Source: Pogonophryne albipinna
Lineage: Eukaryota; Chordata; Actinopteri; Perciformes; Artedidraconidae
NCBI GenBank assembly: GCA_028583405.1
Contig: CM053246.1
Coordinates: 27,948,557-28,012,556, forward strand
Direction of reading: 5' to 3'
Length of the DNA stretch: 64,000 nucleotides
The notes under the pieces are model-generated. The model saw only the letters and a program-made list of their open reading frames with translations, searched no databases and was not told the origin of the DNA. Numbering within the stretch: position 1 is the stretch's first letter; the number at the start of each line of letters is the position of its first letter. The translations under genes were made by a program, and so were the position numbers. Positions 1-64,000 of this stretch are shown one piece after another.

Positions 1-385
1 GCTTTTACAGGTGCTCAAAGATGCTTTACAGATATAGTGAAAAGAAAAGAAAAGAACAAATAAATATATATAGTTAAAGTTAAAGTCAAATAATACAAAA
101 CAATCACACATTAAAAGCCAGATTGAAGAGGTGAGTTTTTGTAAGTGTTTTGAAGGTGGTGAGGTCAGTGCAGTCTCTGATGGGTTGGGGGAGTGAGTTC
201 CAGAGGGAGGGGGCAGCGACGGAGAAGGCTCTGTCCCCCCAGGTCCGGTGATTGATGCGGGTGGGGATGGATAGGAGGTTGGCTTCTGATGAGCGGAGGC
301 AGCGGGAAGGGGTGTGGTGGTGCAGCAGGTCTGTGAGGTAGGGCGGGGGGGGGGGCTGATTGTTGAGGGCTTTGTAATGTGTATA
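1..385 (-). mobile_element. LINE 3' end (L2/Rex-like), truncated
   Basis: Read on the minus strand, about 115-385 encodes the C-terminal tail of a non-LTR reverse transcriptase: a YKALN block, then PSRCLRSS, then SLWNSLP, then a TFK block, the usual order in fish L2/Rex-type LINEs. Positions 1-115 are the AT-rich 3' untranslated tail, including the 'gtaaagcatctttgagcacc' type ending. The element is 5' truncated near 385, and its 3' end runs off the left edge of the window. No catalytic domain is present, so it is a dead fragment. Confidence 0.75.
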
Positions 386-3300
386 ATAAACATCTGGGTT
401 GAAAATTAGCTCTGTGATTTTAATACGCTACTGTTCACTGTATTCATTCACTCAATGAGATTAATCTGAGACAGTTTATGACTCCACAAAAGTCATATGA
501 GAGTTATGGACTGGGGAAACCTCTGCAGTCTTGGTTTAAAACACAGACACTGATTTTACAGAAAGTGACTTTTTATATGGCCCACCTTTTAATAACTCTA
601 GAAAATGCATTGACTTGCAGTGGAGTGAGAGGGCAAATGAAATTCCTCAAATGCTGATTTAAAGTCTTTGCTAGAGTCAGCCCCACTGAGCATTTCTCTC
701 ATTACTTACTACAAAATAATAAATCAATATTTTGATTTCAGATCAGATAGTATTAGCTTTTGTGTGACCAACTTCAGGACAGTGTCATTGCTCCTATGAT
801 TTATTCCTTATTATTCAGTTTCTGGATTTTGCTGATCAGCCTTGGCAAAGAGTTTTTATTACTCCATTTTATGGAAATGTGTAGGCTGCGAACTGCTGAA
901 ACTGCTTATTATTTTGTAAACTTCAGTATTGCTTACACGGTAAGATGTTTCCTTTATGTCGTTTGATTGTCTCTCCTGTTTAAATAACATTCAATATGAG
1001 TAGTCAGAGAAGAATCCACTTATTCACTTGAAGCATAATAGGAATATGACATTTCATTATCTGTATCAAGATTAGTATTTTCTTAGGCAGTATTTAATCA
1101 CCCATAATTCCTCTCCTTCAGCCTTGACCTTAAGCACTTGGACATTGACAATATCAGTGTTGACCTCTGATCCATAAAATAAATGACTCAGAATCTACAA
1201 CCATTTGTAGTCAACATCAGTTTTCAAACCGATACACGATATACTGTCAACAGCGTGTGATGTGTGGAGAAATACTGACCATCGCTCAGTGGATGTGACA
1301 TTCGAGGCCAATACACAGTGTGTTGATCATCTGATGATCAATCATGTATTCCTTGAACACCTGTGTTTTTAAATTTATGGACCGGATCAGAATCACGGAG
1401 CAGATATTTTTTACTTATGGATACAGCTATGTTGGAGGTCTGTGTTCTTCAAGAGATGTTCTTGTTATTATTAATAATATTGTGATAATTTGTTGCTACT
1501 CGTGTGTCACAGTAACTATGATTGTTTTATAGAAATTAAACCAACCCCATTAAATAATCCCAAATGTTGAATCATGACATTTATTTTTACAACAGCTAAC
1601 AGTTTCATTTCATATCATTTTATAAACCTCTCATTTTATGTCAAAAAGTATTCCTCAAATTGAAATTACATTTTATATGTTGTGCTCAATTCATACAGGT
1701 TTTTGTTTTCCAATATTGACCTTGTTCTCATTAACAGAAGAAAAGCCTCTACTCAGCATATTAATGCGAGCCATCATTTGCAAAAGAAAAGCAACCTTAG
1801 CCTTCAATTTCAATTCATGGGCAGATCAGTCAAGTGGAATCTAAGCTGTTGAATAACCATTCACTATAACTACTTTGGGATCAATATCAACACTTAATTA
1901 AATACTTAGACTACAAACATCACCCTGCATCCCATAACATTTATATCTACAATTCACACGTGTATGTACCAATTTCACAAACAAAAGGGTATGAAGTTAT
2001 TATAATAAACATTATTGTGGTTATATTTTTAGCTAATCGTTTGTCACAATAACATTTTTTTTAATAATACAAATGAAACACATTAACACTATTACATGAT
2101 GCTTAATGTTAAACACATAATCGTGAAATGTCTGTGAAAAAAACATTTAGAAGAAATATGCCACTTCTTTTACGTTGATAGATATTCCTTAAGGTTGAAG
2201 CGAAGGATATCATCTCCTCTTACATTTTGGTGCACAATTTTTACAGGTTTTTAATATCGGTGCCTTCACCCAAAACCCATGTGTTTCCAAAATATGAATG
2301 CTGCCAGATAACAGAAAGGTGTGAGGAAGTCCTGCCAGCAGCAAAATGAAAAACTAAGCCAAAGCCTGTACAACCTTATCAGATACTCAATGTGTTCAAA
2401 CAGCAGTAAAGCACACTTTTAACATCAATACAAGGGATAATGTAAAAACACGTTTGCTCATTGCAAGTTTATGTACATATTTTCTCTATAAATAGCTGCA
2501 TATTAGCAGGGACCTTTTACTGAGCAAAAGCACCCATTATCCCCATCAGTTAAGCCAATAAAACTCCAGCTGCATTCATCTGGACATGCTTAGAGTGATT
2601 GAAGCCATCTGGTAAAAACTGCAGGCCAGCTCAGGCTCTGAAACATTGATATGGAGGATTTTATAACCACGTCTGCGCAGTGAACGGTAAATATTCAAGG
2701 TTAAGTCTATGGCTAATTTGTTTAAACAGGAGCTCAAGCTTTCCTAGGCTACAGTAACACCATCTGTTGTGGGGGCAGGTTTTTTTCAGGGGAAGAAGCG
2801 TTCATCGCAACACAGTTATTAGAGTTCAGTTTATTATGCTGCTCCTGCCCTGCGTTACTTTAACCCAGAAGTTGGCAAACCTCGACGTGGGGCTATATTC
2901 ATGCACATAAGAAACAGCTGGAGAGATGGGCCAACAACCCTGTGAACTCACAGTGAATGAATACAATGGATACGTTTGCTGCTTGGACATCTAGCGTCAC
3001 ACACACTTTTCAGAAGCAGAGCTGATATTTACATTAGTTCATGTCAGAAAAACTTTCAGCATTCCCCCCTGTATCTCTGTTAAGATCACGATCGATAGAT
3101 TTTTAAAAAGGTAGCAATATTAATGTAGAATAACCAAAGGTATTGTTGTTTTTATTTCTCACATTTTAGTGAGGATAAACGTAATCCCTACATAAACCTC
3201 AATGCAAATCCACTGCCTAGAGTTCAGTCAGAGATTTGGATGGTTTGGATAGTGACCGTGACTCAAGCTATAGCTGATTTTGTACAGCTTTCTCTGGAGC

Positions 3301-4233
3301 CACAAGGACATTATAATGTTTTTCACATAAGCAGTAGTTCCCCTTTAATCCTGGATTAAATAACCATTGTCTTTAAAATACAAGTTATCTAACAAGGACA
3401 TTTAAATGATGAAGAAGGAACTTGAAATGTTTATAGATGGAGAAATATCAGTTAAAACTGTGAAGCCGCGCTTTTCAGATGAAGAGGATAACAAAATAGA
3501 CTACAGCAATACTAAAGGATAAGCCTACAAAAAAGCTACCTATAAAATCCTTGATTACTGACCACTTAGCCGTCTGTAGTGGGTCTCATTTATATGTACA
3601 GAATGTAAGCCTCTACCCAGTTTATTAATGCCATCAATCATTTGGAAAAGATTCAGCCTAAGCATTCAATTAAAATGATGGGCAGATCAGTCAAGTGAAT
3701 GGTAGCTGTGAAATAACTGTTCCTTTTAACTACCATCCATCTACTTAATTCAATACATATGCTACTTCCACTGCTATTATGGCACCATGCACCCAAACCA
3801 CGTAGAACACAGATGTATATTCCCACATGTTTATGTGATTAAGGCTTCAGTTTATGATTATCTTTTCAGTATTGTTAATACATTTTATTGTTTGGTCTAT
3901 ACAATGTCAAAAACAAAGTTTCACAGCTTCACAGACAAAATAACTAGAAGTTATTATTTAATACATTAAGACATGAAAAACATACAAGTACACATTATAT
4001 AACGCAATTTAGATGGTGGATATAAAGAACAGATAAGCAGCACACTCTCACTGGAGAGCTGACTAGAATGTAACTGAAGCGATTATTGAAAATTAAGAAA
4101 GTTGCCGATTCATTTTCTATCGATTGAGTAATCGAAGCATCTCTCATGCCAATAGGGACTAAAAGTGATTTTAAGATCTAAGAGGAGAGATTTGCTTTCC
4201 AGCAGGGTTCTAAAATAATCCATTTACCTTTTG
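386..4233. other. Gene-free AT-rich stretch
   Basis: Only short ORFs (under 70 codons) occur, with no recognisable domain, no phased splice pattern and no repeat I can name. I see nothing that can be supported as a gene. Confidence 0.5.
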
Positions 4234-4675
4234 TGGTACCACTTTACAATAAGACTAGCCTCATAAAGGATTCATAAAGGGTTTATAATTAGGTTATGAA
4301 TTAACACTTTATTAATCATTAAGAACCATTTATAAACCAGTTCTAACATAGTTTTCATACATCAACACAGGCTCACTATTTAGCAAGAGGAATAAGCCTT
4401 ATATTGGCTACTTAGCGAGAATCAAATGAGTAACAGATACCAAGGATGCTGGCTGATGAAGAAGACGAAGTGAGCTAAGTAGCCAATATAAGACTAGCAG
4501 TAGATAAATGTGGGCTCACTATTTGGCAAGCAAACGGTCACAGTTGCCCTGTTTATCTCATGTCTTATAAAAGCTTATTAATGATTTATAAAGTGTTTAC
4601 AACCTAATTAATAAATTAATTACAAACTATTCGTAAACCCTTTATAAGGGTAGTCTTATTGTAAAGTGGTACCCA
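4234..4675. mobile_element. MITE with GGTACCACTTTACAATAAGACTA termini
   Basis: The left end (tggtaccactttacaataag) and the right end (cttattgtaaagtggtaccca) form an imperfect terminal inverted repeat of about 25-35 bp. The 5-mer TTTTG lies directly outside both ends (4229-4233 and 4676-4680) and may be the target duplication. The interior is AT-rich and holds a second inverted pair around 'tattggctacttagc' (about 4400) and 'gctaagtagccaatat' (about 4473), plus a direct repeat of 'gctcactattt'. There is no coding capacity. The superfamily cannot be fixed from the ends alone. Confidence 0.7.
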
Positions 4676-6304
4676 TTTTGTTTCGCCAATAGAACTAAGG
4701 GAAATTACGTGTTCAACATAAATCAATAAGGGCATGACTTCTTTTCGCTTTTCTGGGGACATTATCATTTTGGACATGCTTTTAAATCAGGCCTTGTGTC
4801 CTGTTTATCCCAAATGTCATAAATTATGAGATAGTAAAAAACGCCAATTTTACGACAGAGGGAACAGTTGGGAGCAGAGCTAGATACAGTATGAGTATGT
4901 ATCACTTTGGTAATGGTACTTAATAGAACTCTGGTATTGTAAAAGTACTCAGAAAGCCTGGAGAAACTGTACACACACACTCCTAACGGCAGTCTCATAT
5001 CAATACAAACCTTATTGCCTTCATCATGGACGTTCCAATCCATATTTCCCTAATGAAAGCAGCCCTTTATTGTGGAATATACAATTATCTGATTTTGCTG
5101 GCATGTGCAAGCTAAAGCAATTATCCTCCATTTGGTCCAGGATAGGCTCATTGCAATTCAGTTCAGGCTCAGGTCAGGAGCATGAGACCCTGTAAATTGA
5201 GAGAAAGCAAAATGCCTCGAAATATTTAGAGGTATGAGCAATGAGGTCAGAGGATATTTTTTTCTAGTTTTTTTTTTGTTGTGGTTTGGAATATTAATGG
5301 ATGAATGTGTTGGTCTTAATGTTTTTTGAGTTGAGGCTAAAATGTTCTTATTTATTGTCCCATGCCACTAAAATCCCATTAAATATAATCTATTGTCTAT
5401 TGTGTAATTATACTATTGCTTGTTTATTTATTTTTCATATTTATTTATGTTGCATAGACTCGCTTAGTATTGATTTTAGCTTTCATGCAACTACAGTACA
5501 GTGTCAGGGTCTGACATGATGAGATTGCTGAGGCTGGAGCACAGTGGTCCACCACTAATGGTAACACGATAACCAAAGCCAATGGCCTCAAAGCACCAAG
5601 CCAGCCGTCTCTTTTAATGTAATTGGTTTATGATTTACTGAAACACACGAGTCACCAACAACCTTATACCTAACGCGCTGTAATGGAAAAACTAGCCCTC
5701 TGTTCAGCACTGCGGTCAACTTTGATGAGTCCAAAGCAAATGTATTACCACCTGGGTTCATATTCTATACCGGCTTTCATTGATTTATCCCTTCTGCTGC
5801 TCCATTTCATTTCAACTCCATCTGAAAAGCCAGCACCCCTCCCTTTGTGCTTGGACAACCTGCAAAGTGTTTAGCGTCTTGAAGGCTGAACTGTGTCCTC
5901 AAACATTTGTTGCCAGGGCAAACAGAGTTGCTATGCAGGGCTCAAGTCCAACAAAGTACAAACATCCTTCGTTTCGACAAACAGTCAGGGTGAGCTCAGG
6001 ATGGTATCTATTGAGTGTGTGGATGAATGTCAGTCAACGGTACTACAATGCTTATCCTACTGCAGTAAATGGGAACATTCAGTCAGATTTTCCTGCTCTG
6101 GGTAATATCAAACATCTTGTAAATGTCAAACGTTTCAACGTAACCAGACTTTTCCTCACTGTTAAAAGAACCACATAGGCTAAAGCTTAATCTGAAGATA
6201 TGGATTCTCTTTACAATGATCCATTCAGTGCATTCGGGAAAAAGAACATGCTTGAAATAGCACTGATGCAGCTGCTTTGTCAGAAATACCCTGGGTGAGC
6301 AGAG
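4676..6304. other. Gene-free stretch
   Basis: Short overlapping ORFs on both strands (longest 132 codons, 5780-6178) show no domain, no codon-bias signal and no splice context that I recognise. Probably ordinary intergenic DNA. Confidence 0.45.
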
Positions 6305-8296
6305 ACGATAATGGTCAGGGAGGATTTCTATAAGGGAAACTTCTGCAGCAATGGAGAGTCAGGACTCAGAGAGACACGAGGAGAGTTGGAGCTTTGATGT
6401 CAAACACTGGTAGTTTATTACAAGTCAAACGGCCGTAGAATTCATATCACAAGTCACAGCAGCAAAAGGTTCTGACTGCACGGGTGGGTTGTCATGTCAA
6501 TTCTGCTCAGCCTATCTCTCGATAGACCTTTTAACTAGTTTACAGAGAGTTAATCAGCATATTGGGGGAGGCGTCAACATCTGTGGAGCTAGAGGAGATT
6601 ATCCCCCAACTTCAAATACTCAATCACTTGTCAGTGGTGTTTAGAAGCCAGCGTTTCCACAGCCGTAAACCATTTTGTGACCGAGAGTTGAACTGGTTTA
6701 TCAAGATAGCTGGAGCCTCCCATTCCTTAAGAGAGATAACAGAGCCAGGGTTTGGTCGTAAACATCAACAGGCAATAAGGTTAAATATTTTAGGAGTAAG
6801 GAAACATTATTATTTGACACTTAGGAAGAGAGAAGAAATATTCTCGAACAGTCCATTCTTTTTATCATCTTTGATAACCTGAAAACATTAGTCTAATAAT
6901 AATTTGGTCAATACTTAAATCAATAGGCGTCTTCAGATTTGAGTGTGGTCTTACACAACACCAATTACATCACAGAGTAGAATAAGATTGAAACATTCAA
7001 CCACAATGATTGATACAGACAATCACAATAGAAAATCATCTCTCATCAATGTTTGGATCATCTGTTGTCAAAAGCACAATAATGAACGCACATAAAACAC
7101 AGACGCATAATAGCAAAAACATCTTCTTTAAAATAATATGTTTTAAAATCTAACCATTAGTTGATCTCACTTATCAAACTATAAAATCAAAACCAGCTTG
7201 CAGTTTAAAGATTTAGTTTAAGGCAATCACTAGTCAAATGCATTTAAACATAGGATCATAAGAGATCCAGGTGAGGTATAAAATCACAGTTAAGGTATAA
7301 AATTCACAGTGGTGATTTGATCAATTTGTAATCTGCAAAGTTACAGTGTCCTCAATTTTAGGATTACTTTACGTTTACTTCATTACATATTAAATCAAAA
7401 GACTATGGCATGATAACATAATTACATTACTTCAACTATCAATCATTATGTCATTTTAAAATCTGAAGGGAAAATTAAACAATTCTCAAAATGTTTAACA
7501 ATCTGAAAAGGAAACATTAGGCAAATATTCAAAGACTTTTGTAAAAACCTGGAAAGGAAGGTTTAAACGTTTAAAACTTGAAACATCATTTTAGGTCTGT
7601 CTGTGCATGGGTAATACGTTGAAGAGTAGTGTTGTTAAACCTGATTGCTGGACAATTAAGGATAGTAACATTATCTGTTATAATATTAGAAATATCTTAT
7701 TGTTCAATACCTTATAATCTGAAAATATCAATTAATTTATTTATTTTGTTTAGTGTGAAAGTGTAATCTGATCTGACAAAATATATTTATCACCACTATT
7801 TAACACATGTCTTTTCATCGGAAATATAAAAACAATCATTAATTTAACACTTGATAGGGATGTTTTCCTGAGTGAAGACAACTCAAGGTAATGGATTAGC
7901 ACATTATCATTCAATTACAAAATAGGATAGGCCCCTCAGAATTATTTGGGAGCCTTCCTGACACATGCACATGCATACATTTAAGGTTTGTGTTAGTCAT
8001 TTAACATGCAAGAATCATATACTCATCAGTCCAAAGCAGAGAAATGTTATTTTAAGTTAAAGGTGAGCTAATTCACCATTTACCGTTTGATAAAAGATTA
8101 GTTTATCAGAAATACATTTCCTCTTCCATAAAACATAGGTTTGAGAAATAAATGTTCCAATATGAAATCAATTACTCAATATAATTGACTCTCCTCTCCC
8201 TTTTCTTACATATGTCACATATGTAATAACAACGTAGGAGTCTATTTAAACATGGTGTCGTCTATAAGCTATTAATCGAGAAGACGCAGTATCAGT
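6305..8296. other. Unclassified stretch, possibly a degraded LTR around 6305-6560
   Basis: Read on the minus strand, an AATAAA signal near 6412 is followed by about 120 bases that look like the R-U5 end of a retroviral-type LTR (a CTCTCTGAGTCC-like run, then a GAAACTTCTGC end). No partner LTR, primer-binding site or pol fragment was found, so this is only suggestive. The rest, to 8296, is AT-rich with no ORF worth naming. The 106-codon plus-strand ORF at 6562-6882 has no recognisable domain. Confidence 0.2.
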
Positions 8297-8309
8297 ATGC
8301 AACTCGCAA

Positions 8310-8756
8310 ATATCTCTTCTCTCTTTCCTATCCCTCTCTTCCCTCTTCTCTTTATTCTCTCTTCCACATCTCTCTCTATTCTCTCTTCCTCATCCCTCTC
8401 TCTTCCTCATCTCTCTCTCATCCTCATCTCCCTCTTTCCTCTTCTCTCTATTCTCTCTTCCACATCTCTCTCTATTCTCTCTTCCTCATCCCTCTCTCTT
8501 CCTCATCTCTCTCTCATCCTCATCTCCCTCTTTCCTCACTTCCCCATCTCTTTCTCTTCTCACTTTCCCATGTCTTTCTTCTCTCACTTCCCCATCTCTT
8601 TCTCTTCTCACTTTCCCATGTCTTTCTTCTCTCACTTCCCCATCTCTTTCTCATCTCACTTTCCCATCTCTTTCTCTTCTCACTTTCCCATGTCTTTCTT
8701 CTCTCACTTTCCCATCTCTTTCTCATCTCACTTTCCCATCTCTTTCTTCTCACTTT
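8310..8756. repeat. CT-rich minisatellite
   Basis: The left half is two copies of a roughly 110-bp CT/CAT unit. The right half is about five copies of a roughly 48-bp unit (cactttcccatctctttctc plus variants). The lack of stop-forming composition opens ORFs on both strands across the array; these are compositional artefacts, not genes. The sequences just outside the array resemble each other (gacgcagtatcag near 8284 and gactcagtatcac near 8769). Confidence 0.85.
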
Positions 8757-10152
8757 CTCAGAACCGAAAGACTCAGTATCACCTGTGCGCAGCTCACAAA
8801 AAACAATTGTGAGAAACATATATTATGCAGGAAATGCATACCTTTGTTAAAAAACAAAACAAAGCATAGCCGATGCAGGAGGAAAAGCTTCAACCCCCTT
8901 AACATCTGAGTTACCACTAAAGGCATAGCATGAATGATAGTGGGTGTCTGAAGGTGTCATTACTGAGAAATGTCAAACAAATTCAAAACCTTACATTTGA
9001 AAACAGGTTTGCATTCCTCCACTTAAGGTGACGTTATCATTGGAAACAATAAAAGCTAACTGTTTTGATGTAGAATCTATAAATTGAATCGTTAGCGCAG
9101 AACAGAATGGTTGTATTGTAGCCTGAGTTTCGTGCAGCCTCTAGTTTTTACCAGGTGGACACATTGTTCTATATAATGTGAATACATGTAGAACTAAGAG
9201 GCCCCTGACATTAGGCCTATACTAAACATAGTAGGGGTTTTTAACAGCTTGCCAACTTACAGGCATCCTCTCAGTATGAATAGCCTTAAAAAAAAAAAAA
9301 AACACTCTGCGGTAACGAGAGTCATATTTCTGACCCAAATGCCCTAAGTGAAGCCGTTAGTGTCATCTGACTGACCCAAGGGTTGGTGCTGGTGTGACAG
9401 GGAGGCTTCCAAGTGTTCAAAGCAGATGTCAAGCTTTCAGTACATGGCTCGGTGGGGGGGAGCAGACCCACGTGAGACAGTATCAACGGCTGTAATGTTC
9501 AGTTTGAGGAGTGTCATTCTCTCTGGGAGCAGGAAATGGTGTCCACTCTCGGACCAGACCATTAATGTCATGTAGAGCAGCCATAGCATCTCTGTGACTG
9601 CACTCAGCCGGACTGTAGCAGGAAAGAACTGGGTGACTCTCAGTGAAGCCGTCCAAGGCCATAGACAAAATGGAACCACGTACTAACAAAAAGGACACAG
9701 GGTCATCAATGTCTCTCTTTACCATTGGCCTAATCATAAAACAAATTAGTGGGAAAAATGTGGAACACTAATCCATCATGTGAAATGTTGAGTTAATTTA
9801 AATAATTACTTATGGGTTGAAATCAAATTAACATTAACATTAGAACTAAAGTCAGTTAAAATTGGACTTGCACGGATCAGAATCTAAGCAATACACCATT
9901 TTCCCAGCTCTGTAATGAAAAGGATAACAAGACTAGGTACATTACAGGAGTGTTAAAACACCCAAACATGCACACGTATCTTATTCTAGTAGAGATGAGA
10001 GGACAAGGTCTAATGTTGTGAACGAAATGATCAAGTCAAAGCTTCAGTATTTTATCTTATGTAGCACATTTAATTCAATAATTAATCTTGAATTACTAAT
10101 AACTCTAAAGAAGGCAACAATGTACAAAGTGGATAAGGCAAATACTCATCCA

Positions 10153-10154
<2 letters not shown>
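8757..10154. other. Gene-free stretch
   Basis: Two overlapping minus-strand ORFs at 9437-9737 (80 and 84 codons) are in different frames and match nothing I recognise. A poly-A run lies near 9288. Nothing else can be supported. Confidence 0.4.
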
Positions 10155-10193
<39 letters not shown>

Positions 10194-10287
10194 GGGGGTG
10201 TGTGTGTGTAGGTGGGGGTGTGTGCATGTGTGCGTGGGTGTGTGGGGGTGTGTGCATTTGTGTGTGTGTGCGTGGGTGTGTGTGTGA
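10155..10287. repeat. (GT)n microsatellite, interrupted
   Basis: A pure GT run is followed by GGGGG- and GCATGT-interrupted GT. It abuts the left end of the hAT element at 10288; the hAT's target duplication (gtgtgtga) was taken from this repeat. Confidence 0.95.
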
Positions 10288-10361
10288 CAGTGACGTGCGG
10301 TGAGGTTCATGGCTGGTGAGGCACTGACTCTTTCAGAATCAGATTTACAAATATTATATAT

Positions 10362-10703
10362 TTTGGCGGGGAAGGTAATTTTGGAGAAACCAGCTCGAGT
10401 GTGCTAGAATTTGAAAATACACAGCCCCTCCCCCAACACACACAAACGCGCACATGACCAATGAGGGCACGAGATAAGTTTGTGCACAGATGGAAGGCTG
10501 ACAGGCAGGTTATTTTAGCCGGGCCGGCTAAAATGAGTGGTCGTGCTTTTTACAGTACTACGGCTTCCACAGATGAAATGTTTTTATGTATTTTTTGTCA
10601 AAGCACTTAAGATATTCATTGCTATCGGGATATTAAGAGCATTCCATGGAATATAACAAAAAGTGTATATCGTGCCGGTTTCTCAAACTTACCTACCCCA
10701 CCT
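10362..10703. mobile_element. Nested TTAA-type MITE inside hAT copy A
   Basis: The right end reads ttacctaccccacct followed by TTAA (10704-10707). The left end is degraded here (ggcggggaaggtaa) but intact in the other hAT copy (see 35421-35760). The same insertion in both copies means that the MITE entered the progenitor hAT before it spread. Confidence 0.65.
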
Positions 10704-10852
10704 TTAATCGAAATATTCTGTTATTTTCAAAAGCTTTTTTAGTCTGATGCTTCGATTCATTTTAAACAGACCGTTCAACAAAAGGATACCCAAAATCTAA
10801 ATATTGGATTGTTCTCTCTTAGTAAGATCCCATTTTCATTACAAATGTGGTC

Positions 10853-11077
10853 TTACCTTGACTTGAAGATGAAGTCCATGCTATCCTTCTGGACAACAAT
10901 CTTTATTACTTTTTTGTAAAAGTCCTCCTTATCTCCCTCTAGTTTCAAAAGTCTTGTTTGTTGTTCGCGTCTACCGTCTCTGCGTAGAATAACAGTAGCA
11001 ACAAGAACCTGTGGGCTGACGTGTGCCCCCTTCAGTGCGGCAGAGGTTGTGGCTGCCTCCCCTGGTGCTTTTTTCAT
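10853..11077 (-). other. Exon-like 74-codon ORF inside hAT copy A
   Basis: An ORF starting MKKAPGEAATTS and ending DSMDFIFKSR is followed by a good splice-donor-like sequence (CAAG/GTAAGACC) that overlaps its stop codon. The composition (acidic and basic residues, few rare residues) looks more like protein than random AT-rich DNA. The second hAT copy carries the same segment with a 1-base deletion, so the frame is broken there. It could be an N-terminal exon of the lost autonomous transposase or a captured host exon. I do not recognise it. Confidence 0.35.
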
Positions 11078-11649
11078 TGCCGTTGTATGATGAGACCAGC
11101 GAGCCTAAATATCATATATACATGAAATAAGTTATTTAGAGACTATGGATGGCGAGGATAAATGTAATAAAGGGATCTACAAACATTACATTGGTGACAT
11201 ACAGTGAGATGGTGCAGGCATGCGCTTAGGGCCCGCTTTCCAGACAGTTTCTGTGGGGTGACGCATTCTGAGGTGAGGCAGAGCTCATCTGTGCCTCACC
11301 TCACCACACAGTAACTGGCTTAAGCGCGCTCACAAAATAAGTGCCCGCGCTAAATTAGTGCCCGTGCTCCAGCAAGTTACTGTGGTCTTCTGTGAGGCAG
11401 AGCTCGTCCCTGCCTCACTTCTCAATCTCATCGCTCCCCGTAGTTGTAGCGGAGCTCGGCAAAGTAGCCGATTTTTACTATAAAAAGCGATTGGAATCAT
11501 ACAGAAATCACATTTACAACACAGATCAGTGGACACATTTTATTATTATTATTATTTGTATTATTATTCTTTTTTTCCGTTACATTGGAGAATGACAAGT
11601 GAGGCTCTGCCTCACCTGCCTCCCCTGACCGCACGTCGCTGGTGTGTGA

Positions 11650-14600
11650 GCAGCTTGTCTGCCCAAGGTTTAAAACCAGCAGTGAGAATGTTTTTGAGAA
11701 ACAATTCGTAGCTTAGACTGAACTCGAAGGAAACTAGACTGGATTTTTTTTTTTTTTAAGAAGAAATATTCTCTAACAATTTCCATAGAAACCGGAGCAC
11801 AACAAACTACTTTCAGTCCTATACCCAAACTGATTTGCTAACAAGAACTGAGCCCTTAAGGTGGCCTCGGCTGGCTGTGGACCATGACTCCTCTCTGTGA
11901 AGCAATTAGAAAGCAGTCTGTCACTTTGTGACATCAGGGCATTTGTGGCATGCAGACATTTACGTGTCCAATAAAAGGTTTGGACTCAATTGGACCATAA
12001 AAACTGATGCCAGTGGTAAAATGGTTTGATTACTTTATTGAACCACATGCCCAAATAGACCAACATTCTTTTGTGACTGAGTATGAATGACAAATATTTG
12101 ACAGTTTAAACTCTTTTAACCAGTCAAAGGTTATAGAAGTGTGTGTACGCTACTGGATTATTTATGATTTCAATCCACATGCTGGCTTGAAAAGTGAATA
12201 AGTAACATTTCCTTACTGCTGAACAACCTTCAGGACTTGTCAATCTGAAGCTGGTTTGTTCTCGGCAGCTGGGACTGCTGTGTAGCGTCTAAATATGAAG
12301 CACTGCTGAGAAAGAACATACAAGGCCTGCAAACAGTGTGTCATGGAAAAACAAAGAATATATGATCCTTTGGAAATTCCTGGAACAGATATTCTCTTTA
12401 CTCCTGTCAGTCGTAAGCTATAACCCCCTGGTTTCAGTGTTTCTGTAAATAATGCCATACCAGGAGCACCAGCTGTTCAAATTAAGCCTTGTTATAATGA
12501 TTTAATGTTAAGTGTGTACTAAGTGGATGTTGACACATAAAGATTTAACTTTACATTTCACCAATAACATCCCAATAAAATCTTAAAAAGTTCTAAAGAC
12601 TAAATGACCAAAGAAATTGGCTAGGTTAGAACAAACTAAAAAACCCCAATCACTTTAAATATTTACACTTATACACTAGCAACTATTGGGTCGATTTTAA
12701 ACGTGTTAACATACTTCATTTGATGACAAAATGCTTGCAAAACTGACACGCAAAGCTATGGCGTGAAACATGGTTAAGGTGAGAGCTGCTTTATATTAGT
12801 CAGCGTTTACATTTGCAGCATATATGAATACACGAAGAGATGGTACAACAAACATCTAGCCGGTAACAGCTAGTCTTGAACATGGATGTTTGAATAACTG
12901 GAAGTCTAATTTCTTATCCGTCTGCACAAAGCTTTAAACCAAAAATGGAAACAAGAGTTATTGTTTTTTTAGGGCTTCAAATATTTTCCAAATTGATGAC
13001 AGGCCATTTGCTCGTCTAAAAGCTTGTCAGTTGCATGAAGGATGAGTTATCATGTTTATGCAGCTGTTTTCTCTAAACTGTCCATCTGCGCTGTCACAAA
13101 CATCTCAAGCCAGAGATGCCAGCACCTTTGTGTTTTCTTCAGGACTGTTTTTTTTAAGTGCAGGTTCAGAGAACATTTGATGTTTTTCCCACATTTCATA
13201 ACAACCTCAGCGTGCTGTCGGGAGAGAACAAGCTGTTCAAAGTCATTCATTGTTTGAACAGTTGCCAACATTCTTCCCTGACTGCAGAGAGGAGAGGAAA
13301 GCAGTTCAACAAACCTTCAACAACAGCAGCAGGGTTCAAGCCCCGACAGCAAACACCCACCCTCTTTAAGTGAGAGGTTTTACTCTGTGGGTGAATGTTG
13401 TTTTTCAGAACTAACATGTTGTGTGATCATAATTAACAAACGTTAATTTAGTAGCAACTTGAAGTGTGCCTGTGTAGGTGGACCGGAGCAAATCGGCATC
13501 ACAATGACAATATTTTTAGATATAACAAAGGTGATGGAAAAACAAGATTGGCTTCTGAAAAAAAGCTAAGCTTAGGTTCCAGCAAAGGATTATCAGTATA
13601 GTTATCTGTATTGGAGTTTTTCTTACATACACTGCAAAGGACATTTTAGACATTTCATGATTAGAGGGAAAATAATATCACATCTTCTGTAAGAAACTTT
13701 GGAAATAATTGGGCCATGAAGGTCAAGTTAAGCACCTGAGCTGCTGAGAAACATAAAAAAGGAACTACAGAGTAAAACATCTCATTAAAGTCTAAAGATT
13801 ATAGTGATAAAAGTGACACATACTATTATTGAATAGAGAGAATTACAACTTAGATTAAACATATACCATTAAAGAAGTAGCTTGAATCGACATAGAAAAA
13901 GAATGAATGCAGATATTTATCTTTATAAATTAATCATATTTAAACTCACTCTAATCAAGTTGGATTTAGTCAATACAAGCATTCAATTGATTTGGATTAA
14001 TTTAGGTTATTTCATATTTTTAATCTGTATAAGTAAAATCAATAACAGTCTGTCCTTTTGTGTCCCTTATCGTATTAGTTCAAGTTTACTCGATACCATT
14101 TGTCCTCATTGACCAGAATCACACTAGTTGTGTCAACAGCTCATACAGTATAACACCTTATCAATGGTGCGTCCCAGCTCAAGCATTTCTTTTTTACAAC
14201 TATTAATGATCTAAGTCCAAAGTGCCAAAAATAAGATAGGCACTCTCCATGGTCCTGCAGAGCGGGAGCTGTCCAAGTTACTGACCCTGGTTCATTAAAG
14301 GGTAATAACACCTTTAACTGGGACGTTCCGGATTACTGTTTGTGTGGTTGGACAAATATAGAGCCTGAACTCTCTCTGCTGTCTCCTGTGTTCTTCCTCA
14401 GCACTGGTTTTTGTTTTCTGTGTTTACCTCTCTCCTTGTCTAAGACTAACAACCCTAGAAATGGTCTAATTAAAGTTTGCTTTTAGTTTCAGGGCCGGTT
14501 AAGATTGGTTTTACTGCTGTTAAACACACTTGATTAGAGGTGAGTGTTTGTCCCTTCTGTGTTTTGTTTGTGGCTCATTCAGAGAAATTGGGTCCTCTTT

Positions 14601-15115
14601 TTACCACAAAATGATTTTATATTTTATATTTGTGCTTAGTTAGTTTTTGTTCAGGAACCGCCTGTACATCTTGTTTCCCCTACCAGGCATTTTCTTAAAG
14701 AAAAACCAGTGTGAAACCCCTGTGTTGGTTTACAGAAGTGATGTTACTGTTGTAACTGTATACCAAATGTGATAGACCAATCTTGTAATAATGCTATACT
14801 TTCATTCACTGAGCCTTCTCAGATTTTTTTATGGAGGCCCACGTCCCACTGTTTAGTCCTCTGAGTAAGACTACATACAGACTGCTTTGTTATAGTTTGT
14901 TTGCAACAATATCAGCAGGGCTAGCGCACTTTGCTTTTAAAAAAAAAACAGTGCCACTGGAAGAAATGTTGTTTTTCTACATGTTTCCATGATAATGCAT
15001 ATTGAACAAGTGTATTGGTAAACTACTGTCTTTTTACTCTAGCGGTTTTATCACTGTAACAAGCGTACTTTTCTCCAACTCCAGTAATCTTCTGTTTCCA
15101 TTGCAACCTCACTGC
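11650..15115. other. Gene-free stretch
   Basis: AT-rich intergenic DNA. ORFs at 12240-12458, 13042-13373 and 13882-14112 overlap on both strands or are AT-driven, and show no domain. No repeat family was recognised. Confidence 0.5.
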
Positions 15116-22892
<7,777 letters not shown>

Positions 22893-23641
22893 GAAAAAAA
22901 AATCGGGGATCGGGATTTTTTTTTTTTTTTATAAAATATTTTTATTATTTTTATTTAATGTTACAAAACAAAAATGACCATGTTCACGTCTTAAAGTCAT
23001 CCTGAGGCCTTAGTTTTGGTTTAAAATTACACAACATCATGTATGTGTTGCTTTCTTTGGGCTTGTTTTCAAACCTGGTTGCTTATTTCTCTCAAATCTG
23101 GCAACAGAGTGGGCAGGGCGCAGTGTCTAATAGTAGCAGTAAGCTAACGAGAGGCTACGTTCAGCTGGTGACTCGGGACTCGGCACAGAGAAAATGTCAG
23201 GAGTTTGGAAGTATTATAAAATTGAAAGCGAAGGCAGTGTAACAGCCAGATGCAATGTTTGCAAGGCGGAGGTTCCGCGTGGTGGAAAGAACAGAGCTAC
23301 GTTCAACACGACCAATCTAATACGCCACCTGAGAAACAAACACAAACAACAACACGACGAGTACACAGCGGCCACTCAGGTAACGGCACTGAAACAACCG
23401 ACACTTTCAGAGACTTTTAAAAGGAAAGAGAAACTGCCCCAGAACAGTGAAAAGGCCAAAAAAAAGAACAGCCAAGATAACTGAATTCGTCACGTTGGAT
23501 GACCAGCCGTTATCGGTTACCTTTTTCTCTCTTAATGCATTGCATAATGATCGGATCGGGAAAAATCGGTATCGGCAGATTGTCAAAATCAAATGATCGG
23601 AATCGGATCGGGAGCAAAAAAAGGTGATCGGGACATCCCTA
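22893..23641 (+). mobile_element. BED-finger hAT remnant
   Basis: The right end reads gatcgggacatcccta, a typical hAT terminus of the 'cagggatgtcccgatc' type. The left end is damaged: only 'atcggggatcggga' remains before a poly-T run. The subterminal regions repeat 'gatcgg' several times. The element keeps the first part of a transposase (BED finger) and lacks the rest. No clean target duplication was found. Confidence 0.75.
23194..23484 (+). pseudogene. hAT transposase N-terminus with BED zinc finger, truncated
   Basis: The 96-codon ORF starts MSGVWKYYKI. It carries a BED-type zinc finger: aromatic WKYYKI, then CNVC, then HLRNKH (C-x2-C ... H-x4-H). This is the DNA-binding end of a ZBED/hAT transposase. 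After the ORF stops, a neighbouring frame continues with a KITEFVTLDDQPLSV block, normal in these transposases, so a small frameshift lies in the A-rich tract near 23460. The catalytic RNase H-like core and the C-terminal dimerisation domain are deleted. It lies in plus orientation within the hAT remnant. Confidence 0.8.
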
Positions 23642-24734
23642 GAAAAAATTATGACATTCATCAAGAAGCACAAATATTGAAATTAAAGGCTCTTCCTATA
23701 TTTTATGCCTCACGATACAAATTGTGTATTATTGCGAGATGGATCGTCTTACCCTGCTCTCCCAACTTACTTATCTCAAGAGAATTCAATTAAAATCGAC
23801 TGTTTTTAATTTACAGCTGCTACTTCATTTGCAACCTACTGAACAAGCATCTCTTGCGGCTTTCACACCAGCGCTTTTCCCTTTCTAGCTCCGAGCTAGA
23901 GCTTTTCTGGTTCAGCTCCGGTTTCCCTTTTCTGCTCCCGCTCTGTTCACACCGCCCAGAGCCCGACTGGTGCTGCCGCTGCTGCGTCATGACGTCACCG
24001 TTTACATCGCTGATTTGCTCCCCAACGGCGTTACGGCGCTCACAACAACAACAACGGGTAACTGCGTCGGGTTGATGATCGTGTTGCTTTTAATCACACG
24101 AAGCCAGATTAAATTAAATAACGACTTCTCCAACCTTATATTTTTCTCCAGAGTGCCGTGGTTCATTGTTTATTAATGTGTTTCTGCGGCATTTACCGAC
24201 CGCTGCAGTGTTGGCTGCTCTTCCACGGGAGTTTATTCTCCTCCGTTAGCTCCCGGTTAGCTCACACTGCAGCGGCCGCTCTAAAGTATTCACTGTCCGA
24301 CTCACACAAGCAGCTGATACATATCCCCAGTTCCCCTTAGGTGAATGTGTGTCAGTCTGAATTGACGCTGTTTGGCATCACAACGCTGTTATGAAAGTTT
24401 CTCTGGTATAAAATGGGTGATGTTAGCATAGCAACCGAAGCTAAACTGACTACTTGCTATTGCTATCCTATAGTGCTGGGGGGAAACGATTATTTTGAAA
24501 ACGATTAATCGGGCGATTATTTTATCGATTAGTCGACTAATCTAACAATTATTTTTCTGTTGTTCGATTAATAAAAAACGTGATGTATCTCAAATAAATA
24601 GCAAAAAATTCTTAATAATAGTTTTTTTTTATTGCATAGCAAAATAAGAAATGTAGAATAAATGTATACAAAATAAAAAGGCCAGCCAGTTTACTCTTAC
24701 AGTCCAACAAAAAATCTCTTCTGTACTCAGCCCG

Positions 24735-24904
24735 ACTCAGCCTGGTTGTTCCTGGCCCTAGAACCACGATTTAGTCGGGCCAGAAAAAAGGTGAAAAAGT
24801 AGCCCCGGGCTAAAACTAGGCCAAGTGGAAGCGCAACCAAAAACGGGCCCCGCACGGCTCGGCACGCTTAAAGCGAGCTACCCGCTGCAGTGGAAACGCG
24901 CCAT
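24735..24904. repeat. GC-rich MITE arm (gcagtggaaacgcgcca end)
   Basis: The block ends in ctgcagtggaaacgcgccat, and its interior 'gggccagaaaaaaggt' resembles the block at 30884-30975, which ends tgcagtggaaaagcgccatt. Ends of this type are common on short fish inverted-repeat elements. The opposite end is not clear. Here it is nested within the two-BED hAT. Confidence 0.4.
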
Positions 24905-25248
24905 AAGCTGACTAACGTTAGTCTAATGTTATGTTTGACTCGTAAAGGCCCACAACATGAGTTAGCTCTCTGTGCAGTTAGTTCGTTCCGGGTTAGTAGC
25001 GGCTAGATAGCGGTGTTCTGCAGACGTAAACTAGCTACCATTCCAGCCAACATTAAATGCTGACAAACGTTAACTAACACACAGCTGGCGCCGCTAGCTA
25101 GGTAGCTAACATTAACTACTAACCAACCAAGCACGAACAAACCGCACGGAGAGCTATAAGATAGTTAGCACTACCAAAGTGCACAGAACTCAAGCTGCAC
25201 AACACACTACACAAACGTGGAATTAATTTAGCCAAAGTTAGTACATAC

Positions 25249-25502
25249 TTATCATTGTTCCCTCCACGAGAGACAAGGGGGTGCCTCCGCTTTAAATGCT
25301 CCAACATAGCTGTTGTGCTAGTGTGGTATGCCAACTCCATTTGACAAAGACTGCAAATAACAATGCCTTTGCGTTTTGGACTAAATTTAAAGTATTCCCA
25401 TGCTTTTGAAGACCTAGGGCGAGATGTTTTTGTTTGGGGGCTTTTTGCAGGGCTTCGTGCGCAATCCTGTGAGGAGGAGGTGGTAGCCGTTTCAGTCTCC
25501 AT
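25249..25502 (-). pseudogene. BED-finger exon, second of two in the hAT
   Basis: The segment starts [11 protein letters not shown]. The region with [12 protein letters not shown] and HLKRRH forms a BED zinc finger (C-x2-C, H-x4-H). It ends at a good splice donor (GATAA/GTATGT), so it looks like a coding exon rather than a chance ORF. An upstream in-frame extension reaches 25703. The rest of a hAT transposase is missing from the element. Confidence 0.7.
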
Positions 25503-25738
25503 TGTGTTTGAAGTGCGATTGCGAACTGCTTGTTGCTTTGGGTGACCCACGTGTGTGTGGCGATGCGTCGACGAGGAAATCTGTCGTCCACGAGATTTTG
25601 AAGTCGACGCGTCGACTAATATATATATATAAATACGTCTTACCTGTCCTGCTGTTTTGTGATCAAAACTAAAGTTGTGTTCAAGGACATGCAATTTAAA
25701 CATTGGCTAGCTACTGCTAGCTAGCTAGGTTAGTTGAC

Positions 25739-25921
25739 TTATCGAGTGGAGTCATCTTCCAGAACTCCGACATGCTTTCTTTTGAGATGTTCCATCATTG
25801 ATGAAGTGCTCCCATGCCAGGCTAGATCGCCTTTGCAAATGTTGCACTTAACAACCTTTTTCACATTGTCAAGTATGAAATTATCCCACACTTTTGAGGT
25901 TTTCGTTTTAGGTGTTGCCAT
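25739..25921 (-). pseudogene. BED-finger exon, first of two in the hAT
   Basis: The segment starts MATPKTKTSKVWDNFI and carries CNIC and HLKRKH, a second BED zinc finger (C-x2-C, H-x4-H). It is clearly related to the one at 25249-25502: both read 'W..F/Y.......C..C...L..H.STS/T.M.EHLKR.H'. The ORF stops at DDSTR. Two related BED exons in one 1.65-kb element suggest either a two-finger transposase or the fusion of two copies. Confidence 0.72.
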
Positions 25922-26645
25922 TACGCTTCTTGTTCTCTCTCGGTTTTTTAGCGGGCCATTCCGCTTATCAAACTCCAGTATATTATATGTAAGCGCGTAA
26001 AACACCGGCGATGACATTAGCGCGTAAAAAACGTCATGACGTCAGCGCGTAAAACACACGTGATGACGTCACCAACGAATCGACGACCAAATTAGTTAAG
26101 TCGATTAGTTGTTGCAGCCCTACTATCCTATTGTGGCATAAACCGTTTTCTACAGGCACATTTTACCGGCGTATTTTTATTATGATTCTACTTGTGATAG
26201 TCGGACACGACAACCTGTGCAGCCCATGTATTGATTCCATCCGATAGCTGCTATAATACAAAACAAAACGTCTGCCTCTCTCCACAATGATCAATAACAG
26301 TGAACGGATGGTCAAAGTAAGGCACAAATAAACAGAATCACACGAAGCCTGGTTAGTGTTGCCTGACGTTATAAAGTGTGTTTATAAGCACTACTGCTTG
26401 TAGGCAGGCATGACAGTCGACCCATGTTCAGGGGAGGTGGGTTTAGTTTCCTGCACGCCTCGACGTAAGCGACGCCACCTCTTAGCTCCGAAGCTCTTGC
26501 CTCTAGACCGACAATTTTTTGGAGCTGGAAGTGAACCGGATTCCGGAGCTAAGAGGCGGCGCCGCTGCGGTGTGAACAGGAAAAACCGGCACTTTTCAGC
26601 TCCAGCTCCGAGCCGGAGCTGAAAACGCGTTGGTGTGAAAGGGGC

Positions 26646-27329
26646 ATCTGTGACCAGCAGTGTTTGTACTGAGCAGTCATGAATAACACTTATCTAAGTC
26701 ACTTTGGACAGGGAGTAAAGCAGTAAAGCAGTGTAGAAATGGCATCTATGTTCGACAAAAAAACTAAGATACTTAGATACAGTTCGGACTGTCACGACTG
26801 AGCAATTTCTTTTGCAATTAGTTTTGTTGATACCGGCCTTTAATGAGTTTTCTCTTAGTTCAAGGGTGCACAAAACTATCATGATATTTAATTAACAAGC
26901 ACTTAAGCATTCAGTTGTTCAGTGATTTGTTTTATTAATTAAACTGTTTAAAGTGTATTTTCTCCTAGAATTTCAGCTACAATTGAGTCAACACAGTTAC
27001 TCTAAAGAACAAATGAACGATTATGGATTTGAGTGCTCGTTCATTAGTTTCCAAAGACTGATTTAGAGCGTTCTCTTTCACACATTTACATTACAACACA
27101 TCTAATAATATAGCTCAAAATATAAGAAAAATATATATCATATATTATTGTAAAGGAATTTATGGTATGTTAGCATTGGTCTATGTTGTTCCTTTTTTTA
27201 GGTAAGTTTATTACCAATAGTCCAAATCAAAAAATGCATTACCAAAGGATGCATAGAAAATACTTGTTAGCAGGATTCACTTATTAGTTGTCTGTCATTA
27301 AAAAAGAAAAAATCCAATAAAGATAAATA
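26646..27329. other. Gene-free AT-rich stretch
   Basis: Short AT-driven ORFs only. No named repeat is seen before the Tc1 terminus. Confidence 0.5.
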
Positions 27330-27331
27330 TA

Positions 27332-28913
27332 CACTGAACAAAAATATAAAAATGCAACACTTTTGTTTTTGCTCTCATTTTTCATGAGATGAACTCAAAG
27401 ATCTAAAACATTTTCTATATACACAAAATAACCATTTCTCTCAAATATTGTTTACAAATCTGAAAAAATCTGTGATAGTGAGCACTTCTCCTTTGCCAAG
27501 ATAATCCATTCCACCTCACAGGTGTGGCATATCAAGATGCTGATTAGACAGCATGATTATTGAACAGGTGTGCCTTAGGCTGGCCACAATAAAAGGCCAC
27601 TCTGAAACGTGCATTTTTGCTTTATTGGGGGGGGGGTCTGGGGGGGGGTCCGAAAACCAGTGCAACACATCTCCTTCGCATAGAGTTGATCAGGTTGTTG
27701 ATTGTGGCCTGTGGAATGTTGGTCCACTCCTCTTCAATGGCTGTGCGAAGTTGCTGGATATTGGCAGGAACCGGAACACGCTGTCGTATACGCCGATCCA
27801 GAGCATCCCAAACATGCTCAATGGGTGACATGTCCGGTGAGTATGCTGGCCATGCAAGAACTGGGATGTTTTCAGCCTCCAGGAATTGTGTACAGATCCT
27901 TGCAACATGGGGCCGTGCATTATCATGCTGCAACATGAGGTGATGGTCGTGGATGAATGGCACAACAATGGGCCTCAGGATCTCGTCACGGTATCTCTGT
28001 GCATTCACAATGCCATCAATAAAATGCACCTGTGTTCGTCGTCCATAACATACCATAACCCCACCACCACCATGGGCCACTCGATTCACAACATTGACAT
28101 CAGAAAACCGCTCACCCACACGACGCCACACACGCTGCCCTGAACAGTGAAAACCGGGATTCATCCGTGAAGAGAACACCTCTCCAACGTGCCAGACGCC
28201 ATCGAATGTGAGCATTTGCCCACTCAAGTCGGTTACGACAACGAACCGGAGTCAGGTCGAGACCTCGATGAGGACGACGACCATGCAGATGAGCTTCCCT
28301 GAGACGGTTTCTGACAGTTTGTGCAGAAATTCTTTGGTTATGCAAACCGATTGTTGCAGCAGCTGTCCGAGTGGCTGGTCTCAGACGATCTTGGAGGTGA
28401 ACATGCTGGATGTGGAGGTCCTGGGCTGGTGTGGTTACACGTGGTCTGCGGTTGTGAGGCCGGTTGGATGTACTGCCAAATTCTCTGAAACGCCTTTGGA
28501 GACGGCTTATGGTAGAGAAATGAACATTCAATTCACGGGCAACAGCTCTGGTGGACATTCCTGCTGTCAGCATGGCAATTGCACGCTCCCTCAAAACTTG
28601 CGACATCTGTGGCATTGTGCTGTGTGATAAAACTGAACATTTTAGAGTGGCCTTTTATTGTGGCCAGCCTAAGGCACACCTGTGCAATAATCATGCTGTC
28701 TAATCAGCATCTTGATATGCCACACCTGTGAGGTGGGATGGATTATCTCGGCAAAGGAGAAGTGCTCACTATCACAGATTTTTTCAGATTTGTGAACAAT
28801 ATTTGAGAGAAATGGTTATTTTGTGTATATAGAAAATGTTTTAGATCTTTGAGTTCATCTCATGAAAAATGGGAGCAAAAACAAAAGTGTTGCATTTATA
28901 TTTTTGTTCAGTG
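27332..28913 (-). mobile_element. Tc1-type transposon with long inverted repeats
   Basis: The termini CACTGAACAAAAATATAAA and their inverse are flanked by TA (27330-27331 and 28914-28915), as expected for Tc1/mariner. The inverted repeats are long: about 270-280 bp at each end match in inverted orientation, including the internal 'aggtgtgccttaggctggcc' block. The transposase lies on the minus strand between them. A G-rich expansion (about 27627-27652) has disturbed the transposase C-terminus. Confidence 0.95.
27622..28615 (-). pseudogene. Tc1-family DD34E transposase, one frameshift
   Basis: This cut-and-paste transposase starts MPQMSQVLRERAIAML, followed by a helix-turn-helix (STRAVARELNVHFSTISRLQ), an RRPR hook-like motif, and a second helix-turn-helix region. 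Catalytic residues are seen: D in FTDESRFSLF, D in QHDNARPH, and E in SPIEHVWD, with 34 residues between the last two (DD34E). The first reading frame runs 28112-28615. The rest is in another frame (27622-28227), so a 1-2 base indel lies near 28140. The C-terminus runs into the G-rich expansion and ends in an unusual proline-rich tail. The protein is otherwise full length, about 330 residues. Confidence 0.93.
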
Positions 28914-28915
28914 TA

Positions 28916-30750
28916 GTATATCACTGCACTTAATCTTTTTTGAATAAAGCTTTTTTCTTCCAGGAAACCTGAGTCAAACCCTATACTGCATACACGCCAT
29001 GACAGATACACACAGTTGTGTTTGTGACAAACACACACATTGTCCAGAGTCAGACTGGACCAGTCCCAGCAGTGAATGTGGATAAGAAGCGTTATCCTCT
29101 AACAACACCTTCATCTGAGACGCAGAGGGAAGATAATTGAATAGGAGCAAGATCTATAAGACAATATAGTTTGAGTGTCCTCAGAGGTTTTCTCCAAGAG
29201 ATTGTTATGAGGTTTGGAGGTTTATGAGTCCTATGATTGAATGTGAGCGGCTGGTTGTCATGACGCTACCAACCTTTCTCTTCAAGTGAGTCCTTTTATA
29301 TCAGCAGCTCAATGATAAGCAGAGGTAGTCAATGTGTAATTGCCAACACAATTTCAAGTAATTGCTGGACAATCATACAGTAGGTAGGACGATATTTCTG
29401 GAAAAAATCAATTTGTGTTTCAACCAGATTAAAACCCTGTTCGTTAAGTTCCACCTCCTGCATCCCGTTTTGTTGCCTGAACCGAACTGCATGGTTTTAA
29501 ATATATTGGCTTTATCTTTCTGGCAGTTGTTCGTATTGCTTTAGCGATAACAAAGAACCTCCTGTTCTCGCACTTACAACTTCAAAACATACAGTATGGA
29601 AAGAAAGAGCAGAGTATTACATGCAAACTCCCATGGGAAAAACACCAAGAGTGGTGTTGTTGCTAAGGCTCAGCAAGGATGTTTGCCTCTTGTGAGACCA
29701 TGTTTGTAATATTGGAAAACCCATTTCATCTCAAGGAAAACTGAATTATAGATCAGGCCGCTCGATATATATCATGGAAAACAAACAGAACTGTTTGAAA
29801 AAAACAAGTTAATGGGCCATTTCAAATATGAATAAACCACGAACCATAAATCAGCTGCTATGTGATCTCTCTACTTTGTTTGTGAGCCCGGATAAGTTAA
29901 TGTTTCTGCTGTATTAGCACTTCATCAGTGCCATGTCCTTCAATTGTTGTTTGGAGGAATATTTAACTACACCCTATATTAATATGGATTTGCAGTGAGT
30001 GCAGTCTGTCTGTTGATCCAACAGCGGGTTTAATCAACATTTTGCCAGTGAAACAATCAGGCAAACATTTATACGAGTGCATAATGAAGCAAAATACATA
30101 ATGTTTTTGATTTTACATAGAAATTAAGACTTGATTCTATTCAAAAGCTTTTCATTAGCACAGACGAGAATAGAAGCTTTATAAATCTTTAACATGACGA
30201 TTTACAAGGCTCCAGGAAATTATAGTTTGTTTTATCTTCTTCTCTTGATTTGCAAGAGAAGTGTATTGATGGGATTATTAAAGAAGTAATGTAGTTGTCT
30301 CGCAAAGTCAGAATAAGTGGACGCTTTTCAAGACAGGTAATCTTTTAAAGGGGCAAATAATTTATTTAGAGCACTATGCCTTGGAAGATGATGGTTCAAG
30401 TGAAAATGAAATGATGCACATAATGAAGATATGAGTTGAACTACTCTGTCTTTTCTTTTCTACCCATCTAACCAATAGGCTGCTACAGTTTACCACAAGC
30501 CACACATCATCCGTTTACAAATTACATCTGAATCTATATCAAATAAACTGCCTTCCAATGTATTTCATACGACAATATTTTTAACCAATTTTACAACACA
30601 AGTTGAGAGGAAAACTAGACTAGCAAAATTCTCACAAGAAGCCACTTGGCTTTAAAAGTGACCTGACAAATAATTATGTTAAATTGGGGGATTTCAGATG
30701 TTTCCAAAGCCCTGGCAGGCCCTGTCATTGGTGCTCAGTGTGTGAGTGGA

Positions 30751-30751
<1 letters not shown>
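28916..30751. other. Gene-free stretch
   Basis: AT-rich DNA with no ORF over 70 codons, no domain and no repeat that I recognise. Confidence 0.5.

Positions 30752-30819
<68 letters not shown>
30752..30819. repeat. (GT)n microsatellite
   Basis: An uninterrupted GT run of about 68 bp. Confidence 0.98.
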
Positions 30820-30820
<1 letters not shown>

Positions 30821-30883
30821 CTCTTGCCAGCGATTCTCTGACCAATCAGCAGTTGAGAGTGTTTACGTCACTAGTTTAGCATA

Positions 30884-30975
30884 TGTTAAGGCCAGAAAAA
30901 AGGTTCAGCCCTGAGCCGGAACTACCCCTAGTGGAAACCGTGCTACGTGTTGCAGTGGAAAAGCGCCATTAGTCA
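30884..30975. repeat. MITE arm with gcagtggaaaagcgcca end
   Basis: Resembles the block at 24735-24904: 'ggccagaaaaaaggt', a GC-rich centre, then tgcagtggaaaagcgccatt. Only one end is visible. Confidence 0.4.
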
Positions 30976-31589
30976 CCAGGAAAGCCAGAGAGAGCAAAGA
31001 TAGAGGAGGCGGTTGTGATAGACTCACCTAACATCTTTGATATCATCTGTCATGGAGGCCACGTTTTCAATTATCATGTCAGCTCTTCACATCAAAAGTC
31101 ACTGATATTTTAAGTGTCCAACTCTCTCTTTGACTTGGTCTCTTGAGGTCCACTTCAAACATTTTGTAGATTTAATTCCAAATAGTCCTGGAATATCGTA
31201 GCTCCATCGCTGCTAGCTAGCTTACTAGTTAACAACAGCTAACTTGCTTACAAATTAACAACTTGCTAATGTTAACGGGCTAACACAAGCACGGATCCCG
31301 ATTATATTGACAACAATGGAAAACGTAATAACTCTCCGGTTAGTTTCTTTGAATAACGTTGTTGCTAACCTTTCATGGTTTGATATGCGTGAAACTACAG
31401 TTCTATCTTGAGTTCTTCCGTTAACAACTTTACGTTAAGTAGGCTACTATCAACTTCACCTGGATTCCACCTCACTGACTAACTGACATGTATAAGTCAA
31501 ATGTCGAAGGGTCGCTGTTTCGCTGCATTTAAAAACTAATTTAGTGCATAGCAGCATACTAACCTAAACAGGCTACAGGTGTAATAATT
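30976..31589. other. Gene-free stretch
   Basis: No ORF or named repeat. Short GCTAGC/GTTAAC-rich runs around 31210-31280 only. Confidence 0.45.
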
Positions 31590-31913
31590 ACTTTTACATA
31601 AGTAACAGTAGCAATACTACAGTGTAAGCATAGTATTACAAGTAAAAGTCCTGAATCAAAACATACTTCTAGTAGCTACAAATAAAAAAATTAAAAATCT
31701 CTGTATTATAAATCCTTACCTGCAAAGTTACTAGTAAGTAAATTAGAAACAGAAAATGTAGTGGATAAAAAGTAAATAATTGCCTAGAATGTAGTAAACT
31801 TACAGTAAAGTATAAAGTAGCATAACATGAATATACTCAAGTGAAGTACAAGTACCTCAACATTTTACAGTAGGCCTACTTGAGAAAAGGTACATAGTTA
31901 CATTCCAACACTG
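31590..31913. mobile_element. Common teleost MITE, one end (acattccaacactg)
   Basis: The right end reads gttacattccaacactg, preceded by 'caagtacctca' and 'aaagtataaagtagcata'. This is the very common fish repeat whose other end reads cagtggtggaatgtaac. The left end is not found, so the element is truncated or its boundary has decayed. Non-coding. The left boundary given is approximate. Confidence 0.6.
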
Positions 31914-32164
31914 GTAGGCTAGTTAACTATATTATTAAGTAAGTACATTTCCTTAAAAGTAGCTTATGCTACAGAATTATCATCAGCAAAATGTAGCCTA
32001 ACCCAAAGCATTGATAATAATACTCATTCTGAAGAATGACTCCTAATATAGAAGAGACTGAGTAGGCTACTTCTTCGAACACATCATTAACTGACAGCTG
32101 TTGTCATAAGCTACTTTTTCAGACTAATATTTAACATTGACAATTTTAAGTCTTTTAAAAGTAT

Positions 32165-32765
32165 GTGCTTTTTTTATAAATGTTTACATGGACTGGCCCC
32201 CCTCCCTTAGGGGAATTCGTCCACAAAAAAGACACTGGACGCTGCACTAGGTCAGAAACCAGAGGAGACTGTGAAGTCCACCGTAGACGGACCACTTTTG
32301 GACAAAATGTCCTCTCCATTAAAGGCAGCTCATTGTGGAATAGCCTCCCAACTGAGATACGGGATTGTCCCACTCTCAATAGCTTCAAAGGTCAACTCAA
32401 AGAATGGTTGAGAAACAAACAGACGTGAAATCACCGCTAAATGCACTTTAACACAGGGGTATCTCCTCTTGCACTTTATGTTGCTCTTGTATCTTCTCTT
32501 GCACTGTATACGTCGCAGCTGCTATATTGTACTGCCATGTGGTAAATACTTGTGTATGCTGCTCTTGCTCTTTTTGCATATCATGTATTTGTTTTTGCTA
32601 TGTTTATAAATTTCATGTTCTTAAATGTTGTATGTGAGGGACTGGAAATTAGCTCAAAAATTAGCTCAAAGCTAAAATCCGGCATATTTACACTTGACGT
32701 ATTATTTGTTTTAAGTGTTCATTAATGTGCATTGTCCCTGTCAAATAAACGATTAAATGAAACGA
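32165..32765 (+). mobile_element. LINE 3' end, truncated
   Basis: On the plus strand about 32180-32428 encodes the C-terminal tail of a non-LTR reverse transcriptase (RRTTFGQNVLSIKGSSLWNSLP, then LNSFKGQLKEWL), followed by a 3' UTR that ends near 'gtcaaataaacgattaaatg'. It is 5' truncated with no catalytic region. It is a different family from the LINE ends at 54.1 and 58.3 kb. Confidence 0.7.
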
Positions 32766-32987
32766 AAATAATATAGCTTATATAATCAATTTATAAAATA
32801 TGATACTACTTTAACTCTAGTACTCTAACTATTTAACTGTGTTTGTTACTTCAGTAAAAGGTGTGAATACTCAAACCACTGCTGTCAGCACAGAGCTGGG
32901 ACACTGTGTTTACTTCATTTCACCATGATTTGCCGTTCATCCAAATGGGCTTGAACAGAGAACAAATGATGAAATCCAATGTGTCAG

Positions 32988-33395
32988 TGTTGCGACCTGG
33001 CTCAAAAGGCCACAACAAAAAGGAGACACAACATGTCAATGGGTAGGTAAAGGTGTTTATTTAGGACAAACAAATCAAATCAAAACCAGTAAAGTATGAG
33101 GTGTGGATGTCAGTGGTATCAGTAATGTAAATGCAGGGTGAGGATTGTATGGACATGTATGTGTGTGAGAGTGTTGAAGTGCACAAAGTAAAGCAACTGA
33201 AGAAACTCCTAATATACTCCACAAAAGCGGTGTGCCTGCAGGGAGAAGCAGAGAGAGCACAGAGAGGAGCAGAGAGGCGTTAAATAGCTGCAGGACACCA
33301 GACCCAGGTGCCCTGAGTTACTGCAATCACCAATCACCACAGCACAGACAGGACAGCCACCTCCTCTCTACTGATGAACCCACAGGGGCATCACA
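32988..33395 (-). repeat. 3' LTR (left copy)
   Basis: About 408 bp. The purine tract (read on minus, ending AAGGGGGGGG) abuts its inner edge. The element's ORF stops about 28 bases inside it. Confidence 0.9.
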
Positions 33396-35335
33396 GCCCC
33401 CCCCTTAAGACGGGGCCCCAAAGGGATCCACGACAACCCAATATCCTCCTTAACTCCAGTTTTTTTACTTTCCTTCTTAGGACTGGAGGACGCTCCTCCT
33501 CCGCCGCTGTCCCACTCCTCCTTGGGTTGGCTGGCGTTGAGCCACAGCATGTAGGCGCTCATCGGCCTCTTGGGTGCGCCGACCTCCTTCGGCCTCCTCT
33601 TCTTCGGCCTCCTCTTCTTCGGCCTCCTCTTGTTTGCTTTGCAGGGTTTCCTCTCTTTCTTCTCCTTCACCACTTTGACTGTCTTCTCCTTCTTCTTTGT
33701 CTCGATCTCAAAGTCAAAGGACCGTGCTGGACCACATTTTCCAGACTCCGAAACAGGTAGGTCAGTAGACATCCTACGGCTCTGCGCACGCGTAACAGTA
33801 TAAACTGGAGACACACTTGGAAATTGCAAACCGCTCTCATCTGGCTCTACAGATGCCAACGGCCTGGAAACCACCACAGGCGGTGGCACACCCGCCCACA
33901 CAGCACTACCAGCTAGATCGTTGCCCAAAATCATCTGTACCCCATCAAGTGGCAACGCGGGAAGCACGCCGATAGACACAACTCCCCGTACCAGCTCACA
34001 ATCCAGCATTACTGTATGACGTCGCACAGGAATCAAGCCCATCTCCATGCCCCTCATCAGCACAAAATCCCCAGTCTCTGTCTCTGACGAAAAAGGCAAC
34101 ACTGACTCAACAATAAATGAGTATCTAGCTGCTGTGTCACGCAACACCTTAATCGGAACATACTTGTCACTACCGACCATTGATACAACGGCTTCCGTTA
34201 TGAACGGCTCAAAAACAGAACCCACCTCCAAGTCGGCACAAACCAGCTTCTTAACAGGCACCATGCCCGATCTTACACCCTGCGGCTTTTTAATCAAAAC
34301 GGCAGAACACATGGCTGGAGCATGTGATGAAGAACGAGGCTTCCCCTCAGGTTCCAGCAACGGACACCGCTCCTTCCAATGACCCTCTTCTCGGCAATAA
34401 TGACATTGGCCCACTCTGGCGCCCTCGGATCGCCTTGGACCTGCAAATCTACGGGAGGAGCCTGGTGAGAACTTTGCACCACCGCGGGAATAGCCACCAT
34501 CTTCTCCACGTCTCCAATCACCCCTAGACCACTTCTCTGTAAAACTGTCCTTATGGGTCAACACAAAATCATCTGCTAATTCAGCAGCTCTGAGCGCGGT
34601 GGAAGGTTTCTGCTCATTTACATAAGTGGCCACACGCTGAGGGATAACATCTTTAAATTGTTCCAATACAATGAGTTCACAAAGACCTTCAAAACTGGCA
34701 ACCTTTGCTGCCGCACACCAGCGCTGAAAATGAGAAGTCAAATCACGGATAAACTCCACATGTGTCTGCTTATCCCCCTTGACCCAACTTCGGAACTTTT
34801 GACGATACGCTTCAGGAACCAGTTCGTATGATTTTAACACTGCTGATTTTACTCTGGCATAGTCCAAAGCATTTTCGCCACAAACAGCTGAATAGGCCTC
34901 CTGTGCTCGCCCAGTGAGTACACACTGAAGTAACAGCACTTTGTCCGAATCTGACCAGTTTCTTGCCTCTGCTATGCGTTCAAATAGGGTAAAAAAAATG
35001 TCAGGGTCACGCTCATTGAACTTTGGCACTAACCGCAAGTAAGAAATAATCTCGCCACTACCTGATGCCGACCTATCAGAACCATCCTCCACCAGAGAAA
35101 GCTTGCCCTCTCCAATCAGCCGTAATCTAGCATGTTCCACCTCACATTTCATCTTTTCCACCTCCAGCACCTTCTCCACCTCTAAACGCTTCTCTACCTC
35201 CTGCTGCTGACCCCTCAGCTCCAACTGCAACTTCTCCTGCTCCAACTTCTCCTGCTCCAACCTCAACTTCTCCTGATCAAACTGCATGGCCAAAAGCTCC
35301 TTTTGCTGCTCGAACGTCAAACCAGCTGTCTGAAC
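33368..35335 (-). CDS. Gag-protease polyprotein with SSRP1/HMG-box-like C-terminus (main part)
   Basis: The open frame covers about 650 residues. In order: a Glu/Lys/Gln-rich coiled coil (residues 1-70); a helical gag domain of the Gmr1/SCAN-related kind (about 90-260); a CCHC zinc knuckle CHYCREEGHWKERC (about 305); a retropepsin-like region with DTAARYSFI instead of the usual DTG (about 395) and ILGNDLAG (about 470); then a basic stretch with three tandem RRPKK units; then APKRPMSAYMLWLNAS (about 595) and KEEWDS. The last two match the HMG box of SSRP1 closely. After the HMG-like piece the frame runs through the purine tract and ends inside the LTR. The gag N-terminus lies beyond the hAT at 36671-36903, and the frames on the two sides agree. 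What I see are the motifs. That the tail came from host SSRP1 is inference. Confidence 0.82.
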   Translation of the reverse strand, partial: VQTAGLTFEQQKELLAMQFDQEKLRLEQEKLEQEKLQLELRGQQQEVEKRLEVEKVLEVEKMKCEVEHARLRLIGEGKLSLVEDGSDRSASGSGEIISYLRLVPKFNERDPDIFFTLFERIAEARNWSDSDKVLLLQCVLTGRAQEAYSAVCGENALDYARVKSAVLKSYELVPEAYRQKFRSWVKGDKQTHVEFIRDLTSHFQRWCAAAKVASFEGLCELIVLEQFKDVIPQRVATYVNEQKPSTALRAAELADDFVLTHKDSFTEKWSRGDWRRGEDGGYSRGGAKFSPGSSRRFAGPRRSEGARVGQCHYCREEGHWKERCPLLEPEGKPRSSSHAPAMCSAVLIKKPQGVRSGMVPVKKLVCADLEVGSVFEPFITEAVVSMVGSDKYVPIKVLRDTAARYSFIVESVLPFSSETETGDFVLMRGMEMGLIPVRRHTVMLDCELVRGVVSIGVLPALPLDGVQMILGNDLAGSAVWAGVPPPVVVSRPLASVEPDESGLQFPSVSPVYTVTRAQSRRMSTDLPVSESGKCGPARSFDFEIETKKKEKTVKVVKEKKERKPCKANKRRPKKRRPKKRRPKEVGAPKRPMSAYMLWLNASQPKEEWDSGGGGASSSPKKESKKTGVKEDIGLSWIPLGPRLKGGAVMPLWVHQ
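33396..33412 (-). promoter_or_regulatory. Polypurine tract of the LTR element
   Basis: On the minus strand a short run ending AAGGGGGGGGC lies directly before the left (3') LTR, the normal place for plus-strand priming. Confidence 0.7.
33450..33700 (-). other. SSRP1-like HMG-box segment in the retroelement ORF
   Basis: The segment encodes a basic linker (VKVVKEKKERKP), three tandem 15-bp repeats (ttcggcctcctcttc, about 33588-33632), the 16-residue motif APKRPMSAYMLWLNAS at about 33531-33580, and then KEEWDS and a Gly/Ser/Lys tail. In vertebrate SSRP1 the same motif opens the HMG box, KKEEWDRKAED lies near its end, and a Gly/Ser/Lys-rich tail follows. Here the middle of the box (helix 2 and its flanks) is missing, so it cannot fold as a complete HMG box. 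Confidence 0.7.
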
Positions 35336-36670
35336 CAGTGACGTGCGGTGAGGTTCATGGCTGGTGAGGCACTGACTCTTTCAGAGTCAGATTTACAAAT
35401 ATTATATATTTTGACCTTAAAGGTGGGGTAGGTAATTTTGGAGAAACCAGCTCGAGTGAGCTAGAATTTGAAAATACACAGGCCCTCCTCCAACACACAC
35501 GAACGCGCACATGACCAATGAGGGCACGAGATAAGTTTGTGCACAGATGGAAGGCTGACAGGCAGGTTATTTTAGCCGGGCCGGCTAAAATGAGTGGTCG
35601 TGCTTTTTACAGTACTACGGCTTCCACAGATGAAATGTTTTTATGTATTTATTGTCAAAGCACTTCAGATATTCATTGCTATCGGGATGTTAAGAGCATT
35701 CCATGGAATATAACAAAAAGTGTATATCGTGCCGGTTTCTCAAACTTACCTACCCCACCTTTAATCGAAATATTCTGTTATTTTCAAAAGCTTTTTTAGT
35801 CTGATGCTTCGATTCATTTTAAACAGACCGTTCAACAAAAGGATAGCCTACCCAAAATCTAAATATTGGATTGTTCTCTCTTAGTAAGATCCAATTTTCA
35901 TTACAAATGTAGTCTTACCTTGACTTGAAGATGAAGTCCATGCTATCCTTCTGGACAACAATCTTTATTACTTTTTTGTAAAAGTCCTCCTTATCTTCCT
36001 CTAGTTTCAAAAGTCTAGTTTGTTGTTTGCTCTACCGTCTCTGCGTAGAATAACAGTAGCAACAAGAACCTGTGGGCTCATTTGCGCCCCCTTCAGTGCG
36101 GCAGAGGTTGTGGCTGCCTCCCCTGGTGCTTTTTTCATTGCCGTTGTATGATGAGACCAGCGAGCTTAAATATCATATATACGTGAAATAAGTTATTTAG
36201 AGACTATGGATGGCGAGGATAAATGTAATAAAGGGATCTACAAACATTACATTGGTGACATACAGTGAGATGGTGCAGGCATGCGCTTAGGGCCCGCTTT
36301 CCAGACAGTTTCTGTGGGGTGACGCATTCTCACCACACAGTAACGGGCTTGAGCGCGCTCACAAAATAAGTGCCCGCGCTAAATTAGTGCCCGTGCTCCA
36401 GCCAGTTACTGTGGGCTTCTGTGAGGCAGAGCTCGTCCCTGCCTCAATTCTCAATCTCATCGCTCCCCGTAGTTGTAGCGGAGCTCGGCAAATTAGCCGA
36501 TTTTTACTATAAAAAGCGATTGGAATCATACAGAAATCACATTTACAACACAGATCAGTGGACACATTTTATTATTATTATTATTTGTATTATTATTCTT
36601 TTTTTCCGTTACATTGGAGAATGACAAGTGAGGCTCTGCCTCACCTGCCTCCCCTGACCGCACGTCGCTG
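35336..36670. mobile_element. Non-autonomous hAT element, copy B (inside gag)
   Basis: The same element as 10288-11641: CAGTGACGTGCGG at the left and CCGCACGTCGCTG at the right, 1335 bp. A perfect 8-bp target duplication GTCTGAAC (35328-35335 and 36671-36678) lies in the retroelement's gag. It differs from copy A by scattered substitutions and small indels. It keeps the intact left end of the nested TTAA element, which copy A has lost. Confidence 0.95.
35421..35760. mobile_element. Nested TTAA-flanked MITE (piggyBac-like ends)
   Basis: AGGTGGGGTAGGTAA at the left is the inverse of TTACCTACCCCACCT at the right. TTAA lies directly outside both (35417-35420 and 35761-35764), as for piggyBac-type insertions. 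It is 340 bp with no ORF of substance, though a 93-codon ORF (35518-35799) crosses its right end. Confidence 0.8.
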
Positions 36671-36903
36671 GTCTGAACCACTACCGGCATGAACCCTGCC
36701 GCACCAGACTCACTCTTCTGCAACACCCCCTGCTCAAACAAAGATGACACAATGACAGTTTTAATGTCATGTTTCCGCTTGCTCCCCACAACAGCAATGT
36801 CATAGTGCTCTGCTATTTCGACCAACTGCGCCTTCTGGCAATTATCTAAGAAAGACACTGAGGGCGCATCCACAAATGCTGACAAAGAAGTCATAATAAC
36901 CAA
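36671..36903 (-). pseudogene. Gag N-terminus of the LTR element, cut off by the hAT
   Basis: The frame starts at MVIMTSLSAF (or the second Met) and continues through FLDNCQKAQLVEIAEHYDI and SKRKHDIKTVIVSSL, a SAP-like helical region often found at the start of gag in Gmr1-like fish elements. It runs 77 codons and two bases to the edge of the 8-bp duplication. The main part at 35335 downwards picks up the third base of the same codon, so the hAT is the only lesion between the two parts. Confidence 0.8.
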
Positions 36904-37443
36904 TCAGAAAGCAAAGTATTAAACTGCCAACACGCATGGGGATAAAATTAACCCAACAGAGAATCTCCCCCTAACTGCCTAAACAAAATCTTCCTAATCT
37001 CACCTAGTCTTCATGTGGCTTGCGGTGGGTAATTACGCACTGGAACCCGGCAGAGTTATGGAGCGACCTGCACGCAGGTAAAACCAAGAACTCATGCGGA
37101 CGTGCCCCCGAGACAGCTGTCCGAAAACAGCTGACACTAACCACGTCGCCACAACACTATGAAAAAAACAAAAAACAGACGCAACCCAAGGGGAAACGCC
37201 ACTTAAACCTAGCGGGGAAAATCTCTTTTACAAAAGCGTAACAAACTGCAACATCTTACCTTCTGATTGGCACACAAAACCTGACGACATGTCAAACACT
37301 ACAGCTTCCTGAAACCCAAAAGACATGATGTCCCCCCCCAAATAGCAGCGACAAGCCAGCACACAGCTGGACCACAACAATGAATCAGCTGCTCAATGAC
37401 ACCATGTGCTCTGAGCACTACACAAACTTTTTAAACAAATAAC

Positions 37444-37461
37444 CCGTTGGACGAGCCCCCA
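37444..37461 (-). promoter_or_regulatory. Primer-binding site, tRNA-Pro type
   Basis: Two bases inside the right (5') LTR, the minus strand reads TGGGGGCTCGTCCAACGG. The first 13 bases match the well-known retroviral tRNA-Pro primer site; the last five do not. Confidence 0.75.
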
Positions 37462-37463
37462 TT

Positions 37464-37872
37464 TGTTGCGACCTGGCTCAAAAGGCCACAACAAAAAGGA
37501 GACACAACATGTCAACGGGTAGGTAAAGGTGTTTATTTAGGACAAACAAATCAAATCAAAACCAGTAAAGTATGAGGTGTGGATGTCAGTGGTATCAGTA
37601 ATGTAAATGCAGGGTGAGGATTGTATGGACATGTATGTGTGTGAGAGTGTTGAAGTGCACAAAGTAAAGCAACTGAAGAAACTCCTAATATACTCCACAA
37701 AACCGGTGTGCCTGCAGGGAGAAGCAGAGAGAGCACAGAGAGGAGCAGAGAGGCGTTAAATAGCTGCAGGACACCAGACCCAGGTGCCCTGAGTTACTGC
37801 AATCACCAATCACCACAGCACAGACAGGACAGCCACCTCCTCTCTATTGATGAACCCACAGTTGGCATCACA
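37464..37872 (-). repeat. 5' LTR (right copy)
   Basis: About 409 bp and nearly identical to the left LTR, which points to a recent insertion. Target duplication GTCAG follows it. Confidence 0.9.
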
Positions 37873-37877
37873 GTCAG

Positions 37878-39494
37878 GAACCCATTTAAAAAGAAAAGAA
37901 CCAATACATTATTGATTTTGAATAATTTCCTTTTTCGTTTCTGTTCTGTGGTGAGCACAACCGAAACTGAACATCTAATATGTGCAGTATGGGAGCGGAG
38001 TAGCAGACTAGGTGGAAGCAGGGCAGAGTGCTATTATAAAGATGGATTTGGCTGGATTCGACCCGATAGTGCTCAGGCACTGCCATGCAGAGTAAAGGAT
38101 GCAAAGAATATAGTTTCACTGCAGCCAGTCACATGGAAAAACCACAAATATTCTCTCAATATAAACATCTAGCAGATTAAAATAAGAGAAAATGTTAAGT
38201 GTTTTTCGTTTGCTGGAGCAGAGCTGGCGGGCCCAAGAGAGCAAAAATAATCTCACCCTGTTGGAGTTGCCATTTAGCACTGAATCGTATTTGTTTTACA
38301 ATTGTATTACTGTCTTTAATCTAGTGGTGCCCTGGAGAATATAGTATTACAATTCAGTCATGATTAGTCTATTATGTTGCTTTATTTTACTGCATTTGTA
38401 TATAATGGTCAACAGGGAGCTAGTATCACAATGTGTAATGAGGTTTCCATGTGTTTTATTACTGAATTGAAAGAAGATTTCCCCCAGGTAAACATACAGC
38501 AGCAGTGTGTTCATGGGCTTACAACAGCTTTTACAGTACTTGAACACATTGCACTCATTTGTTTTGTAATTCAGTAACAAATTGCTTCATCATGAACATG
38601 CACATGTAGTTCAGGAGGGCTATTATTGACCACAAACAATGTTAAGTCCATGCATCAATCAAGGGAGGTGAAAGAATATTGAATGCTTATTCATTAATAT
38701 ACAGTATGTTGTCGGCCACAGAAGACGGTGTACCACAGTTATGTACAGTTCTCATGTACAGTTCTCATGTACGGTACATACATTTTTCTTTTCCACTTAT
38801 GATATATGTCATCTTCTACCAGAGAGATTGACGCAAATGTATGACTCTCAGAGGAAGAGTATGAATATTTGTATTGATCCATAAGGTGACCACCATGATG
38901 TACATTTTTTTGTAAAAATTCTTACTCCAAAACAATTGTATGGTTTGCTTGCCATAACATGTTTTATAACCCCCTTTAGATGGAAGTATAGGTATTTTGG
39001 TGATCCCTTTTCATAATACCCTCATTACGTCCAAATTTGTGTTTGTCTAATACTCAATATTCCTATTTTCTTTTCAATATTTGTAATCATTGTTTTTTTT
39101 AATATTCCCCACCTTTGTTTTGATTAAAAGAGATTCAAGGTTTCACGATTCAAAGGCTTTATTGTCAAATGCACAGTAGTTACAGTGTAGAAATAGCAAT
39201 GAAAATATTAAGTCACAAGCTCCTCCAACATTGCAAATTATTTAAAAAAAACTCTTCTTTCTAATCTGCCGAATCTCATACTGCTTAGTTATACTGTCGC
39301 TCAGTTGTCAGCAGCAAAGCCTGTTTGCAGAAGACTAATTAAAATATAACACAAGTTTAGAAAACCTAGTTCAAAACATATTGCAGCCTTCCTGAAGGCT
39401 TCCAGATAAAATTACATAGTTCAAAATCTCATATTAGTTGAGAGATTTTTGTTTGTTTATTAGATTGGCCACAGAAATGTCAGATTGTATTTAA
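37878..39494. other. Gene-free stretch
   Basis: Short ORFs without domains. A small direct repeat 'cagttctcatgta' lies at about 38746-38773. Nothing else is seen. Confidence 0.5.
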
Positions 39495-39565
39495 TAGGGA
39501 TGTAACGATATATCGAATATCGCGATACCGCGGTAAATAGATGTCTCAATACCGTCGTGAGACTG

Positions 39566-39760
39566 ACAAAATTAATCCTTTATTTAACCAGATAGTCCCA
39601 TTGAGATCATCGATCTCTTTTTCAAGGGAGACCTGTCCAACATGGCAGCAAGTAGGTTACAACATGAACATAAAACAACAGATAACACAAAAGGACATCG
39701 TATTTACAGGGCTACATGTACATACCTAGAGACATTGACAAGTACCAACAGTATGCTTAT
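39566..39760 (-). mobile_element. LINE 3' end fragment nested in the hAT
   Basis: Matches the LINE at 58251-59250: both read 'cctttattta.cca', 'cccattgagatca.cgatctctttttcaagggag', 'aaaaggacatc.ta' and 'acaagtaccaacagta/catc'. Minus orientation, so 39566 is near its 3' end. Confidence 0.8.
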
Positions 39761-39782
39761 ATCTCTGTCAATAAGCCTCACC

Positions 39783-40013
39783 TTCTTGGCAAAAACTGTA
39801 TTGTTTTTGAAGCGGTGGAGAGACAATGCACAGTTTGACCCACTGCTGTCACCCATGGCCAAAGCATATCTCTCTGTCCCAGCAACATCAGTACCAAGCA
39901 AGAGAGTTTTTTCCACAGCAGGGGATATTGTAAACACCCAAACATCCCAGCTTCTACCTGGAAATGTGGACATGCTCATATTCCTAAAAGATAACCTTGA
40001 TTATGCTGAGTGA
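39783..40013 (+). pseudogene. hAT transposase C-terminal dimerisation domain, remnant
   Basis: The frame carries YLSVPATSVPSKRVFSTAGD and LLPGNVDMLIFLKDN, the hATC dimerisation motif of ZBED-type hAT transposases. The upstream part of the same ORF is translated LINE sequence, so the start codon there is accidental. The BED finger and catalytic core are deleted. Confidence 0.88.
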
Positions 40014-40302
40014 GTGAGTTAGTGAGTTAGAGTTGAGTTTCTTGAAAAACTAAACTGAAACTTTATGTATTCTATTGCAGTGTCTGATTATTATATTGTT
40101 GACACTTTAAAATACTACTATCCTACTAAAATGCTGTACAAATCAGATTTATTATTTAATAAAGAAATTTTAATTTTTTTTTTTTTAAATTCACATTTTT
40201 TTCTTTATTTTTCAATATCGCGATAAATATCGTACCGTGGACTTTTTATCGCGATATTATCGTACCGTGAGTTTTTGGTATCGTTACATCCCTAGTATTT
40301 AA

Positions 40303-40641
40303 TCATTGACAATTTGACACCAGGAGCAGTTACCCACATCATCAAGCAACAATGTTACCATAGCAACAAATCAGCACTGTGGATTTGATGCTGTCTTTTT
40401 GCTGAGCGCTGCAGAGCGAGGATGTTTACTCTCTACTGATTCTATCAGTTACCACGCTGACAAATAACATTGAGATAATGAACTAAATCCCCTTTATGTC
40501 GTGTCTTCATTCCAGGTTTGCTTGGTGTCGCTGTTATCATGATGTTAAATGACACAAGATCATAAAAAGCTTTATAGACATGTTAATAAAAAAAGACAAA
40601 CAGGGCCTTTTATGCATAACCTTGCAGGGTGCACTCTTATG
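40303..40641. other. Gene-free stretch
   Basis: Nothing seen. Confidence 0.5.
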
Positions 40642-41360
<719 letters not shown>

Positions 41361-41557
41361 GTTCTCATTCATAACACTCCGTTCGATGTCTCACTATGGG
41401 ATGCGCCTCAACGCGTATGCAAACAGAAGCATCAATCTCATTACGCCAATCCTGATTGGCTGGTGATCTTGACGTCAACGTCAGGGAATCCACCCACCCT
41501 TTAAGTAGCTTGCGCTACGACGCAGCGTCATTCAAACACCTCTTCTCGCTTCAGAGC
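41361..41557 (+). repeat. DIRS left inverted terminal repeat
   Basis: From 'tcactatgggatgcgcctca' to 'gacgcagcgtcattcaa' this region is matched in reverse complement at 48455-48612. The first 24 bases are unique to this end and are represented in the internal complementary region. Confidence 0.9.
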
Positions 41558-42014
41558 ACATCTCGACGTATCAGTAACCGGGTTAGCTTAACGGTCCACA
41601 GACTGAACCCAAAGTTAACATTCGGTCGACGGGCGCTTGCCGGTTACTTTTTTGCTTTGCAAGAAGACTGAGCAATATTAACACACCAGTTAATATTGTA
41701 ATCTGCCTCGCCGTTCTTTCTGTCGAAATAACGGTAAGGTTTGATTTTTTATTCAAGCTAGTAACATACTTGTTGCTAGTTTGTTCTTCCCTCCACACCG
41801 ACACCACGGTAAAGAGGACGTTCTCTTTTCTCTCTCACACCAGAGGAGACAGAGATAAAAAAAGGTATTAACATACCAGTTAATATTCTTTAAAGAATAA
41901 AATCTACAACGTCGCCTTTTTTCCTTTCGGACTAACGGCAAGGTTGGATTTTTTTCTGAGTAACGTACCTGTTACTAGCGTGTCCACTCCACGCCGACAC
42001 CCTGGCGATCGAAG

Positions 42015-44814
42015 ATGGACCATTCTCTCCCTCACACCAGAGGAGTCAGGGACTCGGAGGCTCGGCTATGCCGCTGCGGGTTTAAGATTTCAGGCACAGA
42101 CTCACACCAGGTCTGCTCGTCCTGCCTCGGGCTGGAACACGCCCGGGAGGCTATCGATAACCCCGGCTCGTGCGGGCATTGTACCCGCTTCACCATGAAG
42201 AGCCTCCGCCGACGGTTAGCACGCCAAGCTAGCTTGTCGGGACAGGACCCCCTCATGTCCGCTGATTCGCCGTCCGGCAATCAAGACATGGTGGCGTCCG
42301 CCGCAGAGATTGAGCCCCGCGCTGTGTCAGACTGGGGCTCAACAACGGCGACAGCCGCTGAACCGGAGCCCCACGCCGTTTCAGGCTGGGACCCGGTGGC
42401 GGCAAGAGCCGCGAGAGCGGAGCCCCGCGCTGTGTCAAGCTGGGGCTCCCAATTGGACCTCACCATGGTTCAGGGCCGGACTGGGACAATAAGTCAGGCC
42501 GGGAATTATACACCCAGCCAGGCCACTACCAGTTTTTTGTGCCATTTTGCTGGATTTATTTGTCAATATTTACAGCGTTGCTGCCCATAGTGATAGCCCT
42601 AGTTGAAATCTACTACCCAATAATAAACATATGGACATGGATTATTATTTAAAAAAAATGTGCAAATCTATTTAGGAACCTATTCATGTGAACATATTTT
42701 AAGTGGGGGTGGACCTCAAACCCTATAGGGGGGTCCGGGGGCTTGCTCCCCCGGTAAGATTTTTTTTTTAAATGTTGGACTTAAATGCATCAATCTGGTG
42801 CATTTTGAGGGGGAAATAAAGAGACTACACCCATATGAAACAGAACTGTATACATTTAAATAATCATAAAATCATAAGAACATGGCTATAACCAATAACA
42901 TACCATATCCAATATGAAAAAACATTGAAACTTATATATTTATTTGTTTTTGGTTCATTTATAGTTGTGAGTGTGTCTGTGCTCCTGAATCAGCCTCACC
43001 TGTCTCCCTCCTCTCCCCCCTGCTCCTCTTTGAGGCAGCAGCAAAGACTAGTTTTAGCTCTCAACAAGTTTTAAAAGTTTATCTTACCTTTTTTCACCTA
43101 GTTAACATTTTATTTGTATTATTCATGCATATTTTACTAATCGCTCCCCCCTCAAATGGAAATATGTGTTTACATAAATGGTGATCAAACCGTTTGAGAC
43201 CCACTAAGAACTTAGACTAAGTTAACTATCTAGATTCTAAACACTCAGAGAGTCCTTTACCTCACCTGAGCTGTAGTTATCTCTCAGTCTGACAGCAGAG
43301 GACTCTCCCCCCACCTTGTTGTTGAAACAGCTCCTTATATCCATTCGCGCAGCTAGCTAGCACCAGATGCTAACAACAACAATACACGTAACCCCCTGAT
43401 CCCACCGGAAGCGTCTGCGCTGCGTGATGATCTGTATGAAAGTGGCCATGTCGGCAGGCCAAATCATGTAGACCGCCAGTCACCCTCTGTGAGGCAGAGT
43501 CAGACCCACATTTGCGCAGCGTTGCGTTCACAATACGTGTAAAAAAAAATCCTCAGGCCAGCAGGCCACTTAACAGGCCAGGCCATCGGGAAACCTCCCG
43601 GTCCTCCCGATGACCAGTCCGGGCCTGCCATGGTTCCACCCGCGGAGGATGTCCTGGAGTTGGACTACATGGAGGACGAAGAGGATGCCTCTGAGTTCCT
43701 CCTGTCTGACTCGGATGGGGATGACATCTTCGTTTCATCGGCTCAGGCTGCAAAGCCGGGAGCGATGTCCGCTCACCCGGGCGAGAGTACACCAGCTTCG
43801 CCCGTCCTAAGCATGGACTTGCAGGCCGTGTGTCAACGCGCTGCGTCCAGGCTGGACATCCCATGGCCTGAAGTGGCCAAGGAGACCTCCAGATCTCGCT
43901 ACGAGGGGAAGAACTTGCCCCAAGCAGCGAGGACGAAGAGGCAGCTCCTTCCAGTCTTTCCGGAGATGCTGGACGAGGTGTCGGTCTCGTGGAGAGACCG
44001 TCCCTTCAGCAACAAGGCCCCAATCCAGGGTGCCTCCTCCCTGGACTGTGACGGTATGGAGAGGCTCGGCCTGCTCCGCATGCCGCCCATGGAACCGCTG
44101 GTGGCAGCCCACCTCCAACCGAGGCTGGCTTCGACACCAAGCAGGAACCCCATGCTACCGGCAAAGGCAGACCGGTTCCAGTCAGCGATGACCGAACGGG
44201 CCTATAAAGCCGCAGCTTTGTCCGCCAGGGCTCTCAACGTCTCCTCGCTGCTGACCGCCTACCAGGCGGAGCTTTGCGAGGACATGTCGAGCAGACCTGA
44301 GCCTGCCGTGTGGGACGAGATCGCAGCGATCACGGACATTTGCCTCCGTGTGCAGCGCTGCGCAGTCCAAGCCACGGGCAAAGCGCTGGGAATGATGGTG
44401 GTACAGGAGAGAGCCAGGTGGCTCAACCTGACCAACCTTCCAGACCGGGAAAAAGAGGATGTTCTGGACATGCCTATTGTTCCCGAGGGCATATTTGGCT
44501 CCGCTCTAGCTTCAATGCAGCTGAGGTGCGAGTCAAAAAGGAAGGGAGACGAGGCTCTCCAGCTCTGTCTCCCCCGAAGGGTCCAGCCGCCACCTCCAAT
44601 GGTCCCGCGGCAGGCCTTCACCCAAGCTGTCTCACGTCCTGTCCGGTTCAAAATACCGAAGCAGCAGAGACCGCAGCCCGTCCCGGGTCCCCAGCCCAGA
44701 CACGAGGCAAGAGGGAGCTGGCCAAGAAAATCTCCGGTCCCGGCAGCTGCCGCTCAAGCGCAGCCGACCCAGGTTTTCAGCCACCAGGCGAGGAAGAAGA
44801 AGCGGGCGGCCTGA
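42015..44814 (+). pseudogene. DIRS gag, split by a hAT insertion
   Basis: The first part, 42015-42470, starts MDHSLPHTRG and has a cysteine cluster (CRCGF, CSSCLG, CGHC) that could bind zinc, then Arg-rich and repeated 'EPRAVS.WGS' blocks (three copies). The second part, from 43636 to 44814, is acidic at first (ELDYMEDEEDASEF) and basic and proline-rich at the end, ending ARKKKRAA. The codon boundary falls exactly at 42470 on the left and at 43636 on the right, so the frame agrees across the insertion. Together about 545 residues would be encoded. The ATG at 43630 lies in the target duplication and is not a real start. Its assignment as gag rests on position and composition. Confidence 0.8.
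42471..43627. mobile_element. Non-autonomous hAT inserted in DIRS gag
   Basis: The ends CAGGGCCGGACTGG and CCAGTCCGGGCCTG are inverse over 14 bp with one mismatch. A perfect 8-bp target duplication CCATGGTT lies at 42463-42470 and 43628-43635. It is 1157 bp with no transposase ORF. It has a different terminus from the other hATs in the window. Confidence 0.95.
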
Positions 44815-44835
44815 CAGCCTCCTCTCCTCTCCTCG

Positions 44836-47232
44836 ATGAAGGAGCTGGAAGTTCCCTGTTCCCCAGCTCCAGAGCACGTTCCAGTGTTGGATGCTCATGT
44901 GTTTTCAGGGTGCCACCATGCCCCCATCTTCCCGCCGCCTCGAGTGATGCCAGAACGTCATCCTCAAGTTCGCGCCATCAGGGAAATGGACTTAACATCA
45001 AAGACAGCAAGTTCCGCTGCCTGTTTAAGTCACACAAACACATGTCATCATTGTTGTTTCAAAATAAATCATTTTCCACTGTCGTTTCCAGGCTTGAAGC
45101 CAAGGGCGCAGTCAATAAAAATGAAAAGAAAAACAATAAAACCAATAAACAGTCTGTCGTCTGCCCCTCTTTTGAGAGCGGCTACGGCCTCTCTCAAAAG
45201 GCGGACAATAGACGGGATTGTGAAGGCACCACCGCCACGCGCATGCGCAGTGTCGGCCGGGGTTGTCGACCTGGGGTACCACCGTGTTCAGACACTAGAG
45301 GGCCCCATAACACAACAAATAGAGACACTGAGGGCAGACGACAGAGCTGTGACATCTCCGCTCGCTTTGAGAAGCGAAAGGTGGAGGATGCTCACAGATT
45401 CTGCTTGGGTTTTCAAGACAGTAACACGGGGCTACAGGCTCCAATTCGCTGTCACCCCCCCTCACTTCTCGGGCATTCTGTATTCACAGGCCCGGGGAGA
45501 GTCGGCCCATATTCTAGAGCAAGAGATTTTCTCGCTACTAGAAAAGAAGGCTATATCGATAATACCCGCCGAACAGAGTCAGAGCGGCTTTTATTCCAAG
45601 TATTTCCTCGTTCCCAAACGGGGAGGGAACGGAATTCGGCCTATACTAGATTTGAGAGCTCTGAACAAATATCTCAAAAGATACAAATTCAGAATGCTCA
45701 CTCACACATCTCTGTTGCGTCTCGTGCGCCAAAACGACTGGTTCACATCAGTCGACCTGAAAGATGCGTATTTCCACATCCCAGTATATTACCCACACAG
45801 GAAATATCTGAGGTTCGCCTTTCAGGGTGTCTGTTACGAGTACAGAGTACTTCCCTTCGGTCTGTCTCTCAGCCCACGAGTGTTTGTACGGTGTACGGAA
45901 GCCGCGATAGCCCCGTTAAGACAACAGGGTATTCGCCTGGCAACTTATCTGGACGATTGGCTCCTTCTCGCACAATCGGAGCAAGAGGCTATTACGCAGA
46001 CGAATGTCCTCGTAAAACACCTGCTCGACCTGGGTTTTGTAATAAACACAGAAAAGAGCATGTTGTCTCCAGCCCAGACTGTACTCTTCCTGGGCCTACG
46101 CCTGAATTCGGTGCCCTTTACAGCCCGCTTGTCAGCAGAGAGAGTGAAAGCCTTCAGGGCTTGCCTCGCTCATTTCCAGCCACGCAAATATGTTCTCTTC
46201 AGATCATGTCTGCGGTTGCTGGGGCTCATGGCGTCAGCCATTCTGGTGGTACGACTGGGACGCTTACACATGAGGGAGTTTCAGCGCTGGGTAGCTGCCC
46301 TCAGATTGGACCCCGCGCGTCATGGCGCGCGGAGAGTGATGGTCACTATGAAATGCGTAATGGCTCTGCGCCACTGGCTACACCCGACTTTTCTAGTACG
46401 GGGCGTGCCTATGGGTGCTGTCCTATCGCGGAAGGTGGTCACCACAGACGCATGTCTGACGGGCTGGGGGGGTATATACGAAGGTCGACCTGTGAGGGGT
46501 CTCTGGAGCAGAGACCTCCAACGGTCACACATAAATTATCTGGAGCTTTTAGCGGTGTTCCTCACCCTGAAACGCTTTCTGCCTTTTCTCAGAGGACATC
46601 ATGTCCTCGTGAGGACAGACAACACGACCACAATATCGTATATAAACCGCCAAGGGGGTTTGCGTTCTCTCCAGTTACACATGCTGGCACGCAAACTGAT
46701 CTTATGGAGCTGCGGACGTCTCCTCTCTCTGAGAGCGACGCACGTACCAGGAGTGATGAACCTCGGAGCAGATCTGCTGTCCAGAGGTGCACCACTATAT
46801 GCAGACTGGACTCTACATCCAATGATTGTGAGTCAGCTGTGGGTGCGTTACGGCCGAGCCGCGGTAGATCTGTTCGCATCAAAAGAAAATGCTCAATGTC
46901 AGCTGTTCTTTTCAATGCGCGATTTAAACGCACCGTTAGGCATGGACGCGCTCGCGCACGTTTGGCCTCCGGTCCTTCTGTACGCGTTCCCACCCCTGGC
47001 TCTGATACCCCCAACTCTGGCCAGAGTGAGAGAACAACGCCACACACTTAACCTGATAGCTCCGCACTGGCCTGCAATGTACTGGCTGGCGGAGATATAT
47101 CAGCTGCTGTGCGGGCAGCCGTGGCAGCTCCCACTACGCAGGGACATACTGTCTCAGGCGGGGGGGGCGATCTTTCACCCACACCCAGAGCGCTTGGCAC
47201 TATGGGCCTGGCCCGTGAGTGGTACAATCTGA
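44836..47232 (+). CDS. DIRS pol: reverse transcriptase, RNase H and C-terminal methylase-like domain
   Basis: Open frame of 798 codons. The first 200 residues are low-complexity. The reverse transcriptase follows: FLVPKRGGNGIRPILDLR, then SVDLKDAYFHIPV, then LPFGLSLSPRVF, then the catalytic YLDDW box, then FLGLRLNS. RNase H comes next (TTDACLTGWGG; LELLAVFLTLK; RTDNTT; GADLLSRG). The C-terminal 150 residues (DLFASKENAQC, LGMDALAHVW, YAFPPLALI) correspond to the region that has been called a Dam-like methylase in DIRS elements. The real start may be upstream of, or internal to, the Met at 44836. It overlaps the recombinase ORF by about 124 bases in another frame. No stop or frameshift is seen. 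Confidence 0.93.
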   Translation: MKELEVPCSPAPEHVPVLDAHVFSGCHHAPIFPPPRVMPERHPQVRAIREMDLTSKTASSAACLSHTNTCHHCCFKINHFPLSFPGLKPRAQSIKMKRKTIKPINSLSSAPLLRAATASLKRRTIDGIVKAPPPRACAVSAGVVDLGYHRVQTLEGPITQQIETLRADDRAVTSPLALRSERWRMLTDSAWVFKTVTRGYRLQFAVTPPHFSGILYSQARGESAHILEQEIFSLLEKKAISIIPAEQSQSGFYSKYFLVPKRGGNGIRPILDLRALNKYLKRYKFRMLTHTSLLRLVRQNDWFTSVDLKDAYFHIPVYYPHRKYLRFAFQGVCYEYRVLPFGLSLSPRVFVRCTEAAIAPLRQQGIRLATYLDDWLLLAQSEQEAITQTNVLVKHLLDLGFVINTEKSMLSPAQTVLFLGLRLNSVPFTARLSAERVKAFRACLAHFQPRKYVLFRSCLRLLGLMASAILVVRLGRLHMREFQRWVAALRLDPARHGARRVMVTMKCVMALRHWLHPTFLVRGVPMGAVLSRKVVTTDACLTGWGGIYEGRPVRGLWSRDLQRSHINYLELLAVFLTLKRFLPFLRGHHVLVRTDNTTTISYINRQGGLRSLQLHMLARKLILWSCGRLLSLRATHVPGVMNLGADLLSRGAPLYADWTLHPMIVSQLWVRYGRAAVDLFASKENAQCQLFFSMRDLNAPLGMDALAHVWPPVLLYAFPPLALIPPTLARVREQRHTLNLIAPHWPAMYWLAEIYQLLCGQPWQLPLRRDILSQAGGAIFHPHPERLALWAWPVSGTI

Positions 47233-48260
47233 ATACAGTGGGGCTCCCTCAGAAGGTGATAAACACTATTCAGAGTGCAAGAGCTTCCTCCACCAGGTCT
47301 CTCTATGACTGTAAGTGGAGGGTGTTTGAGGAGTGGTGCCTTCAAAAAGGACACATCTCTTTTCAATGTCCTGTCAGGGTGATTTTATCATTTCTACAGG
47401 ACTTAATTGATAAACACAGAGCTTTCTCTACGATCAAAGTGTACCTGGCTGCTATTGCTGCATGCCATGTGGGCTTTGAGGGAAAGACGGCTAGCCAACA
47501 TCCCTTGGTCTGCCGTTTTATGAAAGGGGCTCGCAGGCTCCTCCCTGTTTCCAGGTCACTGGTGCCCTTATGGGACTTGGCAGTGGTTTTAGATGGGCTC
47601 ACTCGACCTCCATTTGAACCCCTGGAAGAAGCTGACATGAAACACCTGTCACTGAAGACAGTGCTGTTACTGGCTCTGGCATCTGCCAAGCGAGTCAGTG
47701 ACATTCATGCGCTCTCTGTACATCCTTCATGCACTCAGTTTGCCCCGGGGCAAACGAGAGTGTTGCTGAAGCCCAACCCTGCCTTTATACCTAAGGTGGT
47801 TGGCTCATGTACCCCCATTGACATTGTGGCATTTCCCCCGCCGCTGTGTTCCTCTGAGGAACAGCGGCCGAATTTGCTGTGTCCAGTGCGTGCTTTACGC
47901 ATCTATATGGACAGGTCAAAAGAGTTTCGTTGTAATGACCAACTCTTTGTATCCTGGGCTAACCCTCAGAAGGGCAAGCCCGTTACCAGGCAACGGCTCT
48001 CCCACTGGATTGTGGAAGCGATTGCTCTGGCTTATACGAGTCAGGGTTTGCAGGCACCAACGGGCCTGCGTGCTCATTCTACTCGTGGACTGGCTACATC
48101 CTGGGCTTTGTTCAAGGGTGTTTCCATCCAAGACATTTGTGCAGCAGCGAGCTGGTCCTTGCCGCTCACTTTTGTCCGCTTTTACAGGCTAGATGTCTCT
48201 GCTCCAAGTGTGGCCCGCGCAGTGCTGGGCCCCGTGTTGAGACAGAGTTCTACCTGTTAA
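47109..48260 (+). CDS. DIRS tyrosine recombinase
   Basis: Open frame of 383 codons; translation may begin at 47109 or at the later Met at 47202 (MGLAREWYNL). The N-terminal part resembles a SAM-like core-binding domain (RSLYDCKWRVFEEWC ... FLQDLIDKHRAFSTIKVYLAAI). Catalytic residues of the tyrosine recombinase family are visible: Arg in ASAKRVSDIHAL, the H-x2-R in AHSTRGLATSWA, and Tyr in TFVRFYRLDV. It replaces an integrase: it joins circular DNA copies to target sites without target duplication. The frame is intact to its natural end (LRQSSTC). Confidence 0.95.
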   Translation: MRAAVAAPTTQGHTVSGGGGDLSPTPRALGTMGLAREWYNLNTVGLPQKVINTIQSARASSTRSLYDCKWRVFEEWCLQKGHISFQCPVRVILSFLQDLIDKHRAFSTIKVYLAAIAACHVGFEGKTASQHPLVCRFMKGARRLLPVSRSLVPLWDLAVVLDGLTRPPFEPLEEADMKHLSLKTVLLLALASAKRVSDIHALSVHPSCTQFAPGQTRVLLKPNPAFIPKVVGSCTPIDIVAFPPPLCSSEEQRPNLLCPVRALRIYMDRSKEFRCNDQLFVSWANPQKGKPVTRQRLSHWIVEAIALAYTSQGLQAPTGLRAHSTRGLATSWALFKGVSIQDICAAASWSLPLTFVRFYRLDVSAPSVARAVLGPVLRQSSTC

Positions 48261-48321
48261 GTTCTGGTTGTTTTTGGTGATTTTCGAGATAAGCATGTCT
48301 AGCAATACGGGAGTTTCAATA

Positions 48322-48416
48322 TCCCATAGTGAGACATCGAACGGAGTGTTATGAATGAGAACTATAGGTTACTTACGTAACCCCAGTTCTCAGAGTAACA
48401 TGAAGTGAGATGTCTC
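48322..48416. repeat. DIRS internal complementary region
   Basis: 48322-48361 is the reverse complement of the left edge (ttctcattcataacactccg...), and 48362-48413 is the reverse complement of the right edge (...ggttacgtaagtaacctata). Together they represent the joined ends and would template completion of the circular intermediate. Confidence 0.92.
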
Positions 48417-48454
48417 ACCAGACGGCCCTTCTTGCTAAGGCGAAGCGAGAAGAG

Positions 48455-48663
48455 GTGCTTATTTTGAATGACGCTGCGTCGTAGCGCAAGCTACTTAAAG
48501 GGTGGGTGGATTCCCTGACGTTGACGTCAAGATCACCAGCCAATCAGGATTGGCGTAATGAGATTGATGCTTCTGTCTGCATACGCGTTGAGGCGCATCC
48601 CATAGTGAGACATCTCACTTCATGTTACTCTGAGAACTGGGGTTACGTAAGTAACCTATAGTT
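48455..48663 (-). repeat. DIRS right inverted terminal repeat
   Basis: Reverse complement of the left repeat up to 48612, then about 50 bases (catctcacttcatgttactc ... acctatagtt) specific to this end. Confidence 0.9.
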
Positions 48664-51600
48664 TTTGCTGGACTGGAAGTGCCAAGCAGGGGTGGGATGG
48701 ATTAATGGCTTCATTAGTTTGTGTTTGAAAAGCAGAAAGCCACAGACTGGGGGGATAGAAACTGATAGGGGTCTCGCAAAGACTGACAACAACTCTTCCC
48801 ATGTTACAGTAATAACACACATAAATCAGGTGAAAGATTAAACTAAAATCAATGAAATTGTGAATATTAATGAGACTATATATCAAATCATGACAGTGTT
48901 GAGGTGATTTCAATTTGCTAAAATGATTTACAGCACCTGTTGACACTATTTGGACATTTGTGCATATGTGTTTGTTTCCACAGGATATCACATCTCTGTT
49001 CTCTGATGACTGAGTAAACACGATTTACATTTCCTTCAAATTCATCCTCATTGCCACTCAGTGGGAGCATGCACCAACATCACCATTATGCCATAATGGA
49101 TAATCGCCTGAGGACAGACAGCCCAACCTTTCCCCCCCGCAGCACAGTAATTGTGTTTGGAGGCAAGGATGCTGCTTGATCTTCTCTGCAGCCAGCACAC
49201 AACCCTTTGACTCTTCATGGTTGTTTACCTGACCTTCGTCCTGACACAGAGCTCAGCAGCATCGTCTCACCCTGTTGCCTCAGCACAGTCCGTGAACAAA
49301 GACCTTGTCCATACATCTAAAGTATACATTAAAAGCATGCGCAAAGTTAAGTAGAAGCATACATCATCAACCTGATTCATTCAGTTAAAACCATGCCTCC
49401 GCTCCTCCATGAGAGGCCCTTAAGGAGCTATTATGTAATTTAGAGCAAACACTCATTTATCTCTCTTAGCATAATGGTCTATAGAAGAAGACCAATATCT
49501 CTAAAGAAAAGTGTTGTGATGTATTACCTTTAAATTAATGACTCGTTGAGTGAGTGCTTTGCTGCTGAGAGACGTAAGACTTTATAAATAATTGAAAAAG
49601 TGCAACCTCACCGACTAGTTGTAATGCCTCTGAATATAGAATAACCTTTTAAAACACTGAGGAGTAATAGATGAATTATTATGACAGACACTTCTGCATC
49701 ACCAATAACAAGAATGGTGCACCTCACCAGCATGCTCATCTATCTATCGCTAATTAAGATGCATGTTGTGCTTTTAAGTGTAAACAATTGTTTTTCTTCT
49801 TATTTCTAGCACCTTTGCACACACTCTGCAGTGAGCTTTTTGTCTATAATTCATATTAATATACCAATATAGCACAATATATCTGCTACTAAAGTGCTTC
49901 TCTCTGTGCTTTCATACATCCTCAGTCTGTTGAGCTTAACGGCGATAACTAATAGTAGGAGGATAAAGCCTTTAATGCGCCAACTAGAATTTATCAGTTG
50001 CAGACAGTGCCCTTACTCAGCAATAAAATGACTACATGGTGCGGAGCCAAGACACTCAGCCAGGTGATTTACTCAATTCAAGATCAATTGAATTAAGGTC
50101 TCAAAAAATATTCACAGATATAATGTATACCGCGATGGAAAAGCCTTTTACCTTTTATTTATGAAGGGTATATTTGATAAACACTTCAGGTTCACCACAG
50201 TCCGGAATGTTTGCAACTGATAAGATTACACATTGAGCACTTGGAGCCTTGTATAACCTTTTTAAGGTTATCTGAATATATTTAAAGTTACTGCACAGCT
50301 TGAATAATATCCTGGGAATCAAGTCTAAAGAAAGAAAACAAAATAGAGCTTATTTTTATCTGAACAAGTACTTTTAACAGTAAAAATAAGCTTGCTACAC
50401 CAACATGGTCAAACACTTCACGAAGTTACCATTTAACTGGCATTCAAGTTTTCACTTTAAAACTCTCAGGAAGTTTGCGAAGACTTTTGAGAAGATCACC
50501 ACACAATTTTTTGGACTCTTTCGGAACCAAAATAATTATTTTGTAACCATGAAAACATTAAATAAATGCAAAAAGAATATGGTGGATCCTCATAGAAGTA
50601 TAAATGATTATTTGTTTTAAGCACAAGGACGATGCAATCCTTCTGAGTGTAGTACTTGCTGATGCCCCCTTGGGTATGTCTCTCTCTTCAACAACATACT
50701 GTATAATATATGAAGGAATTATACGATCGATATACTTATATGAGTTGCACTATTAAACAGAAACAGCCAGCAACCATAATCTCATGCATCACAACTCTAG
50801 CTTAATATGTATGCAAGGATTAATGATCTTAAAAGTACTTCATACCCCATTGTTCAATTTATTGGCCCTTGGGAAACACATTGCACAAGGTCAACAAACA
50901 ATAGAAGATTACACATGCTTTAAAATGGCCAGCAGGTTTTAACATGATTCACAGTATTCAAAACATTCCACTGAAAAGCATCACTCGCAGTTAAATCATC
51001 ATTGTCATACGGTAAGCAATTTCAACAAAGAAAGTTACACGTACGAGAAATACAAATAAAAGCCAACAAAGCCAACCAGCATAGATTCATGGTAAAATGA
51101 TATGAGTCTGAGAGCATGCATCAGAGCGATCTAATTGCTCCCATTTTTAAATATGTTGTTTGGCTCAGCCTAAACAGAGTTATTTGAAGAGGAACACTGC
51201 TAAAACACTGTACCCTCGACTTTGGAGAGTATGAATATTTAATAAGAAAACATGCTTCAGCAGCCACAAATCCCAACACATATTGAAAACACAAGTTCAT
51301 GTCCTTTAATGGAATTACATCATTGCACCACCACATAGCCAAGAACACAGCTGCAAAATGAATAAAAAGTGCATGTTGAACTGATTCAATTCAAGTAGAG
51401 GTCAAACTCATAAAACACCAAAAGGACACTTTAATCGGTAGGTAGTGTTCTCAGTTTTTTTTCAGCTCATCAACATGGTTCATACGGTTTGTACTTGAGG
51501 GAAAATAATACAAAAGGTTGCAAAAATGTACAGCATTCCTCATCTGAATACAGTGTGAAAGGATAAAGAACACTAACAAAGAAATGGTAGCCATGTGAAA

Positions 51601-54094
51601 GTGTGTAGATAGCCCTCACCTGACTCTGAGAATCTAGTCTCAGAGTTTGGAGACACTTCAGTGTAATTAACTATTGTTGAACATTCAAACGCAGAGGCGT
51701 AAAGGAAACAACATACAAGAAAATGGACATTGATAGACATCCGGTATGTATTTACATTCATTAGTGGAGCCGTGGCTGCTGGGCCAAACCTGTTTCCATT
51801 GTACTTTCACATGCTGTTTAGAAATACTTTAGAGATTCTTTCCTTGTTAAACCTGCCAGGTCAGCACGAAATTACAACAAAGCGCCATCATGTCTGTATC
51901 AGTCGTTTACTCCACAAGTGACCGTATCAAATTACAAGAATTAGATGCCTTTCAGTTTTTCTACCACACTTCAGGTTGATAGAGGGCAATATTAGTGTTA
52001 TATGTTACAGAGACAGTAAAAAAAATGTTTTCCAAAGGGTCATAAAGTATCCTGCATCGTGCTGCAGGATTTTTAAGGAAGTTAGAGAAAGCCTTATTCC
52101 CTTTGGTGCGTAAAACAAAATTATAAACCACGTTAGAATTGAGCTTAATTTAAAAATATCAAGTGATGATGAACAATCGTTCTTGTCTTGAAATCTCAAG
52201 ACATCTAGTGACTCCTGAGCACTTGAGAAAATCAGAAAAGCACTTTCATACATTGGTTACATGAGTGAATTATGTAATTGAAAGCTCTATTCGATGCTAG
52301 TGCAGAACTCTAATCGCGTAATTACGTTCCGAAAGGACCAAATCCTGCTGCAAATGATCATCATCCAAGCATGCTATCAAAACTTCACACTCAGCACAAT
52401 TGAAGCTTGAGAATTAAATGCAGATGTTTGTTTGTAGCAGAGAGAAAATTAAATCCTGACACCTCTTTACAAGGATATCTTGAGTCATCGAAGATAAACC
52501 ATAAACTGGAGTTTGCATGATCATATCCCAGTGTATCTCTCCTGCACTGCAGAAACACAGAATGCTCTCCTTGTTCCTTCACTGTGTCCAGAGTGGTGTG
52601 ATGTTTTCAATTTAGAAGTAATGACAATTCATTCTGCCATTTTCCTTTCCACTGCAGGGTTTGGCGGGATGCAACGCCATGGAAAATCAACAATCAAATG
52701 CAAGGCCAGTTAACCTTAAGGGGATAGTACTTTGTGTACTTGTTCTTTATTTACCTAAGACCAGGAAGCTTCAATGTTTCCTGGACGGAGAACCGAGATA
52801 ATTACATGACGCAGATTCACATGGAAGCTAATTGAGTCAATCGTAAACCCATATCCCACTGCAACCTGCGAACAAATGTAATCATTGTTTTAAATGCCTG
52901 ACTTAAATCCCAGATGCTTCTGGTAAAGTGATTATTGAACTGCACCAGATGAACATATGCATGGAATAAATACTCATCATGCAGAACCACAACCTCAATT
53001 ATTGAAGCATTCATTAGAATGAACAATCAAGTTAGTGTAATAGCACTTAATGAAACTGAATACTTGTTGAGGAACATATTAGTGTTTTTTGCACATTCAT
53101 AGCTAGCAATGAGCTTCAGAACAATCGGGAATATTGACAAATATTGTGCAATATACCCCATGAACAAATGCTTTGATTTCCTCTATATTTTTGTTTCCCC
53201 TCAACAAACAACATTTATATTTCAAGTTGATCAGATTCACAATCATCTAAGATGAATTCTATATCTGTAAATAGAAAATGTTATTTCTTTACATGGATTT
53301 CACAGAAAATAGTTTCCTATAGTGTCATTATCACTGAGCTTGTATGAACTCGCCCTTTCAAGAGGCAAAGGCAAGACCTGGCAAAGCAGAAACCACATAT
53401 ATCTAATCTTGTTGGCTGATGTGTAAGTGTGACAAAGGGTCCCCATAACCTGGAGGTTACCATGAAATAAAAAAAACGTGTCCATTCTTGAGATGTCTTT
53501 GCCTAAGATGCTGGACCTCTATGAATATATTTACAGAGCTATACATGACGACGTAGCCCAAAAAGATCACATTTTCATGACTCTAACGGAATTGATTGCC
53601 ATTTCCTGCCAACAGCACTCATACTTATATTGGCACTAAGAACAAAGATTAAAAAGAACCTTCATTTGATCTCAGACCTCAGGTGATTTCCACTGTACAC
53701 GTTTAAGGAAAATGAGGATTTACTTATATTGAGAGGTAGCATTAAGGTGGACACAGTTTGGCTGTTAAGAACATTTTAAATGTAGAACAACAAATTCAAC
53801 ATGTTCAAGGCAATCACCACCACATAATTGTAAAGATGAATTCTTGAATCTGAGTAATTAAAGCATATGTTTCAAGAGTGCCAAAATAGCTTTTCATGTT
53901 TAAGATGTTTTATGCTGTGTATTATTTGGACACAGTTTCCGTTATTTCATTATTTTCCTGTTTATCAGACTTATATCCAAACAGCACCTTTGTCTCTACT
54001 TATATGAACATATTGTCATTTTGTTCCATTATGAACTTGCAGAACAAGGATTTCTCGGTGAGACATTGACAGCCATGTAACTACATTACTAACA
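48664..54094. other. Gene-free, repeat-poor stretch
   Basis: 5.4 kb of AT-rich DNA. ORFs are all short (longest 121 codons, 48656-49021, minus) and show no domain. No transposon end, microsatellite or exon pattern is recognised. Confidence 0.5.
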
Positions 54095-54836
54095 CTAAGA
54101 AAGTGGATCACATCACTCCTGTTCTGAAGTCTTTACACTGGCTTCCTGTGTGTCAAAGAATAGATTTCAAAATACTGCTGCTGGTTTATAAAGCTTTGAA
54201 TGGTTTAGGCCCAAAATACATTTCTGACCTCCTGCTAAATTATGAACCATCCAGAACTCTCAGGTCTTCAGGGACTGGTCAGCTTTCTGTCCCCAGAGTC
54301 AGAACTAAACATGGAGAAGCAGCGTTCAGTTATTATGCTCCAAATATCTGGAACAAACTCCCAGAAACCTGCAGGTCCGCTGCAACTCTTACTACTTTTA
54401 AATCCAGGCTGAAGACTTTTCTTTTTGCCGCTGCTTTTAATTGAAACTGAGCGGTTGTGTTTCGTTTTTGGTTAATGAACATTTGGGGCAAGTAACCCCA
54501 GGGAATCAGTGTCTGGGGACTTTGTCCTGGCTGGTTTTCTCTGTGGATGCTGCTCGGGACGTATGTGCCATACAAGCGTACACAGCTCATGTACGGAGAA
54601 ACCTTAAAGAAAGGCATCAGTAAAATGGAACTTCTGTGTGAACTATTCATATCTTAAACTGCACTGTAACTTTTTATTCATGTACTTTTTTTCTTTTAAT
54701 GTTTCTTTCTTTATCTTTTTAATGACTGTTTTTAAATGCCTTTGTCTGAATGTCTTTCATTTTTGTAAAGCACCTTGAATTGCCTTGTGTTGAAAGGTGC
54801 TATATAAATAAACTTGCCTTGCCTTACATTATAATA
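54095..54836 (+). mobile_element. L2/Rex-like LINE 3' end
   Basis: On the plus strand 54103-54444 encodes the reverse transcriptase C-terminal tail (LKSLHWLPVCQRIDFKILLL, YKALNGLGPKYISDLL, PSRTLRSS, WNKLPE, TTFKSRLKTFLF). The 3' UTR ends in the typical 'aagcaccttgaattgcctt ... gctatataaataaacttgccttgcc' tail. It is 5' truncated with no catalytic domain. Confidence 0.92.
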
Positions 54837-55733
54837 ATGCCACCCTGCCATCCATAATGCTGAAAAACACACATTTACAGTTATTTGCCACATACAATTG
54901 GTTCAAAAGAGTGGAATGAAGCTATTCTGAAAAGAACATTGCTGAGAAAAATACATGTAATTGCACCAAAAACATACCAGTGCATTCATATTCAAGGGCG
55001 AACGTGGCATAAAACTAAAAGCTTCATGTCATTTTTTTGGCTGCTAGCCCGAGGAAAACAACGTACATTATACTATACAATTTACAACAACTGATACCAA
55101 GCAGGTAGCATGATTCAGCGCAGAAGTCACTATAACACCAGACACTAATAAATAATCTGACAATCAACAATCGGCTCCAGTTTAGGATTGTATTTTTTTC
55201 AGAACAACCTCTATGGCTACATTTAATGTAAGATATGGCAGTCCTATTTACATCTTAATATATGCAAATGTACAGTTTCCATCTTAATTTTTAGACATAG
55301 GAAAATCCATTAGTCCTTTAGCTGGTTTATGGCTTCAATTTGGCTAAAGCAATTTGCAAGAGCACAAGATGGATTACTTCCATACAAGTCCATTTAGAGT
55401 CCCCCATATTCAGGTCTTGAGTCTGGGAGATGCTGTTATCAAAACAGAAAACTTGCCGCGCTGCAGCCAAATGTAACGCGTGACAAGGTCATGCATCCAC
55501 ATGCTGGTTTGGTGACTTCGGATGGAATGTGTTTTAAACAAAACAAAGCACCCCGAGCAGACTTGGCTTTTTCTTATTAAGACTGCAACTGAGACCACTG
55601 TAAAATATCCTTCTGTCCAGAACATGGAGAGACCCTTTGTTAACATGATGTTAGGACACATCCATGAAAATCGTGTTTCTATATTCTCTTCCATCCAATC
55701 TGTCTGAACTTAAAGCCATGATAGTAATTCCTG
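54837..55733. other. Downstream flank / possible 3' UTR of ptger3
   Basis: The ptger3 stop is at 55734-55736 on the minus strand, so its 3' UTR must extend into this stretch. No clear minus-strand AATAAA was spotted by eye. ORFs on both strands lack domains. Alternative C-terminal exons, known in mammalian EP3, could lie here but none can be supported. Confidence 0.4.
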
Positions 55734-57908
55734 TCAAATGTTGACATCCTTACTACCTTGTGGTTTATCAAGGTTGTTGCTGTCTTGATGGTTCTGCTTA
55801 TTGAGGGCGTCCAATGCCGTCTGGGTCTCCTTCGGTTCCTCTATGGAGCAGTTGGACACTGCATTAGCCACTAAGCAGAACTTGCGTAGGAGGATCTCTC
55901 TGAGGAGCAAATAGACCCATGGGTCCAGGATCTGGTTGAGGGAGGCCAAGCGGATTGCTGTGAGGAAAAAGTTACAGTCTAACTGGACGTCCCGGCTAGA
56001 GTTACGACTGGAGGTCACTGCTGTTGAGTTGCACTCGTGGGAAGATACCTGGTGGGAGATCATCCTCAGCATCAGCACCTGAAAGGGAAGGCAGGCACAT
56101 GTTGTTTGTACCACTAGAGAATAATAAGGACAAACTATCTTCTTCACTCTATCTTCTTTTTGTCGCTGCTTTTAATTGAACTATTCATATCTTAGACTGC
56201 ACTGTAACTTTTATCCATGTATTTTTTCTTTTAATGTTTCTTTTATTCTTTTTTCTTTTTAATGACTGATTTTAAATGCCATTTTCTTAATGTCTTTCAT
56301 TTTTTGTAAAGCACTTTGAATTGCCTTGTGTTGAAAAGTGCTATATAAATAAACTTGCCTTGCCTTGCCTTCACTCAAAATGTAACATTGAGAAAGCCTT
56401 TCAAATGGTTATGCACACTTGATTACTGAAATAATACTTCTTATATATTAAATGTCACAAATCTCACCACAGCCGTGAGCAGCTATACTGAATCAAACTA
56501 GGAAAGCATGATGTTCACGCTCTAGGTGCTCACGCTCTGTCATCACTGTCGCTTCTAATAATATCTTTGGGACTATTAAACATGTGCCTGACAATGCATG
56601 ACCTCATAACAGACTGAGCAGACCCCAACCAGGACTCAGATAAGTGGATTGCTCCTTAATGGAAAATATCACCAGCATTTAAAAGGATCATACATGACAG
56701 CATTTATGTGAGTGGCAAGTGTGGTTTGTGTGTGTGCGAGATAAGAGTAAAATAGTGTGAGATAGTGAATAGATTTTTAAGGAGAAAATATAAGGATGTG
56801 CAGCGTTTGCTCTTGCTTTCTGTCGAAACATTTCCACATATAAAGATCTGCAAGTGACAATAAAATAAATTGATCTGTGAATAAAGGCACTGGGCAATTT
56901 ACTATAAAAGCTTTTACTGTATGAAAAGAAACAAGCATCTTTAGAAAATATACTGTATGTTAAATCTTTCTTATATCCTCAATTTCATTTGGCCATAGGA
57001 ACTAGTGAATGCATGCTGTAAGAAAGTTAAAGGCTGAGTCGCCTATAAAAACATACCAGCAGAGGAGACCAGCATATAAGAAGGACGCACATAATCCCTA
57101 ACAGCTGAACGACGGTCTCCGTGGTGAGCCGTTCCCACTGCTTTGAAGACTGAGAAGTGCCAGACTTTGTTTTACACCGGATAATTAAGCCACGGATTGT
57201 CACTACATTGCAGGAAAGTGTAACAAGCAGAGAGAAAATCCCAAGTACAGCAAAAGTGATGGCGAAAAATATATTGCCCGGGACTTCCCTGTCCCCCGTG
57301 CTGATAAAGCACCAGGTGCCCGGCCACTGGCGCGTATATTCCCCGACCCCTGCAATGGGCAGCAGCGCAAAGAGCAACACAAGACACCAGATGACAGCCA
57401 AAGTCTGCTTTGTCACACTTGTCTTCATGTGATTGGAGTACCAGTGTGGATTTGTTATCGCCAGAGCCCTTTCAATTGCCATGGCGCTGGCCAAGAAGAG
57501 AGAGCACAGGCCAAAAGTTGTCATGCACACACCGAAAAAACCGCATAATTTGCCCGATGAGTCGATGCGCTCCCACTTCAGGTCCGCCCTGTAAACTGAT
57601 ATCACTATTGGACTTGTCAAAAGCTGTCCAAACAAGTCAGTTAACGCCAGTGATCCAATGCAAAGCAAGAAAGACTTTTTCCTTTTATTTTCCTTCTTTT
57701 TGTAAGATACATACACCAGAATAAGAGCTAATGTGTTGCCCACCATGCCAGTGATCATCATGGCTATAGGGAAACCAACTGATACAGATCCACAACTGGA
57801 GTTTTTTGTGGCATTGCTTTCGCGCAATGACCTGGAGACGTTGAAGTCCAGCATCTCTCCAATCAAGTTTTTCAACCCCCCTACAGAATCACAGCCGTCC
57901 TTGTACAT
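55734..57908 (-). CDS. ptger3: Prostaglandin E receptor EP3 (two coding exons)
   Basis: Rhodopsin-type GPCR for prostaglandin E2; in vertebrates EP3 couples mainly to Gi at the plasma membrane. Exon 1 is 57908-57057 (284 codons, phase 0) and ends at donor CTG/GTATGT. Exon 2 is 56078-55734 (114 residues plus stop) after acceptor CTTTCAG. Together they give 398 residues, the usual EP3 size. Visible features: N-glycosylation sites NVS, NAT and NSS in the extracellular N-terminus; [20 protein letters not shown] (TM1); [16 protein letters not shown] (TM2); ERALAI in place of DRY; the prostanoid-receptor loop motif [26 protein letters not shown] (TM6); and [17 protein letters not shown] with the ligand-binding Arg (TM7). 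The tail after LLRKFC is 45 residues, acidic and Asn/Gln-rich. A LINE end lies in the 978-bp intron. Confidence 0.96.
56150..56372 (+). mobile_element. LINE 3' tail in the ptger3 intron
   Basis: Same family as the LINE at 54095-54836 but with about 210 bp missing: 'gctgcttttaattgaa' joins straight to 'ctattcatatctta', and the same 'ttgccttgtgttgaaaagtg ... aaacttgccttgcc' end follows. It lies antisense to ptger3. Confidence 0.9.
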
Positions 57909-58250
57909 AGTTTCGGAAAGGGAAGCCTGTACGCAGCAGATAACACAGGTATGTGTCCGGCATCCTCTTGCGCTCCAGCTGAATGAAGTGCGTAAAAGCG
58001 CGTCGGCTCCTTTTTACGCGCTGGAGGCGGGACTACCCAGAAAATCAAACAGAGGCACATAGTTTAAAATACACTTTCTAAACTGTACAGCAATTTTATG
58101 AAAACCCTGTGTGATGTCTGTGAAGGTGGTATCCTTATACGTTCCATTTATAAATAGGCTACAGGCACTTTAGGTGCAACCCTATCACTGCTTCGGTGCT
58201 CGACAAACTAAAAGCATGATGCTGGAGATGATCACATCTTGGTGGTGAGC
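57909..58250 (-). other. 5' flank of ptger3
   Basis: On the minus strand it contains the 5' UTR and presumably the promoter. A GC-richer patch (about 57960-58040) precedes the start codon. No TATA box is evident. A LINE begins at 58251. Confidence 0.4.
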
Positions 58251-59250
58251 ATATTCAATTCAATTCAATTCAAAACCTTTATTTATCCAGGTAAAATCCC
58301 ATTGAGATCAATGATCTCTTTTTCAAGGGAGACCTGCAGTAGTAGGTTCCACAAGAAGACATAAAAACATAAACAACAGAACAACAAAAGGACATCATAC
58401 AGCAAAATGTACAGGGATTACAATTTACATATTTAACCACATGTACAGGTACCAACAGCATCTGATTTTGTAGCATCCAACCGAGCTTTAAAAACATGTA
58501 ATGGTACTAGCTTGGTAATTTTCCATTCTTTTTGCAGACTGTTCCATGTCAGTGGAGCTGCACATCTAAAAGCTTTCTTCCCTAAGACAGTCCTAGCACT
58601 TGGCACATTTAATAAAACCACAGCATGCGATCTCAGGCAATAAGTACTTTCAATTCGCAGAGATCAGGGAGCAGATATAAGATGGTAGTTTATCCAACAT
58701 GGCTTTGTAAATGAAAAAGTACCAGTGACTGAGCCTCCGTACAGTAAGTGATGGCATAACCACCTTGGTATACAGGGTACAGTGATGCGTAAGTGCTTTA
58801 CAATTTGTCAAAAAATCTCAGTGCACTGTGATACGCAGCATCTAACTTGCTCAGGTAATTGGCAGGTGCATTCATATAAATCACCATAGTCCAGCACAGG
58901 TAAAAAGGTCACAGTGACTAGCCTTTTCCTGGCCTCAAGCGAGAAACAGGACTTGTTCCTGAAAAAGAAACCTAGCCTAACCCTCAGTTTTTTAAGCAGG
59001 TTATTGACATGAAGTTTAAAAGAGAGACAATCATCAAGCCAGATACCAAGGTATTTATAACAGGCAACAACTTCAAGTTTTGTTCCTTGCGTAGTTACAA
59101 TGTCTAAAACAGGCTCTGGTGTCTTTTTTGCTTTTGAAAAGAGCATTACCTTGGTTTTATATATGGAAGACTTGTCGGATAAATTAGGTAACAATAAACC
59201 TGCTCTGCGCCTCTTCGAGAGAAATGGCACTAAAAAGACATGTATTAAAT
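58251..59250 (-). mobile_element. LINE 3' part, upstream of ptger3
   Basis: On the minus strand, 59230-58808 encodes a reverse transcriptase C-terminal region (NKT/YKTKVMLFSKAKK, YKYLGIWLDDCLSFKLHVNN, LRVRLGFFFRNKSCF, FLPVLDYGD). 58621-58433 encodes the tail (AFRCAAPLTWNSLQKEWK). The two lie in different frames, with a gap of decayed sequence between them. The 3' end is 'ggataaataaaggttttgaatt' followed by (GAATT)n. The 5' end is truncated before the catalytic domain. Confidence 0.88.
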
Positions 59251-60632
59251 CATTAGGCTACATCTGGTTGATGATCATGGGGACATTTGCTTTAAGGGAT
59301 AAGAAGGTAGGCGATTAATGGTTTCTCATACAAATAGTTTATGTACTTGATGTGAATTTAGATTAGAGCATGAACACATTTCACTACTAGCCTACTCAGA
59401 TGATACACCAACAGCACGTTGCTTTCACGGTTCCACTGTCAGCAGCTTCTAATATTTCCGACCTACGAACACTTGTTAACCAACTTTAAATGCAGTCGTC
59501 CGGGACATATATCAGACACCGATACTCGAACTCATTTATCACTACGTTATGCACCCCAATGTACCCATCCCTGTTAAACTCAGGACGATAACAACAGCAG
59601 TGCCACCTGCTGACCACAATGAGAACGACAACACAAGTCTAAAGCCCATTCAAAATTCAACTAGTCAAGAGTATTTATTCATTTAATAGTTTACCTTATA
59701 ATAAAAAAGAGCTAGTTTTTAAATATGAGCTGTTACACATTTTTTAAACACTGTTGTCTTTATTCCTCCCCTATTTTTAAAATCAGATCTGTATTGTGAA
59801 CTTGTTTGAAACTCATGATTGATTTTTGCCATTTGTGTGCAATAACAAAACATCATGAGCCATCAAAAGCCTCCATAGCTACATAACTAACTTTGCTGGT
59901 AGTGAAACTGTGATTATGTATACACATCTGCAAAAATAAGCTAATCTTGACTAAATCAAACGCAACAACAAAGTAACAGTCGACAGGATTTTATTTACAC
60001 GTGTACATTTGAGTTGTTTCACCATTAAAGACTGTATTGCCACTTTCTACCATGAATCAGGATATACTGTATGGTGTTTGTTATTCTGGAAGTACTAATC
60101 TTAAGTACGAATATTAATATTATTAATTAATAATTTCTTAAATGTTTTAGTTTCCCAGGTGACAAATGAGAAGGTATAACTTTAAATTGTAACGTGTGAC
60201 AATTGTGTAAAGAAAAAAAAAGAGAAATACAACACTAAACACCTAAACCAAAGAATGTGGAATTTACAGCCATTTAGTTAAAACACGCAATATCAAAAAG
60301 TAAAATACTTACCTTGACAGAAAGCAAAAAAATATTTTTAAGGAAATAAAAACAAAAATACCAATATGAATTGCTATATCTGTTATAACAAGTTGGTGCT
60401 TAAGTACTTCATATTTTATAAAAAAATAAATGAAAGTATTTAAAAAAATAAAAAAAAGTACCACAATATCAGATATTTCTAGGGCCACGGAAAAAATATA
60501 ATCAAAAATGATCACTTTAATTTCCCCATAGAGGCGTGGAATAAAATGTACTGCTACAAAGATATGCGTTTTTAAGTAGCCTACTGCCTTTTTACAGTTC
60601 ATCTGATTTTCATATGGGACTAAACACTTGTG
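59251..60632. other. Gene-free stretch between ptger3 and zranb2
   Basis: AT-rich. A 111-codon minus-strand ORF at 60309-60644 is Phe/Ile-rich and looks compositional. It overlaps the expected zranb2 3' UTR. Confidence 0.45.
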
Positions 60633-60849
60633 TTTATTGGACACCTGCAGTTACAGACACTTGTCACAGTTTGGGGTGTAGGTGGTTTTAAAAAGGGATG
60701 ATGTGCAACGGCAGAGGGAGTCATGTTGCCACTCTGTTTTTGAAGAAAATAAGACTTTTTTTATGAAAATGGACATCATACTGAAATGATGTGGTTGTTT
60801 TGCTTCCAACGCAACATGCACTTTTCTACTAAGGTTCCTTTTCTTGTTT
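60633..60849 (-). other. zranb2 3' UTR, to a candidate poly(A) signal
   Basis: The zranb2 stop codon is at 60850-60852. On the minus strand AATAAA occurs at about 60638-60633, some 210 bases downstream, and is a reasonable poly(A) signal. Later signals are possible. Confidence 0.45.
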
Positions 60850-63508
60850 TTAAGGCTTTTTTGAGCTGGAGGCAGAATGGGAGGATCCAGAGGACTGCCC
60901 ACGGCACCTGAAATCACACAAACACCACGGGAAGAAAGACAAGGTCAGCAGGCTCAGATGTTAACATGCACCTATGCATTCTTGAAACAACAACATGGTT
61001 AACAAATGTATGTAAAAACAATATAACAAGGCAAAATGTGAGGATATTTCTATAAATCTGAACTCCCATAAGCGAGGCGACAGATGGCTAATAAGAATCA
61101 GTGCCATTGTGGTATTCCACAGAAACCCAAACCTTTCGGACGAACGTGATCTAGAGCGCCTCCGCTTTCTCTCTCCAGATGAGGACCTGGAGCGACTGCG
61201 CTTCTGTCCCCTCTCAGGTGAGGAGGAGGGGGAGCGGGACCTCTTCCGGGGAGAGGAGCCCTTTCCAGACTTGGAACTGGATCTTTTGGAGGAATAAACC
61301 AAGCACTAGGGTCAGTAAGGTCAAGACACAGTCCCATCAGCGTCGGTTTTTATCAAGTTTAAGAGCACTTAAATATAGGTCATCCCAAGATGCTGAAGAA
61401 AATGTTTAGCATCAAGTCAATATAATTAAAGCACTCCTATTGAGAGTGTGAGATTAAAACCCAAGCTCTAGACGTTTTAGCTTTGGTCAAATTAAATCTC
61501 AGTTCAGATAGTTAAACTGTGTACCATTTATACTCCCAGTCCTAAATTAAAAAATTTGAAAAAACCCAACATCAAATTATTTGAAAGCGTCAAGGCAGAT
61601 TGTGAATTCAGTCTTTGTTCAAATGTTAGCTGGGGAGTAGGATTGCTCTGGAGCTTTGCCCTGTACATACACTCTCCTAGGGAGAGAGTGCATGTCACCT
61701 CATTCACCTGGAGTGGGACCTGGAGCGAGATCCAGACCTGGAACTTGATGAGCTTCTAGAGTGGGACCTGAAAGACAAAAAAACAAAACCTTTCCAATAT
61801 TTTCTGAACAAGACAAATACCTGGACGGGTCACACAGGATTGTACAAACAGTTGGACAGTATTTCAGTTAGACTATTCCTTACAGTACAGCTTAACTGAT
61901 GAGTACATGTTTAGACTAACAAAAGATGCTTTTGTGGGTTTGGTGAAATAACCAAGTAAATAGAAAGACAACGAAAACCGGTAAAATCTTCAAACTGATA
62001 TTCAAGGTGTATTTCAAGTCTAGAATATCAACAATGCATTTGTTCTAATAAAAGTCAGGCGTTTCAAAACATAAAGCGACATCTAGAAACTTCTGCACAT
62101 CAAGGTTCTAACACCACAGTAGGGGAGGGGTTGAGAAAACAACAAATCGGCAGAACAAGACATGTATTAATGTGGATCAGTAATTCAGAAGGAAGATTGA
62201 GCTGATACTGACATTTTGCCCGGAGTTACCCTTGACCTGTACCCTTTTACCTGGACCTCGACCGTGAACTGGAGCTGGAGGAGCGCGAGGAGGAGCCGGA
62301 GCGGGACGAACCCGAACGGCTGCCCTTTTTCTGAGCTGGCTTGTCCTTGTCCTTGTCTTTGTCTTGGTCTTTGTCCTTGTCCTCATCCTCACTAGCGTCC
62401 AGGTCGTACTTTGAAAGGTCTCCATCTTCGTCATCGTCTTCATCATCCTTGAGAAGACGTGTTGGTTATAACACAATCATTGTATAGTATTTTAATTTAA
62501 ACTAAATGTTTTCTTTTGAATTTAAAGGATCCAGCAACCAATCTTACATCTAATTTGTATTTGGAAAGGTCACCCTCTTCCTCTTCCTCATCCTCTTCAT
62601 CTTCCTCATCATCGGGAGCTTGAACTTTAATTGGTACTACTACCTTCTTCTCAGGTTCGCTCTTTTCATCTTTTCCACGAAACTTTTTCTTTTTCCTACC
62701 AAACTGTGACATAAGAAAGCAGTTTAGAAATGAAGATTTCAGATGCCACATGTGTACATGTACATGTACAACCAAAATGATGACAACTCACTTCATCATA
62801 TTCACCGTCAGAATCCTCTCTTTCAATGTATTCCACGTTTTCTCTTTCATTGAAACCTCCACCGTAACCTGAATGGCGAAAATAGGCTTTAGAAACTCGT
62901 TTTCAAACACACCAAGACTTGCCAAAGTACACATTTGTTGACATACCTGTTCTCTCCTCGAGCTTGGCATATTTTGGGGTGTTACACATGTTGCACTCTG
63001 ACCTCCTGGCCCAATTGACATTTCCGCATCTGTACGAGAGTAGAAGAGTAAAATAAGAATCTGTAAAAACTCAACACATTTAAAAATAGAAATAGGAAAG
63101 TAAATGTTTCAGCTAATTTGGAAACAAAAAGGTTATGGTGTATTCATAATCATGTGTGTGTATACAGTAAACTATTTAGTTAATTTGCTCAATTGAGTGG
63201 TTAATCAAACATTTTGGTAGTTCCTTATAATTTACAATACACCTTACGTTTTGCATTGCCAATCGTTTGCACTGAAGAGGCCTCTACTCTTCTCAGCCAG
63301 AGTTTTTCCAATCTCTGTCCCTCCAGCTTTCATCATTTTGGCCTCTGTGGTTTTCTCTGAGGAAGCATAACAATGTTGTTTCAGTACAGCAGCCTTTTGA
63401 CAGAATGAATGAAGCCTGAATCTAGATTTAACAATGTGCATAAAGAAGGACTCACCGCTGCCACATCTGTTGCAACTTGTCCTTCGAGCAAAATTTACAT
63501 TTCCACAC
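60850..63508 (-). CDS. zranb2: ZRANB2 (RanBP2-type zinc-finger splicing factor), 3' nine coding exons
   Basis: Nuclear SR-like protein; the mammalian protein binds single-stranded RNA through RanBP2 zinc fingers and affects splice-site choice. Coding exons: 63508-63456 (CGNVNFARRTSCNRCG, end of finger 1), 63356-63248 (EKTTEAKMMKAGGTEIGKTL ... NDWQCKT), 63029-62947 (GNVNWARRSECNMCNTPKYA, finger 2), 62868-62792, 62703-62548 (KKKKFRGKDEK and an Asp/Glu-rich run, LSKYKLD), 62447-62251 (DLSKYDLDASEDED, then the first RS block), 61767-61708 (RS), 61282-61133 (RS, SPERGQKRSRSRSS) and 60907-60850 (SSGSSHSASSSKKP, stop). All join in phase with GT/AG boundaries. The first exon (start and first finger's initial cysteines) is beyond 64000. 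The last exon matches the long-tail isoform, although its donor (AAAG/GTTTGG) is weak. Confidence 0.95.
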
Positions 63509-64000
63509 CTGCAAAAGGATAAAGATGAATACATAGTAGCCACAGATACAACATTGGCCTTGTCACTTCACAATACAGGCGTAAACCGAGTACACTTCAC
63601 GCAAAAGTAGTGGTGTATGTTTATTTATCTCTCATGTGTAACATCATTAGCTTGTAGTCTTGCTTGGTGAAAGGCCTGCACAACTGCAGCTGGCTTGTCT
63701 GTCACTCAAGACGTTTCTAATGCAGCTCATGTGCAAACTGATACTGCTGACTACACAAGTTACCCAAGATAGACTCCACACTAACGACAACTTGGCTTCT
63801 TCAACATTGTAAACACTACCCTCAGTAGTAAGTGTGCACTCTCACCTAACCCAATTAGGCTAACGATAGCTAGCTTGCTATATAATAAGTCTGCGCACAC
63901 TGACAACTTATATAAAGACACACTGTCACATCCAAAACACGTCCCCACCCTCGAATGAACACATTGTGTTACTTGTTATTGTGTAGATGATGAATGTAAA
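63509..64000 (-). other. zranb2: Intron 1 of zranb2 (part)
   Basis: Sequence upstream of the first visible exon. The codons for the start of finger 1 (DWICPD-like) were sought on the minus strand and are absent, so the first exon must lie beyond the window. Confidence 0.6.

Follow-up and report, generated by a model that had tools for sequence, protein, structure and literature searches.

We conclude that the LTR element in the Pogonophryne albipinna window (the whole stretch of 64,000 nucleotides analysed here, C5:27948557-28012556 in a 1.073-Gb genome) is almost certainly one degenerate member of an LTR retrotransposon family of notothenioids that is non-autonomous, present in many copies and recently mobile. 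In this family, pol was replaced by spliced SSRP1a sequence, probably through a template switch, and the lost enzymes would be borrowed from related elements. The capture of host SSRP1 in place of pol had been proposed in the original prediction, and it agrees with what we found: SSRP1 is the best match, the exon junctions are spliced, and the breakpoints are common to many copies. The capture is larger than was seen at that time. It dates back to an ancestor of this copy and has since been trimmed in steps. The parts of the element are as follows.

32983-32987, no strand: target site duplication GTCAG, one side, from the letters
32988-33395 and 37464-37872, minus strand: the two LTRs that bound the element, total length 4885 bases
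32988-33395, minus strand: 3' LTR, which holds the ORF stop codon at 33368-33370
33396-33448, minus strand: 3' end of the element and polypurine tract adjoining the 3' LTR, common to an integrase-bearing element (L055) from about 33446
33449-33508, minus strand: SSRP1 piece D, SGGGGASSSPKKESKKTGVK (SSRP1a 618-621 and 635-650), spanning a host intron position
33509-33523, minus strand: SSRP1 piece C, KEEWD, spanning a host intron position
33524-33529, minus strand: QP scar, six bases, where the HMG-box centre is deleted
33530-33694, minus strand: SSRP1 piece B, basic linker and HMG-box start (SSRP1a 517-562), spanning a host intron position and holding an expansion of KKRRP repeats
33695-33724, minus strand: SSRP1 piece A, RSFDFEIETK, with all 30 bases as in the host gene
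33737-35320, minus strand: Gag (SCAN, CCHC knuckle) and protease-like region, from Pfam and about 90% identity with integrase-bearing elements of the same genome
35336-36670, no strand: hAT-like DNA transposon within gag, from its terminal inverted repeat, the letters and a second copy at 10288-11641
36679-36903 (about), minus strand: N-terminal part of gag severed by the hAT-like insertion, from tblastn against the N-termini of P0121, P0131 and P0132
37450-37461, minus strand: primer binding site TGGGGGCTCGTC, from the letters, just inside the 5' LTR; integrase-bearing elements L053 and L054 have it too
37464-37872, minus strand: 5' LTR, 98.8% identical to the 3' LTR
37873-37877, no strand: target site duplication GTCAG, other side, from the letters

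The element thus carries the marks of an LTR retrotransposon: a near-identical LTR pair (4 substitutions and one 1-base gap), a target duplication, a polypurine tract and a primer site, which we take to be of the tRNA-Pro type. A complete element with LTRs, GTCAG duplications and a tRNA-Pro-type primer site was what had been described before, and coordinates and letters agree with that description. Its ORF, on the minus strand at 33368-35320 with the last codons and stop inside the 3' LTR, is likewise real, but the listed TTG is not the start codon of the family because the hAT-like insertion cuts gag. This insertion makes up 1335 bp of the element's 4885 and is flanked by 8-bp duplications (GTCTGAAC; 35328-35335 and 36671-36678). 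It splits gag near its start; therefore, the window copy is broken.

The hAT-like sequence is itself a non-autonomous 1.3-kb transposon whose two window copies are 94.6% identical, with an inner inverted repeat TTAAAGGTGGGGTAGG at 35417-35440 and 35741-35764. Elsewhere in the window, a probable DIRS-type element lies at 43630-48260; matches to reverse transcriptase (5.7e-27) and RNase H (2.5e-05) fall in its ORF at 44836-47232, and the ORF at 47109-48260 has no Pfam match and looks tyrosine recombinase-like by eye. On the minus strand are two overlapping ORFs of a Tc1/mariner-like transposase (27622-28615; DDE_3, 8.1e-13, in the first), an ORF with a BED zinc finger (25119-25703; 1.9e-12) that is perhaps hAT transposon-derived or a derived gene, and a seven-transmembrane receptor exon (57027-57908; 7tm_1, 2.1e-26), prostanoid receptor-like by eye and probably part of a host gene.

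Upstream of the SSRP1 pieces, the ORF reads as the gag, CCHC knuckle and protease that had been predicted. Pfam places SCAN at ORF residues 169-258 (3.8e-18), the CCHC knuckle (0.011) and an HMG-box match covering profile positions 1-18 only (0.0055) fall below the Pfam cut-off, and the protease-like (DTA) region sits between the knuckle and the HMG-box start and aligns with relatives. In tblastn searches of the window with eight integrase-bearing database relatives, no pol was found: the proteins match gag and protease only and stop between 33737 and 33782. Nor was a pol domain found in ten further element ORFs of at least 60 codons, in which BIR (0.06) and SNARE (0.017) matches below the cut-off were taken as chance. 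In 16 other copies with paired LTRs, the LTRs stand about 2700 bases apart (2683-2761), which leaves no room for pol.

The predicted loss of pol is also supported by comparison with elements of the same genome that carry integrase and reverse transcriptase. A genome search with the integrase protein P0124, in which 74 of 6373 candidates were scored, gave 75 integrase matches, many in frames of at least 1500 codons. Aligned with the hybrid, the best ten integrase-bearing elements (L043-L052) all show about 90% identity as far as hybrid base 1584, and the SSRP1 part starts at base 1597, about 12 bases after this identity ends. L043 encodes integrase, then reverse transcriptase, then RNase H; in L044, reverse transcriptase and RNase H, the two domains looked for, are both present. 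The ends of two integrase-bearing elements (L053-L055) have a primer site and polypurine tract as in the hybrid. Their LTRs are about 83-96% alike where they match those of the hybrid, and some 125 bases of its LTR have no counterpart; in the L053/L055 element, both LTRs are identical across 287 bases. This partial likeness means that the helper is related and not identical. Integrase-bearing relatives are, from these alignments, the probable parents and helpers of the hybrid. One scan of viral contigs found no relative. An integrase that precedes reverse transcriptase and RNase H, a feature of autonomous Gmr1-like Gypsy elements, is absent from the window copy, which has none of the three; the hybrid is thus a derivative and not a member of that group. 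Judged by sequence, the family derives from a Gmr1-like Gypsy element.

For the remainder of the ORF, SSRP1 is the best cellular match in a protein search, as anticipated. Among solved structures, the best match of the tail was SSRP1 (2.9e-6) and the best other protein was HMG-D (0.0046). This search spoke against another HMG protein as donor, and so did RSFDFEIETK, a stretch that is not part of the HMG box; that reading was rejected. The predicted SSRP1 pieces were borne out as four ordered pieces, of which RSFDFEIETK had been missed; the deletion of the HMG-box centre and the three 15-bp linker units (33584-33634) also stood. Identities to SSRP1a of Pseudochaenichthys (P0004), an icefish, are 9/10 at residues 387-396, 18/18 at 517-534, 26/28 at 535-562, 4/6 at 592-597, 5/5 at 617-621 and 13/18 at 635-652. 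An extra piece at 348-355 (3/8 identical) was regarded as chance. P0004 ranked first among 116 comparison proteins (the 120 listed minus four element proteins), followed by Cottoperca and Eleginops. At ten diagnostic positions, where P0004 differs from both of these, the element has the P0004 state at nine; residue 644 alone has the outgroup state. No N-terminal SSRP1 domains and no complete HMG box were found in the window tail, as an SSRP1 gene or pseudogene would have, only pieces from about 387 to 650; pooled over copies, the captured range is about 387 to 651. One could suppose that a basic tail resembles SSRP1 by chance or convergence, given that Lys, Arg, Ser and Gly are abundant in much of it. 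However, 216 of 224 aligned bases are identical to the spliced host gene, and the tail scores 344 against P0004 where 500 shuffles average 104 and peak at 157; we regard chance as ruled out, with a probability that is negligible.

The host SSRP1a gene itself (L022) lies at about C3:26388890-26399294 in the same genome. Its introns of 95, 967 and 75 bp map within pieces B, C and D, and all three are missing from the window element; therefore, spliced mRNA was the source. Spliced exon-exon junctions had been named beforehand as support, and the alignment to the spliced host sequence shows them. The intron-less junctions AAGGAG^GAGTGGGAC and TCCTAAGAA^GGAAA occur unaltered in the window as well as in all 20 other copies read. 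At the third junction, the window is continuous without the intron, with altered bases; the window string occurs in none of the 20 copies, whose proteins are continuous there. Exon edges taken from gaps between SSRP1 isoforms were too noisy, and the host gene was used instead. In the host sequence, the segment deleted between pieces A and B runs from one copy of ACAAAG to another, and the QP scar is an AACC remaining between deletions of 20 and 67 bases; both may reflect slippage of reverse transcriptase. At the right junction of the hybrid (AAGGAGGATATT), the host AAGGAGGAG and the partner TGGATATT share GGA. A Chaenocephalus aceratus gene model (P0141) lacks SSRP1a 596-650, and the limits of this gap coincide with exon edges of the host gene close to pieces C and D.

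A search of the genome with the tail returned at least 153 matches, a lower bound since 150 of 575 candidates were scored. Among the 150 matches listed, 97 lie in frames of at least 650 codons and one has a stop within the match. We read 20 copies, all picked from matches in frames over 700, a choice that favours intact, young copies. All four SSRP1 pieces and the QP scar are present in each of the 20, with the tail in frame, so that breakpoints common to many copies, which a copy search had been expected to reveal, were found. Full paired LTRs are present in 16 of the 20 (the other four have incomplete LTR matches), and the pairs differ by no substitution in six copies, one in five, two in two, and three, four and five in one copy each. 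Exact 5-bp duplications flank 13 of these 16 (the exceptions are L025, L032 and L033), and all 13 differ from one another, which speaks against tandem or segmental duplicates in place of separate insertions. The hybrid has thus moved as a unit after the capture. A second group that keeps IKAVE...QEF comprises 21 matches to SSRP1a from 590-593 to 626 or beyond. Tail matches of this subfamily cluster locally on C2 (129808-493369) and C14 (6815834-7076718), which suggests later segmental duplication there.

The tail also occurs in nine database proteins, the eight named ones from four families of Notothenioidei. A first search (337 proteins, 120 listed) found P0001 of Pogonophryne, P0002 and P0003 of Gymnodraco, and P0060; a second (14 proteins, six read) added four proteins from Champsocephalus esox (P0138, P0139, P0140 and P0142), encoded on four contigs that differ in length, and the Trematomus protein P0143. 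Outside the window species, the copies are known from predicted proteins, in which an intron placed by the gene model may look like a deletion. The left junction is common to eight of the nine; P0143 begins inside SSRP1. P0001, P0002, P0003 and P0138 read the QP scar in frame. In P0139, P0140 and P0142 it is out of frame, and 20 of 22 residues there agree with window frame 2. P0060 has no HMG box. P0143 keeps SSRP1a 435-458 and HMG positions 1-61 of 69 (1.2e-21), and its C-terminal end is the 3' end of the element (14 of 18 residues, window frame 1). Thus, this Trematomus bernacchii protein, annotated as a FACT complex subunit SSRP1-like, is probably an element copy.

These observations suggest the following course. 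Inside a particle, an ancestral reverse transcriptase would have switched from element RNA to a spliced SSRP1a mRNA and back near the 3' end, leaving SSRP1 in place of integrase, reverse transcriptase and RNase H. A switch of template to an mRNA packaged in the particle has been put forward as a model before, as outlined in the available part of PMC5408686. The hybrid would then have made its own Gag-protease and borrowed integrase, reverse transcriptase and RNase H in trans from related elements, and the captured part would have shrunk stepwise as the KKRRP linker expanded. The same final order would result if an SSRP1 retrocopy had inserted into a complete element that later lost pol by deletion, with no template switch, and the longer SSRP1 piece in P0143 could be read this way. 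This route would need two rare events and an in-frame junction, we see by eye no poly-A beside the window pieces, and the right junction falls inside the SSRP1 coding part at the GGA of both partners; we consider it very improbable.

In a working chimeric Gag, the basic segment and HMG start of SSRP1 would bring particles or integration complexes to chromatin and so replace a role lost with integrase. For such a function speak the in-frame tails of all 20 copies read (chosen for long frames), the single stop among the 150 listed matches, the high copy number of the family, the multiplied KKRRP unit in the window, P0001, P0060 and icefish proteins, and a mean tail pN/pS below 1 (0.61; 66 pairs of 12 distinct tails, averaging 1.4 silent and 3.5 other differences). 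Constraint on the tail looks weaker, however, than on Gag-protease (means of 0.61 vs 0.27, the latter over 190 pairs; the tail has few sites, and the pairs are not independent). The HMG box is moreover incomplete in the window copy and in each of the 20 others, gone in P0060 and out of frame in P0139, P0140 and P0142. We therefore think a working chimeric Gag unlikely. Unlikely, too, is the wider proposal that a retrotransposon family in Antarctic fishes uses a captured histone-chaperone segment as a working part of Gag that aids its way to chromatin, has kept and multiplied KKRRP, has shed other SSRP1 sequence and has reached high copy number on the enzymes of its parent family. Gag-protease looks constrained and the tail less so. 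Constraint on the SSRP1 part seems weak or absent, as for a passenger, and this is a more likely role for the tail than that of a working DNA-binding domain.

Capture of cellular genes by LTR retrotransposons is already known from maize Bs1 and from retroviruses. Literature searches covering part of the matching papers returned no report of an SSRP1-capturing element or family, and those on SSRP1 gene structure returned nothing useful. In the present case, a single genome contains the donor gene, the integrase-bearing relatives and more than 100 hybrid copies, which gives direct access to breakpoints, splicing, later trimming and selection and makes parasitism on the parent family testable. 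Repeat pipelines that drop repeats resembling host proteins (an example is described in the accessible portion of PMC13131655) may hide such families. Annotators should also be warned by the Trematomus SSRP1-like gene record, which looks like an element copy.

Integrase before reverse transcriptase marks Gmr1 elements. The hybrid resembles Gmr1-like Gypsy elements in its SCAN-type Gag, CCHC knuckle and protease, and its closest genomic relatives have integrase before reverse transcriptase; unlike them, it has SSRP1 instead of integrase, reverse transcriptase and RNase H. The vertebrate SCAN domain originated from a Gmr1-like Gag, according to the part of PMC3424704 available to us. Some LTR retrotransposons of bdelloid rotifers have additional ORFs and captured extra coding parts (PMC5408684, in its accessible text). 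As far as that text goes, those ORFs stand alongside pol, whereas SSRP1 replaces pol in the hybrid.

Oncogene-transducing retroviruses fuse host cDNA to Gag, lose pol and need a helper. The hybrid shares the fusion of host cDNA with Gag, the loss of pol and, probably, the need of a helper, but it is a retrotransposon in which no envelope was seen, its captured gene encodes a histone chaperone subunit, and it spread in the germ line. Maize Bs1 reportedly lacks reverse transcriptase. Like the hybrid, it is, as far as the available account goes, an LTR element with captured host gene segments. These come from three host genes, none of full length (PMC13317346, available portion). As expected of a gene-transducing, Bs1-like element, host sequence lies inside the LTRs in place of element genes, and the captured sequence is spliced, with two junctions exact. 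Unlike Bs1, the hybrid combines a fish Gmr1-like Gag-protease with a single host gene (SSRP1a); its matches in one genome number at least 153, and related integrase-bearing elements are found alongside. LTR-mediated retroposition of mRNA was described by Tan and co-workers in zebrafish, mosquito, chicken and Drosophila, as reviewed in the available text of PMC5408686. There, as far as that review goes, host mRNA is likewise joined to LTR element sequence by template switching; the hybrid differs in that it multiplied as a family and kept a constrained Gag-protease in an in-frame fusion.
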